Below are positions 1-64,000 of a stretch of 64,000 bases of DNA, one piece after another. Position 1 is the stretch's first letter; each line of letters starts with the position of its first letter. This stretch comes from Nocardioides conyzicola (lineage in GTDB: Bacteria; Actinomycetota; Actinomycetes; Propionibacteriales; Nocardioidaceae), in the NCBI RefSeq assembly GCF_039543825.1, contig NZ_BAABKM010000001.1, positions 124,001 to 188,000 of the forward strand, read 5' to 3'. A program made the translations under genes and the position numbers. The notes under the pieces are model-generated. The model saw nothing but the letters and a program-made list of their open reading frames with translations, was not told the origin of the DNA and did no database searches.

Positions 1-4099
<4,099 letters not shown>

Positions 4100-4253
4100 A
4101 GAACCTCCAGGGATCACATCTCGGGAGGGCGGCTCTGGGAGGCGACCGCACTGTCGGCTCCGGGGTCCCGCCCCATTGCCAGACACCTTCGAAGCCGGAG
4201 GTTTCGACCTGCGTTGTCGCGTGTTGCGGTCAGGAAACGAGACGCACCGTTTT

Positions 4254-4269
4254 GTTACTTCGGTGTTAC
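4254..4269 (-). promoter_or_regulatory. GlnR-like box upstream of amtB
   Basis: On the amtB strand the sequence reads GTAAC-N6-GTAAC, matching the paired half-sites of the actinobacterial GlnR consensus (gTnAC-n6-GnnAC). It is about 155 bases upstream of the amtB GTG, in the gap between ftsY and amtB. In streptomycetes and mycobacteria GlnR activates amtB-glnK-glnD under nitrogen limitation, so the site fits the operon it precedes. The second four-site half of the full consensus is not clear here. Confidence 0.6.
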
Positions 4270-4289
4270 GAGTTCCCGAACGACGTTTG

Positions 4290-5411
4290 TCAGCCCAGCA
4301 ACGCGTCGACGAACGCGCCGGGCTCGAACGGAGCCAGGTCGTCGGCTCCCTCGCCCAGGCCGACGAGCTTGACGGGCACGCCGAGCTCGCGCTGGACCTG
4401 GACGACGATGCCGCCCTTGGCGGATCCGTCGAGCTTGGTGAGCACGATGCCGGTCACGTCGGCGACCTCGCCGAAGACGCGCGCCTGGATCAGACCGTTC
4501 TGACCGGTGGTGGCGTCGAGGACCAGCAGCACCTCGGTGACCGGCGCCTGCTTCTCGATCACCCGCTTGACCTTGCCGAGCTCGTCCATCAGGCCCGCCT
4601 TGTTCTGCAGGCGGCCGGCCGTGTCGATGATGACGGTGTCGACACCCGCGTCGACGCCCGTCCTGACGGCGTCGAAGGCGACGCTGGCGGGATCGGTGCC
4701 CTCGGGCCCGCGGACGACGTCGACGCCGACCCGCTCCCCCCAGGTGGCGAGCTGCTCCACCGCGGCCGCGCGGAAGGTGTCGGCAGCGCCGAGCACGACC
4801 GTGTGGTCCTCCGCGACCAGGATCCGCGAGAGCTTGCCGACCGTGGTGGTCTTGCCGGAGCCGTTGACGCCGACGACCAGCACGACACCGGGCTTGCCGT
4901 CCGCGCCGCTGACCTGCAGCCGACGGTCCATGCCCCCGTCGACGAGCGTCAGCAGCTCCTCGCGCAGGACGGTGCGGGGGTCCTCTCCTCCCTCGACCCG
5001 GAGGCGGGTGCGCAGTCGGTCGACCAGCTCCTGGGTCGGGGCGACGCCGACGTCGGCGGTGAGCAGGGTGTCCTCGATCGACTCCCAGGTGTCCTCGTCC
5101 AGGCGGTCACGCGACAGCAGGGCGAGCAGGCCGCGGCCGAGGCCGCTCTGCGAGCCCGCCAGGCGCTGCCGCAGGCGCACCAGCCGCGAGGCCGTGCCCT
5201 CGGGCCGCTCGAGCGTCGGCGTGGCGACCGGGGCCTCGGCCTCGACCGGGGTCTCCACCCCGGTGGGGGGCGGGCTGACGACCTCCGGCGCAGGGGCCGC
5301 TGGCGGAGCGGACCTGCGTCGGCGACCCGAGACGGTGAGCCCGACGCCGACGGCGACGGCGATGACCGCCACGACGGCGATCGCGAGCACGAGCAGCACG
5401 ATCAATGACAT
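4290..5411 (-). CDS. ftsY: Signal recognition particle receptor FtsY
   Basis: FtsY is the SRP-GTPase that docks ribosome-SRP complexes at the membrane for co-translational insertion. The protein has 373 residues. An N-terminal hydrophobic segment (residues 3-27) anchors it, as usual in actinobacteria, followed by a basic stretch and a short proline- and acid-rich linker. The NG domain carries G1 GVNGSGKTTT near 180, ADTFRAAA, G3 DTAGRLQN near 263 and G4 TKLDGSAKGG near 327. It follows smc in the conserved order but is separated from it here by a small membrane protein, a methyltransferase and a thioesterase. Confidence 0.97.
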   Translation of the reverse strand: MSLIVLLVLAIAVVAVIAVAVGVGLTVSGRRRRSAPPAAPAPEVVSPPPTGVETPVEAEAPVATPTLERPEGTASRLVRLRQRLAGSQSGLGRGLLALLSRDRLDEDTWESIEDTLLTADVGVAPTQELVDRLRTRLRVEGGEDPRTVLREELLTLVDGGMDRRLQVSGADGKPGVVLVVGVNGSGKTTTVGKLSRILVAEDHTVVLGAADTFRAAAVEQLATWGERVGVDVVRGPEGTDPASVAFDAVRTGVDAGVDTVIIDTAGRLQNKAGLMDELGKVKRVIEKQAPVTEVLLVLDATTGQNGLIQARVFGEVADVTGIVLTKLDGSAKGGIVVQVQRELGVPVKLVGLGEGADDLAPFEPGAFVDALLG

Positions 5412-5445
5412 GGCTCAATCCAACCAGAGGCGGTGGCTGGAGGCG

Positions 5446-5670
5446 TCAGTGGCGACGCTCGGACTCCTCGAGGTCGCCGCGCAGGTCGTACATCTCGTCG
5501 TCCTCGGCGGGGAGGAGCGGGGCGGCGTCCGCCGCCTTCGCCATCGCGTCCCCGAGCCACGGCGTGCCGGGCATCTGCTCACCCCGGTGGGGATAGGCGA
5601 CGTACGCCGCCACCAGACCCGCGATCACGACGATGACGACCATGACGACCACGACTGCGAGCACGTGCAC
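5446..5670 (-). CDS. Small single-span membrane protein of unknown function
   Basis: This 74-residue protein has a valine-rich transmembrane helix at about residues 4-26, followed by a short charged tail that ends in acidic and arginine residues. I do not recognise a family. It lies just upstream of ftsY on the same strand, 34 bases away, and may share its transcript. Codon position bias fits a real gene. A role near the membrane-targeting machinery would be guesswork. Confidence 0.6.
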   Translation of the reverse strand: MHVLAVVVVMVVIVVIAGLVAAYVAYPHRGEQMPGTPWLGDAMAKAADAAPLLPAEDDEMYDLRGDLEESERRH

Positions 5671-5833
5671 TACCTCCCGAGAGAACCGGCTGTCAGACGA
5701 CTACCCGTTCGTCCACCGTGCCACACGGACCCCGAAGGCCCGGCTTCGCCGCGCCCGTGCCCTACGATCCCCGGGTGACTCGGTGACCGCTCCCCGACGG
5801 ACGTCATCCCCTCAGCGACAGGAAGATCCCCCG

Positions 5834-6766
5834 ATGAGAATGCGTTGGCTCGCGCTCGGCGCCGGCACGTGCTGGTTGGCCCTCGTCGTCGTCGTCGCCC
5901 TCGTGTCCGACCTCGGTACGGCGAGCGCCGTGCTGTTCGCGGCCCTCGGCCTGATGACGATCGCCGGGCTGGTCTTCGTGGTCTCGATCCCCCCTCGCAT
6001 CACGAGCGCGGCGGGCCGGGTGATCAAGGCGATCCCGCCGCCGCCGCCCGCCGACGCGAAGGTCGCCGCGACCCTGGACGAGCAGGTGCTCGCCCAGGTG
6101 GCCAGCGCCGTCGCCCGCGCCGTCGACCAGGACCTCAAGCGCACGTTCCGCCAGACCGAGGCGCTGCAGAACCTCTACGCGATCATCGACTTCGAGCACG
6201 CGCTGCCCGCCTCCCGGGGCTGGCCCGCCTCGCCCGACCTGCTGCTCCTCCTGGTCGACCTCGTCGACCGGCACCGGCCGCAGCTGGTCGTGGAGTGCGG
6301 CAGCGGCCTCTCGACCCTGTGCCTCGCCCTCGCGATGCGCCGCTACGGGATCGACGGCAAGGTGATCGCCCTCGAGCACCTCGAGCAGTACGCCGCCCAG
6401 ACGCGCGAGCTCCTGGAGCGCCACGGCGTGGCCGACCTCGCGGAGGTGCGCACGGCCCCGATCGAGACCGTCGAGGTGGGCGACGGCTCGGCCGTCTGGT
6501 ACGCCCGCGCCGCGTGGGAGGACCTGACCGCCGTGGACCTGCTCTTCGTCGACGGCCCACCCAGCAGCCTCTCCCCCCAGTCCCGCTACCCGTCGCTGCC
6601 GCTCTTCTCCGAGCGCCTGGCACCGGGCGCGCACGTCGTCCTCGACGACTTCCAGCGCGCCGAGGAGCGCGACGTCGTCAAGCGCTGGCGCAGCGAGTAC
6701 GGCGACCGGCTGACCCTCGAGCGGGTCCCGCTCGAGAAGGGCGCCGCGCTCCTCACCTTCCGGTGA
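5834..6766 (+). CDS. Membrane-anchored class I SAM-dependent methyltransferase
   Basis: The 310-residue protein begins with two hydrophobic helices (about 4-22 and 28-52). After a linker comes a Rossmann methyltransferase domain of the Methyltransf_24 type. Motif I is VVECGSGLSTLCLA, the acidic residue binding the SAM ribose is in IALEHL, and LLFVDGPP is the post-core strand. The chosen ATG has GGAAG upstream; a longer frame starting at 5633 has no such support. The substrate is unknown. The related domain in other bacteria often acts on small molecules or sugars. Its 3' end overlaps the converging thioesterase gene by 14 bases. Confidence 0.8.
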   Translation: MRMRWLALGAGTCWLALVVVVALVSDLGTASAVLFAALGLMTIAGLVFVVSIPPRITSAAGRVIKAIPPPPPADAKVAATLDEQVLAQVASAVARAVDQDLKRTFRQTEALQNLYAIIDFEHALPASRGWPASPDLLLLLVDLVDRHRPQLVVECGSGLSTLCLALAMRRYGIDGKVIALEHLEQYAAQTRELLERHGVADLAEVRTAPIETVEVGDGSAVWYARAAWEDLTAVDLLFVDGPPSSLSPQSRYPSLPLFSERLAPGAHVVLDDFQRAEERDVVKRWRSEYGDRLTLERVPLEKGAALLTFR

Positions 6767-7193
6767 GGAGCGGCTCCACCGCGGCCCGGATCACGTCGGG
6801 CATCGTGGTCGACGGCCGCTCCGGGTCGGTGTTGTCGACGTACACGTGCACGAACCGGCCCTCGGCGGCGGCCTCCTCGGAGTCGCCCTGGAAGAGGCCG
6901 ATCCGGTAGATCACGCTGGAGCGGCCGACCTTGTCGACCACCAGGCCGGTCTCGATCGGTGCCGGGAAGCCGAGCTCGCGGAAGTAGCGGCACGACGTCT
7001 CGGCCACGACGCCGATCTGCGGCAGCCGGCGTACGTCGACGCCGGTCGCCTCGTAGAGGTAGGCGTTGACGGCCGTGTCGAAGAGCTCGTAGTAGGTCGC
7101 GTTGTTGAGGTGGCCGTAGGCGTCGTCGTCGCGCCAGCGCGTGGTGACGGTCCGCCACGCCACGTAGTCGGACCGGGTGGGACGATCGCCCAC
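6753..7193 (-). CDS. Acyl-CoA thioesterase, hot-dog fold
   Basis: This 146-residue protein resembles the 4-hydroxybenzoyl-CoA thioesterase / YbgC family: the early motif WRDDDAYGHLNNATYYELFD carries the catalytic aspartate region of the hot-dog fold. The GTG start shares a base with the smc stop codon (TAGTG), so translation is coupled to smc. The natural substrate, probably a short or medium acyl-CoA, cannot be read from sequence. Linkage to smc looks like operon packing rather than shared function. Confidence 0.85.
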   Translation of the reverse strand: MGDRPTRSDYVAWRTVTTRWRDDDAYGHLNNATYYELFDTAVNAYLYEATGVDVRRLPQIGVVAETSCRYFRELGFPAPIETGLVVDKVGRSSVIYRIGLFQGDSEEAAAEGRFVHVYVDNTDPERPSTTMPDVIRAAVEPLLTGR

Positions 7194-10100
7194 TAGGCCG
7201 ACTCGGCTTCGCGCAGCCGCTGGCTGATCACCGCGGAGACGCCGTCGCCGCGCATGGTCACGCCGTAGAGCGCGTCGCCGACCTCCATGGTCCGCTTCTG
7301 GTGGGTGATCACCAGCAGCTGCGAGTTCTCGCGCAGCTCCTCGTAGATCTCCAGCAGGCGGCCCAGGTTGGTGTCGTCGAGCGCGGCCTCGACCTCGTCG
7401 AGGATGTAGAACGGCGACGGGCGGGCCTTGAAGAGCGCCACCAGGAAGCACACGGCGACCAGCGACCGCTCGCCACCTGACAGCAGCGAGAGCCGCTTGA
7501 CCTTCTTGCCGGCCGGACGGGCCTCGACCTCGATGCCGGTGTTGAGCATGTCGTCCGGCGTGGTCAGCACCAAGCGGCCCTCGCCGCCCGGGAACAACCG
7601 CGAGAAGGTCGAGTCGAAGGCCCTGCTGACGTCGGCGTACGCCTCGGTGAAGACCTGCTCGACGCGCGAGTCGACCTCGCGCACGATGTCGAGGAGGTCC
7701 TTGCGGGTCTGCTTCAGGTCCTCGAGCTGCTCGGTGAGGAACTTGTGCCGCTCCTCCATCGCCGAGAACTCCTCGAGCGCCAGCGGGTTGACCCGGCCGA
7801 GCTCGCGCAGCGACCGCTCCGCGAGGCGCAACCGCTTGGCCTGCTCGTCGCGGACGTACGGCGCCGGGGCGGGCGTCTCCTCGCCCTCGGCGACCTCGCC
7901 GCTGAAGGGCACCAGCTGGTCGGGGCCGTAGTCGGCGACGAGTCCGTCGCCGTCGAGGCCGAGCTCCTCCAGCGCACGCTCCTCGAGCTGCTCGATGCGC
8001 ATCCGCTGCTGGGTGCGGGCCATCTCGTCGCGGTGGACCGAGTTGACCAGCTCGTCGTGCTCCTTGCCGAGCTCGCGCATCGCCGCACGCACCTCGCGGA
8101 GCTCCTGCTCGCGCCCGCTGCGGGACTGCTCGACCGCCGTCCGGGCCTCGGCCGCCCGGTGCACGGAGACCTCGAGGCGGCTCAGCACGTAGCCGACCGC
8201 CAGGCCGACCGCCTCGGCGGCACGGCCCTCGCGGATCATCCGCTCGCGGCGCTCGGCGGCGCGCGCGCGGGCGTCGCGCTCCTTCTCGGCCGCCCGCAGC
8301 AGCGAGTCGGCGCGACCGTGCAGCGCACGGGAGCGCTCCTCCGAGGTCCGCAGCGCGAGGCGGGCGTCCATCTCCGCCTGGCGGGCGGTGCGCGCCGCCT
8401 CGGCGAGCTGCTCGCGGACCGTGGTGTCGGGCTCGGCCTCCGGCGCGTCCTCGGCCGCCGCGAGGCGGGCCTCGAGGTCGGTCAGACCGGCGACGGCCTG
8501 GACCCGCGCCTCCTCGGCCTTCTCGATCGCCTGGGCGAGGCGGTCGGCCTCGCCGCGGGCGGCGCGCGCCTGCGAGCCGTACTGGCCGAGCTCCTCCGCG
8601 ACGGCCGCCAGGGTGGCGTCCGACTCGTGCAGCTTGGCGAGGGCGACGTCGACCCGCTTGCGCGCGTCGAGCCGCTCGCTCTCGAGCCGGGACATGTCGA
8701 AGCCGAGCCGCTCCGAGGAGGCGATCGCCTCGGCGAGCTGCTCCGACGCCTCGTCGACCGCCGCCTGGATCTCGATCAGGCTCGGCTGGGAGCTGGAGCC
8801 ACCGGACGCGAAGTGGGTGCCGATCAGGTCACCCTCGCGGGTCACGGCGGTGACGTCGGGCAGCGACGCCACCAGGGCACGGGCGGCGTCGAGGTCGTCG
8901 ACGACGGCGACCTTGGACAGCAGCCGCGTCAGGGCCGCGCGGACGGTGTCCGGGCACTCGACGACGTCGGCGGCGTACGTCGCGCCTGCGGGCAGGCTCG
9001 GCCAGTCGCGGGCCGGGTCGTGCGTCGGGGCGGTGCCACCGCCGAGGAGCATCCCGGCGCGGCCGAGGTCGGCGCTCTTGAGGTGGGCGATCGCGCCGAC
9101 GGCCGCATCCGCGTCGACGACGGCCACCGCGTCGGCGGCCGAGCCGAGCGCCTGGGCGATCGCGGTCTCGAAGCCGGAGCGGACGGTGACCAGCGCGGCG
9201 ACCGACCCGAGCAGGCCGGAGATCTCCTCGCTGGCGGCCAGCAGGGCGCCGACGCCGTCCTTGCGGTTGAGGCCGAGCTCGAGCGCGTCCTTGCGGGCGG
9301 CGAGCCCGGTGCGGTCCCGGTCGGCCTGGAGCGCCTCGTCCCGGGCCTTGGCGAGCCGGTCCTCGACGTCGTCGAGCGCGGCCGTGGCGGCCTCGTGCTC
9401 GGCGTCGAGCCCCTCCTCGCCTGCATCGAGGCCGGCGACCCGGGTCTCGAGCGAGGTGAAGTCGCGCTGGGCGCGGTCGGCGCGGGCCACGGCCTCCTCG
9501 CGTGCCAGCCCGAGGCGGCCGACCTCCTCGTCGGCGGCGGTCGCGCGCGAGCGCAGGGTGTTGACCTGGCCGTGCAGCCGGGCGAGGCCCTCACGCCGGT
9601 CGGCGGCGGCGCGCTGGAGCGCGGCGATCTTGCGGTCCTCCTCGGCGGCGGCGTCCTCGGCGGCGCGGCGGCCGGTGACGGCCTCCTCCAGCGCGACCCG
9701 GTGGGCGTCCACCTCGGCGGTGATCCGCTGCTCCTGCTCGCGGACCTGACCGGCCTCCGCCTCGAGCTGCTCGGGGTCCCGCCCGGAGCGTGCCTCCTCG
9801 ACGTCGGCGGTGCCGGCGGCGTTGCGGATCCGCTCGGCGGCCAGCGACTGGGTGCTGCGCAGACGCTCACGGAGCCCGGACAGGGCGAACCACACCTCCT
9901 GGGCCCGGGCTAGCGCCGGCAGGTCCTCGCGCAGGGCGGCCTCCAGCGCCGTCTCCTGCTCGGCGCGGCGGGCGACTTCGGCCTCGACCTGCTCGCGGCG
10001 CGCGACCAGGATCGACTCGTCGGCCATCTCCTGCTGCAGCGCGATCCGGGCCGTCGTCAGGTCGTCGGCCAGCAGGCGGGCGCGGGCGTCGCGGACGTCG

Positions 10101-10759
10101 GCCTGGACGGTCTGCGCCCGACGCGCGACCTCGGCCTGACGACCGAGCGGCTTGAGCTGGCGCCGGATCTCGACCAGCAGGTCGTTGAGCCGGGTCAGGT
10201 TGCCCTCGGTGGAGTCCAGCTTGCGGAGCGCCTTCTCCTTGCGCTTGCGGTGCTTGAGGACGCCTGCCGCCTCCTCGATGAAGCCCCGGCGGTCCTCGGG
10301 CGTCGCGTGGAGGATCGTGTCGAGCTGTCCCTGCCCGACGATCACGTGCATCTCGCGGCCGATGCCGGAGTCGGAGAGCAGCTCCTGGACGTCGAGCAGA
10401 CGGCACGAGCTGCCGTTGATGGCGTACTCGGACCCACCGCTGCGGAACATCGTGCGGGTGATCGTGACCTCGGAGTACTCGATCGGCAGCGCGCCGTCGG
10501 AGTTGTCGATGGTCAGGACGACCTCGGCGCGCCCGAGCGGCGGGCGCCCCGACGTACCGGCGAAGATGACGTCCTCCATCTTGCCGCCGCGCAGCGACTT
10601 GGCGCCCTGCTCACCCATCACCCAGGCGAGCGCGTCGACGACGTTGGACTTGCCGGAGCCGTTGGGACCCACGATGCAGGTGATCCCGGGCTCGAGCTGG
10701 AGCGTCGTCGAGGAGGCGAAGGACTTGAACCCCTTCAGGGTCAGGCTCTTCAGGTACAA
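7193..10759 (-). CDS. smc: Chromosome segregation ATPase SMC
   Basis: SMC forms the condensin ring with ScpA/ScpB and organises the nucleoid. The protein has 1188 residues, the normal length. Walker A GPNGSGKS is at 31-38. Two long coiled-coil arms flank the hinge at about 500-660. The ABC signature LSGGE is near 1093 and Walker B with the catalytic glutamate (ILDEVEAALDD) near 1120. I chose the TTG at 10759: GGGAG lies six bases upstream, and the protein then begins (M)YLKSLTLKGFKSF, exactly as in other actinobacterial SMCs. The ATG six codons upstream has no ribosome-binding site. Confidence 0.97.
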   Translation of the reverse strand: MYLKSLTLKGFKSFASSTTLQLEPGITCIVGPNGSGKSNVVDALAWVMGEQGAKSLRGGKMEDVIFAGTSGRPPLGRAEVVLTIDNSDGALPIEYSEVTITRTMFRSGGSEYAINGSSCRLLDVQELLSDSGIGREMHVIVGQGQLDTILHATPEDRRGFIEEAAGVLKHRKRKEKALRKLDSTEGNLTRLNDLLVEIRRQLKPLGRQAEVARRAQTVQADVRDARARLLADDLTTARIALQQEMADESILVARREQVEAEVARRAEQETALEAALREDLPALARAQEVWFALSGLRERLRSTQSLAAERIRNAAGTADVEEARSGRDPEQLEAEAGQVREQEQRITAEVDAHRVALEEAVTGRRAAEDAAAEEDRKIAALQRAAADRREGLARLHGQVNTLRSRATAADEEVGRLGLAREEAVARADRAQRDFTSLETRVAGLDAGEEGLDAEHEAATAALDDVEDRLAKARDEALQADRDRTGLAARKDALELGLNRKDGVGALLAASEEISGLLGSVAALVTVRSGFETAIAQALGSAADAVAVVDADAAVGAIAHLKSADLGRAGMLLGGGTAPTHDPARDWPSLPAGATYAADVVECPDTVRAALTRLLSKVAVVDDLDAARALVASLPDVTAVTREGDLIGTHFASGGSSSQPSLIEIQAAVDEASEQLAEAIASSERLGFDMSRLESERLDARKRVDVALAKLHESDATLAAVAEELGQYGSQARAARGEADRLAQAIEKAEEARVQAVAGLTDLEARLAAAEDAPEAEPDTTVREQLAEAARTARQAEMDARLALRTSEERSRALHGRADSLLRAAEKERDARARAAERRERMIREGRAAEAVGLAVGYVLSRLEVSVHRAAEARTAVEQSRSGREQELREVRAAMRELGKEHDELVNSVHRDEMARTQQRMRIEQLEERALEELGLDGDGLVADYGPDQLVPFSGEVAEGEETPAPAPYVRDEQAKRLRLAERSLRELGRVNPLALEEFSAMEERHKFLTEQLEDLKQTRKDLLDIVREVDSRVEQVFTEAYADVSRAFDSTFSRLFPGGEGRLVLTTPDDMLNTGIEVEARPAGKKVKRLSLLSGGERSLVAVCFLVALFKARPSPFYILDEVEAALDDTNLGRLLEIYEELRENSQLLVITHQKRTMEVGDALYGVTMRGDGVSAVISQRLREAESA

Positions 10760-10915
10760 CGCGGGCTCCCAGCTCATCGGTATCGAGGTACTGATACGAA
10801 CGCTGCATCCTCGCAGCCGGCCGTGGGGGAAGCTCAGCGGGGCTCACGTTACCCGGAGCCACCCCCGATCGGTGGCATCCGGGGGCGCGGGTCTCGTCCG
10901 CCTTAGGGTCCTGCC

Positions 10916-11557
10916 ATGGAGTTGATCGGCACCGGGCGGGACGCGGACGTCTTCGCGTACGACGACGGCCTGGTCCTGCGGCGCAACCGCGACGGGCGCA
11001 GCAGCGAGCGGGAAGGGGCGCTGATGGTCCGGCTCGCCGGCCTCGGCTATCCGCTCCCCCGCGTCCACTCGGTGAGGGGACCGGAGATGGTCATGGAGCG
11101 GGTCGACGGCCCGACCCTCGGGGCCGAGCTGTTCGCCGGCACGCGGCCGGCCGAGGAGGGCGCGGCGATCCTCGCCGACCTGCACCGCGGCCTGCATGCG
11201 CTGCCGTGGCCCGGTGCCGCACCGGGCGAGTGCCTGGTGCACCTGGACCTGCACCCGCTCAACGTGATCATGACGGGCGGCGGACCGGTGTTGATCGACT
11301 GGACCAACGCGCGTGAGGGCCGGCCCGGGCTCGACGTTGCGGTCACGGTGCTGACGATCGCCCAGGTCGGCCTGGCCGACGACGACCTGCGCGACGTGCT
11401 CCTCGGCTTCCTCGCCGAGTTCGTCGTCCGGGTCGCCACGCCGTACGCCGCGGAGCTGCCGGAGGCGGTCGCGTTCCGTCGCGCCAACCCGCACCAGACC
11501 CCGGCCGAGGCCGCGCTCTTCGACGACGCCGTGGAGCTCACCCGACGCTGGGCGTGA
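10916..11557 (+). CDS. Aminoglycoside-phosphotransferase-like small kinase
   Basis: The 213-residue protein has the APH/choline kinase fold. The catalytic loop HLDLHPLNVIM (HxDxxxxN) lies near residue 108, followed by the metal-binding LIDWTNA. An N-terminal glycine-rich turn (GTGRDADVF) starts the small lobe. A TAGGGT hexamer six bases before the ATG suggests a leaderless transcript. The substrate is unknown; this group includes small-molecule and sugar kinases, and antibiotic resistance should not be assumed. The gene diverges from smc and overlaps the converging MFS gene by 20 bases. Confidence 0.8.
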   Translation: MELIGTGRDADVFAYDDGLVLRRNRDGRSSEREGALMVRLAGLGYPLPRVHSVRGPEMVMERVDGPTLGAELFAGTRPAEEGAAILADLHRGLHALPWPGAAPGECLVHLDLHPLNVIMTGGGPVLIDWTNAREGRPGLDVAVTVLTIAQVGLADDDLRDVLLGFLAEFVVRVATPYAAELPEAVAFRRANPHQTPAEAALFDDAVELTRRWA

Positions 11558-12785
11558 CCGCCTCGTCGGCGTGCGCGATGTGGGAGAGCTGGCCCCAGAT
11601 CAGCACCACGAAGACCGCCGACCCGGCGAACGCGAACCAGAACGGCGCGGTCACACCCCAGTGCTGGGCCAGGACGCCCCCGATGCCGGCCCCGACGACG
11701 AGGCCGCCGTACACGCCGACGAGGTTCACGCTGCCGACCCTGCCCTGGAGCTCCGTGGGCACGGCCCGCTGGCGGACGGTCAGCGACGTGGTGCCCCAGA
11801 TGAAGGCGTGCGCGCCGAAGACGAAGAAGATCACCATCGCCACCCACGGCGTGGTGGTGAGCGCCAGCGCCAGGTGCGTGACGGTCTCGAAGACCAGCCC
11901 GATCCGCATGATGTCGGCGAGCGTGATGCGACGGGTGATCCAGCCGTAGGACAGCGTGCCGAGCAGGCCACCGACCGCCGAGACGGTGGTGAGCAGCCCG
12001 AAGCCGATCGGACCCATGTCGAGCCGCTGGGTCGCGTAGAGCACCAGGACCGACCAGGCGGCGCCGAAGGTGATGTTGAAGACGAAGATCGTCAGCACGA
12101 GGGTGCGTACGGCGGCGTGGTGGAGCACCCAGCGGAACCCCTCGGCGATGTCGTGCCGCAGGTGGGTGGCGGCGGCGCGCTCGCGGCGGTGCGGCGGCAG
12201 CACCACCTGCGCCACCAGCAGCGCACCGAGCGCGACCACCACCGCCTGGGTCGCGAACGGCACCGCGTGGCCCAGCGCGAAGAGGGCCGCCCCGATCGGC
12301 GGCCCGGCCAGCTGGTTGACCGTGATGAACCCGGTCGTCAGCCGGGCGTTGGCGAGCGCGAGGTCGTCGCGCTGCACCAGCATCGGCATCAGCGTGGAGG
12401 ACGTGTTGTCCGCGAACACCTCCGCGGTGCCGAGCAGGAACATCGCGACCAGGACCAGCCAGATCGACGCCACGTCGGTGGCGACGGCCAGCGTCAGCAG
12501 GACGAGCACCGCCGCGCGCAGCAGGTCGACGGTGACGATGATGAGCCGGCGGTCCAGGCGGTCGGCGAGGGCGCCGGCGTACAGCCCGAAGACCAGCGGC
12601 GGCAGCCACTGGAGCAGCGCCGCGAGCGCCACCAGGATCGCGTCGTGCGTCATCGACGCGACGAGGAGCGGGCCGGCGGCGAGCGCGATGCCGTCGCCGA
12701 GGTTGGAGACCCAGGACGATGCCAGCAGCCACCGGAACCCGGCGCCGAACCGGCGGGGCGCGACGATCTCGACGAGGCGGCTCAC
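11538..12785 (-). CDS. MFS transporter, macrolide-efflux-like (12 TM)
   Basis: This 415-residue major facilitator protein has about twelve hydrophobic helices. The loop after helix 2 (GALADRLDRRLII) carries the MFS motif A. It resembles the MFS_3 / enterobactin-exporter or macrolide-efflux branch ("RFGAGFRWLLASSWVSNLGDG"-like start). The substrate is unknown. It is the last gene on this strand before the converging kinase, about 60 bases after the small coiled-coil gene. Confidence 0.85.
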   Translation of the reverse strand: MSRLVEIVAPRRFGAGFRWLLASSWVSNLGDGIALAAGPLLVASMTHDAILVALAALLQWLPPLVFGLYAGALADRLDRRLIIVTVDLLRAAVLVLLTLAVATDVASIWLVLVAMFLLGTAEVFADNTSSTLMPMLVQRDDLALANARLTTGFITVNQLAGPPIGAALFALGHAVPFATQAVVVALGALLVAQVVLPPHRRERAAATHLRHDIAEGFRWVLHHAAVRTLVLTIFVFNITFGAAWSVLVLYATQRLDMGPIGFGLLTTVSAVGGLLGTLSYGWITRRITLADIMRIGLVFETVTHLALALTTTPWVAMVIFFVFGAHAFIWGTTSLTVRQRAVPTELQGRVGSVNLVGVYGGLVVGAGIGGVLAQHWGVTAPFWFAFAGSAVFVVLIWGQLSHIAHADEAVTPSVG

Positions 12786-12842
12786 AAGGGCGCGACGCTA
12801 CCGTCGGGACCGGTCGGTCGCGACTGGTTTACAGCCGGCCGG

Positions 12843-13049
12843 TCAGGCGGGCTGCATCTCCTGCAGGTGCGAGGTCTCGATCTCGAGGAGGGCGGCGGCG
12901 TGTGCCTGGGCCAGCCGGTCGTTCTCCTCGGACAGACGCCCAGCGAGCGCCTCGAGCTCACCCACACGCGCACGCAGCCGAGCGTTCTCGGCGGCGAGGG
13001 CGGGGCTTCGCAGGTCGCTGTTCATGTAGCCGATCAGCGCCTTGGCCAT
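12843..13049 (-). CDS. Small conserved coiled-coil protein
   Basis: This 68-residue protein starts MAKALIGYMN and continues as a leucine heptad coiled coil from about residue 18 to 60. Similar short proteins with a MxKALLGYV start sit in the mutM-smc region of streptomycetes, from memory. The function is unknown. Its size and coil suggest a dimeric scaffold or a partner of a larger protein. Confidence 0.75.
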   Translation of the reverse strand: MAKALIGYMNSDLRSPALAAENARLRARVGELEALAGRLSEENDRLAQAHAAALLEIETSHLQEMQPA

Positions 13050-13128
13050 GAAAGAGCCTTCCGGGGTATGGAGGGGGTGACTCGCGGTGGCGGGCCGTCT
13101 TCAAGAGTCCCACCGTCGGGCCCACCGG

Positions 13129-14019
13129 TCAATCTGGGACGGGTGACGCTGGGGTGGCCGTCGTACGGCGCCTGCGTGGCGCGGGCTGGCACACCGGGCA
13201 GAAGTACGACGACCGGTTCATGAACGCGACCCGCCGGATCGGCGTACCGCACCGCTCGCACGGCTCCCCCTCCCGGCCGTAGGCGTGCAGGGACCGGTCG
13301 AAGTAGCCGGACTCGCCGTTGACGTTGACGTAGAGCGCGTCGAACGACGTGCCGCCCTGGCCGAGCGCGGACACCATCACCTCGCGGGCGTGGCCGAGCA
13401 GCTCGCGCGCCTGGGTCGCGGTGAGCCGGTCCCCCGGTCGCTCGCCGTGGATCCGGGCGCGCCAGAGCGCCTCGTCGGCGTAGATGTTGCCGACGCCCGA
13501 GATGAGGTTCTGGTTGAGCAGCTGGCGCTTGACGCCGGACGTCCGCTTGCGGACGGTGCGCACGAACGCGTCGTCGTCGAACTCCGGGTCGAGCGGGTCG
13601 CGGGCGATGTGCGCGATCTCGGCGGGGAGGTCGGCTCCCCCGGTCGAGATCGACAGCCCGCCGAACATGCGCTGGTCGACGAACCGCATCTCGCGGCCCT
13701 CGTCGGAGCCCTCGAGGCCGAAGCGCACCCGCAGGTGCCGCTCGTCGGGCGCCGTGGGCGGCTGGACCAGGATCTGGCCGCTCATGCCGAGGTGGCCGAG
13801 GAGGGCGTCGCCACTGTCGAGCGGGAGCCAGAGGTACTTGCCGCGCCGGCGGGCCGACTCGATGCGGCGGCCGACGAGCGCGGCGGCGAACCCGGACGGG
13901 CCGCGGGGGTCACGGCGCACCGGACGGGGGTGCAGCACCTCGACCCGGGTGATCGTCGCGCCGACGACGTGGCGCTCGAGGCCCGCGCGGACGACCTCGA
14001 CCTCGGGCAGCTCGGGCAC
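13129..14019 (-). CDS. mutM: Formamidopyrimidine-DNA glycosylase MutM
   Basis: MutM excises 8-oxoguanine and formamidopyrimidines and nicks the abasic site. The mature N terminus PELPEVE supplies the catalytic proline and glutamate. The conserved lysine is in [10 protein letters not shown], the DNA-intercalating region follows, and the C-terminal zinc finger is CERCGTP...CPVC (four cysteines). Length is 296 residues. It follows rnc by nine bases in the same operon, a common arrangement in actinobacteria. Confidence 0.97.
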
Positions 14020-14028
14020 CGGGAGCGA

Positions 14029-14787
14029 TCAGGCCTGCGGAGTGAGCGCGGCGACGATCTCGCCGTACGCCGTCTCGGCGGCGGCCTGCTCGGCTTCCTT
14101 CTTCGACCGGCCGACGCCGTTGCCGTAGAGGCCGGTGCCGACGCGAACCTGGGCGGTGAAGGTCTTCATGTGGTCGGGGCCCTCGTCCGCGATGACGTAC
14201 TCGGGGACGCCGAGCCCGTGCTCGGCGGAGAGCTCCTGGAGGGACGTCTTCCAGTCGAGGCCGGCGCCCATCGCGGACGCGGCCTCGATGAGCGGGTCGA
14301 ACAGGCGGTGCACGACGACCGCGGAGACCTCGAAGCCACCACCGCTGAGGTGCACGGCGCCGATCACGGCCTCGACGGTGTCGGAGAGGATCGACGCCTT
14401 CTCGCGGCCACCGGTCGCCTCCTCGCCACGGCCGAGCATGACGTGCTCGCCGATGCCGATGCCGCGGCCGACCTCGGCCAGGGCGCGGGCGTTGACCACG
14501 GCCGCCCGCAACTTGGCCAGCCGGCCCTCGGAGAGGTCCGGGTGGGTGCGGTAGAGGGTCTCGGTGACGACGACGCCGAGGACGGAGTCACCGAGGAACT
14601 CGAGCCGCTCGTTGGTCGGCAGCCCGCCGTTCTCGTAGGCGTACGAGCGGTGCGTGAGCGCGCGCTCGAGCAGCTCGGGATCCAGCTCCGGGTCCCCGAG
14701 TGCTGCTCGCAGCGCGGCGTAGTTGGTCAGCGGACCGGACCGGTCAGAGGACCTGACGACGGTCGGCGCGCGCGCCGTACTGGCCAC
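14029..14787 (-). CDS. rnc: Ribonuclease III
   Basis: RNase III cuts double-stranded RNA in rRNA processing and mRNA turnover. The signature [12 protein letters not shown] with the catalytic acidic residues follows [13 protein letters not shown]. The double-stranded RNA-binding domain occupies the last 70 residues ([11 protein letters not shown] ... [15 protein letters not shown]). The start is uncertain. Homologs begin about 25 residues before ALTHRSY, but there is no ATG or GTG there. A GTG at 14787 lies inside rpmF, a GTG at 14823 is further upstream, and a CTG at the expected spot lacks a ribosome-binding site. Confidence 0.93.
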
Positions 14788-14929
14788 ACTCACCGCACGC
14801 CGTGTGCGGGAGGTGCTTGGCACCGCAGGCGGGGTTCGCGCAGGTCGCCAGGTTGGCCGGGACGGCCTTCCAGGCCGAGCGACGGTGGCGCGTGTTGCTG
14901 CGCGACATCTTCCGCTTCGGGACAGCCAC
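14744..14929 (-). CDS. rpmF: 50S ribosomal protein L32
   Basis: This is a 61-residue large-subunit protein beginning [17 protein letters not shown] after the GTG. It retains the zinc-binding type of L32, with four cysteines in CANPAC and CGECG. GTG is preceded by AGGAG at six bases. It lies between yceD and rnc, the standard order. The rnc frame probably overlaps its 3' end. Confidence 0.97.
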
Positions 14930-15005
14930 TGTTTTCTCCTCTACCAGGACCGGACGAACCGGTCGTGCGTGGTCATTCTAGGTCGTACGGGGATCGTGCC
15001 GGGTG

Positions 15006-15554
15006 CTACTGGTCCTGCTCGGGCTGGAGGGCGGTGAGCCCCGCCCAGCGCGGGTCGATCGGCTCCTCGTGCGCGTGGTCGGGGTCGTCCGCCAGGCGGG
15101 CGCCACACTCGACGCACAAACCGGGACAGTCGTCCTCGCACAGCGGCTGGAACGGTAGTGCGAGCACCACGGCGTCCCGCAGCAGCGGCTCCAGGTCGAG
15201 CAGGTCCTTGTCGAGCTTGCTGACGGCGCCGTCGTCCTCCTCGGAGTAGTCCTGGTCCGAGTAGACGTACAGCTCCTGGAACGTGAACTCCGACTGGTCG
15301 GAGATCGGCTCCAGGCACCGTGCGCACTCACCCTCGAGCACCGCCGTGGCGGAGCCCGTGACCAGCACACCCTCCATGACCGCCTCCAGCCGCAGGTCGA
15401 GCTCGACCTGGGAACCTTCGGGGACACTGAGGACTTCGATGCCCAGATCTGCGGGCGCCGGAACAGTAAGCGTCACCTGTCGCTGGGACCCCGGGCGGCG
15501 GCCGAGCTCGCGGGTGTCGAGCACGAGCGGCGCTCTCGGGTCCAGGCTGCTCAG
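15006..15554 (-). CDS. YceD/DUF177 family protein (23S rRNA accumulation protein)
   Basis: YceD proteins sit upstream of rpmF in most bacteria and affect 23S rRNA levels. The core (VMEGVLVTGSATAVLEGECARCLEP) and the C-terminal cysteine cluster (CEDDCPGLCVECGARL) are present, the latter as in actinobacterial members. Homologs align from a DPRAPLVLDTRELGRRPG-like start, which lies upstream of the first GTG (15524). The only start codon reaching it is CTG at 15554, with GGAAG seven bases upstream and an in-frame TGA before that. I therefore annotate CTG; the conservative alternative is GTG at 15524 (172 residues). Confidence 0.9.
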   Translation of the reverse strand: MSSLDPRAPLVLDTRELGRRPGSQRQVTLTVPAPADLGIEVLSVPEGSQVELDLRLEAVMEGVLVTGSATAVLEGECARCLEPISDQSEFTFQELYVYSDQDYSEEDDGAVSKLDKDLLDLEPLLRDAVVLALPFQPLCEDDCPGLCVECGARLADDPDHAHEEPIDPRWAGLTALQPEQDQ

Positions 15555-15633
15555 GTTTCTACTTCCGGTTCAGGCACAAACAGATCAGCGAGAAGCGTAC
15601 CGGTCGGTCGCAGATGCGACCAAACCCGGCGCC

Positions 15634-16113
15634 TCAGCGCTCGGCCAGCCGGGCCACCAGTCGGTCGTGCACGGACGGCGGCACCAGGGCGGAGACGTCG
15701 CCCCCGAGCGAGGCGACCTCCTTGACCAGGCTCGACGAGACGTAGCCGAGCGCGGCGTTGGTCGGGACGAAGACGGTCTCGACGCCGGTCAGGTGGGAGT
15801 TCATCTGGGCCATCGGCAGCTCGTACTCGTAGTCGTTGCCGCCCCGGAGACCCTTGACGATCGCCTGCGCGTCGATCTCGCGGCAGAAGTCCACGATCAG
15901 CCCGGTGAACCCCATCACGGTGACGTTGGGCAGGTCCGCGCACACCGCCCGGAGCATCTCCAGCCGCTCGTCCGGGTCGAAGAGCCGCGACTTCGACTGG
16001 TTGGTGCCGGTCGCGACCACCAGCTCGTCGAAGAGGCCGGCGGCCCGCCTGAAGATGTCCAGATGACCGTTGGTCACCGGGTCGAACGAACCGGGGCACA
16101 CCGCGCGGGTCAT
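15634..16113 (-). CDS. coaD: Phosphopantetheine adenylyltransferase
   Basis: CoaD converts 4'-phosphopantetheine and ATP to dephospho-CoA, the penultimate step of coenzyme A synthesis. The nucleotidyltransferase motif PGSFDPVTNGHLDI (with TxGH) is at residues 7-20. The conserved VKGLRGGNDYEYE and the C-terminal SSSLVKEVASLGG are present. Its 159 residues match the family. It lies 21 bases after rsmD, the usual pairing. Confidence 0.98.
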   Translation of the reverse strand: MTRAVCPGSFDPVTNGHLDIFRRAAGLFDELVVATGTNQSKSRLFDPDERLEMLRAVCADLPNVTVMGFTGLIVDFCREIDAQAIVKGLRGGNDYEYELPMAQMNSHLTGVETVFVPTNAALGYVSSSLVKEVASLGGDVSALVPPSVHDRLVARLAER

Positions 16114-16134
16114 GGCGTGGAGGCTACCGCGTCG

Positions 16135-16707
16135 CTACCGGCCCGCCGAGCCGGACTCGGCGTACCAGAGGGTGGTCTCGCCGTACCTCTTCGCGCGGGT
16201 GTCGACGAACCCCTCGGGCCACCTGGGCTCGGGGCTGCGCGCCGACCGCTCGACGATCACCAGCGCCCCCGGCACCAGCCAGTCGTGCTCGACCAGCAGG
16301 GCGAGGTCGGCGGCGACGTCCTCGTCGGCGAGGGGGTACGGCGGGTCGAGGAACACCACGTCGTACGGCGCGTGGGGCGGCTTGCGCAGCGTGCCCGCGA
16401 CCGAGCCCGCGACGACCGTCGCCTTCGGGAAGCCGATGGCCCGGGCGTTCTCGGTGATCAGCGCGGCGGTGCGCCGGTCCTGCTCGACGAGCGTGACCAC
16501 CCCCGCGCCGCGCGACCAGCCCTCGAGCCCGACGGCGCCCGAGCCGGCGTACAGGTCCAGGAAGCGGAGCCCGTGCAGCGAGCCGCACCACGACTCGACC
16601 GCGGAGAACAGCGCTTCCCGGACCCGGTCGCTGGTGGGACGGGTGGCCGCGCCGCGCGGGGTGGTGAGGCGGCGTCCGCCGGCCGCTCCCCCGATGATCC
16701 GCGTCAT
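16135..16707 (-). CDS. rsmD: 16S rRNA (guanine966-N2)-methyltransferase RsmD
   Basis: RsmD methylates G966 of 16S rRNA. The N terminus MTRIIGGAAGGRRL and the PTSDRVREALFS segment are family signatures. The SAM site is FLDLYAGSGAVGLE and the catalytic motif is LDPPYPL. It has 190 residues and lies ten bases after recG and before coaD on the same strand. Confidence 0.97.
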   Translation of the reverse strand: MTRIIGGAAGGRRLTTPRGAATRPTSDRVREALFSAVESWCGSLHGLRFLDLYAGSGAVGLEGWSRGAGVVTLVEQDRRTAALITENARAIGFPKATVVAGSVAGTLRKPPHAPYDVVFLDPPYPLADEDVAADLALLVEHDWLVPGALVIVERSARSPEPRWPEGFVDTRAKRYGETTLWYAESGSAGR

Positions 16708-16717
16708 GCCGGGATCC

Positions 16718-18955
16718 TCATGACTTCTCCATGAAGTCGGACTGGACCGACTCCTCGAGGCGCGCGACCGCGACGGCCAGGTCGGGGGCGTGCGCCAGGT
16801 CGGCGTCGGCGTCCAGGAGACCGACCGCGGCCTCCCGCGCCTGCACGATCGTCTTCTCGTCGCGGAGCACCCGCAGATTCTGCAGTCCCGAACGGTATCC
16901 CGACTGGGATTTGCCGAGAACGTCTCCCTCGCGACGTTGCTCGAGGTCGACGCGGCTGAGCTCGAAGCCGTCCGTGGTGCCGGCGACCGCGGTCAGCCGG
17001 TCGCGCGCCGGGCTGCCGAGCTCGGCGCGGGAGACGAGCAGGCACAGCCCCGGGTGGCCGCCCCGGCCGACGCGTCCGCGGAGCTGGTGGAGCTGGGAGA
17101 CGCCGAACCGCTCGGCGTCGATGAGCACCATCGCGGTCGCGTTGGCGACGTCGACCCCGACCTCGATCACGGTCGTCGCCACGAGCACGTCGACGTCGCC
17201 CGCCGCGAAGGACCGCATCACCCGGTCCTTGTCCTCGGGCGGCATCCTGCCGTGGAGCTTCTCGACCCGCAGGCCGGCGAGCGGGCCGGCCGTCAGCTGC
17301 GCGGCGACCTCCTCGACGGCGGCCAGTCCCCCGGCGGGCCGCTCGGGGGTGACCGTGTTGCCGTCCTCGTCGAGCTCGAGCTGGTCGCTCTCCCCCTGCT
17401 CCTGCTCGTCGCCGGTGATGCGCGGGCACACGACGTACGCCTGGTGCCCCTTGTCGACCTCCTCGCGCACCCGCTCCCAGACCCGGCCGAACCACGTGGG
17501 GTGCTCGGCGAGGGGGACGACGTTGGTCTGGATCGGCGCGCGGCCGGCCGGCAGCTCGGTCAGCGTCGAGACCTCGAGGTCGCCGAAGACCGTCATGGCG
17601 ACCGTGCGCGGGATCGGCGTCGCGGTCATCACCAGCACGTGGGGCGGGGTGCCGGCCTTGTCGGTGAGCGCGGCCCGCTGCTCGACGCCGAAGCGGTGCT
17701 GCTCGTCGACCACGACGAGGCCGAGGTCGTCGAAGATCACGCGCTCCTCGAGCAGCGCGTGGGTGCCGATGACGATGCCCGCCTCGCCCGTGGCGATCCG
17801 CGACATCGGTGCCGTGCGCTGCGCCTTGGTCATCGAGCCGGTGAGCAGCTCGACGTTGGTCGCGTCGGCCGCGCCGCCGAGCATCCCGCCGGCGGCGAGG
17901 TCGCCGAGCATCGCGGTGATCGAGCGGTGGTGCTGCTGGGCGAGGACCTCGGTCGGGGCCAGCAGCGCGGCCTGGCCGCCGGAGTCGACGACCCGGAGCA
18001 TCGCGCGCAGCGCGACCAGGGTCTTGCCGGAGCCGACCTCGCCCTGGAGCAGGCGGTTCATCGGGTGCGGCTCGGCGAGGTCCGCCTCGATCTGGGCGCC
18101 GATCTCCCGCTGGCCGGCCGTCAGCTCGAACGGCAGCCGCTCGTCGAAGGCCGCCAGCAGGGTCCCCTGGTCGCCGGTGCGCGCCTGGGCACCGAGCTCG
18201 CGCACGGCGCGGCGCCGGCGCGCGAGGACCAGCTGGGTGACCAGCGCCTCCTCGAAGCGGAAGCGCCGTTGCGCGTCGGTGATCTCGGCGTAGTGGTCGG
18301 GCGCGTGGATGAGCTCGAGCGCCCGCCGGGCGTCGAGCAGGTCGTACTGCTCGCGAGTGACCGTCGGGAGCACGTCGGGCACCTCGCCGACCACCGAGAG
18401 CGCGAAGGCGATCGCGCGCTGGAGGTCCCACGAGTCCACGCCCTTGGTGAGCGGGTAGATCGGGTAGAACGCCCGCAGCGTCTCGAGCGAGAGCTGGGCG
18501 GCGTCCTCGTCCGGGTCGCCGAAGAGCACCATCTGCGGGTTGGTGAGCTGCCAGTCGCTCCGGAACTTCCCCACCTTGCCCAGGAAGATGCCGCGGCGGC
18601 CCTCCTTGAGCCGGTTGGCGTTCCACTCCGCGGTGCCCTTGGACTTGGCGAAGAAGGAGATCCGCAGCTCCGGGCCGTCGGTGCGGACCACGGTGTCGAC
18701 GCGGTACGCCGGCCGGCCGGTGCGCCGGTCCTGGTAGGTGTTCACGTAGGGCCTGCCGAGCTCACCGCTCACGGTCAGCATCTCGCCCTCGTGGAGCTCG
18801 TCCACCTTGGTGAGCTCGCCGGTCCTCACGTAGCGCCGCGGGAAGTGGTGCAGGAGGTCGGCCACCGTGCGCAGCCCGAGGCGCTCGACGATGGCGTCCC
18901 GCTTCTTCTTCTGGTCGCCCAGGACGGTGGCGACCGGTGAGTCGAGGGTGATCAT
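16718..18955 (-). CDS. recG: ATP-dependent DNA helicase RecG
   Basis: RecG remodels stalled replication forks and Holliday junctions. The 745-residue protein has an N-terminal wedge (OB) domain (residues about 60-150), Walker A GEVGSGKT near 308, a DEQH box (VVVDEQHRFGVEQR) near 418 and the helicase C domain with TTVIEVGVDV and QLRGRVGR. The ATG at 18955 has GAAGG seven bases upstream and gives the expected N terminus. A longer frame to 19219 would run into the DAK2 gene. Confidence 0.97.
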   Translation of the reverse strand: MITLDSPVATVLGDQKKKRDAIVERLGLRTVADLLHHFPRRYVRTGELTKVDELHEGEMLTVSGELGRPYVNTYQDRRTGRPAYRVDTVVRTDGPELRISFFAKSKGTAEWNANRLKEGRRGIFLGKVGKFRSDWQLTNPQMVLFGDPDEDAAQLSLETLRAFYPIYPLTKGVDSWDLQRAIAFALSVVGEVPDVLPTVTREQYDLLDARRALELIHAPDHYAEITDAQRRFRFEEALVTQLVLARRRRAVRELGAQARTGDQGTLLAAFDERLPFELTAGQREIGAQIEADLAEPHPMNRLLQGEVGSGKTLVALRAMLRVVDSGGQAALLAPTEVLAQQHHRSITAMLGDLAAGGMLGGAADATNVELLTGSMTKAQRTAPMSRIATGEAGIVIGTHALLEERVIFDDLGLVVVDEQHRFGVEQRAALTDKAGTPPHVLVMTATPIPRTVAMTVFGDLEVSTLTELPAGRAPIQTNVVPLAEHPTWFGRVWERVREEVDKGHQAYVVCPRITGDEQEQGESDQLELDEDGNTVTPERPAGGLAAVEEVAAQLTAGPLAGLRVEKLHGRMPPEDKDRVMRSFAAGDVDVLVATTVIEVGVDVANATAMVLIDAERFGVSQLHQLRGRVGRGGHPGLCLLVSRAELGSPARDRLTAVAGTTDGFELSRVDLEQRREGDVLGKSQSGYRSGLQNLRVLRDEKTIVQAREAAVGLLDADADLAHAPDLAVAVARLEESVQSDFMEKS

Positions 18956-18965
18956 GAGCGGGCCT

Positions 18966-20624
18966 TCACTCGGCGGACATGAGCAGCGGGTAGCGCGGCT
19001 GACCTCCGTCGTACACCACGACGTCGACAGCGGGGTGGTGCTCCTCGACGTACGCCGCGCACCTGGTCGCCAGCGCGCCCTCGGCGTCGTCCTCCCCGCC
19101 GACGATCGTGACCAGCTCGCCACCGCCGCCGAGCAGGCGCTCGACCACGGCCGTCGCGACGTCGTACAGGTCCTGCCCGACGACCGCGAAGTCACCAGCA
19201 ACGACACCGAGCACGTCACCGGGCTCGCACGGGCCGGCCATGGTCATCGCCTGCTTGGCCGCGATCGTGACCGCGCCCTGGCGGGCGTGCCGGGCGGTCG
19301 CCGTCATCTCGAGCACGTCCTGGTCGAAGGCGCGCCCGGGCTCGTGGACGGCGACCGCGGCCAGCCCCGTCACCTGCGCGTGGGTCGGGATCACGGCCAC
19401 CCGGATCGACCCGCCGAGGTCGGCCTCCGCCGTGCGCGCCGCGACCTGGGCCACCCGGACGGAGTCGGCGTCGTTGGGCAGCACGATGACCTCGGCGGCC
19501 CCGCAGGACGTGATCGCCTCCAGCAGCTGCCCCGTCGACGGTCGCCGGCCGGGTCCGCCGGACACGACCACCGCACCCGCCTCCTCGAAGAGCGCCGCGA
19601 GGCCCGGGCCGGCGGCCACCGCGATCACGCGGCGACCGCTGCGCGCGGACGGCCGGTTCCCGGCGGCCTCGACCTGCTCGGCGAAGTGCGTGACCCGCAC
19701 CCGGTGCGGCCGCCCGGCCTCGATGCCGGCCTCGATCGCGGCGCCCACGTCGTCGACGTGGACGTGGACGTTCCAGAGCCCGTCGCCGCCGACGACCACC
19801 AAGGAGTCGCCGAGGCCTGCCAACGTCACCCGCAGGGGCGGGATGTCGTCGTCCTCGGCGTCGAGCAGGTACATGACCTCGTAGGCCGGTCCGTCCGGTG
19901 TCAGGTCGCCGGCGGGCGACGGGATCGGCACGGGGATCTGGTGGCTGCCGAGCGGCGCGGTCACCGGCATCGGACGGCGCCCGGTCAGCACCGTCTCCGC
20001 GGCGTCGAGGATCACGCTCAGCCCACGGCCACCGGCGTCCACGACACCGGCGTCGCGCAGCACGGGCAGCAGCTCCGGCGTACGCGCCAATGCGTCGCGG
20101 GCGGCGGCCGCCGCTGCGGTGAAGACGTCCCGCGAACGGGCTCCCGGGTCGGCAGCCACCTTGGCGGCCGCCTCGCTCGCCGCGCGGCTGACGGTGAGGA
20201 TCGTGCCCTCCACGGGCGTGCCGACCGCGGCGTAGCTCGCGTCGGTGGCGCAGACCAGGGCGGCCGCCATCACCGCGGCGCTCCGCTCGTCGGGCCGCGC
20301 CTGCGAGATCCGGCGTCCGATGGCCCGCAGCATCTCGCTGAGGATCACGCCCGAGTTGCCCCGCGCGCCGAGGAGCGCGCCGCGGCCGAAGGTGTCCAGC
20401 GCCGTCCGGAGGTCGACGTCGGGGTCCTGCGCGACCTGGGCGCGTACGGCGTCGCGCGCGGCCGAGACGGTGAGGTACATGTTGGTGCCGGTGTCGCCGT
20501 CGGGCACCGGGTAGACGTTGAGCGCGTCGATCTCCTCGCGGGCCTCGGCCAGCGCGTCCGTGGCGACGTCGACGAAGCGCAGCACCACGGCGAGGGTGAT
20601 GCGGCCCTCGATCGGTACTTCCAT
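18966..20624 (-). CDS. DAK2 domain protein (YloV/FakA-like)
   Basis: The 552-residue protein has an N-terminal DhaL-type ATP-binding domain (NVYPVPDGDTGTNMY near residues 38-52, with conserved aspartates, and GARGNSGVILS). A FakA/YloV-type C-terminal region follows. In Firmicutes FakA phosphorylates fatty acids bound by FakB; in actinobacteria the same gene sits invariably before recG and its substrate is less clear. No FakB/DegV partner is visible here. Two adjacent ATGs exist. The second (20624) has GAGGA at seven bases, the first only four. Confidence 0.88.
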   Translation of the reverse strand: MEVPIEGRITLAVVLRFVDVATDALAEAREEIDALNVYPVPDGDTGTNMYLTVSAARDAVRAQVAQDPDVDLRTALDTFGRGALLGARGNSGVILSEMLRAIGRRISQARPDERSAAVMAAALVCATDASYAAVGTPVEGTILTVSRAASEAAAKVAADPGARSRDVFTAAAAAARDALARTPELLPVLRDAGVVDAGGRGLSVILDAAETVLTGRRPMPVTAPLGSHQIPVPIPSPAGDLTPDGPAYEVMYLLDAEDDDIPPLRVTLAGLGDSLVVVGGDGLWNVHVHVDDVGAAIEAGIEAGRPHRVRVTHFAEQVEAAGNRPSARSGRRVIAVAAGPGLAALFEEAGAVVVSGGPGRRPSTGQLLEAITSCGAAEVIVLPNDADSVRVAQVAARTAEADLGGSIRVAVIPTHAQVTGLAAVAVHEPGRAFDQDVLEMTATARHARQGAVTIAAKQAMTMAGPCEPGDVLGVVAGDFAVVGQDLYDVATAVVERLLGGGGELVTIVGGEDDAEGALATRCAAYVEEHHPAVDVVVYDGGQPRYPLLMSAE

Positions 20625-20712
20625 CATCGCGTCCTCGATCGTGGAGAATGGCGGGCCGTGGCCCGGGGAGACTCGGGGAGATGAGTGCCACAGGCTAGTG
20701 CCACTCGCACGA

Positions 20713-20740
20713 TTTTCGCCTCGGCGCCGTGTCGGATACT
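20713..20740 (+). promoter_or_regulatory. Candidate rpmB promoter
   Basis: TTTTCG at 20713-20718 and GATACT at 20735-20740 are separated by 16 bases, in the divergent gap between the DAK2 gene and rpmB. A transcript from here would have a leader of about 60 bases. Confidence 0.45.
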
Positions 20741-20751
20741 CTTGTGCGGTT

Positions 20752-20765
20752 GCCCGTTCGCGGGC
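20752..20765 (+). promoter_or_regulatory. UUCG-capped hairpin in rpmB leader
   Basis: The sequence GCCCG-TTCG-CGGGC gives a five-pair stem closed by a UUCG tetraloop, inside the predicted rpmB leader about 40 bases before the start codon. It could stabilise the leader or serve in autoregulation. It is short, so chance is possible. Confidence 0.35.
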
Positions 20766-20805
20766 CCCTTCGTTCTCAAGACCTTCGATCGTTCAGGAGT
20801 ACCTC

Positions 20806-20991
20806 GTGGCTGCCGTCTGCGACATCTGCGCCAAGAAGCCGGGCTTCGGCAACAACCGGCCGTGGTCGCGCAAGATCACCAAGCGCCGCTTCGACCCCAA
20901 CATCCAGCGCGTGCGGGCCACCGTCAACGGGACCCCCAAGCGCCTCAACGTCTGCACCGGCTGCCTCAAGGCCGGCAAGGTCTCGCGCTGA
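20806..20991 (+). CDS. rpmB: 50S ribosomal protein L28
   Basis: This 61-residue L28 starts (M)AAVCDICAKKPGFGNN and retains four cysteines in two pairs (CDIC, CTGC), the zinc-binding form. The GTG start has CAGGAG six bases upstream. It is divergent from the DAK2-recG operon and ends before a strong terminator. Confidence 0.97.
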   Translation: MAAVCDICAKKPGFGNNRPWSRKITKRRFDPNIQRVRATVNGTPKRLNVCTGCLKAGKVSR

Positions 20992-21007
20992 TCTAGCGTT
21001 CCCGAGA

Positions 21008-21037
21008 GGCCCCGACCGTTCCGCGGTCGGGGCCTTT
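21008..21037 (+). terminator. Rho-independent terminator of rpmB
   Basis: A ten-base-pair stem (GGCCCCGACC / GGTCGGGGCC) with a seven-base loop is followed by TTT, 17 bases after the rpmB stop. It may also shield the end of thiL on the other strand. Confidence 0.85.
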
Positions 21038-21056
21038 CGCATGCCCGGACCCGGGT

Positions 21057-22007
21057 CTAGAAATGCGTCCAGCCGGTCGGGCCCTCGTACGCCGCGCCGT
21101 CGACCGTGACTCCGGAGCCCTCGGTGACCGCGCCGATGACCGTCCAGCCGTCCGGCACCGCCGCGCGCCCGGTGAAGGTCGCGAGCAGGGCGTGGTCGTC
21201 GCCGCCGCCGAGGATGAACTGCATCGGGTCGGCGCCGAGCGCGGCGCCGACCGCCTGCAGCGGCTCGGGGACCTCGAACGCCGACGCCTGGACGTCGATC
21301 GCGACACCCGAGTCATCGGCGAGGTGCCCGGCCTCGGCCAGCAGGCCGTCGGAGATGTCGATCATCGACGTCGCCCCTGCCTCGGCGGCGACCCGGCCCG
21401 CGTCGTACGGCGGCTCCGGGCGCCGGTAGGCCTCGACCAGCACGCGCGGCGAGCGGAAGCCGCGGCCCAGCACCGAGAGCCCTCCGGCCGCCCAGCCCTG
21501 GCGGCCGCAGATCGCCAGCACGTCACCCGCCCGCGCGCCCGAGCGGACGACCGGGGCCTGCGTGCACGAGCCGAGCACCGTCACCGCGATCACGACCTGG
21601 TCCGCGCGGGTCACGTCGCCGCCGACGACGCTGGCACCCACCAGGGCGCACTCCTCGGCGAAGCCGCGTGCGAAGTCGAGCGCCCACTGCACCGGCAGGT
21701 CGGCCGGGGCGGCGAGCCCGACGGTCAGCGAGCTGGCGCGACCGCCCATCGCGTTGATGTCGGAGAGGTTCTGCGCGGCGGCCCGGTGCCCGACGTCGGC
21801 GGCGCTGGCCCAGTCGCGGCGGAAGTGCCGGCCCTCGACCATCAGGTCGGTGGAGACCACCACGTGGCCCGACTTCACGCGCAGCACGGCCGCGTCGTCC
21901 CCGGGGCCGATCAGGACATGGTCGCCCTGCGGGAAGAGGGCGACGAGCTCGCTGATCAGGCCGAACTCCCCCGCGTCGGCGAGCGTGGCATCAGGTGGGA
22001 ACGACAT
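21057..22007 (-). CDS. thiL: Thiamine-monophosphate kinase
   Basis: ThiL phosphorylates thiamine monophosphate to thiamine pyrophosphate. The protein has the PurM-like fold. IGPGDDAAVL, STDLMVEGRHF, the NLSDINAMGG region, VVGGDVTRA and MIDISDGLLAEA are all family motifs with the metal-binding aspartates. It is 316 residues from the ATG at 22007; another ATG three codons upstream is equally possible. It is convergent with rpmB and divergent from the Lrp-like gene. Confidence 0.96.
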   Translation of the reverse strand: MSFPPDATLADAGEFGLISELVALFPQGDHVLIGPGDDAAVLRVKSGHVVVSTDLMVEGRHFRRDWASAADVGHRAAAQNLSDINAMGGRASSLTVGLAAPADLPVQWALDFARGFAEECALVGASVVGGDVTRADQVVIAVTVLGSCTQAPVVRSGARAGDVLAICGRQGWAAGGLSVLGRGFRSPRVLVEAYRRPEPPYDAGRVAAEAGATSMIDISDGLLAEAGHLADDSGVAIDVQASAFEVPEPLQAVGAALGADPMQFILGGGDDHALLATFTGRAAVPDGWTVIGAVTEGSGVTVDGAAYEGPTGWTHF

Positions 22008-22097
22008 GAGGCCCATCCCACCAGATGCGGTCGTAGCAGCCGCACGGTAGGTTGGCCGACGGCAGTTTGCTGAACTCGAACCCCCAGGGAGAGCTCG

Positions 22098-22334
22098 ATG
22101 GTCGTCCAGGCATACATCCTGATCCAGACCGATGTCGGCAAGGCCGCTGAGGTGGCCACTGCCATTGCTCAGGTCAAGGGCGTGACCCTTGCCGAGGACG
22201 TCACCGGCCCGTACGACGTGATCGTGCGCGCCGAGGCCCGCAACGTCGACGAGCTGGGCAAGCTCGTCGTCTCGAAGGTCCAGAACCTCGATGGCATCAC
22301 TCGCACGCTCACGTGCCCGGTCGTGCACATCTGA
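22098..22334 (+). CDS. Stand-alone Lrp/AsnC ligand-binding domain protein
   Basis: The 78-residue protein is a complete RAM (regulation of amino acid metabolism) domain, the effector-binding half of Lrp/AsnC regulators, without a helix-turn-helix. The typical GxYDVIVRAEA and the C-terminal PVVHI-like strand are visible. Such proteins form octameric rings and can bind amino acids. A good GGGAG precedes the ATG by six bases. The next gene starts directly at its stop, so the two are coupled. The ligand is unknown. Confidence 0.88.
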   Translation: MVVQAYILIQTDVGKAAEVATAIAQVKGVTLAEDVTGPYDVIVRAEARNVDELGKLVVSKVQNLDGITRTLTCPVVHI

Positions 22335-22865
22335 GTGTCTGACCCTGCTCGCTCCCGACGCCTCGGTTCCCGACGGACCCGGGGCGTCGTCGCGTGCGCG
22401 GCCCTGGTGCTGCTCGCGGGCTGCTCGACCGGCCAGTCCGTCGAGCTGGCCGGCCCCCCACCGTCCGCGGAGGACGCGCAGGCGTGCCGTGACCTCGTCG
22501 CCGACCTGCCCGACACCCTCGCCGGGTTGCAGCGACGCGAGGTCACCGGCGACACGGCGTACGCCGCCGCCTGGGGCGACCCCGCCATCGTGCTGGTCTG
22601 CGGTGCCGCCGACCCCGCCGGCCGCACGGACGCATCGACCTGCGTCCAGGTCGGCCGGACCGGCTGGTACGTGCCCGACTCGGTGCTCGCCACCACCGTC
22701 GACGGCGACCAGACGGCCGACGTGCCCACGACGGAGCTCAACTTCAGTCCTCGGGTCGCGCTGCTGATCCCGGGCCGCTACCGGCCCGAGGGCTTCTCCG
22801 ACTCGATCGCGACGATCGGACCCCTCGTGCAGCGCCACTTCACCAAGGTCGGCCGCTGCCTGTGA
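22335..22865 (+). CDS. DUF3515 lipoprotein
   Basis: The 176-residue protein has an arginine-rich N terminus, a hydrophobic helix and a lipobox LLAGC (cysteine near residue 33), so it should be a secreted lipoprotein. The body (CRDLVADLPDTLAG and ...WGDPAIVLVCG) matches DUF3515, an actinobacterial family found near ddl and thiL. The GTG immediately follows the stop of the Lrp-like gene. The function is unknown; the link to ddl hints at the cell envelope. Confidence 0.85.
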   Translation: MSDPARSRRLGSRRTRGVVACAALVLLAGCSTGQSVELAGPPPSAEDAQACRDLVADLPDTLAGLQRREVTGDTAYAAAWGDPAIVLVCGAADPAGRTDASTCVQVGRTGWYVPDSVLATTVDGDQTADVPTTELNFSPRVALLIPGRYRPEGFSDSIATIGPLVQRHFTKVGRCL

Positions 22866-22875
22866 GCGGTGCCGC

Positions 22876-24003
22876 TCAGCGCAGGCCGGTACCGCGGGCC
22901 AGGGCGAGCTGGATCAGCCGGTCCACCAGCGCCGGGTAGTCGACGCCGGACGCCGCCCACATCTGCGGGTACATCGACGTCGGCGTGAAGCCCGGCATCG
23001 TGTTGATCTCGTTGACGACCACGCGGCCGTCGGGCAGCACGAAGAAGTCGACGCGGGCCAGCCCCTCGCACCCGACGGCCTCGAAGGCCCGTACGGCGAG
23101 CTCCTGGACCTGCGCCGTCACGTCGGGCGGCAGGTCGGCCGGGATGTCGATCTCGGTGTCCTGGCCAGGGAGGTACTTCGCCTCGAAGTCGTAGAACTCG
23201 TGGTCGCCACCCACCCGCAGCTCCGCCGGGGAGCTGGTCTCGGGCGTGCCGTCGAGCGCCTGCAGCACGCCGCACTCGATCTCGCGGGCGTCCACGGCGG
23301 CGGTCTCGACGAGGACCTTGGGGTCGAAGCGGACCGCCTCCTCGATCGCCGCGTCGAGCTCGGAGGCGTCGTGCACCTTGGAGATGCCGAAGCTGGACCC
23401 GCCCCGGGCCGGCTTCACGAACTGCGGGTAGCCGATGGACGCCGCGCGCTCGCGGCAGCCGGCCGGGTCCCGCTCCCACTCGCGGGCCGTCACGGTGATC
23501 GACGGCAGCACCGGCAGCCCGGCGGCGGCGAGCACGACCTTCATGTACGCCTTGTCCATGCTGACGGCGGAGGCGAGCACGCCGGCTCCGACGTACCGGA
23601 CCCCGGCCATCTCGAACATCCCCTGGATCGTGCCGTCCTCGCCCCACGGGCCGTGCAGCAGCGGGAAGACGACGTCGACGTCGCCGAGGGTGCGCGGCGG
23701 CTGGGACGGCTCGGTGACGACGAGTCCGGTGGAGGTCGCCTCCGGTGCCAGCGCGATCGTCGCGCGGTCGCCGTCGACGGCGGGGAGCCGGTCCGGCCCC
23801 TCGATGCGCAGCCGCTCGGGGTCGCCGGACTCCAGCACCCACCGGCCGTCCACGGCGATGCCGATCGGCACGACGTCGTACCTCTCGGGGTCGATGGCCG
23901 CGAGCACGCTGCCCGCGGTGACGCAGGAGATGGCGTGCTCGCTGGACCGACCACCGAAGACGACGGCGACCCGGGGCTTGTGGGATGGGGAGTTCATCGG
24001 CAC
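22876..24003 (-). CDS. ddl: D-alanine--D-alanine ligase
   Basis: Ddl makes the D-Ala-D-Ala dipeptide for peptidoglycan. The N terminus VAVVFGGRSSEHAISC is the family signature. The ATP-grasp core has PQFVKPARGGSSFGISKV and the C-terminal metal site is VVNEINTMPGFT. It has 375 residues from the GTG at 24003. An ATG two codons downstream (23997) is also possible. It is convergent with the DUF3515 gene and divergent from the PLP enzyme gene. Confidence 0.97.
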   Translation of the reverse strand: MPMNSPSHKPRVAVVFGGRSSEHAISCVTAGSVLAAIDPERYDVVPIGIAVDGRWVLESGDPERLRIEGPDRLPAVDGDRATIALAPEATSTGLVVTEPSQPPRTLGDVDVVFPLLHGPWGEDGTIQGMFEMAGVRYVGAGVLASAVSMDKAYMKVVLAAAGLPVLPSITVTAREWERDPAGCRERAASIGYPQFVKPARGGSSFGISKVHDASELDAAIEEAVRFDPKVLVETAAVDAREIECGVLQALDGTPETSSPAELRVGGDHEFYDFEAKYLPGQDTEIDIPADLPPDVTAQVQELAVRAFEAVGCEGLARVDFFVLPDGRVVVNEINTMPGFTPTSMYPQMWAASGVDYPALVDRLIQLALARGTGLR

Positions 24004-24028
24004 GACCCTATCCGTCTAGGTTCGTGGC

Positions 24029-25096
24029 ATGACCGAGGACCTGCGCCCCGCCACCGTCGCCGTCACGGCTGGGCGGCCGCCCCACGAGCCGGACCAGCCG
24101 CTCAACGCGCCGATCACGATGGCGGCGACGTACGTCGCGGGTGGCGACCTCGAGTACGGCCGGTACGGCAACCCGACGTGGACGGCACTGGAGGACGTCC
24201 TCGGCGCCCTGGAGGGCGGCCGCTGCCTGACCTTCGCGTCCGGGCTGGCGGCGGTCGCGACCGTCCTGGACCTGGTCGCCCAGGGCGGCATCGTGGTCGC
24301 GCCGGCCCACTCCTACACGGGCACGCTGCTCCAGCTGGCCGACCTGGAGGCGCGCGGCCGGATCCAGGCGCGGCTCGTCGACATCACCGACACCGAGGCC
24401 GTGGCCGCCGCGTGCGACGACGCGGCGCTCGTGTGGTTCGAGTCGCCCACCAACCCGGCCCTGGAGCTGGCCGACATCCCCGCGATCGCCGCCGCCGCGC
24501 ACGAGGCCGGCGCGGTCGTCGTCGTGGACAACACGTTCGCCACTCCCCTGCTGCAGCGGCCGCTCGAGATGGGTGCCGACATCGTGGTGCACTCGGCGAC
24601 GAAGTACCTCGCCGGCCACAGCGACGTCCAGATGGGCGCGATCATGACCAACGACGACCAGGTCTACGGCGTGCTCAAGGGCCGGCGTGACCTGCTGGGC
24701 GCGATCCCCGGCACGTTCGAGGCCTGGCTGACCCTGCGCGGCGTACGTACCCTGCACCTGCGGGTCGAGCGGGCGCAGGCCAACGCCGCCGACCTGGCGG
24801 AGCGGCTGGCCGCGCACCCGGCGATCGGCGAGGTCCGCTACCCCGGCTTCGGTGGGATCGTCTCGATCGTGCTCGCCGAGGGCGCGATGGCCGCAGACCT
24901 GCTGTGCCGCAAGACGCGGCTGTGGATCCACGCGACGTCGCTCGGCGGGGTCGAGTCGACCCTCGAGCGACGGCGCCGCTGGAAGGCCGAGCCCGCGACG
25001 ATCCCCGACGGCCTGGTGCGGCTCTCGGTCGGCATCGAGGACGTCGAGGACCTGTGGCGGGACCTCGCGACCGCTCTCGACGACCTGGTGGGCTAG
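24029..25096 (+). CDS. Cys/Met metabolism PLP-dependent enzyme (cystathionine gamma-synthase-like)
   Basis: This is a 355-residue fold-type I PLP enzyme. The active lysine is in HSATKYLAGHSD, the aspartate that binds the PLP ring in VVVDNTFATP, and YGRYGNPTW and SGLAA match the trans-sulfuration family. Whether it acts as gamma-synthase, gamma-lyase or beta-lyase cannot be told by eye. A TAGGTT hexamer ends seven bases before the ATG and no ribosome-binding site is visible, suggesting a leaderless message. Its end overlaps the converging gpsA stop by four bases. Confidence 0.88.
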   Translation: MTEDLRPATVAVTAGRPPHEPDQPLNAPITMAATYVAGGDLEYGRYGNPTWTALEDVLGALEGGRCLTFASGLAAVATVLDLVAQGGIVVAPAHSYTGTLLQLADLEARGRIQARLVDITDTEAVAAACDDAALVWFESPTNPALELADIPAIAAAAHEAGAVVVVDNTFATPLLQRPLEMGADIVVHSATKYLAGHSDVQMGAIMTNDDQVYGVLKGRRDLLGAIPGTFEAWLTLRGVRTLHLRVERAQANAADLAERLAAHPAIGEVRYPGFGGIVSIVLAEGAMAADLLCRKTRLWIHATSLGGVESTLERRRRWKAEPATIPDGLVRLSVGIEDVEDLWRDLATALDDLVG

Positions 25097-26094
25097 TCCG
25101 TCTCAGCCTTGGTGTCGCGGGCGATGAACGCGTCCATCATCTCCTCGGCGGTCATCCGGCCGTCGACGAGCGCGTCGACGTGGTGGGCGATCGGCGCGTC
25201 CACCCCGGTCCGCTCGGCCAGGGCGAGCAGGGAGGAGCACGACTTCGCGCCCTCGGCGACCTGCCGCGTGGAGGCGTAGATCTCTGCGGTGGTCATCCCC
25301 TGCCCGAGCTTCTCGCCGAAGGTCCGGTTGCGGGAGAGCGGCGAGGAGCAGGTGGCGACGAGGTCGCCGAGCCCGGCGAGACCCATCAGCGTCAGCGGGT
25401 TGGCGCCGAGGGCCATGGCGAGGCGGGCGGTCTCGGCGAGGCCGCGAGTGATCAGCGAGGCCGTGGTGTTGTCGCCGAAGCCGAGGCCGACGGCCATCCC
25501 GACCGACAGCGCGACCACGTTCTTGTAGGCGCCGCCCAGCTCGCAGCCGAGCACGTCGACGCTGGTGTAGGGCCGGAACGCCGGCGAGTGGCAGCGGGCC
25601 TGCAGCATCTTCGCGACGTCCTCGTCCTCGCAGGCCACCACCGACGCGGCGGGCTCGCGGCGGGCGATCTCCTTGGCCAGGTTGGGTCCGCTGATGACCG
25701 CGATCCGCTCGGGACCGGCCTCGGTGATCTCCGCGATCACCTGGCTCATCCGCTCGAGGGTGCCGAGCTCGACGCCCTTCATCAGGGACACGAACGTCGC
25801 CCCGGGCTCGACGTACGGCGCCCACTGGGTGAGGTTCTCCCGCAACGACTGCGACGGCGTCGCCAGCACGACCACATCGGCACCGTGCAGCGCCTTCTCG
25901 ACGTCGTGGGTGGCCTGGATCGCCGGTGGCAGCTCGACGCCGGGGAGGTAGTCGGCGTTCTCCCGCCGCTCGTTGACCGCGACGGCGACCTCCTCGCGGC
26001 GCGCCCACAGGGTGACGTCGTTGCCGGCGTCGGCGAGGACGATCGAGAACGCCGTACCCCACGAGCCGGCACCGAAGACCGCGACCTTGTTCAT
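25093..26094 (-). CDS. gpsA: Glycerol-3-phosphate dehydrogenase [NAD(P)+]
   Basis: GpsA makes sn-glycerol 3-phosphate for phospholipid synthesis. The N-terminal Rossmann motif GAGSWGTAFS, the ISGPNLAKEIA segment and the catalytic-domain lysine in GCELGGAYKNVVAL are present, with the later GLAGLGDLVATCSSPLSRNR. It has 333 residues. The ATG overlaps the stop of plsC (ATGA), pairing the first two steps of phosphatidic acid synthesis. Confidence 0.97.
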   Translation of the reverse strand: MNKVAVFGAGSWGTAFSIVLADAGNDVTLWARREEVAVAVNERRENADYLPGVELPPAIQATHDVEKALHGADVVVLATPSQSLRENLTQWAPYVEPGATFVSLMKGVELGTLERMSQVIAEITEAGPERIAVISGPNLAKEIARREPAASVVACEDEDVAKMLQARCHSPAFRPYTSVDVLGCELGGAYKNVVALSVGMAVGLGFGDNTTASLITRGLAETARLAMALGANPLTLMGLAGLGDLVATCSSPLSRNRTFGEKLGQGMTTAEIYASTRQVAEGAKSCSSLLALAERTGVDAPIAHHVDALVDGRMTAEEMMDAFIARDTKAETD

Positions 26095-26864
26095 GCTGTG
26101 TCCCTTCGCGACGTCTTCTTCTTGGTGGGGTTGCCGATCTGCTGCACGCCCAGCTTCTTCATGTCGAACCGCTCGGCCGGCGCCTTCTCGCCGCGGACCT
26201 CCTCGACGAGGTGGGTGATGGTCGCCATGATCCGGTCGGTCGCCTGCTGGATCACCGCCGGGGTCCGCTCCTGCGCGATCAGGTCGGTGAGGTCCACCGG
26301 GGTGCCGACCTTCATCGTGATCGGCTTGCGGGGGAAGAGGTCCGGCCTCTTCGCGTACGGCGGCAGGATCGCCTGCGCGCCCCACTGCCCGACCGGGATC
26401 ACCGGGCAACCGGTCTCGAGCGCGATCCGCGCCGCGCCGGACTTCCCCGTCATCGGCCATCCGTCCGGGTCCCGGGTCAGCGTGCCCTCGGGGTAGACCA
26501 CCACGCACTCCCCCGCTCGGACGGCAGCAACGGCCGCGTCGAAGGCGCCCGCGGCGTTCTTGCTCATCCGCTCGACGGGGATCTGGCCAGCGGCCCTGAG
26601 GAAGAACGCCAGCGCCTTGTTCTTGAACAGGCCCGACTTCGCCAGGTAGCGCGGCAGCCGCCCGTGGTCATAGACGATGTGCGCGGCGGTCAGCGGGTCC
26701 ACGTGCGACACGTGGTTGAGCACCAGGATGAAGCCCCCGGTCGACGGGATGTTCTCGCCGCCGATCCACGTGTGGGTGGTGGTGGCGAGCAACGCGGGCC
26801 GCACGATGGGCACCGCGATCCACCACGCCCAGCCTCGTCTCTGTGTCAGCTTCCGAACAACCAC
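26091..26864 (-). CDS. plsC: 1-acyl-sn-glycerol-3-phosphate acyltransferase
   Basis: The 257-residue membrane-associated acyltransferase has the HX4D catalytic motif (NHVSHVDPL), the VYPEGTLT substrate motif, and a basic N-terminal region with a hydrophobic segment. It should acylate lysophosphatidic acid. The C terminus is lysine-rich (PTKKKTSRR). It is coupled to gpsA by an ATGA overlap. Its gene diverges from cofC. Confidence 0.92.
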   Translation of the reverse strand: MVVRKLTQRRGWAWWIAVPIVRPALLATTTHTWIGGENIPSTGGFILVLNHVSHVDPLTAAHIVYDHGRLPRYLAKSGLFKNKALAFFLRAAGQIPVERMSKNAAGAFDAAVAAVRAGECVVVYPEGTLTRDPDGWPMTGKSGAARIALETGCPVIPVGQWGAQAILPPYAKRPDLFPRKPITMKVGTPVDLTDLIAQERTPAVIQQATDRIMATITHLVEEVRGEKAPAERFDMKKLGVQQIGNPTKKKTSRRDTA

Positions 26865-26930
26865 CTGCGCAGGCTACTCGCTCGCGACCCTGCTCCTCGG
26901 ACCTACGGCGAGCCTGACAGGATCGGACCG

Positions 26931-27581
26931 ATGTCCGACCAGGAGCCCACCACCCGCTACGCCGTCCTCGTGCCGGTCAAGCCGCCGGCCGTGGGGAAGT
27001 CGCGCCTCGCAGAGCTCGACGCCGGCGCCTCCCGCCGCCGGCTGGCGGAGGCGTTCGCCCAGGACACCGTGCTCGCCTGCCTGCGGGCCGAGACGGTGCG
27101 GCAGGTGCTCGTCGTGACGGACGACGCCAGGTTCTCGCAGGTCCTGTCGGCGCTCGGCTGCACCGCGATCCCCGACGGCGTCTCCGGCGACCTCAACGCC
27201 ACCCTGCGTCAGGCCGCGGCCGAGGCGCACCGTCGCTGGCCCGACCTCGTCCCGGTCGCCGTCTGCGCCGACCTCCCGGCGCTCCGGTCGGACGACCTCG
27301 ACGCGGTGCTCGGCGTGCTCGAGACCGGACGGCCGAGCTTCGTTCCGGACGCTGCCGGCGTGGGGACCACCATGTACGTCGCTGCGCACGACGAGTTCGA
27401 CCCGCACTTCGGTCCCGGCTCGCGCGACGCCCACCTCGACGCCGGCGCACGCGAGCTCGCCGGGGTCCCGGCGTCCGTGCGCCGCGACGTGGACGACCCG
27501 GCAGACCTCGCCGCCGCCGTCGAGCTCGGCGTGGGCCCGCACACGTCGGTCGCCCTGCTCGCCGCGAACCCCACGCCCTGA
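26931..27581 (+). CDS. cofC: 2-phospho-L-lactate / phosphoenolpyruvate guanylyltransferase (coenzyme F420)
   Basis: CofC (FbiD in mycobacteria) activates phosphoenolpyruvate or phospholactate with GTP for F420 synthesis. The nucleotidyltransferase start YAVLVPVKPPAVGKSRLA, the VCADLPAL metal motif and the GTTMYVA segment with HFGPGSRDAHLDAG are characteristic. It has 216 residues from the ATG at 26931. Its presence indicates that the organism makes F420, as most actinobacteria do. The other fbi genes are not in the window. Confidence 0.93.
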   Translation: MSDQEPTTRYAVLVPVKPPAVGKSRLAELDAGASRRRLAEAFAQDTVLACLRAETVRQVLVVTDDARFSQVLSALGCTAIPDGVSGDLNATLRQAAAEAHRRWPDLVPVAVCADLPALRSDDLDAVLGVLETGRPSFVPDAAGVGTTMYVAAHDEFDPHFGPGSRDAHLDAGARELAGVPASVRRDVDDPADLAAAVELGVGPHTSVALLAANPTP

Positions 27582-27589
27582 CGCACGAC

Positions 27590-27618
27590 GGGCCGCCACC
27601 CCGATGGGGTGACGGCCC
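27590..27618. terminator. Hairpin between converging cofC and HU genes
   Basis: GGGCCGCCACCCC-GAT-GGGGTGACGGCCC forms a thirteen-base stem with one mismatch. It lies nine bases after the cofC stop and 19 bases from the HU stop. There is no T-run on either side, as is common for actinobacterial terminators. It probably serves both genes. Confidence 0.7.
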
Positions 27619-27637
27619 GCTCGTGGGTGCGGTGGCG

Positions 27638-28297
27638 TCAGGCCTTCTTGGCCGTCTTCTTCGCGGGTGCCTTCTTGGCCGGGGCCTTCTTGGCGGGTGC
27701 TGCCTTCTTCGCCGGAGCCGCCTTCTTGACCGGAGCGGTCTTCTTGGCGGGTGCCGCCTTCTTCGCCGGAGCGGCCTTCGTGGCCGGCGCCTTCTTCGCA
27801 GGTGCCTTCTTGGCCGGAGCGGCCTTCTTCACGGGCGCCGACTTCTTGGCCGGTGCGGCCTTCTTGGCGGGCGCTGCCTTCTTCGCCGGAGCCGCCTTCT
27901 TGGCAGGAGCCGCCTTCTTCGCCGGAGCGGCCTTCTTGACCGGAGCCGCCTTCTTCGCGGCGGCGGTCGCCTTCTTCGCGGCGGCCGGCGCGGCGGCCAG
28001 CGTCAGCTTCGGCAGCTTCTTGGCCCCCGACACGACGTTCTTGAGATCGGCGCCGGCGGTGAACTTCGGCACCGCCGTCTTCTTCGCCTTGATCCGCGCG
28101 CCGGTCTGCGGGTTACGTACCCATCGCGCCTCGCGAATCCGCTTCTCGAAGGATCCGAAGCCGGTGATCGCGACCTTCTCGCCCTTGGCAACCTCGCGCG
28201 TGATGGTGTCCAGCACGGACTCCAGTGCGTGTGAAGCGGCCTTCTTGTTCCCGTCGAAACGTGACGAGAGTGCGTCGATGAACTCTGACTTGTTCAC
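27638..28297 (-). CDS. hup: HU-family nucleoid protein with lysine/alanine-rich tail
   Basis: The first 90 residues are a complete HU fold (NKSEFIDALSSRF ... GFGSFEKRIREARWVRNPQTG). They are followed by about 120 residues of AAPAKK-type repeats, the histone H1-like tail typical of actinobacterial HupB/HupS. The tail binds DNA nonspecifically and compacts the nucleoid. The GTG start is preceded by a GGAAGGGAAG purine run. It has 219 residues. The DNA coding the tail is a degenerate tandem repeat. Confidence 0.95.
   Translation of the reverse strand: MNKSEFIDALSSRFDGNKKAASHALESVLDTITREVAKGEKVAITGFGSFEKRIREARWVRNPQTGARIKAKKTAVPKFTAGADLKNVVSGAKKLPKLTLAAAPAAAKKATAAAKKAAPVKKAAPAKKAAPAKKAAPAKKAAPAKKAAPAKKSAPVKKAAPAKKAPAKKAPATKAAPAKKAAPAKKTAPVKKAAPAKKAAPAKKAPAKKAPAKKTAKKA
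27650..27985 (-). repeat. Tandem repeat encoding the HU tail
   Basis: Degenerate repeats of about 15 to 24 bases encode KKAAPA and KKAPA units at the 3' end of the HU gene. Slippage or recombination here would change tail length between strains. Confidence 0.8.
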
Positions 28298-28507
28298 TGT
28301 CTTCCCTTCCAATGAACCATGGGGTCGGGCCGATGCCCGACTTTCTTCAATGCACGCTAGGTAAACGCGGCTGCAGTCACAATCACCGCGCGGCGTTTTG
28401 CCGAGTGTTTTTCCTGGCGCCCGAAACGGCATAACGGGCCAGATTGGCTCAGCGACAGGCATTCCGGGCTGTGCGCGTGCACCTTTCGATCTCGACCCGA
28501 AATGCAT

Positions 28508-28551
28508 TGATGCCGAGAATCTCCAACCAGGGTTGGAGATTCTCGGCATCA
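28508..28551. terminator. Long perfect hairpin downstream of leuD
   Basis: A perfect inverted repeat with 21-base arms and a two-base centre (AG) spans 28508-28551; the left arm begins TGATGCCGAGAATCTCCAAC. It starts 20 bases past the leuD stop. There is no T-run, and its GC content is lower than its surroundings. It most simply ends the leuCD transcript. The rest of the 28298-28570 gap holds the upstream region of the HU gene and no visible ORF. Confidence 0.6.
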
Positions 28552-28570
28552 GCGAGATGTCCGAAGGGCG

Positions 28571-29179
28571 TCAGCCCGCGTGGATCGTCACCGGCTTCCA
28601 CGTCGGTCGGGAGGCCTCGAACGCGGCGATGTCCTCGTCGTGGCCCAACGTGATTCCGATGTCGTCGAGGCCCTCGAGCAGCCGCCACCGCGTGTAGTCG
28701 TCGATGTCGAAGGAGTCCTCGATGGCATCGACCCCCTCACCGGCGCGCACGGTGCGGGTCTCGAGGTCGACGGTGACGGTCGCACCGGGGCGTTCGTCGA
28801 GCAGGTCCCAGAGCCGCTGCACGACCTTCTCGTCGACCTGGGCGGCGACGAGTCCGGCCTTGCCGGAGTTGCCCCGGAAGATGTCACCGAACCGGGGCGA
28901 GATGACGGCCCGGAACCCGTAGTTCTGCAGGGCCCAGACCGCGTGCTCACGGGACGACCCGGTGCCGAAGTCGGGGCCGGCGACCAGCACCGAGCCGCCG
29001 GCGTACGCCTCGTTGTTGAGGATGAAGGTGGGGTCGTTGCGCCAGGCGGCGAAGAGGCCGTCCTCGAAGCCGGTGCGCGTGACGCGCTTGAGGTACTCGG
29101 CCGGGATGATCTGGTCGGTGTCGACATTGCTGCGCCGCAAGGGCACGCCGACGCCGGTGTGGCTGGTGAACTTGTCCAT
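28571..29179 (-). CDS. leuD: 3-isopropylmalate dehydratase small subunit
   Basis: LeuD pairs with LeuC to isomerise isopropylmalate in leucine synthesis. The 202-residue protein has the aconitase swivel-domain features [13 protein letters not shown], the [17 protein letters not shown] loop and the [13 protein letters not shown] segment. The ATG lies two bases after the leuC stop, so the pair is translated together. Confidence 0.97.
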
Positions 29180-29181
29180 GG

Positions 29182-30603
29182 TCAGTTGCTCCCAACGGTG
29201 GCAGGCGCGAGGTCGGCGGGCGAGGAGAGGGTGCCGCGGATGGCGGTGGCCGCAGCGACGGGCACGGACACCAGGTGGGTGCGACCACCCTTGCCCTGCC
29301 GGCCCTCGAAGTTGCGGTTGGACGTCGAGGCACTGCGCTCGCCGACGGCGAGCGTGTCGGGGTTCATGCCCAGGCACATCGAGCAGCCCGCGCCGCGCCA
29401 CTCGGCACCCGCCTGCTTGAAGATGACGTCGAGCCCCTCGTCCTCGGCCTGCAGGCGCACGCGTGCGGAGCCGGGGACGACGAGCATCCGCGTGTCGGCG
29501 GCGACGTGGTGGCCCTCGATGATGCTGGCGGCGAGGCGGAGGTCCTCGATGCGGCCGTTGGTGCAGGAGCCGACGAACACCGTGTCGACCTTGACCTCAC
29601 GCATCGGGGTGCCGGCGACCAGGTCCATGTAGCGCAGCGCGTTCTCGGCGGCGACCCGGTCCTGCTCGTCCTCGAAGTCGGCCGGGTCGGGCACGGTCCC
29701 ACCGAGCTGCACGCCCTGGCCGGGGTTGGTGCCCCAGGTGACGAACGGCGTCATGTCGGCCGCGTCGAGCACGATCTCCTTGTCGAAGAAGGCGTCGTCG
29801 TCGGTGCGCAGCGTCTTCCAGTGCGCGACGGCGGCATCCCAGTCGGCGCCCTTCGGCGCCTCGGGGCGTCCCTCGATGTAGTCGAACGTCGTCTGGTCGG
29901 GGGCGATCAGGCCCGCCTTGGCGCCCCACTCGATCGACATGTTGCAGACCGTCATCCGGCCCTCCATCGAGAGCTCCTCGATGGCCTGGCCGCGGTACTC
30001 GACGACGTAGCCCTGGCCGCCGCCCGTGCCGGTGTGGGTGATCAGCGCGAGGACCATGTCCTTGCTCGTGACACCCGGCGGGAGGCTGCCGTTGATCGTC
30101 ACGGACATCGTCTTCGGCCGGGCCTGCATCAGCGTCTGCGTGGCGAGCACGTGCTCCACCTCGGACGTGCCGATGCCGAAGGCGATCGCGCCGAAGGCGC
30201 CGTGGGTGCTGGTGTGGCTGTCACCGCAGACGATGGTCATGCCGGGCTGGGTCAGGCCGAGCTGCGGACCGACCACGTGGACGATGCCCTGCTCGATGTC
30301 ACCGAGCGGGTGCAGGCGTACGCCGAACTCCTCGGCGTTGCGACGCATCGTCTCGACCTGCGTGCGCGAGACCGGGTCGGCGATCGGCTTGTCCCAGTCG
30401 ACCGTCGGCACGTTGTGGTCCTCGGTGGCGAGGGTCAGGTCGGGGCGGCGGACCTGGCGGCCGGCGAGGCGCAGGCCGTCGAACGCCTGCGGGGAGGTCA
30501 CCTCGTGGATGAGGTGCAGATCGATGAAGAGCAGGTCCGGCTCTCCGTCAACGGACCGGACGACGTGCTCGTCCCAGACCTTCTCGGCCAGGGTCTTGCC
30601 CAT
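29182..30603 (-). CDS. leuC: 3-isopropylmalate dehydratase large subunit
   Basis: The 473-residue LeuC carries the 4Fe-4S cluster. Cysteines occur in [10 protein letters not shown] and in [11 protein letters not shown], and the [12 protein letters not shown] motif is intact. The start [15 protein letters not shown] matches the family. It is divergent from ndgR across an 87-base promoter region, the arrangement in which NdgR/LtbR regulators control leuCD in actinobacteria. Confidence 0.98.
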
Positions 30604-30633
30604 GACTGACTCCCTCGGTGCTCGTGCGTTGCT

Positions 30634-30653
30634 GGTACGTCACACAGCGTACC
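30634..30653. promoter_or_regulatory. Inverted repeat in the leuC/ndgR divergent region
   Basis: GGTACG-N8-CGTACC is a perfect six-base inverted repeat, 31 bases upstream of leuC and 38 upstream of ndgR. It could be an operator for NdgR or a hairpin in the leuC leader. Confidence 0.4.
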
Positions 30654-30655
30654 GC

Positions 30656-30684
30656 TTGCATCCCATGATCTGAGACGCCAGTAT
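30656..30684 (+). promoter_or_regulatory. Candidate ndgR promoter, leaderless
   Basis: TTGCAT (30656-30661) and CAGTAT (30679-30684) are spaced by 17 bases. The -10 ends six bases before the ndgR ATG, and no ribosome-binding site is present, so the message probably starts at the ATG. Confidence 0.5.
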
Positions 30685-30690
30685 TGCCAT

Positions 30691-31413
30691 ATGGACAACA
30701 CCAGCGGAGTGGGCGTGCTCGACAAGGCCGCCCTCGTGCTCACCGCCCTCGAGTCGGGACCCGCCACCCTCGCGGGCCTGGTCGCCGGCACCGGCCTCGC
30801 CCGCCCGACCGCCCACCGGCTGGCCGTGGCGCTCGAGCACCACCGCCTGGTGGCCCGCGACATGCAGGGCCGCTTCGTGCTGGGGCCGCGTCTCGCCGAG
30901 CTCTCCGCGGCCGCAGGCGAGGACCGCCTCCTCGCCACCGCCGGACCGGTGCTCGCCCGGCTCCGCGACATCACGGGCGAGTCCGCCCAGCTCTGGCGCC
31001 GCCAGGGCGAGCACCGCGTCTGCGTCGCAGCCGCCGAGCGGCCCAGCGGCCTGCGCGACACGATCCCGGTCGGCTCGCAGCTGACCATGCGCGCCGGCTC
31101 CGCCGCCCAGGTCCTGCTCGCGTGGGAGGACCCGGAGCGGATGCACCGAGGCCTGCAGAACTCGGCCTTCTCCGCCGCCGCCCTCTCCGGCATCCGTCGT
31201 CGCGGCTGGGCCCAGTCGGTCGGCGAGCGCGAGCAGGGTGTCGCGTCGGTCTCGGCGCCGGTCCGCTCCCCCGGCGGCAAGATCATCGCCGCCGTCTCGG
31301 TCTCCGGGCCGCTCGAGCGCCTGTCCCGTCAGCCCGGCCGGATGCACGCCCCCGCCGTGCTCGCCGCCGCCGAGCGGCTGTCGGAGTCGCTGCGGCGGGC
31401 TGCGGCCGAGTAG
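30691..31413 (+). CDS. ndgR: IclR-family regulator NdgR
   Basis: The 240-residue protein has an N-terminal winged helix-turn-helix ([21 protein letters not shown], about residues 28-50) and a C-terminal IclR effector domain (about 75-235). Being divergent from leuCD identifies it as the NdgR/LtbR type, known in Streptomyces and Corynebacterium to control leucine and other amino acid genes. It ends ten bases from the converging ogt gene. Confidence 0.9.
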
Positions 31414-31423
31414 CTCGTCGAGG

Positions 31424-31903
31424 TCAGAAGAGCGCATCCTGCTCGAGCTCGAGCAGGAGCTGCTTGCGGGGCAGGCCGCCGGCGTACCCGGTGAGGGTGC
31501 CGTTGGCGCCGATGATCCGGTGGCACGGGATCACGATCGGGATCGGGTTCCTGCCGTTGGCGAGGCCGACCGCGCGTGAGGCGGCGTTGGTCATCCCGAG
31601 CCGCTTCGCGATCTCGCCGTACGACGCGGTCTCGCCCCAGCCGACCTCGAGCAGCTGGTCCCACACGCGTCGCTGGAAGTCCGTGCCCACAGGGCCGAGC
31701 GGGAGGTCGAACTCCTTGAGGTCGCGGTCGAAGTACGCCGTCAGCTGCCGCACCGTCTCCGCCAGGACCGGGTCGTCGGGTGCTTCCGCACCGCGGACCC
31801 GTCCGGTCGAGTCACGGTAGGGGGAGAACTCGATCGCCGTGATCGCACCGTTCTGCTCGACGATGCGCAACGGGCCGATCGGGGATTCCATCTCGGTCCA
31901 CAT
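31424..31903 (-). CDS. ogt: Methylated-DNA--protein-cysteine methyltransferase
   Basis: Ogt removes the alkyl group from O6-alkylguanine onto its own cysteine, Cys127 in IPCHRIIG. The 159-residue protein has the usual N-terminal domain and the [16 protein letters not shown]-binding helix. The ATG at 31903 lies one base after the adaA-alkA stop, with its AAGGAG inside the upstream gene. It supplies the O6-methylguanine activity missing from the AdaA-AlkA protein. Confidence 0.95.
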
Positions 31904-31904
31904 G

Positions 31905-33398
31905 TCAGTGCTCCTTCGGGGTGTGAGTCTGCCAGAGGTAGAGCTGGGCGTAGGACCGCCACGGGCTCCAGGAGTCGGCGAGCCGGGCCGCGTCGGTCGG
32001 GTCCCGGCCGAGGCGGACGAGCGCGTCGCGGATGCCGATGTCGGTCGGCAGGAAGACGTCGGGATGACCGAGCGCGCGCAGCGCGACGTAGTCGGCCGTC
32101 CAGGGGCCGATGCCGGGCAGCGCCAGCAGCGCACGTCGCACGTCGTCGCGGTCGGGCCCGCGGTCCAGGGCGATCTCGCCGGAGGCCAGCGCGGCACACA
32201 GCGCGATCAGCGCCCGACCACGCGCCCGCGGCATCGGCAGGTCCTCGGGATCGAGCGACGCGAGGGTCGCGGCGTCCGGGAAGAGATGGGTCAGTCCGTC
32301 GACCGGCTGGGCGATCGGCCGGCCGTGGAGCGCGGTGAGCCGCGCGGCCACGGTGCGCGCGCCCGCGACGCTGACCTGCTGGCCGAACACCGCGCGGACC
32401 GCGACCTCGTGGCCGTCGACGTGACCCGGCACCCGCAGCCCCGGCCACTCCCGCACCAACTGGCCGATCAGCGGGTCGCCGGCGAAGGCGTCGCCGACGG
32501 CCACCGGGTCGCAGTCGGCGTCGAGGAGGCGCCGGACGCGTTCGGTCGCGGCGCCGATGTCGCGCAGGTCCTCCAGGGCGAACGACGCCGTCAAGAAGGC
32601 GGTCTGCCCCGGCTCGGGCACGTCGGGGACCTCCAGCCGCACCGTGCCCGACCCGTGCGGCAGCGCCAGGGTCCGGGCGTACCAGCCCTCCCCCGCCGCC
32701 TCGACGCCCGGCACGGCCCGCAGGGCCAGGAAGTCGAGCAGCGCCCGTCCGGCGTACGGCGTCCGCACGGCCAGCCGCATCACGACCGTCCCGGTGGCGG
32801 GCCGACCGCCGCGCCGCCCCCGCAGGTCGGTGGGCGAGGACGCGTAGACCTCGCGGACGGTCTCGTTGAACTGCCGCACGCTGGAGAAGCCGGCCGCGAA
32901 CGCGACGTCGGCGTACGTGAGGTCGGTGGTCTCGATGAGCACCCGCGCGGTCTGCGCCCGCCGGGCCCGGGCGAGCGCCAGCGGACCGGCGCCGAGCTCG
33001 GCGCTGAGGATGCGGCCGAGGTGGCGCGACGTGTAGCCGACCCGGTCGGCCAGGCCCTCGACGCCCTCGCGGTCGACGACCCCGTCGGCGATGAGCCGCA
33101 TCGCCCGACCGGCCGCGGTCGCGGCGACGTCCCAGTCGGGGCTCCCCGGCGTCGCGTCGGGCAGGCAGCGCTTGCAGGCGCGGTAGCCGGCGGCCTGGGC
33201 CGAGGCCGCGCTCGGGTGGAAGGTGACGTTGTGGAAGGCCGGGGTCCGGGCCGGGCACGACGGACGGCAGTAGATGCCGGTGGTGCGGACCGCCGTGTAG
33301 AAGACGCCGTCGAAGCGACGGTCGCGCGACTTCACCGCGCGGTAGCAGGACTCGCCATCCATCTGGGGAGCCGTCCGCGTCTCGAGGGTCGGCGACAT
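31905..33398 (-). CDS. AdaA-AlkA fusion: alkylation-response regulator and 3-methyladenine glycosylase
   Basis: The N-terminal Ada zinc domain has four cysteines (Cys44, Cys48, Cys75, Cys78; GIYCRPSC and CKRC), which sense methylphosphotriesters. An AraC-type helix-turn-helix (ADVAFAAGFSSVRQFNETVR) follows at about 150-190. The remaining 300 residues are an AlkA glycosylase, with the helix-hairpin-helix LPGIGPWTADYVALRALG and the catalytic aspartate in the following loop. It has 497 residues from the ATG at 33398. The O6-methylguanine domain of E. coli Ada is absent; ogt follows immediately. The protein likely activates this operon on alkylation damage. Confidence 0.95.
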   Translation of the reverse strand: MSPTLETRTAPQMDGESCYRAVKSRDRRFDGVFYTAVRTTGIYCRPSCPARTPAFHNVTFHPSAASAQAAGYRACKRCLPDATPGSPDWDVAATAAGRAMRLIADGVVDREGVEGLADRVGYTSRHLGRILSAELGAGPLALARARRAQTARVLIETTDLTYADVAFAAGFSSVRQFNETVREVYASSPTDLRGRRGGRPATGTVVMRLAVRTPYAGRALLDFLALRAVPGVEAAGEGWYARTLALPHGSGTVRLEVPDVPEPGQTAFLTASFALEDLRDIGAATERVRRLLDADCDPVAVGDAFAGDPLIGQLVREWPGLRVPGHVDGHEVAVRAVFGQQVSVAGARTVAARLTALHGRPIAQPVDGLTHLFPDAATLASLDPEDLPMPRARGRALIALCAALASGEIALDRGPDRDDVRRALLALPGIGPWTADYVALRALGHPDVFLPTDIGIRDALVRLGRDPTDAARLADSWSPWRSYAQLYLWQTHTPKEH

Positions 33399-33548
33399 GA
33401 CCCCATCCTCTCCCACCCCACCGACACCATCTGGCGGGAATCGGACATCGCCGTGCGGGTGCTCTCAACCGTTCACAGTCAGGACCTACACCCGTCCCCG
33501 TAGGCTGAGCGCACAGTGTCTCGGGGACACTCCCTGGAAGGACCTCAG

Positions 33549-34631
33549 TTGTCGAAGGCGACCCGCCACCAACGGCGCAACGTGCTGCGGGTCATCCTCG
33601 TGACCGAGCTCGTCATCGCGCTCCTCACCGGCGCGACCGTGGTGTTCGCGTACAACAAGGTCGACAACCGGATCGACACGGGCGACGACATCGTCCACCA
33701 GGTGGCCCCGCCGAAGAAGCGTGCCCTCCCGACCAGTGCCCTCAACATCCTGGTCCTCGGCACGGACACCCGCTCGTGCGCCGGCTGCGGCATCGACCAC
33801 GAGTCCGGCAAGGGCGGCTCCGACCTGACGATCCTGCTGCACGTCGCCGAGGGCCGGAAGTCGGCGTACGGCATCTCGATCCCCCGCGACACCCTGGTCG
33901 ACCGACCGGCGTGCACCGCCGAGGACGGCACCGCGGTCCCGGCGGCCACGAGCGTCATGTGGAACGACGCGCTCGCCGTCGGCGGACCGGCGTGCACCGC
34001 CGCCCAGGTCGAGGCCGTGACCGGCGTCTACATCGACGAGTACCTCGTGATCGACTTCGCCGGGTTCAAGGACATGGTGGACGCGATCCACGGCGTCGAG
34101 GTGTGCCTGCCTGCCGCCGTCGACGACACGGAGCACAACATCCACCTCGACGCCGGCACCCAGACCCTGCACGGCGAGGACTCGCTCGCCTACGTCCGCC
34201 AGCGCAGCTCGACGCCCAACTCCGACATCGGCCGGATGCGGCGCCAGCAGGCGTTCATCGCCTCCATGCTGTCGAAGGTGACGTCGGCCGGCACGCTGAC
34301 CAACCCGACCAAGGTCTACAACTTCGCGAAGGCCTTCGCCGGGTCCATCACCACCAGCCCCGAGCTCTCCAGCGTCAGCAAGCTCTACAAGCTCGGCCTG
34401 TCGCTGCGCGGCGCCAACCTGGACAAGATCCGGTTCGTGACCGCGCCCACCACGGACTTCCCGATCGACGACCCCAACTGGGGCCGCCTGCAGTTCACCG
34501 ACGCCGCTCCGGCGCTGTGGGCGAAGGTGAAGAAGGACGAGCCGCTGGGCACCCTGGGCAAGGGTGCGATCAGCGGTCAGAACAAGAGCGGCTCCAAGGC
34601 AGAGGCAGCCACCAACGGCCTCTGCTCCTAG
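33549..34631 (+). CDS. LytR-CpsA-Psr (LCP) family glycopolymer ligase
   Basis: LCP proteins attach wall polysaccharides to peptidoglycan from lipid-linked donors. After a transmembrane helix (about residues 13-35) comes the LCP domain: LNILVLGTDTRS, SDLTILLHV, GISIPRDTLV with the key arginine and aspartate, and later LAYVRQRSS. I chose TTG at 33549, which has GGAAGGA six bases upstream; an in-frame GTG at 33516 lacks this. It opens the polysaccharide locus and overlaps the converging glycosyltransferase gene by four bases. Confidence 0.9.
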   Translation: MSKATRHQRRNVLRVILVTELVIALLTGATVVFAYNKVDNRIDTGDDIVHQVAPPKKRALPTSALNILVLGTDTRSCAGCGIDHESGKGGSDLTILLHVAEGRKSAYGISIPRDTLVDRPACTAEDGTAVPAATSVMWNDALAVGGPACTAAQVEAVTGVYIDEYLVIDFAGFKDMVDAIHGVEVCLPAAVDDTEHNIHLDAGTQTLHGEDSLAYVRQRSSTPNSDIGRMRRQQAFIASMLSKVTSAGTLTNPTKVYNFAKAFAGSITTSPELSSVSKLYKLGLSLRGANLDKIRFVTAPTTDFPIDDPNWGRLQFTDAAPALWAKVKKDEPLGTLGKGAISGQNKSGSKAEAATNGLCS

Positions 34632-35740
34632 GCGTTGTCTGCGCGAGCGAGCCGGCGCCGTACCCGGAGCCGGCGCTGCGGCCGGGGGACGGACCGGAGG
34701 AACCCGGTGCCCCAGGACAGGTGCATGGTCATCACCACGAGCGGGAGGAGCGCCTGGACCCGCCACGGCAGGCCGCGCCCGATCAGGGTGCTGGCCCCCA
34801 GGACGCCGAGCGCGTAGCCGACAGGCGCCAGGAACCCGGCGAGGAGCCACGCGAAGACGGTCAGGTCGCCGGCGAGGGTCGCGGCACCGACGAGCCCGAG
34901 CAGGGTGCCGAGCGCCACGATCGCGGTCACGGCCGGCGCGGCGAGGTAGCGGAAGCTCGCCGTGTCGGGGTGCTCGTCGACGATCTGCCGGCGCCACTGC
35001 CCGGAGCCGAAGAACTGGCGCCGCAGGGCGGCGAAGTCGCGCCGCGGCCGGTAGGTGACCGCCAGCTCGGGGGTGAACCAGACGACGTGGCCGGCCTGTC
35101 GGATGCGGTAGTTGAGCTCCCAGTCCTGAGCGCGGCGGTAGTGCTCGTCGAAGCCCCCCAGCTCGACGAGGACGTCGCGGCGGAAGGCGCCCAGGTAGAC
35201 GGTGCGCGCCGGGCCGGGCTGACCGCCGACGTGGAACTTCGACCCGCCGATCCCGAGCGGGGAGGACATCGCGGCGGCCACGGCCTTGCCGAACGGCGTC
35301 TCGCCCTCGACACGCATCATGCCGCCGACGTTGGCGGCCCCGGTGGTCTCGAGCAGGTGGACGACGTCGTGCAGGTAGCCGGGTGGCAGCAGGCCGTGGG
35401 CGTCCACGCGGACCAGGTACGGGTGACGAGACGCCGCGATCGCGGCATTCAGCGCGTGGGGGGTGCCCCCATCGGGGTTGTCGACGAGGATGATGCGCGG
35501 GTCGCGAGCGGCCAGCGACGCGGCGATCTCCGCGGTCCGGTCCTTGCCGGGTGCGACGGCCAGGACGATCTCGATCTCGCCCTCGTAGGCCTGGTCGAGC
35601 ACGCGGCGCACGGACTCCTCGAGGTAGCGCTCCTCGTCGCGCACCGGCATGACGACCGACACGGGCGTGGCTACGCGGACCCGGTGCGCGGGTTCCTTCC
35701 GCGGCTCCGGAAGGGCCTGGCTGATCACGGAGCTGCTCAC
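34628..35740 (-). CDS. Family 2 glycosyltransferase, ExoA-like
   Basis: The 370-residue protein has a GT2 domain at about residues 25-260 (SVVMPVRDEERYLEE; metal site YLVRVDAHG; later RAQDWELNYRIRQAG), and three or four hydrophobic helices at the C terminus. This layout is that of succinoglycan ExoA-type enzymes, which add sugars to a lipid carrier at the membrane. The GTG has GGAAGGA seven bases upstream. The sugar is unknown. Confidence 0.88.
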   Translation of the reverse strand: MSSSVISQALPEPRKEPAHRVRVATPVSVVMPVRDEERYLEESVRRVLDQAYEGEIEIVLAVAPGKDRTAEIAASLAARDPRIILVDNPDGGTPHALNAAIAASRHPYLVRVDAHGLLPPGYLHDVVHLLETTGAANVGGMMRVEGETPFGKAVAAAMSSPLGIGGSKFHVGGQPGPARTVYLGAFRRDVLVELGGFDEHYRRAQDWELNYRIRQAGHVVWFTPELAVTYRPRRDFAALRRQFFGSGQWRRQIVDEHPDTASFRYLAAPAVTAIVALGTLLGLVGAATLAGDLTVFAWLLAGFLAPVGYALGVLGASTLIGRGLPWRVQALLPLVVMTMHLSWGTGFLRSVPRPQRRLRVRRRLARADNA

Positions 35741-35788
35741 GTTGCATTCCTTCCGTGCACCCGGTCCGACGATTTCTGTACTGATCTT

Positions 35789-35805
35789 ATGTACTTACTG
35801 TACAT
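35789..35805. promoter_or_regulatory. Perfect inverted repeat in an AT-rich gap
   Basis: ATGTAC-TTACT-GTACAT lies about 50 bases upstream of the ExoA-like gene, in an unusually AT-rich gap that separates it from the next glycosyltransferase. It may be an operator or part of the promoter. Confidence 0.4.
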
Positions 35806-35859
35806 ACGCTGAGGCGTCCCGGACAACCGACAGGCCGACGGGCCGACGGGTGACCGCTC

Positions 35860-38037
35860 TCACCCCAGGATCTGGTCGTACGTCGAGCCGACGATCTCGA
35901 CCAGCGAGGACCAGTCACGTTCGTTCTGGACCCAGGTCCTGGCCGACTCGCCGAGCTTCGACCTCAGACTGGCGTCGTCGAGCAGACGCTCGATGACGCG
36001 CGCGAGATCGTCGGCCGAACCCTTCTCGAACACCAGGCCCGTCGTGCCGTCCGACACGATCTCGGTCAGCGCCGCGACCGAGGACACGACGACCGCCTTG
36101 CCCATCGCCATCGACTCGAACGGCTTGATGGGCGAGATCAGCTCGCAGACCGGGAGCGGCAGGCGCGGGAACGGCGTCACGTCGAAGAGCGACAGGTACC
36201 GACCGACCTCCTCGTGGGGCACGCGTCCGGTGAACGTGACCACGTCGCCCAACCGGAGCCGGTCGGCGGCGGCGTGGACGGTGGACTCGTGCGGGCCGTC
36301 CCCGACCACGACCAGGTGGAAGTCCGGCGCGCCGTCTCCCCCGCGCCGCGCCTTGAGCAGCGCGACCGCCTCGAGGAGCAGCTCGAGGCCCTCGTAGTCC
36401 ACCAGTCCCCCGGCGTACCCGATCACGGTCCTGCCGCGCACGCCGAGATCGCGCTCGAGATCGGCGTCGCGCTCGCGCGGCTGGAAGAGGTGTGTGTGGA
36501 CACCGTTGGGCAGGACGACCAGCTTGTCCTCGGGGACGCCCTGCGCCACCATCTCGCGGCGCAGCGCCTCCGTGATCACGAAGACCTTGGCGGCGCCCGT
36601 GCACGACGCGAGCTCGACGGTCTCGAGGAAGCGGCTGCGGTCGGTGCCGGCGAAGGCCGGGTCGCGGGAGACCTTCATCAGCGACTCGAGCCCGCGCATC
36701 TCGTAGACGTACGGCACCCCGAGCTGGGCCGCGGCCTGACGGGCGGCGAGCCCGTTGACGTGGAAGCTCGAGGCGTGGAGCAGCGCCGGGCGGTGCCGCC
36801 GGGCATGGGCGACGAGCGCCGCGGCGTACCGGTCGACGTACGACGTGAGCGGGTACTGCGGATACGGGCCGGGCACGCTCGCGTCGAGGACGCGGTGGTA
36901 GCGGATCCCGTCCACGACGTCGTGGTCGGCGACCCGCCGGGGGTCCGACTTCGACCAGCGGTCGTACGGGAAGCCGAGGCGCGTGACGGCCTCGACGTCC
37001 CAGCCGAGGCCGGCCAGCCCGGTCAGGATGCCGTGCGAGCGGGTCGCGTAGCCGCCGGACTTGTGCGGCAGCGACTGCGCGAGCACCGAGAGCACCGCAC
37101 GCGGGCGGGGCTCGAAGCGCGGCCGGGCGGCCGGCGTCGGCGCGGCCCAGCCCTCGCGCTCCACGCGCAGCTGGTCGTGGGCGTTGGCCCAGGTCTCCTG
37201 GGCGAACCGGTCGTCCGGGTAGCGCGCCAGGGCCTGGCCGGCGAGCCGCAGGGCGGGCTCGGTGTAGCCGGCGCTCAGCGCGCGCGAGGCGGCCCGGCGC
37301 AGCTCGAGCGCCGCCGCCCGCCGCTGGGACATCGAGGTCGCCGCCGCGATCCGCCGGTCGGCGTAGTCCGCGAGCCGCTGCCAGTCACGGCGCCGGTCCA
37401 GGCCACGCGCGACGACCGGCAGGGGCTGCCGGAGACGGTCGGTCGTGCGCGCCAGCACGGCGTCGACGTCGTCGGTCGACGCCGCCACGATCTCGAGCTC
37501 GGCGTGCACTGCCGAGATCTCCTCGTCGAAGCCGGGCAGGCCCCACTCCAGGAGATGGGCACGGAAGCGCGCGACGTCGGCGTGCTCCGCGCTGCGGAGC
37601 ACCGTCAGGACGGCCGCGACCTCGGCCCGGTTGCGCGGCTTCGTGTCGACCAGCGACGCGATCGCGGAGGCGGCGTCGTCCGCGCCGGCCGCGAGCGCCA
37701 GCCGGGCCAGGACGAGACGAGCACCGAAGCTCCCGTCACCGCGCGCGGCGAGCCGCGCCGCCGCGAGGGCCTGACCCAGGCTGCCGGCGCGCTCGTGGAC
37801 CTCGGCCGAGAGGACCCATGCCTGCGAGGCGACGGGCGAGCCGTCCAAGTAGGGCGCGACCAGTGCCAGGGCCCCGTCGGGGTCGCGGTCGGCGACCAGC
37901 TTGCGGCGAGCCTCGGCGACGTGGGCGCGGCCCACGAGCGACTGCGCCCACAGCGGTCCCTGGCCGGAGGGCAGGACGACGGAGACGGCAGCCGCCCGCC
38001 GGCGTACGGCCCGCTTCACCCGGATGCGCACGGACAT
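35860..38037 (-). CDS. Family 4 glycosyltransferase with helical N-terminal domain
   Basis: The 725-residue protein has an alanine-rich, TPR-like helical region over its first 330 residues, then a GT-B family 4 domain: SLPHKSGGYATRSHGIL (acceptor side), LLHASSFHVNGLAARQAA, VIGYAGGLVDYEGLELLLEA and the nucleotide-sugar motif PIKPFESMAMGKAVVVSS (EX7E-like). GGAGG is six bases before the ATG. It is last in a four-gene minus-strand operon. The catalytic half is a paralog of the gene at 43802. Confidence 0.85.
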   Translation of the reverse strand: MSVRIRVKRAVRRRAAAVSVVLPSGQGPLWAQSLVGRAHVAEARRKLVADRDPDGALALVAPYLDGSPVASQAWVLSAEVHERAGSLGQALAAARLAARGDGSFGARLVLARLALAAGADDAASAIASLVDTKPRNRAEVAAVLTVLRSAEHADVARFRAHLLEWGLPGFDEEISAVHAELEIVAASTDDVDAVLARTTDRLRQPLPVVARGLDRRRDWQRLADYADRRIAAATSMSQRRAAALELRRAASRALSAGYTEPALRLAGQALARYPDDRFAQETWANAHDQLRVEREGWAAPTPAARPRFEPRPRAVLSVLAQSLPHKSGGYATRSHGILTGLAGLGWDVEAVTRLGFPYDRWSKSDPRRVADHDVVDGIRYHRVLDASVPGPYPQYPLTSYVDRYAAALVAHARRHRPALLHASSFHVNGLAARQAAAQLGVPYVYEMRGLESLMKVSRDPAFAGTDRSRFLETVELASCTGAAKVFVITEALRREMVAQGVPEDKLVVLPNGVHTHLFQPRERDADLERDLGVRGRTVIGYAGGLVDYEGLELLLEAVALLKARRGGDGAPDFHLVVVGDGPHESTVHAAADRLRLGDVVTFTGRVPHEEVGRYLSLFDVTPFPRLPLPVCELISPIKPFESMAMGKAVVVSSVAALTEIVSDGTTGLVFEKGSADDLARVIERLLDDASLRSKLGESARTWVQNERDWSSLVEIVGSTYDQILG

Positions 38038-38038
38038 G

Positions 38039-39766
38039 TCACACCTCCACGTGGGTTCGAGGATCGCCGTAGAACGCCAGCCGACCCGATGCGGTGAAGA
38101 ACGTCGCGTCCTCGACCGTCCAGGTGTGCGTGGTGCGGTCGTCGCCACGGACGCTGACGAAGTTGAACCGGTCGGCGGACCAGATCGGCACGCCGGCGGT
38201 GATGGCCCGGTCGAGGATGTCGGAGTCCACGGCCCGCGGCAGGTCGGCGAACTCGAGGTCGCGCAGCACGTCGGCGGTGAACAGCATCGTCCCGCCCTGG
38301 ATCCGACGGGCCCAGGCGCTCTCGAAGTCGGGGTAGCGCAGCACCACGGCTCCCGTGCTGCGCAGCCACACGTAGTGCGCCCACTTGCCGGCGATCCCGG
38401 CGCCCTGCGCCTCGAGCGCCTGGACCAGGTCGGTGAGGTAGTGCGTCCCGTAGTAGTTGTCGTCGTCCATCTTGGCGATCAGGTCGCCACCGGCGACCTG
38501 CGCGCCACGGTTGAGGCAGGCACCGAGCGTCAGGTGGCTCGGCGCCTCGACGACCTGGAGGTCGGGGACGCCGTGGTCGCGGGCGCGGGCGCGCAGCTCG
38601 GCGGCCGGGAGCTCGATCCCGTGCAGCACGAGCACGAGCTCCACGGAGCGGTGGGCCTGTCGCCCGATCGACGCGAGCACGTTGTCGATCTCGTGGGGCC
38701 GGTTGGTGGGGACGACCGCCGAGACGGTGGACTCGGCCGCCGTCGGCTCCGGTCGACCGACCGCCGCGAGCAGCTCGCCCGCCCGGTGGGCGAACGTGTG
38801 GCGCTCGAGGACCGCACGACGCTGGACGAGCGCCTCACGGTCCGCCAGCTCGGGCTGGTGGAGGCGCGCGACGACCTCGGCGCGGACCTCGGTGGCACCG
38901 CCGGGGGTGGCCGCAACCAGGCCCTCGGGCAGGTGCAGGCCGGCCAGGGAGACGACCGGCGTGCCCGCGGCGGCGGCCTCGAGGACCGTCCAGGTGTCGC
39001 CGGGCGTACGGCGCGGCCCGTCGACCACGACCGCCGCCGCGGCGATGGCGTCGACGACGCCCGTGTGCCGGGTGGTGTGGGCCAGCTCCGTGAGGGGGCG
39101 TGGCAGCACGCCGCGTGCCGGCAGGTCGTGGTCGAGCAGGAGCACGTCGAGCTGATCGACCAGCGGCCGGAGCGCCGGGGCGACGGCGGTGGCGACGAGA
39201 CCGGCGGCGAGGGCGTCCGGGGGCCCGGCCGACACCAGGACGGCCCGCGGCTCGGCACCGTCGCCGGCCCGGTGGTCACGGGCGAGGCGTCGGGCGGTGG
39301 CCGCGGGCGCGAGCAGCCGGGCGTGCGGGACCAGCTCCTGCCAGGCCTCGAGGAGGTCGGCGACGAAGACGACGCTCGCCGCCTCGATCAGCCCCGCCAC
39401 GGCAGCGGTGCGGTCGGCGCCGCTGGGCGGCCGGCCGGACGTGATCCAGAGGACCACCGGGACCGACGACCGGTCGGCGGCCGCGAGCAGGGCGACCACC
39501 TCGGGCTCCGCCGGCGGGCCGAAGCCCGGGACCACACCGTCGACGAGCTCGACCAGCAGCAGGTCGGCACTGCCGAACGCGACGGCGTCCGGCGTGACCG
39601 GCCGCTGGCGCCACTGGTCCGCGAGGCCCGCGCTGAGCCGGTCCGACGCAGCGATCGCGACCCCGAGGTCAGGGCGGGCGACGCCAGGCGCGGGTGGCAC
39701 CTGCCAGCTCGGCGTGGGCTCGGCGACGAGGCGGAGCCGGCGTACCCGATCTCGAAGAGCACTCAC
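38039..39766 (-). CDS. Two-domain glycosyltransferase (GT-B-like N half, GT2 C half)
   Basis: The 575-residue protein has an N-terminal half resembling the donor side of GT-B enzymes (DTWTVLEAAAAGTPVVSLAG near 310), then a GT2 domain: VSAVVPTNRPHEIDNVLASI, ACLNRGAQVAGGDLIAKMDDDNYYG with a DDD metal site, and WSADRFNFVSVR. The C half closely matches that of the gene at 41906. The GTG overlaps the acyltransferase stop (GTGA). No membrane helix is evident, so it should act in the cytoplasm. Confidence 0.82.
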   Translation of the reverse strand: MSALRDRVRRLRLVAEPTPSWQVPPAPGVARPDLGVAIAASDRLSAGLADQWRQRPVTPDAVAFGSADLLLVELVDGVVPGFGPPAEPEVVALLAAADRSSVPVVLWITSGRPPSGADRTAAVAGLIEAASVVFVADLLEAWQELVPHARLLAPAATARRLARDHRAGDGAEPRAVLVSAGPPDALAAGLVATAVAPALRPLVDQLDVLLLDHDLPARGVLPRPLTELAHTTRHTGVVDAIAAAAVVVDGPRRTPGDTWTVLEAAAAGTPVVSLAGLHLPEGLVAATPGGATEVRAEVVARLHQPELADREALVQRRAVLERHTFAHRAGELLAAVGRPEPTAAESTVSAVVPTNRPHEIDNVLASIGRQAHRSVELVLVLHGIELPAAELRARARDHGVPDLQVVEAPSHLTLGACLNRGAQVAGGDLIAKMDDDNYYGTHYLTDLVQALEAQGAGIAGKWAHYVWLRSTGAVVLRYPDFESAWARRIQGGTMLFTADVLRDLEFADLPRAVDSDILDRAITAGVPIWSADRFNFVSVRGDDRTTHTWTVEDATFFTASGRLAFYGDPRTHVEV

Positions 39767-41904
39767 GACGACACCCCCGCTCGCTCGAGGGCGGAGTCCA
39801 GCCGCGGGGCCAGCGTCTCGATGTAGGTCTTGGTGATGTGGGATCCCTGTCGGTAGACGAGCACGTTGCCGATCACGGGCGCGCAGGTGCTGGTCGGGCA
39901 GATGAAGTCGGTCAGGTCGATGAAGGGCACGTCGGCCTTCTTCGCCGCCGCCTCCTGGGTGGGTGCACCGCTCGCGGCGATGCCGCGGTCGCGGTCGTAG
40001 GTGCAGGCCGTCAGGTCGTCGGAGTGCTCGTCCACGCACGCGTAGACGTCCATGAAGGTCTGCGGCGTGTCCGCGAGCGAGATCACCTTCACGCCGGCCC
40101 GGTCGAGCTCGCCCCAGGTGTCGACGAGCGCCTGCTGCATGGCGTCGCCGCTGAGCTCCAGGTCGCCGTCGCTGCCACCGACCACGCCCTCGCTGCGCTG
40201 GCCGACCGTCACCACGACATCGGGGTGGCCCGGGCCCGTGAGCTTGGCCATGACGTTGTCGGTCCACTCCCGGCAGGTCTGGTAGACGTCGCCGTTCATC
40301 GAGGTCTCGATCGTGACGAACGGGCAGGCGGACTTGGTGTAGGTGACCACGTGCCAGTCGTGCTGCTTGGCCAGCAGCTGGAAGGCGGGCACCCACTGCG
40401 CGGCCTTGGAGTCGCCGACGACCGCGATCGTGGTGTCCGCGGCCTTGTCGCCGTAGCTGCAGGAGACCGGCTCCGCCGACTCGACGGCGGCCTGGCACCC
40501 CTGGGCGTACAGGTCGGGGACGTCCTTCGGGGCACTCAGCGGGTCCGGGGTGATGCCGCCGGTGACCTGGGCGACCGGGCGCCCGGCGGCGTCGGAGGCC
40601 GGGTGGTCCGACAGCACGGCCGCGCCGCGGGCGTTGCCGACGACGGCGCTCGTGGTGCTCGCCTGGGCGAAGAGCGCGACCAGGACCAGCCCGGCGGCGG
40701 CGCCGACGAGCGTGGCATTGGCGCCGACGCTGAGCGCCATGCGGGAGTCGCGCAACCGCTCGGAGCCGCGGATGGGGTTCTCGACGAGGTGGTAGGTCAG
40801 CCAGGCCGGGATGATCGAGAACACGACGATCCCCATCCCGACGGGGACGGAGATGCCGTCGAAGTGCTCACGCGCGACGATCAGCAGGGGCCAGTGCCAG
40901 AGGTAGAGCGAGTACGTCAGGTAGCCGAAGAACATCATCACCCGGTTGCCCAGCAGCAGGACGGGACCCGCTCGGCCGGCGGCGGTGCCGCCCGCGATGA
41001 TCAGGCCGGCGCCGACGGTCGGCAGCAACGCGGGCGGGCCGGGCCAGGTCATGTCGGTGCTGTAGAGCCGGCCGGCGAGCAGCACCATCACCAGCCCGGT
41101 CCACGCCAGCCCCACGCCGAGCCACTGCGGCATCCGGTCGAGCCGGGCGATCAGGATCGCGACGAAGGCACCGATCGCGAACTCCCAGATCCGCACCGAG
41201 GTGTCGAAGTAGGACCGCTCCGGCTGGACCGCCACCTGGTGCGCGGACCAGAGCAGGGACGGCACGGCGATGGCCGCGAGGCCGGCCAGGAGCACCACGT
41301 TGCGGCGGATGCCGGTGCGCGCCGCGATCAGCACGACGGCGAGCAGCAGCAGCGGCCACAGGAAGTAGAACTGCTCCTCCACCGCCAGCGACCAGTAGTG
41401 CTGGACAGGGGACGGCGTGACGTCCTCGGCGAGATAGTCGACCGAGCGGTCGGCGAGCCGCCAGTTCACGAAGTACAGGGACGACGAGAGGATGTCGCCG
41501 CCGATCACGTCCCACTTGATCCGGGGCACCCACAGATAGGTCATCGCCGCGGTGGCCACGAGGACGACGGCGCTGGCCGGCAGCAGCCGCTTGGCCCGGC
41601 GTGCGTAGAACCCGAGCAGCGAGACCTTGCCGTCGCGCTCGACCTCCTTGAGCAGCTGACCGGTGATCACGAACCCGGAGATCACGAAGAAGACGTCGAC
41701 GCCGACGAAGCCGCCGGGGAAGAGCATCAGCCCGGCGTGGTAGGGCAGCACGAGGAAGGTCGCGACCGCCCGCAGGCCTTCGATGTCCCGTCGGATGCGG
41801 CCGCCCCGAGGCGCCTTGCCGAATCCGGCGTCCGGCGGGCTCCCCGGCTTCGCCGGGTCGGGTGGCGTGGCGCGGTCGGCGCCACGGTCGACGGTCAGGG
41901 TCAT
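39763..41904 (-). CDS. Membrane acyltransferase 3 with C-terminal SGNH domain (OafA-like)
   Basis: The 713-residue protein has ten or more helices of the acyltransferase 3 family (RDIEGLRAVATFLVLPYHAG; VDVFFVISGFVITGQLL; HYWSLAVEEQFYFLWP) and an extracytoplasmic SGNH hydrolase-like domain from about residue 470. Such enzymes O-acetylate surface polysaccharides. The SGNH block I motif reads VVGDSKAAQW, with lysine after the serine, and a late DxxH-type histidine occurs in QGSHITKTY. GGAGG precedes the ATG by six bases. It lies in the four-gene glycosyltransferase operon. Confidence 0.9.
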   Translation of the reverse strand: MTLTVDRGADRATPPDPAKPGSPPDAGFGKAPRGGRIRRDIEGLRAVATFLVLPYHAGLMLFPGGFVGVDVFFVISGFVITGQLLKEVERDGKVSLLGFYARRAKRLLPASAVVLVATAAMTYLWVPRIKWDVIGGDILSSSLYFVNWRLADRSVDYLAEDVTPSPVQHYWSLAVEEQFYFLWPLLLLAVVLIAARTGIRRNVVLLAGLAAIAVPSLLWSAHQVAVQPERSYFDTSVRIWEFAIGAFVAILIARLDRMPQWLGVGLAWTGLVMVLLAGRLYSTDMTWPGPPALLPTVGAGLIIAGGTAAGRAGPVLLLGNRVMMFFGYLTYSLYLWHWPLLIVAREHFDGISVPVGMGIVVFSIIPAWLTYHLVENPIRGSERLRDSRMALSVGANATLVGAAAGLVLVALFAQASTTSAVVGNARGAAVLSDHPASDAAGRPVAQVTGGITPDPLSAPKDVPDLYAQGCQAAVESAEPVSCSYGDKAADTTIAVVGDSKAAQWVPAFQLLAKQHDWHVVTYTKSACPFVTIETSMNGDVYQTCREWTDNVMAKLTGPGHPDVVVTVGQRSEGVVGGSDGDLELSGDAMQQALVDTWGELDRAGVKVISLADTPQTFMDVYACVDEHSDDLTACTYDRDRGIAASGAPTQEAAAKKADVPFIDLTDFICPTSTCAPVIGNVLVYRQGSHITKTYIETLAPRLDSALERAGVSS

Positions 41905-41905
41905 C

Positions 41906-43663
41906 TCAGACCTCCGCGAGTGCGTAGGGGTCGGCGACGTCGAGGACCTGCGACGAGCGCGCCTTGATCTCGTCGTCGGTGATCGTCCAGGTGTGCCCGG
42001 TGGGATCGGCCCGGCGGACCGAGACGAAGTTGAACCGGTCGGCCGCGTAGACGGTGAGGCCGGCCGCACGGACCTTGGCCAGGAACGTGGTGTCGACGGC
42101 GCGCGGCAGGTCCTCGAAGCGGAGCTGCTCGGCGAGGGTGCGCCGCATCAGGAGCGTGCCACCCTGCACCTGCTCGACGAAGCGGTGCTCGGCGTGGCCG
42201 AACCGGAGCAGCGTCTCGCCGCTGCCCTCCAGCAGGACCAGGTGGGCCCACTTGCCGACCACGTCGGCCGCGGAGTAGTCGAGCGCCCGGACCAGGTCGG
42301 TCAGGTAGTGCGTGCCGTAGAAGTTGTCGTCGTCCATCTTGGCGACGAGGTCGCCGGTGGCCGCGTCCACGCCGAGGTTGAGGCATGCGCCGAGCGTCAG
42401 ATCGGCGTCCGCCGGCACCAGCGTCACGGCCGGTACGCCGGCGGCCTCGGCGCGGCGGCGTACGTCTTCCTCGTCGAGGACGAAGCCGTGGGTGACCAGG
42501 ACCAGCTCGAGGGCGCGGTGCGACTGCGAGCCGACCGCGTGCAGGACGTGGTCGAGCTGCTCGGGGCGTCGGGTCGGCACGACGGCGCTCACCGTCGTGG
42601 TGCGCGAGTCGGCGGCCAGCGGCTCGATCCCGACCGACCGCAGGACGGTGTCGACCCGCAGCGAGTAGGTGTGCTCGTCGTAGACGCGGCGGTGCGCCTG
42701 GAGCGCGGTCCGGTCCCGGAGGTCGTCGTCGCCGAGCAGCAGGTCGAGGGCGGCGCGGGTCTGGCCGGCGTCCTCCACCACGGTCACCGTGCTGCCGAAG
42801 AAGGGCTCGATGCTCGCGGCCGGGGCCGACACCACCGCGGTCTGGGCGGCGGAGAGCTCGAAGAGCCGCCGCGAGCACATGGTCTTGCTGCCGGTGACCG
42901 AGTTGACGTTGAGGAAGACCTTGTAGGCGGTGTACGCCGCGAGCATCCGCTCGTAGGGCAGCGAGCCGACGACGTGCTGGCGGTAGGGGCGCGGGAAGCG
43001 GTAGCGGCGGTCGCCCTTCTGCATGCGCGACCAGATGTGCAGGTCGTGCTCGATCGCCGGCCCGAGGACGTACTCCATCTGGGCCCGCCGGTCGGGGTGC
43101 TTCTGCGCGAACCAGGTGCCGGCGAAGGCCACCTCGTACGGGCGCCCGCGCAGGCGGCGTACCGGGTTGTGGATCCGCGGCTGGGCCGCGAAGGGCAGGA
43201 GCTCGATCCGGTCGTGGCCGAGATCACGCCGGTAGTCCGGGATCCGGTCGGCGTCGACGGTGAAGACCTGGTCGAACAGCCGGGCGGTCTCGAGGAACTT
43301 GTCGTAGTTGGGCGGGTCCTCCTTGTTCCAGAAGACGGTCGGGATCCCCTCGCTCCGGCACCACGCGACCAGCGCGCGCAGCTCGTCGCTGGGCTGGTCC
43401 TCGCGCGTCATGTGGAGGCGCCAGCGGCCGTCGTTGCCCTGCCAGGCAGACTCGACGAAGAGCAGGTCGGGCCGCTGCCGGCCCAGGACCCGCTCCCAGT
43501 CGTCGGGACCGAAGGTCACCTGGGCCCACTCGTAGCCGAGCGCGAGCTCGGAGAACGGGTCGAGGATCACCGCCACCGTGAGCTCCGGACGGGTGGGTGC
43601 GGTCACCGGCAGGGGGTACGACGCGAGCCGAGGTCGGCGCCGGCGGCGCTGGAACGGAGACAT
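41906..43663 (-). CDS. Two-domain glycosyltransferase (CgeB-like N half, GT2 C half)
   Basis: The 585-residue protein begins with a CgeB/DUF3880-type domain (DLLFVESAWQGNDGRW; PTVFWNKEDPPNYDKFL; VAFAGTWFAQKHPDRR). It then has a GT2 domain (VSAVVPTRRPEQLDHVLHAV; ACLNLGVDAATGDLVAKMDDDNFYG). Two activities in one chain suggest successive sugar additions. The ATG at 43663 has GAAAGG eight bases upstream. It is the first gene of the minus-strand operon and diverges from the GT4 gene across an AT-rich promoter region. Confidence 0.85.
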   Translation of the reverse strand: MSPFQRRRRRPRLASYPLPVTAPTRPELTVAVILDPFSELALGYEWAQVTFGPDDWERVLGRQRPDLLFVESAWQGNDGRWRLHMTREDQPSDELRALVAWCRSEGIPTVFWNKEDPPNYDKFLETARLFDQVFTVDADRIPDYRRDLGHDRIELLPFAAQPRIHNPVRRLRGRPYEVAFAGTWFAQKHPDRRAQMEYVLGPAIEHDLHIWSRMQKGDRRYRFPRPYRQHVVGSLPYERMLAAYTAYKVFLNVNSVTGSKTMCSRRLFELSAAQTAVVSAPAASIEPFFGSTVTVVEDAGQTRAALDLLLGDDDLRDRTALQAHRRVYDEHTYSLRVDTVLRSVGIEPLAADSRTTTVSAVVPTRRPEQLDHVLHAVGSQSHRALELVLVTHGFVLDEEDVRRRAEAAGVPAVTLVPADADLTLGACLNLGVDAATGDLVAKMDDDNFYGTHYLTDLVRALDYSAADVVGKWAHLVLLEGSGETLLRFGHAEHRFVEQVQGGTLLMRRTLAEQLRFEDLPRAVDTTFLAKVRAAGLTVYAADRFNFVSVRRADPTGHTWTITDDEIKARSSQVLDVADPYALAEV

Positions 43664-43705
43664 GCGCACGACCTTTCGTTCTGCGAGCGACGACACGGTG
43701 ATCAA

Positions 43706-43734
43706 TTGAGGTAACTGTAGTTGTTTACTATAGA
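43706..43734 (+). promoter_or_regulatory. Strong sigma-70-type promoter of the exporter operon
   Basis: TTGAGG (43706-43711) and TATAGA (43729-43734) are separated by 17 bases in an AT-rich island between divergent glycosyltransferase genes. The predicted leader before the ATG at 43802 is about 60 bases and ends with AGGGGA. Confidence 0.65.
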
Positions 43735-43801
43735 TTGACCCCGACCACATAATCGATCATCGGCGCGCCTCACGTCGCACGGATGAACCCCAGGGGAACT
43801 G

Positions 43802-45322
43802 ATGAGAGGAACGACGTCCGGCCGGGCGCTGCGTGCTGCGCGCGCGCTGCGCAACGGACCCGCCGCCGTCACCGTCGCCACCCGTCACCTGGCCCGGGGC
43901 AGCGACCACGTCCAGACCGTCCCGCAGCCGTGGCTCGGCCGGGAGGCCTACCGCTCGGCCCAGTCGGCGTTGCGGGACGGCGACCTCATGCTCGCGCGCG
44001 ACCGGGCCGCGCGCGCCGGTCTCGCCGGCCGGGTCCTCGGCCACCTCGTCGACGGCGAGCTCGGGACGCTGAGCCCGACGGTGCCCGACGGCCCCCGGAC
44101 CCTGGCGCCCCGCTCAGCCCCCGGGACCACGCGCGTGCTGCACCTCGTGTCCAGCGCCCTGCCGGAGATCGTGGCCGGCTACACCCTGCGGACACAGGGA
44201 ATCGCGAGCGCGCAGCAACGTGCCGGCCACGACGTCCACGTCGTCACCCAGGTCGGCTTCCCGGTCACCCGCGGGCACCTCGCGGCCGAGGCCGAGGTGG
44301 TCGTCGACGGTGTCCCCCACCACCGGATGCTCCCGGTCCGCCTCCCGTTCCGCGCTGACGTCGCGCTGCGCGCCGACATCGAGGGCGCCGCCCGCCTGGT
44401 CCAGCGGCTCCGGCCGACTGTCTTGCACGCGCACAGCAACCACGTCAACGGCCAGGTCGGGCTCGCCCTGCGCAGCCGCTTCGGCATCCCGCTGGTCTAC
44501 GAGGTCCGCGGCCTGCTCGAGGAGACCTGGCTCAGCCGGGGCGACGGCCGGCACTCCGCCGCCTCCGACTTCTACCGGCTCAACCGCGCGGCCGAGACCG
44601 CCGTGATGCGGGCCGCCGACGTCGTCGTCGTGCTCAACGAGGCACTGCGCGACGAGGTCGTCGCCCGTAGGGTGCCGGCCGAGCGCGTCCACGTGGTGCC
44701 CAACTGCGTCGACCGGTCCTGGCTCGAGCACCCGGTCGCCGAGCCCTCCCCCGGCCGGCAGACCCTCACGGTCGGGCTCGTCGGCACCCTGAACGCCTAC
44801 GAGGGCCTGGACGTCCTCGTCGACGCGGTCGCCGCGCGCCGGGCGGCCGGCAGCGACGTACGCCTGCTCGTGGTGGGCGACGGAGCCGCTCGCGCGGACC
44901 TCGTCCGCCTCGCCGCCGACCGCGGTCTCGGCGACGCGGCCACCTTCACGGGCCGCGTGCCGTACGCCGAGGTGCGCGCGGCCTACGCCCGGCTCGACGT
45001 CTTCTGCCTGCCGCGCCTCGACCTCCCGGTGACCCGGCTCGTGCCACCGCTCAAGCCCGTCGAGGCCATGGCCCTGGGCATCCCGGTCGTCGCGTCCGAC
45101 CTCGCGCCCCTGCGCGAGCTCGTCGGCGAGGACCGCGGCATCCTCTTCCCGGCGGGCGACGCCGGCGCACTCGCCGCCGCGCTCGCCGGACTCGCCGACC
45201 CCGACCTACGCCGCACGCTGGGTGCCGCCGCGCAACACTGGGTGGCGGAGACACGCACCTGGGAGGCGGCGGCCACCCGCTACCAGCAGATCTACGCCCT
45301 GACCCGAGGAGAGAACCCGTGA
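43802..45322 (+). CDS. Family 4 glycosyltransferase
   Basis: The 506-residue protein has a short N-terminal helical region (about 100 residues) and a full GT-B domain. ALPEIVAGYTLRTQGIA, LHAHSNHVNGQVGLAL and VYEVRGLLEETWL form the acceptor side. VGLVGTLNAYEGLDVLVDA and PPLKPVEAMALGIPVVASDL form the donor side, with the EX7E-type glutamates. It is paralogous to the C-terminal part of the gene at 35860. The next gene starts inside its stop codon (GTGA). Confidence 0.88.
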   Translation: MRGTTSGRALRAARALRNGPAAVTVATRHLARGSDHVQTVPQPWLGREAYRSAQSALRDGDLMLARDRAARAGLAGRVLGHLVDGELGTLSPTVPDGPRTLAPRSAPGTTRVLHLVSSALPEIVAGYTLRTQGIASAQQRAGHDVHVVTQVGFPVTRGHLAAEAEVVVDGVPHHRMLPVRLPFRADVALRADIEGAARLVQRLRPTVLHAHSNHVNGQVGLALRSRFGIPLVYEVRGLLEETWLSRGDGRHSAASDFYRLNRAAETAVMRAADVVVVLNEALRDEVVARRVPAERVHVVPNCVDRSWLEHPVAEPSPGRQTLTVGLVGTLNAYEGLDVLVDAVAARRAAGSDVRLLVVGDGAARADLVRLAADRGLGDAATFTGRVPYAEVRAAYARLDVFCLPRLDLPVTRLVPPLKPVEAMALGIPVVASDLAPLRELVGEDRGILFPAGDAGALAAALAGLADPDLRRTLGAAAQHWVAETRTWEAAATRYQQIYALTRGENP

Positions 45323-46590
45323 CCGCAACCTTCAGCACCGACCTGGTCGTGGTCGGCCTCGGCTACGTCGGCCTGCCGCTGGCGCAGGAGGCCACCCGGG
45401 CCGGCCTGCGCGTCGTCGGCCTCGACGTCACGGAGTCGCTCACCGCGAGCCTCAACGCCGGCCGCTCGCACGTGGACGACCTCAGCGACGACGACATCGC
45501 CGCCATGGTCGCCGGCGGCTTCCGCGCGACGACCGACGCCGGCGCGCTCGCCGACACGGAGACCATCGTGATCTGCGTGCCCACCCCGCTCGGCGCCGAG
45601 GGCGGCCCCGACCTGGGGGCGGTCCGTTCGGCCGTGGGGGCGGTCGCCCAGCACCTCCGCCGCGACCAGCTGGTCGTGCTCGAGTCCACGACGTACCCCG
45701 GCACGACCGAGGAGGTCGTCCAGCCGATCCTCGACGAGGCGACCGGGCTGACCGCCGGCATCGACTACCACCTGGCCTTCTCCCCGGAGCGGATCGACCC
45801 GGGCAACGCGACCTGGGGCCTGGCCAACACCCCGAAGGTCGTCGGTGGGGTCAACGCCGCCTCGACCGCACGGGCGGCGGGGTTCTACGGCAAGTTCGTG
45901 CACACGATCGTGGAGGCCGCCGGCACCCGCGAGGCCGAGACCGCGAAGCTGCTCGAGAACACCTACCGGCACATCAACATCGCGCTGGTCAACGAGATGG
46001 CCCGCTTCTGCCACGAGCTCGGCATCGACCTGTGGGACGTGATCCGCGCCGCCTCGACGAAGCCCTTCGGCTTCCAGGCGTTCTACCCCGGCCCAGGCGT
46101 CGGCGGGCACTGCATCCCGATCGACCCCAACTACCTGTCGCACAGCGTCCGCGCCAAGCTCGGCTACCCCTTCCGCTTCGTGGAGCTCGCCGAGGAGATC
46201 AACGCGACGATGCCGTCGTACGTCGCGCACCGTGCCCAGAACCTGCTCAACCAGCACGGCAAGGCCGTGCAGGGCGCGTCCGTGCTGCTCCTCGGCGTGA
46301 CCTACAAGCCGGACATCGCCGACCAGCGCGAGTCCCCGGCCGTGCCGCTCGCCCGACAGCTCGACCAGCTCGGCGCGCACGTGGTCTACCACGACCCGCG
46401 GGTCGAGGCCTGGGACGCGGGCGTCCCGGTGTCGCGGGCGACCGACCTCCCGACCGCGCTGGCGTTCGCCGACCTGGTCGTCCTGGTGCAGGCGCACAGC
46501 GAGTACGACGTACCCGCCCTGGCTGCGCAGTCGCGGCTGTTCTTCGACACCCGCGGTGTGACCACCGGGGACGAGGCCCACCGGCTGTGA
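45319..46590 (+). CDS. UDP-sugar 6-dehydrogenase (WecC / Ugd superfamily)
   Basis: This NAD-dependent enzyme oxidises C6 of a UDP-sugar to a uronic acid. Visible motifs are GLGYVGLPLAQEATRAG (NAD site), ESTTYPGTTEE, LAFSPERIDPG, the lysine/asparagine helix AETAKLLENTYRHINIALVNE and the catalytic cysteine in GPGVGGHCIPIDP near residue 265. The SPERIDPG wording resembles the UDP-ManNAc/UDP-GlcNAc dehydrogenase group more than UDP-glucose dehydrogenase. It has 423 residues. Polymer made here is therefore likely to contain an acidic sugar. Confidence 0.92.
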   Translation: MTATFSTDLVVVGLGYVGLPLAQEATRAGLRVVGLDVTESLTASLNAGRSHVDDLSDDDIAAMVAGGFRATTDAGALADTETIVICVPTPLGAEGGPDLGAVRSAVGAVAQHLRRDQLVVLESTTYPGTTEEVVQPILDEATGLTAGIDYHLAFSPERIDPGNATWGLANTPKVVGGVNAASTARAAGFYGKFVHTIVEAAGTREAETAKLLENTYRHINIALVNEMARFCHELGIDLWDVIRAASTKPFGFQAFYPGPGVGGHCIPIDPNYLSHSVRAKLGYPFRFVELAEEINATMPSYVAHRAQNLLNQHGKAVQGASVLLLGVTYKPDIADQRESPAVPLARQLDQLGAHVVYHDPRVEAWDAGVPVSRATDLPTALAFADLVVLVQAHSEYDVPALAAQSRLFFDTRGVTTGDEAHRL

Positions 46591-47450
46591 CGACCCCTCC
46601 GACGAGCAGCCTCTCCGCGCTTGCCGCCGAGCACGGACTGGTCCGCGTCGGCGTCCGCCCGAGCCTGCCCGACTACGTCCGCCAGGTCTGGGTGCGCCGC
46701 CACTTCGCGGTGGCCCTGGCAGGCTCCAAGGCGTACGCCCGCAACCAGGGCAGCTACCTCGGCCAGGTCTGGGCCGTGCTCACCCCGCTGCTGTGGGCCG
46801 GGGTCTACCTGCTGATGTTCGGGGTGGTCCTCCAGACCGACCGCGGGGTCGCCAACTACCCGGGGTTCCTGGTCATCGGCGTGTTCCTCTTCCACTTCGG
46901 CTCCGCGTCGATCCAGAGCGGCTCCAAGGCGGTGACCAACAACATGGAGCTGATCGGCTCGCTCCAGTTCCCGCGCGCCCTGCTGCCGATCTCCGCGGTG
47001 CTGGCCGAGCTCTTCACGCTGCTGCCGTCGCTCCTGGTCCTGACCGTGATCGTGCCGGTCACCGGCGACCCGGTGCAGTGGTCCTGGCTGCTGCTGCCGG
47101 TGGCCGTCGGCCTGATGTGGATCTTCGGCACCGGCGTCGCGTTCGTGCTGGCGCGGGCGGTCGCGCAGACCCGTGACCTGGCCCGGCTGGTCCCGTTCGG
47201 GCTCCGGGTGCTGATGTACGGCTCGGGCGTCTTCTTCTCGATCAACCACTACGTCGGCAACCCTGCGGTCGTCTCGGTGCTGCAGCGCCAGCCGATCGCG
47301 GTCTACCTCGAGCTCGGCCGGGGCGCGCTGCTCGCCGACGTACCCTTGAGCCCGGCGACGTGGCTGTGGGGCATCGGCTGGGCCGCCGTGGCCGTGGTCG
47401 GCGGCTTCGTCTACTTCTGGCACGCAGAGGAGAAGTACGCCCGTGGCTGA
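46587..47450 (+). CDS. ABC-2 type polysaccharide export permease (Wzm/TagG-like)
   Basis: The 287-residue protein has six hydrophobic helices. An N-terminal amphipathic segment and the ARNQGSYLGQVWAVLTPLLWAGVYLL start are typical of polysaccharide and O-antigen exporters. The GTG overlaps the stop of the dehydrogenase gene (GTGA). The ATPase gene overlaps its end by eight bases. Together they form a complete exporter for lipid-linked glycan. Confidence 0.92.
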   Translation: MTTPPTSSLSALAAEHGLVRVGVRPSLPDYVRQVWVRRHFAVALAGSKAYARNQGSYLGQVWAVLTPLLWAGVYLLMFGVVLQTDRGVANYPGFLVIGVFLFHFGSASIQSGSKAVTNNMELIGSLQFPRALLPISAVLAELFTLLPSLLVLTVIVPVTGDPVQWSWLLLPVAVGLMWIFGTGVAFVLARAVAQTRDLARLVPFGLRVLMYGSGVFFSINHYVGNPAVVSVLQRQPIAVYLELGRGALLADVPLSPATWLWGIGWAAVAVVGGFVYFWHAEEKYARG

Positions 47451-48225
47451 GCGCCCGTCCCTCGTGGTCGACGACGTCCACATCCACTACCGGACCTTCG
47501 GCGGACGACGTCCCACCGGGTCGTCGTGGATGGGCGCCGTACGCCGTCACGTCGGCTCGGTCGACCTCGTCAAGGCGGTCCGGGGCGTCTCCTTCGTCGC
47601 CCACCACGGCGAGTCGATCGGCGTCATCGGGCACAACGGCTCCGGCAAGAGCACGCTGCTGCGGGCGATCGCCGGCGGCCTGCCGACCGCGTCCGGCGCG
47701 ATCTGGGCGGACGGCTCCACGGCCCTGCTCGGCGTCAACGCCGCCCTCATGCGCGACCTGTCGGGCCACCGCAACATCGTGCTCGGCGGCCTCGCCCTCG
47801 GCCTGACCCCCGCCGAGATCGCCGAGCGTCACGACGAGCTCGTCGACCTGGCCGGCATCGGCGACTTCCTGCACCTGCCGATGCGGGCCTACTCCTCCGG
47901 CATGAGCGCCCGGCTGCGGTTCGCGATCTCGTCGGCGGCCCGCCCGGACCTGCTCCTCATCGACGAGGCCCTGGCGACCGGCGACGCCGAGTTCAAGCAG
48001 CGGAGCCGCGAACGGATCGACGAGATCGTCGGCGAGGCCGGGACCGTCATCCTGGTCAGCCACTCGATGTCGACGATCCGGAGCATGTGCGACCGGGTGC
48101 TGTGGCTCGACCACGGACGCCTGGTCGCCGACGGGCCGACCGTCGACGTGCTCGAGGAGTACTCCGCGCGCACCGGGCGGCCGACCGCCCGGCCCACGCC
48201 GCGGCGTACCCAGGAAGTGTCGTGA
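47443..48225 (+). CDS. ABC transporter ATPase for polysaccharide export (Wzt/TagH-like)
   Basis: The 260-residue ATPase has Walker A GHNGSGKST near residue 64, the signature YSSGMSARLRF near 150, Walker B LLLIDEALATGD and the H-loop VSHSMSTI. The extended stretch before Walker A and DEALATGDAEFKQ are typical of the teichoic-acid/O-antigen subfamily. There is no C-terminal carbohydrate-binding domain, so export should not depend on end-cap recognition by this subunit. Confidence 0.93.
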   Translation: MAERPSLVVDDVHIHYRTFGGRRPTGSSWMGAVRRHVGSVDLVKAVRGVSFVAHHGESIGVIGHNGSGKSTLLRAIAGGLPTASGAIWADGSTALLGVNAALMRDLSGHRNIVLGGLALGLTPAEIAERHDELVDLAGIGDFLHLPMRAYSSGMSARLRFAISSAARPDLLLIDEALATGDAEFKQRSRERIDEIVGEAGTVILVSHSMSTIRSMCDRVLWLDHGRLVADGPTVDVLEEYSARTGRPTARPTPRRTQEVS

Positions 48226-49346
48226 GCCGCCGGCTCCGTGCTCTCGTCGTGACGGTCGTTCACCACCCGGAGGACGCGCGGATCCGGCACCGCCAGATCG
48301 CGGCGCTCCTCGACGCCGGGTGGCAGGTCACCTACGCGGCGCCGTTCTCCGGCTACCCGGCGGCGTCCGCCACCGACCCGGCGCTGACGACGGTCGACCT
48401 CCCCCGCGCCCGCGGCCGCCGCCGGGTCCGCGCCCTGCGCGCCGCCCGCACCCTGCTCCGCACCGAGGGTCCGCGCCACGACGTCGTGCTGCTCCACGAC
48501 CCGGAGCTGCTCCTCGCGACCTGGCGGGTCGACCTGCCGGCCGTCGTCTGGGACGTCCACGAGGACGCGGCCGCCAGCATGGCGATGAAGCCCTGGCTCC
48601 CGTCCGTCCTCGCAGCGCCGGCGGCCCACGCCGTACGACGGCTGGAGCGGCACGCGGAGCGGCGCTTCCACCTGCTCCTCGCCGAGGACCGCTACCAGGA
48701 CCGGTTCCGGCGGCCGCACCCCGTCGTGCCCAACACGACCCGGGTGCCGGCGTCGTTCGTCACGCCTGATGACCCGCGCGTCGTCTACGTCGGGCACCTG
48801 AGCCGCGCGCGTGGCGTGGTCGAGCTCGTCGAGACCGGCGCACTCCTGCACCGGCGCTCCGACGGCCGGCTGCGGGTCCAGCTCGTGGGCCACGCGGACG
48901 CAGAGGCGACGGACCTGCTCGCCGGCGTCCTGCCCGGGGTGGAGTGGCTCGGCTTCCGGCCGTACGCCGAGGCGATGCGACTGCTCTCCGGCGCGACGGC
49001 GGGGCTGTCCCTGCTCCACGACGAGCAGAACTACCGGGTCTCGCGGCCGACCAAGGTGGTCGAGTACGTCGCGCACGGCGTACCCGTCGTGACCACGCCG
49101 CTCCCGGAGGCGACCGACCTGGTGGAGCGGACCGGTGCCGGGGTCGTGGTGCCGTTCGTGGACGGCCGGGCCGATCCCGTCGCCGTCACGGACGCCGTCC
49201 TCGCGCTCGACGCCAACCGCGCCACCCGCCTGCGGATGGGGGCCAGCGGGCACGCCTACGCGCTCGAGCACCTGGACTGGACGCGTCACGCCACCGACTT
49301 CGTCGACCACCTGTCCCGCGCGGCGGGCGCCCAGCTGGTCCCTTGA
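48222..49346 (+). CDS. Family 4 glycosyltransferase
   Basis: The 374-residue GT-B enzyme starts (M)SRRLRALVVTVVHHPEDARI. Donor-side features include VVYVGHLSRARGVVELVE, the GFRPYAEAMRLLSGATAGLS segment and PTKVVEYVAHGVPVVTTPL with the catalytic glutamate. It is not closely similar to the other two family 4 enzymes of the locus. The GTG overlaps the ATPase stop (GTGA), with CAGGAAG upstream. It ends the plus-strand exporter operon. Confidence 0.87.
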   Translation: MSRRLRALVVTVVHHPEDARIRHRQIAALLDAGWQVTYAAPFSGYPAASATDPALTTVDLPRARGRRRVRALRAARTLLRTEGPRHDVVLLHDPELLLATWRVDLPAVVWDVHEDAAASMAMKPWLPSVLAAPAAHAVRRLERHAERRFHLLLAEDRYQDRFRRPHPVVPNTTRVPASFVTPDDPRVVYVGHLSRARGVVELVETGALLHRRSDGRLRVQLVGHADAEATDLLAGVLPGVEWLGFRPYAEAMRLLSGATAGLSLLHDEQNYRVSRPTKVVEYVAHGVPVVTTPLPEATDLVERTGAGVVVPFVDGRADPVAVTDAVLALDANRATRLRMGASGHAYALEHLDWTRHATDFVDHLSRAAGAQLVP

Positions 49347-49353
49347 CGCCGGG

Positions 49354-50364
49354 TCAGTCCGACACGATCGAGGTCAGCTCCGACGGAGCGTGCACCACCA
49401 CGTCGGCGCCCCGCACGTGCTCCAGGCTGCCGCGGATCGCGAACGCGGGCCGGCACGACCGCGCCCTGCTCACGCGCACGACGGACTTGCTGAACACCAT
49501 GGCGTGGTGGACGGCGGCGGTCACCCGCCGCAGCTGGGAGAACACCTGGGTCCTCGCACACGGCGAGCCCCGGGCGTCGAGCTGCACCGCCGAGACCGTC
49601 AGCCGGACCACGGTGCCCTGGGTGCTCACCCGGGACGAGCAGAGCTCCCGCCCGATCGTCGTGGAGTCCCGGCTCCCCCCGACGGCCGAGCAGGTGGTGA
49701 CCTTGTGGTCGCTGGTCAGCTCGAAGGAGCGACGGGCGTGCACCCTGGCGACCGTCGCGATCGGGGTCCACCGCTCCTGGCCGTCCAGCACCCGGGACCG
49801 TGCATCCGTCTCGACCGACCGCGCCCACGAGCTCATCGGCTCGCTCACCGAGAGCGACGAGCCCGCGGCGACGGACCACACGTTGCTCGACCGGTACCCG
49901 TGGGACGACGGCCGCGGTCGGAGGCCGCTGGCGAGGAGGACGCACTCGACCATGCCGGTGCGCGGCACGACGTACACGAAGCGGGGCTTGAAGGTCGCCG
50001 ACGTCCCGCGCCGCAGGTTCTCGGTCGCACTCGCCCTGACCACCTTGCCGTTGTCCGGCGAGCAGATGATCGACGCCGACGCCATCAGCAGGCTGTCGGA
50101 GGTCGACCGCGACTGCCGCGCGATCACCTGCGCGGCGACGTAGCGGCGCTCGCCGGCCCGGGCCCAGAACGTCACGGAGAAGACCCGGACCACCCGACGG
50201 GGGTCGGAGCTGGCGCGGTACGCCGGGACCTGGCGACCCGAGTCGGCACTCGCGTCCCGGACGGCCGACGGCGGCGCGGCCGCAGCGGGCAGCACAGCGG
50301 CCGTCGTCACCAGCAGCCCAGCCGCCGTCACGACGGCAGGCAGCACCCTTGCACCCCACCGCAC
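49354..50364 (-). CDS. Secreted protein of unknown family
   Basis: From the GTG at 50364 the 336-residue protein begins with a basic stretch, a hydrophobic signal segment and an AAA-type cleavage site near residue 32 (VLPAAAAPPS). The mature part is rich in serine, arginine, valine and threonine, looks beta-stranded and has several cysteines. I do not recognise a family. A longer in-frame start exists near 50400. It faces the last glycosyltransferase with a gap of seven bases, so it may be a surface protein associated with the polysaccharide locus, but nothing proves this. Confidence 0.65.
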   Translation of the reverse strand: MRWGARVLPAVVTAAGLLVTTAAVLPAAAAPPSAVRDASADSGRQVPAYRASSDPRRVVRVFSVTFWARAGERRYVAAQVIARQSRSTSDSLLMASASIICSPDNGKVVRASATENLRRGTSATFKPRFVYVVPRTGMVECVLLASGLRPRPSSHGYRSSNVWSVAAGSSLSVSEPMSSWARSVETDARSRVLDGQERWTPIATVARVHARRSFELTSDHKVTTCSAVGGSRDSTTIGRELCSSRVSTQGTVVRLTVSAVQLDARGSPCARTQVFSQLRRVTAAVHHAMVFSKSVVRVSRARSCRPAFAIRGSLEHVRGADVVVHAPSELTSIVSD

Positions 50365-50543
50365 CCTTGCGCACCCTTCGTCACACCCGCCGCCCACGGT
50401 AGACACCGGTTGTTCCGCTGTCAGACGAAGGCGCGAAATGCCCCGTTCACCGCCGGGCCGGCTGGGCGACGAGAGCATGAACGTCGGACGAACTCGTCCG
50501 GCCAGGCGTTTCGGCAGGCTCCCCGACGGCGCACTGTGAGGTC

Positions 50544-51764
50544 GTGACAGCCGCAACCCTCATCCTCGTCCTGGTCATCGTGACCGCCCTGGCGTTCGAC
50601 TTCACCAACGGCTTCCACGACACCGGCAACGCGATGGCCACCTCGATCGCCACCGGTGCCCTGCGACCCAAGATCGCCGTCGCCCTCTCCGCCGTGCTCA
50701 ACCTCGTCGGCGCCTTCCTCTCGGTCGAGGTCGCGCTGACCGTCACGAACTCGGTGATCAAGATCCAGGACTCGTCAGGTGCTCCCAAGTCGGACCTCAC
50801 GTCCGACGGCGGGTACGCCCTCCTGCTGATCATCCTGGCCGGGCTCGTCGGCGGGATCGTGTGGAACCTCGCGACCTGGGTCATCGGCCTCCCGTCGTCC
50901 TCCTCGCACGCGCTCTTCGGCGGCCTCATCGGCAGCGCCATCGCCGCCCTCGGCATGAGCGGGGTGAACTGGAACGGCGACGGCAGCAAGCTGGACGGCG
51001 TCATCGGCAAGGTGCTCCTCCCGGCGGTCGCCTCACCGGTGATCGCCGGCGTCGTCGCCGCGGTCGGCACCTGGCTCATCTTCCGGGTGGTCGCGGGTGT
51101 CGCCGAGCGGTTCACCGAGACCGGCTTCCGCTGGGGCCAGGTCGGCAGCGCGTCCCTGGTCTCGCTCGCCCACGGCACCAACGACGCCCAGAAGACCATG
51201 GGCGTCATCACCCTCGCCCTGATCGCCGGCGGCGAGTGGAGCGACACCGGCTCGGTGCCCTTCTGGGTCAAGCTCAGCTGCGCTCTGGCGATCTCGGCCG
51301 GGACGTACGTCGGCGGGTGGCGGGTCATGCGCACCCTCGGCAAGGGCCTGGTCGAGCTGCGGTCGCCCCAGGGCATGGCGGCCGAGAGCTCGTCGGCCGC
51401 CGTCATCCTGGTCTCCAGCCACTTCGGGTTCGCGCTGTCGACCACCCAGGTCGTGACCGGGTCGATCATCGGGAGCGGCGTCGGCAAGCCCGGCGCCCAG
51501 GTCCGCTGGGCCGTCGCCGGACGGATGGTCGTCGGGTGGCTGTTCACCCTCCCGGCCGCCGGCCTCGTGGGCGCGGCGATGTGGTGGCTCGGCGACCTCC
51601 TGGGCGGGTACGCCGGCCCGATCGCGATCGTCGCCATCCTGCTCGCGACCTCCGGGTTCCTCTACTTCCGATCGACGCTCCAACCGGTGTCGGCCGACAA
51701 CGTCAACGACGAATGGACGGGTACGCCGAAGGCGGCCCGGTCCAAGGAAGGCGCGCCAGCATGA
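50544..51764 (+). CDS. PiT-family inorganic phosphate transporter
   Basis: The 406-residue transporter has the two PiT repeats: FDFTNGFHDTGNAMAT at the start and LAHGTNDAQKTMG in the middle, each with the conserved GxxDxxN/GTNDA signature, and about ten helices. It imports metal phosphate using the proton gradient. The next gene starts within its stop codon (ATGA). The order PiT, small membrane protein, DUF3349 is the same as in mycobacteria (from memory). Confidence 0.95.
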   Translation: MTAATLILVLVIVTALAFDFTNGFHDTGNAMATSIATGALRPKIAVALSAVLNLVGAFLSVEVALTVTNSVIKIQDSSGAPKSDLTSDGGYALLLIILAGLVGGIVWNLATWVIGLPSSSSHALFGGLIGSAIAALGMSGVNWNGDGSKLDGVIGKVLLPAVASPVIAGVVAAVGTWLIFRVVAGVAERFTETGFRWGQVGSASLVSLAHGTNDAQKTMGVITLALIAGGEWSDTGSVPFWVKLSCALAISAGTYVGGWRVMRTLGKGLVELRSPQGMAAESSSAAVILVSSHFGFALSTTQVVTGSIIGSGVGKPGAQVRWAVAGRMVVGWLFTLPAAGLVGAAMWWLGDLLGGYAGPIAIVAILLATSGFLYFRSTLQPVSADNVNDEWTGTPKAARSKEGAPA

Positions 51765-52066
51765 TGGACAACCTCCAGTACGCGTTCGACGGAGCGTGGC
51801 GAGTCCTGCTCGTCGGCCTGGTCTTCGGCGCCGGTCTCCCACTGGTCTTCGCCCTCGGGATCCGCTCCTTCGCCTGGGGCGCCGGCGGCACGGCCGAGGT
51901 CAGCGGCGCGGCGGGCAACCCGGTCGGCAAGCTGCTCGCCGGCCTGTGCCTCGCCGTGGTGCTCGCCGGCGTGGCGCTCGGCATCACCATCATCGCGGCC
52001 ACCGGCTTCGGCAAGGAAGTCTCGTTCGAGCACGGCTACCCCACGATCGTGGCGAAGGAGGGCTGA
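51761..52066 (+). CDS. Small membrane protein of the PiT operon
   Basis: The 101-residue protein has two hydrophobic helices (about 15-40 and 58-82) joined by a glycine- and alanine-rich loop, with an acidic and lysine-containing tail. No function is known. Conserved linkage to the phosphate transporter suggests an accessory subunit. Two adjacent ATGs exist; the first overlaps the PiT stop. Confidence 0.8.
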   Translation: MMDNLQYAFDGAWRVLLVGLVFGAGLPLVFALGIRSFAWGAGGTAEVSGAAGNPVGKLLAGLCLAVVLAGVALGITIIAATGFGKEVSFEHGYPTIVAKEG

Positions 52067-52067
52067 G

Positions 52068-52361
52068 ATGACTTCCGACCCGTCAGGGCGCTGGCGAGGC
52101 ATCCTCGACTGGCTCCGCGAGGGCTACCCCGCCGGCGTACCGCCCAAGGACTACATCCCCCTGCTGGCGCTGCTGCGGCGACGGCTGTCCGAGGACGAGG
52201 TGCGCGCGATCGCGGGCGAGATCGCGAGCGCCGACGGTGCCGACACCGCCGACATCGCCGTCCACATCACCAAGATCACCGACGCGCTGCCCAGCCCCGA
52301 GGACATCGCCCGGGTCGAGGCCCGGCTCACCGAGCAGCACGGCTGGCCGGAGGGCGCGTAG
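52068..52361 (+). CDS. DUF3349 family protein
   Basis: The 97-residue acidic protein has the DUF3349 features: LDWLREGYPAGVPPKDYIPLLALLRRRLSEDEV and a helical C-terminal half ending in EQHGWPEGA. It is entirely soluble. Function is unknown. It follows the small membrane gene by one base and ends the PiT operon. Confidence 0.88.
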   Translation: MTSDPSGRWRGILDWLREGYPAGVPPKDYIPLLALLRRRLSEDEVRAIAGEIASADGADTADIAVHITKITDALPSPEDIARVEARLTEQHGWPEGA

Positions 52362-52368
52362 CCGCACC

Positions 52369-52386
52369 CCACCCCGCTTCGGGTGG
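52369..52386 (+). promoter_or_regulatory. Repeat element A and promoter of the DHA2 transporter
   Basis: CCACCC-N6-GGGTGG, a perfect inverted repeat. It is immediately followed by a -35-like TTGCAC and, 22 bases after the element, the -10-like TAGCGT (52409-52414). Confidence 0.7.
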
Positions 52387-52457
52387 TTGCACCGGACCAA
52401 GGCCGCCCTAGCGTGGTCACGACCGTAGGTGCGGCGCGGGTCGCGAGGTGGTGCAGC

Positions 52458-54056
52458 GTGAGCAAGCAGCGGGACGTCGACCCGGTCGAGATGTCCGCCG
52501 GCGACACGCGGCTGGCGATCCTGCTCGCGATGGCGATGTTCGTGCTGGTCGTGGACACCTCGCTGATGAACGTGTCGATCAGCGCCGTGGTCCGCGACCT
52601 GGACACGACCGTCAGCGGAGTGCAGTCGGCGATCGCCCTCGAGGCCCTGGTCTCGGCGGCGTTCATCCTGATCGGGAGCAAGGTCGGCGACCTGATCGGC
52701 CGCAGGCGCGCGTACGTCCTGGGACTCCTCGGCTACGCGACCGGGGCGGTCGCCATGACGCTGGCGCGGGACCTCACCGCGATCATCGTCTTCTGGGCCG
52801 TCATCGGCGGGCTCGGCGCCTCCCTGCTGCTGCCGGCGATGCAGTCGCTGGTGCACGGGAACTTCACAGGCGCGGCGCAGCGTCGTGCCTACGCCCTGGT
52901 GGGCGCCGCCGCCGCGATCGCCGCGGCCGTGGGGCCTCTGCTGGGAGGGTTCATCACGACGTACCTCTCCTGGCGGGTCGCGTTCGGAATGGAGGTGGTG
53001 ATCATCGCCGTCGTCCTGTCCGGGATCCGCCTGGTCCACGACGCGCCGTACACCGGTCCGCGGACCGTCGACCCGGTCGGCGCCCTGCTCTCCGTCCTGG
53101 CGATGGGCGGGCTCGTGCTCAGCATCCTCGTGTGGCAGGAGGGCGGCGAGTTCGTCCTCCTGCTGATGGCGGTCGGCGCGGTCGCCCTGGGGTCTCTGGT
53201 CATGTGGCTCCGGAGCCGCAAGCGGGCCGGCCGCCCCGCACTCGTGGACCCAGATCTGTTCGCGATCCCGACGTTCCGACTGGGCATCTCGCAGCAGATG
53301 CTGCAGCAGATCGCCCTCGGCGGCGCGATGATCGCACTCCCCATCTACCTCCAGATGGTGCTGGAGTACGACGCGATGCAGGCCGGCCTCTCGCTGGCCC
53401 CTCTGTCGCTCAGCATGTTCGCGGTCGCTGTGGTCGCGGGGCGTGCCGCCGGCGATCGCCGCGCGAGCGGGATCGTCCGGGTCGGATTCCTCCTGCTGGC
53501 GGTGGGGATGGCAGCCCTGCTGCCGATCGTGCCGCGCGCCGACTCCGGGTGGGCGCTCGTCGTACCCCTCGTCGTGGCCGGCTGCGGTCTCGGCCTGCTC
53601 GTGTCGCAGCTGAACAACTACACACTGGGACCGATCTCGGAGGAGCGCGTCAGCGAGGCCGCTGGCATCAACTCCGCCGCAGGGTCGTTCGGGCTCTCCT
53701 TCGGCCTGGCCTTCGCCGGCGCGATCATGCTGGCCGCTCTCTCCGTGACGTTCACCGCCAAGGCCGAGGGCAGCTCGGTCCTTCCGCCCGACGACCAGCA
53801 ACGGATCGCCGACACGCTCCAGGACGACGCGGAGCTGATGAGCAACACCCACCTGGAGACCCTGCTCGCCGACCAACCCCCGGACGTCCAGGACGAGGTC
53901 CTCCGGATCAACACCGAGGCGCGCCCGCTGGCCCTCCAGGTGGCGCTGACGGTGCCGATCCTGGCGGCTCTCGCCGGTCTGGTCAGCTCGTTCCGCGCGG
54001 TCCGGCTGCCCGAGCCCGAGTCGAAGGCCGCCCCGGGTGGGGCGGCCTTCGGTTGA
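52458..54056 (+). CDS. MFS transporter, DHA2 (EmrB/QacA) type, 14 TM
   Basis: The 532-residue protein has about fourteen helices. MFVLVVDTSLMNVSISAVVRDL is the DHA2 helix 1 with motif D1, and GSKVGDLIGRRRAYVLG is motif A. A soluble loop between the last two helices contains SVLPPDDQQRIADTLQDD. The GTG at 52458 places helix 1 about 20 residues in. Members export drugs or metabolites; the substrate here is unknown. It is the first unit of the proposed regulon. Confidence 0.88.
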   Translation: MSKQRDVDPVEMSAGDTRLAILLAMAMFVLVVDTSLMNVSISAVVRDLDTTVSGVQSAIALEALVSAAFILIGSKVGDLIGRRRAYVLGLLGYATGAVAMTLARDLTAIIVFWAVIGGLGASLLLPAMQSLVHGNFTGAAQRRAYALVGAAAAIAAAVGPLLGGFITTYLSWRVAFGMEVVIIAVVLSGIRLVHDAPYTGPRTVDPVGALLSVLAMGGLVLSILVWQEGGEFVLLLMAVGAVALGSLVMWLRSRKRAGRPALVDPDLFAIPTFRLGISQQMLQQIALGGAMIALPIYLQMVLEYDAMQAGLSLAPLSLSMFAVAVVAGRAAGDRRASGIVRVGFLLLAVGMAALLPIVPRADSGWALVVPLVVAGCGLGLLVSQLNNYTLGPISEERVSEAAGINSAAGSFGLSFGLAFAGAIMLAALSVTFTAKAEGSSVLPPDDQQRIADTLQDDAELMSNTHLETLLADQPPDVQDEVLRINTEARPLALQVALTVPILAALAGLVSSFRAVRLPEPESKAAPGGAAFG

Positions 54057-54085
54057 CGTCGTCGGCGGCGGACACCGCAGGACTT

Positions 54086-54103
54086 CCACCCTGGTCGGGG
54101 TGG
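54086..54103 (+). promoter_or_regulatory. Repeat element B upstream of the DUF7144 gene
   Basis: CCACCC-N6-GGGTGG, a perfect inverted repeat. The -10-like CACGCT (54126-54131) starts 22 bases after it. Confidence 0.65.
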
Positions 54104-54158
54104 GGCGCACCGGCCGGGCCGCCGCCACGCTCACGCTCACGGCACCGTGGGAGGCAAC

Positions 54159-54629
54159 ATGGGCGCTCAGGTCGGCTCCGACGTCGACGGCTCGGCACCT
54201 GGCGTGTTCGCGGCGGCCACGGCGACGTTCGCCGCGTTCCTGCTGATGATCGCGTCGCTGTTCGACATCCTCCAGGGACTGTCGGCCGTCGCCGACGACG
54301 AGTTGTTCACGCCCGGCAAGCAATACCTGTACGAGATCGACCTGACGGTGTGGGGCTGGGTCCACCTCGGGATCGGCGCCGCCGGCGTCGTCGTCGCTGT
54401 TGGGATCTTGCGGCGCACGACGTGGGCCCAGGTCGCGGGTCTTGGCGCCGCGACCATCGGGATCCTGACCAACTTCGTGTTCCTGCCGGTGTATCCCGTG
54501 TGGAGCGCGTTCATCATCGGCTTCGACGTCCTCGTCGTCTGGGCCCTGTGCGTGCAGCTCCAGCTGCCGTCCTACCCGGACCGCCGGCCCCGACCGGTCG
54601 CCGCACTGCGGACGCATCAGGAGCGGTAG
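54159..54629 (+). CDS. DUF7144-like four-helix membrane protein
   Basis: The 156-residue protein has four hydrophobic helices. After the first comes the loop ELFTPGKQYLYEIDLTVWGWVHL, and a later helix has AATIGILTNFVFLPVYPVWS. This pattern matches a family of actinobacterial membrane proteins now called DUF7144, as I recall. The ATG at 54159 has GGGAGG just upstream. The function is unknown. It has its own element-B promoter. Confidence 0.8.
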   Translation: MGAQVGSDVDGSAPGVFAAATATFAAFLLMIASLFDILQGLSAVADDELFTPGKQYLYEIDLTVWGWVHLGIGAAGVVVAVGILRRTTWAQVAGLGAATIGILTNFVFLPVYPVWSAFIIGFDVLVVWALCVQLQLPSYPDRRPRPVAALRTHQER

Positions 54630-54635
54630 CGCTAT

Positions 54636-54653
54636 CTACCCCGTCCAGGGTGG
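54636..54653 (+). promoter_or_regulatory. Repeat element C upstream of the SHOCT/DUF6325 operon
   Basis: CTACCC-N6-GGGTGG, one mismatch from symmetry. The -10-like GACGAT (54677-54682) starts 23 bases later. Confidence 0.65.
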
Positions 54654-54751
54654 TGCCCGACCACCCGAGTCCTTCCGACGATGGTGCACGAACCCAACAG
54701 CAGGCGCCGGTCGAGGACGACCACGCGCAGCAACTCGGCAGGAGGCACAGC

Positions 54752-55144
54752 GTGGTCACCGTGTGGGAGTACAGCCCGGGAGACGTCTTCCTCTCCATGC
54801 TCTGGTTCTTCTTGTTCTTCATCTGGATCTGGCTGCTGATCTCGGTCTTCGCCGACGTCTTCCGCAGCGATGACCTCTCCGGCTGGAGCAAGGCCCTGTG
54901 GACGATCTTCGTCATCGTGCTCCCGTACCTCGGGGTGTTCGTCTACCTCGTCGCCCGAGGCAAGAAGATGGGGCAGCACGCCGTTCGGGATGCGTCGATG
55001 CAGGAGCAGCAGCGACGCGACTACATCCAGAGCGTCGCCGGCACCAGCACGGCCGCGGAGATCGAGCGCCTCGCCGAGCTGCAGCGCAGCGGCACCATCT
55101 CCGATGCCGAGTTCCAACAGGCGAAGGCCAAGCTGCTCGCATGA
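54752..55144 (+). CDS. Membrane protein with PLDc_N and SHOCT domains
   Basis: The 130-residue protein has two N-terminal helices of the phospholipase-D N-terminal type (PLDc_N: WFFLFFIWIWLLISVFADVFRSDDLSGW; VLPYLGVFVYLVARGKKM). A C-terminal SHOCT motif follows (EIERLAELQRSGTISDAEFQQAKAKLL). SHOCT domains are short helical modules of unclear role, often involved in oligomerisation. The GTG has GGAGG six bases upstream. It is the first gene of a three-gene operon. Confidence 0.85.
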   Translation: MVTVWEYSPGDVFLSMLWFFLFFIWIWLLISVFADVFRSDDLSGWSKALWTIFVIVLPYLGVFVYLVARGKKMGQHAVRDASMQEQQRRDYIQSVAGTSTAAEIERLAELQRSGTISDAEFQQAKAKLLA

Positions 55145-55170
55145 CCGCCGACGACGGATGAGGTCGCGCC

Positions 55171-55668
55171 ATGGCACGGGGAGCCAGCGGCGGCGAACGT
55201 GGCCGCCCCGAACGCTTCGTCCCCGACCTGGACCTCGTCGAGTACGTCGTCATCAACCTGCCCGACCTGGGATCGTCACTGACGGTCGCCCAGGCCCTGC
55301 GGAGCCTGGTGGAGACGTCGAGGATCAGGATCCTGGACCTGGTCGGCGTGGTCACGGACGCCGAGGGGCGGTACACGGTCGCGGAGCCGGAGCTGGTCGC
55401 GGCACTGGCCGACCTGCGGAGCGTGGACGGCGAGGTCGGCGGCCTGCTCAGCGACGACGACATCGCGCTGGCGTGCCGGGCGCTGCGGGCGGGCTCCTCG
55501 GCGCTCATCCTGGTCGCAGAGGACCTCTGGGCCCAGGAGCTCGCGGACGCGGCCCGATCCGGCGGCGGACAGATCGTCGGCGGCGAGCGGATCCCGCGAC
55601 ACCGCCTCGAGCAGGCTCGCCACGCCCGACAGAGCGGCCCTGCAGGACCTGGGGGTGAGCCGACGTGA
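55171..55668 (+). CDS. DUF6325 family protein, copy 1
   Basis: The 165-residue soluble protein contains VEYVVINLPD, then RIRILDLVGVVTDAEGRYTV, then LLSDDDIALACRALRAGSSALILVAEDLWA and GGQIVGGERIPRHRL. These same blocks occur in the gene at 58963, so the two are paralogs. The family is recognised as DUF6325 by pattern; function unknown. The fold may resemble DUF1269 envelope-integrity proteins. It has an N-terminal extension of about 20 basic residues. The next gene starts in its stop codon. Confidence 0.78.
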   Translation: MARGASGGERGRPERFVPDLDLVEYVVINLPDLGSSLTVAQALRSLVETSRIRILDLVGVVTDAEGRYTVAEPELVAALADLRSVDGEVGGLLSDDDIALACRALRAGSSALILVAEDLWAQELADAARSGGGQIVGGERIPRHRLEQARHARQSGPAGPGGEPT

Positions 55669-55898
55669 GGCGCGTCCCTGGTCTGCGACACGACCACCTC
55701 GGGGTGCTCCGTACCCGGCCCCCGCTGGATCCGATGGTCGACTCGCCTGCCGACCCCCCGGCGCAGCGCACCGCGGACGTGGTCCGTCGGCTCCTCCGTC
55801 TGGTCGACGCGGGGCTGCTCTCGGAGGAGGAGTTCGAGGTCCAGGTCCTGAGGAGCTGCCGCGCCTCGGCCGCCGGCCCGGCCCCGTGGCGCAGCTAG
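55665..55898 (+). CDS. Small SHOCT-like protein
   Basis: The 77-residue protein has a basic N terminus and a C-terminal SHOCT-like helix pair (DVVRRLLRLVDAGLLSEEEFEVQ). The GTG overlaps the previous stop (GTGA). Its end overlaps the converging regulator gene by four bases. It is the third SHOCT-type protein of the cluster. Confidence 0.7.
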   Translation: MRRVPGLRHDHLGVLRTRPPLDPMVDSPADPPAQRTADVVRRLLRLVDAGLLSEEEFEVQVLRSCRASAAGPAPWRS

Positions 55899-58537
55899 AA
55901 CGTGCGCAGCAGCCCGAGACGGCGGGCCGTCGCCACGGCCTCAGCGCGCGAGTTGACGCCGAGCTTCTGGTAGATCACGCGCAGGTGGAACTTCAGCGTG
56001 TTGTGGGACACGAAGAGCTGGTCGGCGATCTCCCGCACGGTCAGCCGCGTCGGGAGCAGCCGCAGGACGTCGCGTTCGCGAGCCGTGAGCTCGTCGACCA
56101 GCGCTCCGGGCGCGGCGACCGCGAGGTCGCCTCCGACCGCGACGTGGCGCAGCCGGTTCATCCATCCGTCAGGCACCCGCCACGCGGCCAGCTCGAGCAG
56201 GTCGAGGAGGTCCCGGCCGACCGAGCCGACGGTCTCGACCATCCCGTGCTCCGCAGCGATCTCGGCCGCGGTCGCGACCTCCTTCTCGGCGCGCTCCCGC
56301 TCTCCGTCCCGGAGGGCCCGGGCGAGGACGAGGTGGCGGAGCACCTGGTGCCGCGCGCAGCGCGCGACGGCTTCCGAGACGGACTCGGCTGCCTCCGGCA
56401 GACGGTGCTGGGCGAGCAGGACCTGCGCACCGCTCAGCGCACCCCAGAACGGATCGTCGACCCGCAGCGCCCAGCGTGCGGCCGAGTCCTGGTCACGACG
56501 GGCGAGGCCGACGAGCACGCCGCGGCGCGCGACGGAGCTCGCGGCGCTGCCCGCGCTGTGCTCGCGTTCGCTGGTCTCGGTCGCCCGGGCGAACATGGTC
56601 TCCGCGAGGCCGACCTCCCCGTCCGCCAGGTGCAGCTCGACGAGCTCGAGCTGGGCCACGAGCTGCACGAAGGTGAGGGGGTACGACGCGTGCGCGGACA
56701 GGCACTCGAGCAGCTGCCGGGCCTGGTCGTGGTCGCCGAGCTCTCGCATCGCGAGGGCCTCGGCCAGGTCGAGCTCGACGCGCAGCGTGCTGAGCTCGCC
56801 CTGCTCGGCGACCTGCCGCACGGCGGCCGCCGTCCGCACCGCGTCGAGCGGATGCCCCGCGAGGGCGAGGCCCAAGGCCCGGGTGCCCTCGAGCGCGATC
56901 GAGCGCTGGGCGTCGTTGCTGACACCGTTGGCGACCGCCAGGACCGCTTCGCCGCCGTCGAGCCATCGCTCGTCGAGTGCGATCCCGTGGGCGACCAGGC
57001 TCCAGCCGTAGCGCGCGATGGGGTCGAGCCAGGCCGGGCTCTCCATCATGGACAAGGCCTCTCGGGCGAGCTCCTCGCAGCCGCGCCAGTCCCCTGACAG
57101 CAGTGCGGCGGTGGCGCGCAGCACCATCAACCGGGCCGCACCATCACCGGTCTCCGAGGGCGCCGTGCTCTCAGCGGCGGCGGACGCGGCCACGAACGAG
57201 GTCCGGTCGACCAGCAGCTGGCACCAGGCGAAGTCGACCAGCTCGTCGGGGCCTGCGGTCGCGAGGTCGGGCGTGAGCCTGCCGATCGTCTGCCGGATGG
57301 CGGCCTCCCGGCCGCTGTCGAGCAGGTCCACGGCCAGGGCGGCCAGCAGCCGCACCGCCTCGCGCGGCCGGTCTGCGGCCATCCAGTGATCGACCGCTGT
57401 CAGGCTGTCGTCGGCCGCCTCGAACCAGCGGGCGGCCAGGCCGTGCAGCTCCCGCAGCCGATCAGGCGACCTGCGTTCGAGGTCGGCGCGCAGCATGTCC
57501 CGGACCAGGCCGTGGACCTCGAACCACCCACCGGACTCGAGCCCGGTGACGAAGAGACCGCGCCCCTCCGCCTCGGCGAGGAGGTCGCCGGCGTCGGGGC
57601 GCGACGTCAGCATCTCCGCGAGCGGGTAGTTCACCCGGTCCACGACCGAGACCGACAGGAGCAGGTGGATCATCTCGGGGCGCTCGGCAGTGAGCACCTC
57701 GTGCCACAGGTACTCGTCGACCAGGCGTCCCGAGCCGGCTGCTGGTGCGTCAGACTGCTCGCCCGACTCCTTCACCGGGGATGCGCGTTGCGAGCGGACG
57801 GCCAGGGCGGCGAGCTGGAGCGCCGCGGCCCATCCACCCGCCCACTCGGTGACGTCGGGCAGCTCCTCGGAAGCAACGTCGGGACACAGGCCCGTGAGCA
57901 TCGCCGCGGCCTCGGCGTCGGAGAACCGGAGCGCGTCGAAGGTGACGTCGGCGAGGGCGCCGTCGGCGCGGAGGCGGTCCACGGGAAGCGCCAGACGGCG
58001 CCGACTCAGCAGCACCAGGTCGAGCCAGGCGGGCCGGTGCTCGACGAAGGTGGCGAGGCACCCGGCTGCCACGGTGTCGCCGTCGACGAGATGAACGTTG
58101 TCGACGACCAGGACCGTCGGCTGGGTGCCGAGGTCCTCCAGCTCCTCGACGAGGGTGTGCACCGCCTCCGCGGGATCGCGCGGACGCCGGAGCACCGACA
58201 TGGCGGCCTCGGCACTCCCCGGCACCAGCTGGTCGGCGGAGACGGCGAGCGCCATCGTCAGCTGTCGCGCCTCACGGTCGGCGTCGTCCAGCGCCAGCCA
58301 CGCCGCACGTCGACCGGTATGTCGGATCCAGTCGGCCGCGAGCATGGTCTTGCCAGCTCCGGCCGGCGCGACGAGCGCGGTGACGGGATACTCCACCAGG
58401 TCGTCGAGCAGCTGCACGAGGCGCGGTCGACGCACGAAGTGGCGTGGAGTCACGGGCACGCGGAACTTGGACCGGAAGAAGGGCGAGTCGAAGCTGCCCC
58501 TCTGCGCCTGTCCTGAACCACGTCCGCCGTCAGCCAT
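55895..58537 (-). CDS. Large LuxR-family (LAL/MalT-like) transcriptional activator
   Basis: The 880-residue protein has an N-terminal STAND ATPase domain (Walker A APAGAGKT near residue 60, Walker B TVLVVDNVHLVDGD near 145), then a long TPR-like helical region (about 370-780). A C-terminal LuxR helix-turn-helix follows (LTARERDVLRLLPTRLTVREIADQLFVSHNTLKFHLR, about 815-855). Proteins of this class (MalT, LAL) assemble on ligand and ATP binding and activate promoters from repeated upstream sites. The ATG at 58537 has AGGGG upstream. It sits in the middle of the promoters that carry the shared inverted repeat and is the obvious candidate regulator. Confidence 0.9.
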   Translation of the reverse strand: MADGGRGSGQAQRGSFDSPFFRSKFRVPVTPRHFVRRPRLVQLLDDLVEYPVTALVAPAGAGKTMLAADWIRHTGRRAAWLALDDADREARQLTMALAVSADQLVPGSAEAAMSVLRRPRDPAEAVHTLVEELEDLGTQPTVLVVDNVHLVDGDTVAAGCLATFVEHRPAWLDLVLLSRRRLALPVDRLRADGALADVTFDALRFSDAEAAAMLTGLCPDVASEELPDVTEWAGGWAAALQLAALAVRSQRASPVKESGEQSDAPAAGSGRLVDEYLWHEVLTAERPEMIHLLLSVSVVDRVNYPLAEMLTSRPDAGDLLAEAEGRGLFVTGLESGGWFEVHGLVRDMLRADLERRSPDRLRELHGLAARWFEAADDSLTAVDHWMAADRPREAVRLLAALAVDLLDSGREAAIRQTIGRLTPDLATAGPDELVDFAWCQLLVDRTSFVAASAAAESTAPSETGDGAARLMVLRATAALLSGDWRGCEELAREALSMMESPAWLDPIARYGWSLVAHGIALDERWLDGGEAVLAVANGVSNDAQRSIALEGTRALGLALAGHPLDAVRTAAAVRQVAEQGELSTLRVELDLAEALAMRELGDHDQARQLLECLSAHASYPLTFVQLVAQLELVELHLADGEVGLAETMFARATETSEREHSAGSAASSVARRGVLVGLARRDQDSAARWALRVDDPFWGALSGAQVLLAQHRLPEAAESVSEAVARCARHQVLRHLVLARALRDGERERAEKEVATAAEIAAEHGMVETVGSVGRDLLDLLELAAWRVPDGWMNRLRHVAVGGDLAVAAPGALVDELTARERDVLRLLPTRLTVREIADQLFVSHNTLKFHLRVIYQKLGVNSRAEAVATARRLGLLRTF

Positions 58538-58614
58538 GCGCGTCCCCTGCGGGTTGCCTCTCGTTCCGAGTGAGTGGGCAGCCATCCACGCTATCGCGCA
58601 ACCTGCCGCAGCCC

Positions 58615-58632
58615 CTCCCCCGATTGAGGTGA
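58615..58632 (-). promoter_or_regulatory. Repeat element F (weak) upstream of the LuxR gene
   Basis: Read on the gene strand it is TCACCT-N6-GGGGAG, with one mismatch to the consensus in each half. The -10-like TAGCGT, the same hexamer as at element A, starts 21 bases downstream (58593-58588). If real, the regulator controls its own gene. Confidence 0.4.
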
Positions 58633-58652
58633 TGTCGGGACGAGGATCCCGC

Positions 58653-58949
58653 TCAGGCTGACAGCAGCCGGGCCTTCTGCGCCTGGAACTCGGCGTCGGT
58701 GAGCACTCCCTGGTCGCGCAGCGCGCCCAGCTTCTGGAGCTGCCCTATCAGGTCGTCAGAGCTCGATGGCGCAGGCGGCGCGGGCGGCGGTGGTGCGTAC
58801 GCCGGCTGCTGGTACTGCTGCTGCTGGTACGCCTCGGCGTCCGCCTGCGCCTGCCACCGTCCCGCCTGGCGCCTCGACACGCGGTTCGAGACCGCCGTCG
58901 CCGTCCCCGCGACGACGGCCGTCCGTGCCATTCCTCCGATGAGTCCCAT
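58653..58949 (-). CDS. SHOCT protein with glutamine/proline-rich linker
   Basis: The 98-residue protein has an N-terminal hydrophobic/glycine segment (GLIGGMARTAVVAGTATAV), a QQQQYQQ and poly-proline linker, and a C-terminal SHOCT motif (DDLIGQLQKLGALRDQGVLTDAEFQAQKARLL). Many actinobacteria have this layout; function unknown. It lies 13 bases after the DUF6325 gene, in the same minus-strand operon. Confidence 0.85.
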   Translation of the reverse strand: MGLIGGMARTAVVAGTATAVSNRVSRRQAGRWQAQADAEAYQQQQYQQPAYAPPPPAPPAPSSSDDLIGQLQKLGALRDQGVLTDAEFQAQKARLLSA

Positions 58950-58962
58950 GTCCGCGCTCCTC

Positions 58963-59403
58963 TCAGGATTCCGCTGCTTCGAGCGCGTCCAACGCCGCGG
59001 CGACGTCGGCGGCAGGGATCCTGCCGCTGGCGATGACCTCCGCGCCGACGTCGCGCATCGCGCTCACGAACGGCCCGGCCCAGGTGTTCTCGTAGAGCAG
59101 CAGGCCGACCGCGTTGCCTGGCTTGACCAGCGCCGCGCTCTGCGCGACGTCATCCGGATCAAGGAGTCCCGACTGCACGCCTTCGAACACCGCGAGGTCG
59201 AGCGAGCCGTCACCGTCCAGGTCGGCGAGCGTCACCACGGCGAAGGTCCCGTCCTCCTCGACCTTGGCCACCACCAGGTCGAGGATCCGGATGATGCCCC
59301 GATCGGTGAGGTCCACGAGAGCGGCGAGGCCGTCACCCTCGAGCCTCGCGCCGGGGAACTCGACGGCCAGGTAGTCGATCGGCCCTACGTCACGGTCCGT
59401 CAT
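58963..59403 (-). CDS. DUF6325 family protein, copy 2
   Basis: The 146-residue protein contains IDYLAVEFPGARLEGDG, then GIIRILDLVVAKVEEDGTFAVV, then LLDPDDVAQSAALVKPGNAVGLLLYENTWA and GAEVIASGRIPAADV. It is a paralog of the protein at 55171. The ATG at 59403 has GAGGAG seven bases upstream. It opens the minus-strand operon and has element E in its promoter. The gap 59404-59676 to the divergent ATPase gene holds elements E and D and a short tandem repeat. Confidence 0.82.
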   Translation of the reverse strand: MTDRDVGPIDYLAVEFPGARLEGDGLAALVDLTDRGIIRILDLVVAKVEEDGTFAVVTLADLDGDGSLDLAVFEGVQSGLLDPDDVAQSAALVKPGNAVGLLLYENTWAGPFVSAMRDVGAEVIASGRIPAADVAAALDALEAAES

Positions 59404-59474
59404 CCGCCTTCTCCTCATCGCATCGGCAGTCGTCTCGAATGGTTCGAGGATTTCACCGCCCCCAAGCCCCCGCA

Positions 59475-59492
59475 CCACACCGCCGAGGGTGG
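59475..59492 (-). promoter_or_regulatory. Repeat element E upstream of the DUF6325-SHOCT operon
   Basis: On the gene strand it is CCACCC-N6-GTGTGG, one mismatch. The -10-like AATCCT starts 22 bases downstream (59452-59447). In the other direction no -10 hexamer occurs at that distance, so it belongs to the minus-strand operon. Confidence 0.6.
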
Positions 59493-59573
59493 GATCCCAC
59501 GGAGTCCTCGGGAGGTGCCCTCCGGCGGGCAGCGCCCCGACCCAGCGCGCAGCCGCTCGACCGTCTCCCCGCC

Positions 59574-59591
59574 CCACCCCACCTGGGGTGA
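59574..59591 (+). promoter_or_regulatory. Repeat element D upstream of the P-type ATPase operon
   Basis: CCACCC-N6-GGGTGA, one mismatch. The -10-like GACGAT (59615-59620) starts 23 bases later, the same hexamer and distance as at element C. Confidence 0.65.
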
Positions 59592-59635
59592 GGCGGCACC
59601 ACCCGGCGCGTGATGACGATCGACGGGACCGTGCA

Positions 59636-59663
59636 CCGCCCCGCCCCGCCCCGCCCCGCCCCG
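59636..59663. repeat. Pentanucleotide tandem repeat in the ATPase leader
   Basis: Five copies of CCGCC plus a partial sixth lie between the predicted transcription start and the ribosome-binding site (CGGAGGA) of the ATPase gene. Confidence 0.85.
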
Positions 59664-59676
59664 ACTCGGAGGACCG

Positions 59677-62412
59677 ATGACGACACAGGACGCCCGTCGT
59701 TCCGTCGTCCAGCGCCCCCAGGACCCGGTCGGCCGACCGGCCGTCGACGTCGCCGGCGACCTCGGCGTCGACCCGGCCGCCGGACTGTCCTCCGCCGAAG
59801 CCGGGTCCCGCCTCGCCTCCCACGGTCCCAACCGGCTCGCCGGCGGGAAGAAGGAGCCCGCCTGGCGGGCCTTCGTCCGTCAGTACGAGGACTTCATGCA
59901 GGTGATCCTGCTGGCCGCGGCCCTGGTCAACCAGCTCGTGACGCAGGAGACGGGTACGACGGTCGTGCTGGCCGGCCTGACCGTGTTCAACGCGGTCATC
60001 GGGCTGCGGCAGGAGGCGAAGGCAGAGGAGAGCGTCAAGGCGCTCTCGCAGATGATGAAGACGATCGCGCGGGTCCGCCGCGACGGCCAGGCCGTCGAGA
60101 TCGACGCCGAGGAGCTCGTCCCCGGCGACGTCGTCCTGGTCGAGGCGGGCAACCGGGTCCCGGCCGACGGCCGGGTGTGCGTGGCGGCGACGCTCGAGAT
60201 CGAGGAGGCAGCGCTCACGGGAGAGAGCCTCCCCGTCGGCAAGCACACCGACCCGGTGCCCGGGGAGGACGTACCCCTCGGCGATCGGCTCTGCATGGCC
60301 TACATGAACACCTCGGTCACCCGGGGCCGCGGCGAGATCATCGTGACCGCCACCGGCATGGACACGGAGATCGGCCACATCGCCGACATGCTCGCCAACA
60401 CCGGGACCAGCAAGACGCCACTGCAGCAGCAGCTCGACTCCCTCTCGAAGATCATCGCGTCGATCGCCGCGGTGGCCCTCGTCATCGTGGTCCTGCTCGG
60501 CCTCGCCCGCGGCGAGTCCTTCGACACCCTCTTCATCACCGGTGTCGCGCTCGCGGTCGCCGCGATCCCGACCGGTCTGCCGGCCGTCGTGACGGCGCTG
60601 CTCTCGATGGGCACCCGCGAGATCGCGCGACGCAACGCGATCGTCAAGCGGCTGCCGGCCGTCGAGACCCTCGGGTCGACCTCCGCCATCTGCTCCGACA
60701 AGACCGGCACCCTGACGCTCAACAAGATGACCGCGCGGGAGATCGTGATCCCCGGTCAGAACCGCTACACGGTCTCCGGCGAGGGCTACAGCACGGCTGG
60801 TGAGATCAGCCACGTCGGCGGCCAGCGCCACGACCTCGATCCCTACCTGCTGCCGATGGTGCTGTGCGCCGACGCCGTGCTCGACGGGGAGGCCCTGATC
60901 GGCGACCCGACCGAGGGCGCCCTGATCGTGCTCGGTGCGAAGGGCGGGCTCGACATCAACGAGACCAGGTCGGCACTCCCCCGGGTCGCCGAGGTCCCGT
61001 TCGACTCCGACTACAAGTTCATGGCCACCTTCCACGAGATGACCGCCGACGACGGGCGCTCGGTCGTGCGGTGCTACGTCAAGGGCGCTCCCGACGTCCT
61101 GATCGCCCGGGCGACGACGCTGCGCAAACCGGACGGCACGCTGGTCCCGCTCACCGACGACAACCGGCACCTCGCCCTGGAGGCCAACGACCAGATCGCG
61201 AACGCGGGCGAACGCGTCATGGTCGTCGCCCAGCGCGACCTGGACCCGGGTGCCGTCCGGACCGACGGCGAGCTGATCGGCCAGGTCCGGGACCTCACCC
61301 TGCTCGCCATGGTCGGCATCGTCGACCCGCCGCGGCCGGAGGCCAAGGCCGCGATCGCCGAGTGCCACGACGCCGGGATCCGGGTCCGGATGATCACCGG
61401 CGACCACGCCACCACCGCCGCCGCGATCGCCGGCGAGCTCGGCATCGAGGGACGCGCCATCACCGGCGCCGAGTTCGCCGCGATGAGCGACGACCAGCTG
61501 GTCGGCGAGCTCGACGACATCGGCGTCATCGCGCGCGTGGCGCCCGAGGACAAGGTCCGCCTCGTCCGGCTGCTCAAGGAGAAGGGCAACGTCGTCGCGA
61601 TGACCGGCGACGGCGTGAACGACGCGCCGGCCTTGAAGACCGCCGACATCGGCGTGGCGATGGGCATCACGGGGACCGAGGTCTCGAAGGAGGCCGCGGT
61701 CATGATCCTGACCGACGACAACTTCGCGACCATCGTCGGCGCCGTCTCCTACGGCCGCAGCCTGTACGACAACCTGCTCAAGTACCTGCGGTTCCAGATG
61801 TCGACGCTGGTCGCGTACATCGCGATCTTCATCGGGGCCGGCGTCATCGGCATCGCCGACGGCGCGCCGCTGAACCCGCTGCAGATCCTGTGGCTCAACA
61901 TGGTCGTCGACATCCCGCTCGCGATCGCCCTCGGCTTCGACCAACCGGCCCGCGGACTCATGGCGCGTCCTCCGCGGCCGGTCGGGGCGCCGGTCCTGTC
62001 GCGCAGCAACTGGGTCCGGCTCTGCGTCCAGGGCGCGGTCATGACCATCGGCTCCCTGGTCGCCTACCAGATCGGCGACGACCAGGGCGGCGCCGTCGTC
62101 GCCGGGACGATGCTGCTGACCACGCTGTCGCTGTTCCACCTCTTCGGGGCACTGCTCAGCCGCGACCAGACCCGCACCATCTTCGACCGCGACACGTTCC
62201 CGGGAGCCATGCAGCTCCGCCGCTACGCCGTCTCGCTGCTCGCGATCGTGGCGATCACCGCGCTGGACTTCCTCGAGCGGATCTTCGGCACCACGGGACT
62301 CAGCTTCAACCAGTGGTGCATCTGCATCGGCATCGCCGCCTCGATCGTCGTGGTCGAGGAGCTCGTCAAGCTCTTCGTCCGGCCCCACGCCGACACCCCC
62401 GCCATCGCCTAA
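59677..62412 (+). CDS. Cation-translocating P-type ATPase (P2/SERCA-like, CtpF-type)
   Basis: The 911-residue pump has the actuator motif LTGES near 185, phosphorylation site CSDKTGTLTLNK with Asp341, the KGAPD nucleotide-binding motif, MTGDGVNDAPALK near 643 and about ten helices. The N-terminal cation ATPase domain (GLSSAEAGSRLASHGPNRL) and C-terminal helices place it with Ca/Mg/Na pumps. In helix M4 the usual IPEGLP reads IPTGLP, losing a metal ligand, while M6 keeps asparagine and aspartate (LNMVVDIP). The ion is therefore uncertain. It is the first gene of an operon with argF and arcC. Confidence 0.92.
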   Translation: MTTQDARRSVVQRPQDPVGRPAVDVAGDLGVDPAAGLSSAEAGSRLASHGPNRLAGGKKEPAWRAFVRQYEDFMQVILLAAALVNQLVTQETGTTVVLAGLTVFNAVIGLRQEAKAEESVKALSQMMKTIARVRRDGQAVEIDAEELVPGDVVLVEAGNRVPADGRVCVAATLEIEEAALTGESLPVGKHTDPVPGEDVPLGDRLCMAYMNTSVTRGRGEIIVTATGMDTEIGHIADMLANTGTSKTPLQQQLDSLSKIIASIAAVALVIVVLLGLARGESFDTLFITGVALAVAAIPTGLPAVVTALLSMGTREIARRNAIVKRLPAVETLGSTSAICSDKTGTLTLNKMTAREIVIPGQNRYTVSGEGYSTAGEISHVGGQRHDLDPYLLPMVLCADAVLDGEALIGDPTEGALIVLGAKGGLDINETRSALPRVAEVPFDSDYKFMATFHEMTADDGRSVVRCYVKGAPDVLIARATTLRKPDGTLVPLTDDNRHLALEANDQIANAGERVMVVAQRDLDPGAVRTDGELIGQVRDLTLLAMVGIVDPPRPEAKAAIAECHDAGIRVRMITGDHATTAAAIAGELGIEGRAITGAEFAAMSDDQLVGELDDIGVIARVAPEDKVRLVRLLKEKGNVVAMTGDGVNDAPALKTADIGVAMGITGTEVSKEAAVMILTDDNFATIVGAVSYGRSLYDNLLKYLRFQMSTLVAYIAIFIGAGVIGIADGAPLNPLQILWLNMVVDIPLAIALGFDQPARGLMARPPRPVGAPVLSRSNWVRLCVQGAVMTIGSLVAYQIGDDQGGAVVAGTMLLTTLSLFHLFGALLSRDQTRTIFDRDTFPGAMQLRRYAVSLLAIVAITALDFLERIFGTTGLSFNQWCICIGIAASIVVVEELVKLFVRPHADTPAIA

Positions 62413-62424
62413 CAGGGAGCCACC

Positions 62425-63426
62425 ATGTCGTTCAACCTCCGTCACCGCAGCTTCCTCAAGGAGCTTGACTTCACCCCGGGCGAGCTGAAGTTCCTCCTCA
62501 AGCTGTCCGCCGACCTCAAGGCCGCGAAGTACACCGGCTACGAGCAGCCCCGCCTGGCCGGCAAGGACATCGCGATGATCTTCGAGAAGACGTCGACCCG
62601 CACCCGCACTGCCTTCGAGGTCGCCGCCAAGGACCAGGGCGCCCACGTCACGTACCTGGAGCCCAGCGGCTCCCAGATCGGTCACAAGGAGTCCATGAAG
62701 GACACGGCGCGCGTGCTCGGCCGCACGTTCGACGGCATCGAGTACCGCGGCTCCGCCCAGGAGAACGTCGAGGTCCTCGCGCAGTACGCCGGGGTGCCGG
62801 TGTGGAACGGGCTGACCGACGAGTTCCACCCGACCCAGATCCTCGCCGACGTGCTGACGATGACCGAGCACTGCGACAAGCACCTCGGCGACATCGCGTT
62901 CTGCTACCTCGGCGACGCCCGCAACAACATGGGCAACTCGCTGATGGTCGGCGGCTGCAAGTACGGCATGGACGTTCGGCTCTGTGCGCCACGCGATCTC
63001 TGGCCGAGCGACGAGCTGATCGACACCTGCCGCGAAATCGCCGAGGACACCGGGGCCAGGCTCACGCTCACCGAGGACGTCGACGAGGGCGTCGTCGGCG
63101 CGGACTTCCTCTACACCGACGTCTGGGTGTCGATGGGTGAGGAGAAGGGGGTGTGGGCCGAGCGGATCAAGCTGCTGACGCCGTACCAGGTCAACGCGGA
63201 CGTCATCGAACGCACCAAGAACCCGCGGGTCAAGTTCATGCACTGCCTGCCGGCGTTCCACAACCGCGAGACCAAGGTCGGCGAGGACATCTTCCAGGAG
63301 TTCGGGCTCGACGGGCTCGAGGTCACCGACGACGTGTTCGAGTCTCCTCACTCGATCGTGTTCGACCAGGCGGAGAACCGCCTGCACACGATCAAGGCGA
63401 TCATGGTCGCCACCCTCGGGGACTGA
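62425..63426 (+). CDS. argF: Ornithine carbamoyltransferase, probably catabolic
   Basis: The 333-residue enzyme has the carbamoyl-phosphate motif [12 protein letters not shown] (residues 54-65), the ornithine-loop VWVSMGEE and HCLPAF near 272. It resembles the catabolic ArcB-type enzymes in length and sequence ([15 protein letters not shown] start). With the following carbamate kinase it can phosphorolyse citrulline and make ATP. No arginine synthesis genes are adjacent. GGGAG is five bases before the ATG, and the gene is 12 bases after the ATPase. Confidence 0.93.
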
Positions 63427-63432
63427 CCTGCC

Positions 63433-64000
63433 GTGCGGGTCGTGGTCGCGCTCGGTGGCAACGCCCTGCTGAGGCGCGGGGAACCCATGACCGCGGAGAA
63501 CCAGCGCTCCAACGTGCGAGGTGCCGCCCCCGCCCTCGCCTCCGTGGCGAAGGCGCACCAGCTGGTGCTCTCCCACGGCAACGGCCCGCAGGTCGGCCTC
63601 CTGGCCCTCCAGGCGGCGGCGTACGAGGACGTCGACCCGTACCCGCTCGACGTCCTCGGCGCCCAGACCGAGGGGATGATCGGCTACGTCCTGGAGCAGG
63701 AGCTGGGCAACGTGATGCCCCGCGACGTGCCGCTGGCCACCATCCTCACCATGGTGCAGGTCGACCCGGCCGACCCGGCGTTCCTCGACCCGACGAAGTT
63801 CGTCGGACCCGTGTACTCACGAGCCGACGCCCACCGGCTCACCGCCGAGAAGAGCTGGGTGTTCAAGCCGGACGGCGACACCTGGCGGCGGGTGGTGCCG
63901 TCCCCGCAACCCCGGCACATCTTCGAGATCCGGCCGATCCGCTGGCTGCTCGAGCACGGCGTCGTCCTCATCTGTGCGGGCGGCGGTGGCGTGCCGACGA
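63433..64000 (+). CDS. arcC: Carbamate kinase (3' end beyond window)
   Basis: The N terminus (M)[15 protein letters not shown] and the [13 protein letters not shown] segment identify the amino-acid kinase family member that transfers phosphate from carbamoyl phosphate to ADP. The stretch [22 protein letters not shown] and ICAGGGGVP are also typical. About 189 of some 310 residues are visible. It starts seven bases after argF. Arginine deiminase (arcA) is not seen and might follow past the right edge. Confidence 0.93.

What the first reader, a model, noticed from the sequence alone, without database searches (positions are those of the whole stretch)
52369..59591. A shared 18-bp inverted repeat at fixed distance from the -10 in five promoters of one cluster
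Elements A, B, C, D and E read CCACCC-N6-GGGTGG, CCACCC-N6-GGGTGG, CTACCC-N6-GGGTGG, CCACCC-N6-GGGTGA and CCACCC-N6-GTGTGG. The N6 spacers share no sequence, yet the length is always six. Each element ends 22 or 23 bases before a xAxxxT hexamer: TAGCGT, CACGCT, GACGAT, GACGAT and AATCCT. This puts it at about -53 to -36, class II activator position. The five units are the DHA2 exporter, the DUF7144 gene, the SHOCT-DUF6325 operon, the divergent DUF6325-SHOCT operon, and the ATPase-argF-arcC operon. I know of no described regulon with this operator. It does not match the DevR/DosR box, whose half-sites face the other way.
Basis: partly seen in the sequence, partly recalled or inferred. Interest (0 to 1): 0.88.

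Follow-up and report, generated by a model that had tools for sequence, protein, structure and literature searches.

The report
New stress-regulon switch in Nocardioides relatives

Summary
CYACCC-N6-GGGTGR occurs at 12 places in the 4.96-Mb genome, 5 within 18.5 kb: four in the window, one just past it. The -10 spacings are as stated.

Two things were missed. First, a third half-site: CCACCC-N6-GGGTGR-N7-CCACCC-N10-nAnnnT. Selecting on the palindrome alone (36 sites), exact CCACCC stands 7 bases downstream in 31 orientations and at other offsets 0-29 in 3. Of 56 composite sites beside regulon-type genes, 50 have the -10 at this one offset. Two window sites have the third half-site; three lack it.

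Second, a likely regulator lies in the cluster: a MalT-like LAL (55898-58585, -). The exact composite is in 10 of 11 family genomes with its ortholog and 3 of 234 others. In another family the motif was found first; LAL orthologs (65%) then proved to lie beside it.

Best reading: this LAL activates an arginine-deiminase/Ca-ATPase regulon from half-sites at -53/-36 plus a -26 element, like PafBC/AfsR sigma adaptation. Binding, direction of control and signal are untested. The half-sites resemble BldM's (spacer 4), so this is a new variant, not a new kind.

The parts
52369..52386 (+). operator palindrome before the MFS gene; no third half-site
52409..52414 (+). putative -10 TAGCGT, 22 bases after the palindrome
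52458..54056 (+). MFS (DHA2-like) transporter gene
   Evidence: Pfam MFS_1 E 9.3e-36; TIGR00711 187 bits, under its cut-off
54086..54103 (+). operator palindrome before DUF7144; no third half-site
54126..54131 (+). putative -10 CACGCT, 22 bases after the palindrome
54147..54629 (+). DUF7144 gene
   Evidence: Pfam DUF7144 E 4.9e-38
54636..54653 (+). operator palindrome before PLDc_N-SHOCT/DUF6325
54661..54666 (+). third half-site CCACCC, 7 bases after the palindrome
54677..54682 (+). putative -10 GACGAT, 10 bases after the third half-site
54752..55144 (+). PLDc_N-SHOCT protein gene
55171..55668 (+). DUF6325-like gene
   Evidence: Pfam DUF6325 20.9 bits, under the cut-off 23.4
55665..55898 (+). 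small open frame (77 aa), no Pfam match; similar frames in relatives
55895..58585 (-). LAL (MalT-like, LuxR-type HTH) regulator, proposed regulator
   Evidence: GerE 56.5 bits; PDB MalT E 3.1e-29 over residues 39-406; co-occurrence
58653..58949 (-). SHOCT protein gene
58963..59403 (-). DUF6325 gene
   Evidence: Pfam DUF6325 E 3.2e-13
59447..59452 (-). putative -10 AATCCT, 22 bases after the palindrome
59475..59492 (-). operator palindrome (GTGTGG half) before DUF6325-SHOCT; no third half-site
   Evidence: the GTGTGG form recurs before a DUF6325 gene in L217 and L219
59574..59591 (+). operator palindrome before the ATPase-arc operon
59599..59604 (+). third half-site CCACCC
59615..59620 (+). putative -10 GACGAT, 10 bases after the third half-site
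59677..62412 (+). P-type ATPase, Ca-type by best models
   Evidence: TIGR01522 658 bits, under its cut-off 798; Pfam E1-E2_ATPase
62425..63426 (+). ornithine carbamoyltransferase gene
   Evidence: TIGR00658 above cut-off
63433..64000 (+). carbamate kinase gene (runs on past the window; arginine deiminase and antiporters follow in L020)
   Evidence: frame read and named by recall; following genes

Best explanation
The elements are operators of one regulon, controlled by the LAL (MalT-like, LuxR-type) regulator encoded in the cluster. On an unknown signal the LAL oligomerises through its NTPase domain, as MalT does, and its helix-turn-helix domains bind CCACCC half-sites: an inverted pair at about -53/-36 and, at many promoters, a third half-site at about -28/-23, between the -35 position and the -10. 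These promoters have no recognisable -35 and a weak nAnnnT -10; the bound LAL supplies the missing contact and recruits RNA polymerase, in the way called sigma adaptation for PafBC and AfsR. Output: arginine deiminase pathway, a Ca-type ATPase, an MFS exporter and small DUF7144/DUF6325/SHOCT proteins, probably for low energy or low oxygen. Shown by computation: the operator, its third half-site, its -10 offset, its co-inheritance with the LAL. Inferred: binding by the LAL, activation, the role of the third half-site, the signal.
For: Third half-site: exact CCACCC at offset 7 in 31 orientations of 36 palindromes, other offsets 0-29: 3. -10: 50 of 56 at one offset, at most 5 at any other. Co-occurrence: composite in 10 of 11 family genomes with the LAL ortholog, 3 of 234 without; 4 of 6 against 7 of 388 in the class sample; forward test G609/G611 against G610. 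At one target, the ATPase promoter: third half-site 6/6 plus -10 in 10 of 11 LAL genomes, 0 of 11 others. One recognition helix NT(L/V)KFH in all 19 LALs of the clade tested, in none of 20 other LALs. No -35: 3 of 56 reach 4 of 6 TTGACA letters, 5.5 expected. In four relatives the ATPase ATG lies 5-7 bases after the -10, in frame.
Against: No binding, expression or start-site data. Three of five window promoters lack the third half-site. Genomes and loci are related, so counts are not independent. LAL genomes G074 and G351 have no exact composite, only weaker forms. The half-site is also used with spacer 5 at the same target genes in genomes without this LAL, so target and half-site alone do not single out this regulator. 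The LAL's own gene has no site directly upstream in the window.
Confidence: 0.7

Rival explanations
1. Another LuxR/NarL-type dimer (BldM-like) binds these palindromes and the LAL is a co-inherited neighbour with a different task.
For: BldM half-sites are nearly the same (PMC4125116, passages). Genomes without this LAL use a spacer-5 version at the same genes, so some other regulator reads such half-sites.
Against: BldM's spacer 4 is not enriched (0 exact, 1 near). Composite and LAL occur together across families and in the forward test. Whether BldM is present in these genomes was not searched.
Confidence: 0.12
2. The LAL binds as a repressor: half-sites at -53 to -23 block RNA polymerase until the signal releases it.
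For: Half-sites overlap the promoter spacer; the described LAL SCO6993 acts negatively (PMC9628970, title, abstract start and passages).
Against: No -35 and weak -10 in these promoters and rigid phasing to the -10 suit activation; the model LAL, MalT, is an activator.
Confidence: 0.13
3. The conserved blocks are the promoter of an alternative sigma factor, not an operator.
For: Fixed spacing to the -10.
Against: No conserved block lies 15-19 bases upstream of the -10, where sigma would read; the third half-site lies 10 bases upstream of it. Divergent promoters share one symmetric palindrome. Three window promoters lack the third block.
Confidence: 0.04
4. Chance palindromes in GC-rich DNA, or terminator hairpins.
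For: Seven exact palindromes elsewhere in the genome look like background: none is in the composite list with up to two mismatches and the only -10 at 22/23 is inside a predicted gene.
Against: Spacer and reversed controls, conserved targets and -10.
Confidence: 0.01

Closest known systems
BldM group I operator of Streptomyces venezuelae (PMC4125116, passages)
   Same: inverted pair of (C/T)CACCC half-sites read by a LuxR/NarL-type helix-turn-helix protein
   Different: spacer 4 instead of 6; no third half-site in the passages seen; BldM is an atypical response regulator, not an LAL
MalT and its MalT boxes (PMC4381067, PMC6099782, PMC9628970, passages)
   Same: STAND/LAL domain plan; cooperative use of several DNA boxes
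   Different: MalT boxes are direct repeats of another sequence
PafBC -26 element, sigma adaptation (PMC11804915, passages)
   Same: promoter-proximal element at the same place, promoters with poor -35
   Different: WYL-domain heterodimer of another protein family; no upstream CCACCC palindrome in the passages seen
AfsR and other SARPs (PMC10936776, passages)
   Same: a regulator with NOD and TPR domains that binds within the spacer of promoters with suboptimal -10 and -35
   Different: OmpR-type domain; direct repeats 11 or 22 bp apart, the last 8 bp from the -10
LAL proteins SCO6993 and TpdR (PMC9628970, PMC6099782, passages)
   Same: actinobacterial LALs with one LuxR-type domain
   Different: SCO6993: short palindromes without a derived consensus; TpdR: proposed 15-nt direct repeat

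Membership tests
LAL regulators (large ATP-binding LuxR, MalT-like) | C-terminal LuxR-type helix-turn-helix | tested here: met
   GerE 56.5 bits, cut-off 23.5, residues 832-886
LAL regulators (large ATP-binding LuxR, MalT-like) | N-terminal NTPase (NOD) with Walker A | tested here: met
   APAGAGKT in the alignment; MalT structure 8bob E 3.1e-29 over residues 39-406; Pfam AAA_22 only under its cut-off
LAL regulators (large ATP-binding LuxR, MalT-like) | TPR-like sensor region | tested here: inconclusive
   TPR_MalT 28.7 bits, cut-off 45
MalT (equivalog) and MalT regulon | MalT model cut-off; direct-repeat MalT boxes | tested here: not met
   NF003420 249 bits, cut-off 537; sites are inverted pairs plus a third copy
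BldM group I regulon | TCACCC-N4-GGGTGA | tested here: not met
   spacer 4: 0 exact, 1 near; spacer 6: 12 and 36
DevR/DosR regulon | DevR box | not tested
Class II activation | operator adjoining or overlapping the -35 position | tested here: met
   palindrome about -53 to -36 if nAnnnT is -12 to -7; starts not mapped
Sigma adaptation (PafBC/AfsR type) | activator element near -26 in promoters without a good -35 | tested here: met
   third half-site about -28 to -23, no TTGACA excess; position only
Sigma adaptation (PafBC/AfsR type) | activator inserted between sigma region 4 and promoter DNA | not testable with these tools
   needs a structure
SARP operators | direct repeats 11 or 22 bp apart, last one 8 bp from -10 | tested here: not met
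   inverted pair; third copy 10 bp from -10 and 25 bp from the first

The most novel reading that the evidence does not exclude
A LuxR-type STAND regulator reads three half-sites, one protomer sitting on a -26 element inside the promoter spacer and so replacing the -35 contact: sigma adaptation by a LuxR-family protein, in a mobile low-energy regulon that has moved between actinobacterial families together with its operator, while related genomes run the same target genes from a spacer-5 operator and another regulator.
Probability: 0.42. Interest if true: 0.82.

Novelty: new variant of a known kind. Interest (0 to 1): 0.68.

Why it matters
LAL regulators are common in actinobacteria, and for the ones seen in the papers here an operator consensus is missing or of another form. 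This gives one LAL clade a precise operator, promoter geometry and target list that can be tested at once. It ties the arginine deiminase pathway, a Ca-type ATPase and uncharacterised families (DUF7144, DUF6325, SHOCT) to one switch, and suggests that a -26 element is used by a further type of DNA-binding domain.

Tried and rejected
Chance palindromes: rejected by spacer and reversed controls. The plain palindrome does not by itself track the LAL (214 of 245 family genomes have one); only the composite does. With two mismatches allowed, the composite count in the own genome (4 and 3) is close to its reversed control (3 and 2), so only exact or one-mismatch composites in context were used. One such site, C2:2902401 (one mismatch), has no regulon gene in its 3-kb locus L083.

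Single composite hits in genomes without the LAL: L085, L088, L089 and L193, L194, L195, L198, L199, L201 have no regulon-type gene nearby. L200 repeats the letters of L199 and was skipped by the script. L192, a hit in the LAL genome G572, has none either. Reversed-control hits: 2 in 245 family genomes, 4 in 394 class genomes.

Other readings: an alternative sigma factor does not fit the spacing. The BldM spacer is not enriched. The seven other exact palindromes of the genome add no regulon member.

Selection to keep in mind: the half-site columns are near-invariant partly by construction, because sites were chosen by that pattern with up to one mismatch; the -10 there and the third half-site were not selected for. 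In one search, 11 of 67 composites without a regulon-type gene within 260 bp were left out. Several loci were fetched because they hold the composite. Samples overlap. In the forward test the LAL was searched in 4 of the 24 genomes of that family (G572, G609, G610, G611).

Literature: ten searches; in the listings shown I saw no paper on this operator or on a Nocardioides LAL regulon. Lists were capped, and only open PMC papers are held. No structure prediction and no search of the large protein database were run.
Full report
What was checked. The five elements exist at the stated places with the stated hexamers. In the whole genome CYACCC-N6-GGGTGR has 12 distinct places; five lie within 18.5 kb, four in the window and one at C1:194891, 6.9 kb past its end. 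The fifth window element (59475, GTGTGG) is a one-mismatch match. The seven other exact places look like background: none appears in the composite search with up to two mismatches, and the only nAnnnT at 22/23 is inside a predicted gene. The genus is probably Nocardioides: two same-genus relatives, G241 and G218, coincide in contig length and place with Nocardioides sp. URHA0032 and N. insulae.

The cluster. Pfam and NCBIfam give MFS_1, DUF7144, PLDc_N-SHOCT, DUF6325 (one copy under its cut-off), an LAL regulator on the minus strand, SHOCT, DUF6325, a P-type ATPase nearest to Ca-type models, and ornithine carbamoyltransferase. Then come carbamate kinase (frame read, name by recall), arginine deiminase, NhaC/ArcD-like and YfcC-like antiporters, DUF1269 genes and a second DUF7144.

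The third half-site. Around the LAL and its family orthologs (12 loci, 36 palindromes with up to one mismatch) an exact CCACCC stands 7 bases outside the palindrome in 31 orientations, at offset 11 in 3, and at no other offset from 0 to 29; 25 of 36 palindromes have it on at least one side. Divergent promoters have one on each side. Over 56 composite sites (of 67; those with a regulon-type gene starting within 260 bp) nAnnnT stands 10 bases after the third half-site in 50, at any other offset in at most 5, and the N6, N7 and N10 stretches are close to background. In the window the third half-site is present at 54661-54666 and 59599-59604 and absent from the MFS, DUF7144 and DUF6325-SHOCT promoters. 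Of 69 oriented sites with a third half-site, 59 have the -10 at 23 and 1 at 22; of 93 without, 10 at 22 and 4 at 23. So the 22/23 difference marks two promoter sub-types. In four relatives (L061, L063, L064, L065) the ATPase ATG lies 5-7 bases after this hexamer and in frame, and so does the ATG of the gene at L020:6944 in the own genome; leaderless messages would explain this and support the -10. There is no -35: 3 of 56 sites reach 4 of 6 letters of TTGACA, 5.5 expected.

The regulator. In 245 family genomes the LAL has 11 strong relatives, own included (285 bits or more; the next match has 182). The exact composite occurs in 13 of 245, among them 10 of those 11; the other three have one hit each with no regulon gene beside it; reversed control 2 hits. 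In 394 class genomes, 6 have the LAL at E up to 1e-60 and 4 of these the composite; 7 of the other 388 have one hit each; reversed control 4 hits. Fisher tests, 2e-14 and 5e-6, treat related genomes as independent. The two LAL genomes without an exact composite, G074 and G351, have weaker forms. Two Cellulomonas genomes with a 43-44% identical LAL have composites on both sides of it, one of the four exact and three with one mismatch; 75 other loci with LuxR-type relatives (1.27 Mb) have 0 exact palindromes and 9 near ones. Forward test: in 24 genomes of another family the composite plus -10 was found in G572, G609 and G611. A later LAL search found 65% identical orthologs beside the motif in G609 and G611, with an ATPase (85-86%) downstream, and only paralogs in sister G610. 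Of ten single-hit genomes, eight had no match at 1e-30 and two only 31-36% paralogs. In 22 genomes of G422's family the composite plus -10 is in 2, both LAL genomes; a third LAL genome, G351, lacks it. The 19 LALs of this kind examined share NT(L/V)KFH in the recognition helix and form one group (100/99) against 20 other LALs. G609, G611 and G572 fall among sequences of the window's family, which suggests joint transfer of regulator and operator. A tree shows kinship, not binding.

A counter-check at one target. Of 22 family genomes with a close ATPase relative, 11 have the LAL. In 10 of these the ATPase promoter has palindrome N6, third half-site 6/6 and -10; in the eleventh, G074, the palindrome with 5/6 and no -10 at that offset. 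Of the 11 without the LAL none has a third half-site: six (G148, G211, G088, G056, G134, G011) have a spacer-5 palindrome with -10 at 22/23, two (G172, G221) a one-mismatch N6 palindrome with -10, three nothing found (for G007 the stretch examined may lie inside the gene). In 10 such neighbourhoods spacer 5 has 10 exact sites and 23 near ones, other spacers 0-2 exact and 2-14 near. So the half-site belongs to a broader group of operators; the third half-site is what goes with this LAL. This cuts both ways: it also shows that target genes pass between regulators.

Mechanism. MalT multimerises with ATP and inducer and binds its boxes cooperatively (PMC4381067, passages). If nAnnnT is -12/-7, the half-sites lie at -53/-48, -41/-36 and -28/-23. 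PafBC sets a helix-turn-helix on a -26 motif and inserts between DNA and sigma domain 4 (PMC11804915, passages). AfsR, with NOD and TPR domains, binds a box centred at -29.5 in a promoter with suboptimal -10 and poor -35 (PMC10936776, passages). The third half-site fits this by position only. Activation is inferred from the weak promoters; a role in energy or oxygen limitation is inferred from arginine deiminase and its antiporters. In G422 and G316 a composite lies directly before the carbamoyltransferase-deiminase genes. My odds: operator and regulon real 0.95; this LAL the regulator 0.85; activator 0.8; third half-site a sigma-adaptation contact 0.45.

Against what is known. The nearest operator seen is BldM group I, TCACcCgnncGgGTGA (PMC4125116, passages): same half-site, spacer 4, which is not enriched here. 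MalT boxes and the proposed TpdR site are direct repeats; SCO6993 gave no consensus. Verdict: a new variant of a known kind, a LuxR-type LAL regulon with an unusual three-half-site promoter.

Noticed in passing
G000:C1:194878-194921 (L020:6879-6922), beyond the window: One palindrome with a third half-site on both sides, between a second DUF7144 gene and a divergent 258-aa gene without Pfam match whose ATG lies 5 bases after its -10.
   Followed up: yes
L243, L244, L246, L247, L249, L251: Genomes without this LAL have YCACCC-N5-GGGTRR palindromes with a -10 at 22/23 before the ATPase and elsewhere; their regulator is unknown. L243 and L246 hold another LuxR-type protein with NTVNSE/NTANSE in the helix.
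   Followed up: partly
window 54028-54045: The two-mismatch motif match is part of a GC-rich hairpin at the end of the MFS gene, probably a terminator and not an operator.
   Followed up: no
window 59640-59664: Short run of CGCCC units in the leader between the -10 and the ATPase start.
   Followed up: no
L067:8333-10189 (G074, Aeromicrobium sp. IC_218): The LAL ortholog matches only from residue 474 on (619-aa open frame) and has a long branch in the tree; possibly truncated or decaying.
   Followed up: no
window 50544-51764 and 52068-52361: PHO4-family phosphate transporter and DUF3349 gene directly upstream of the MFS operator; no operator of their own was seen among the exact sites.
   Followed up: no
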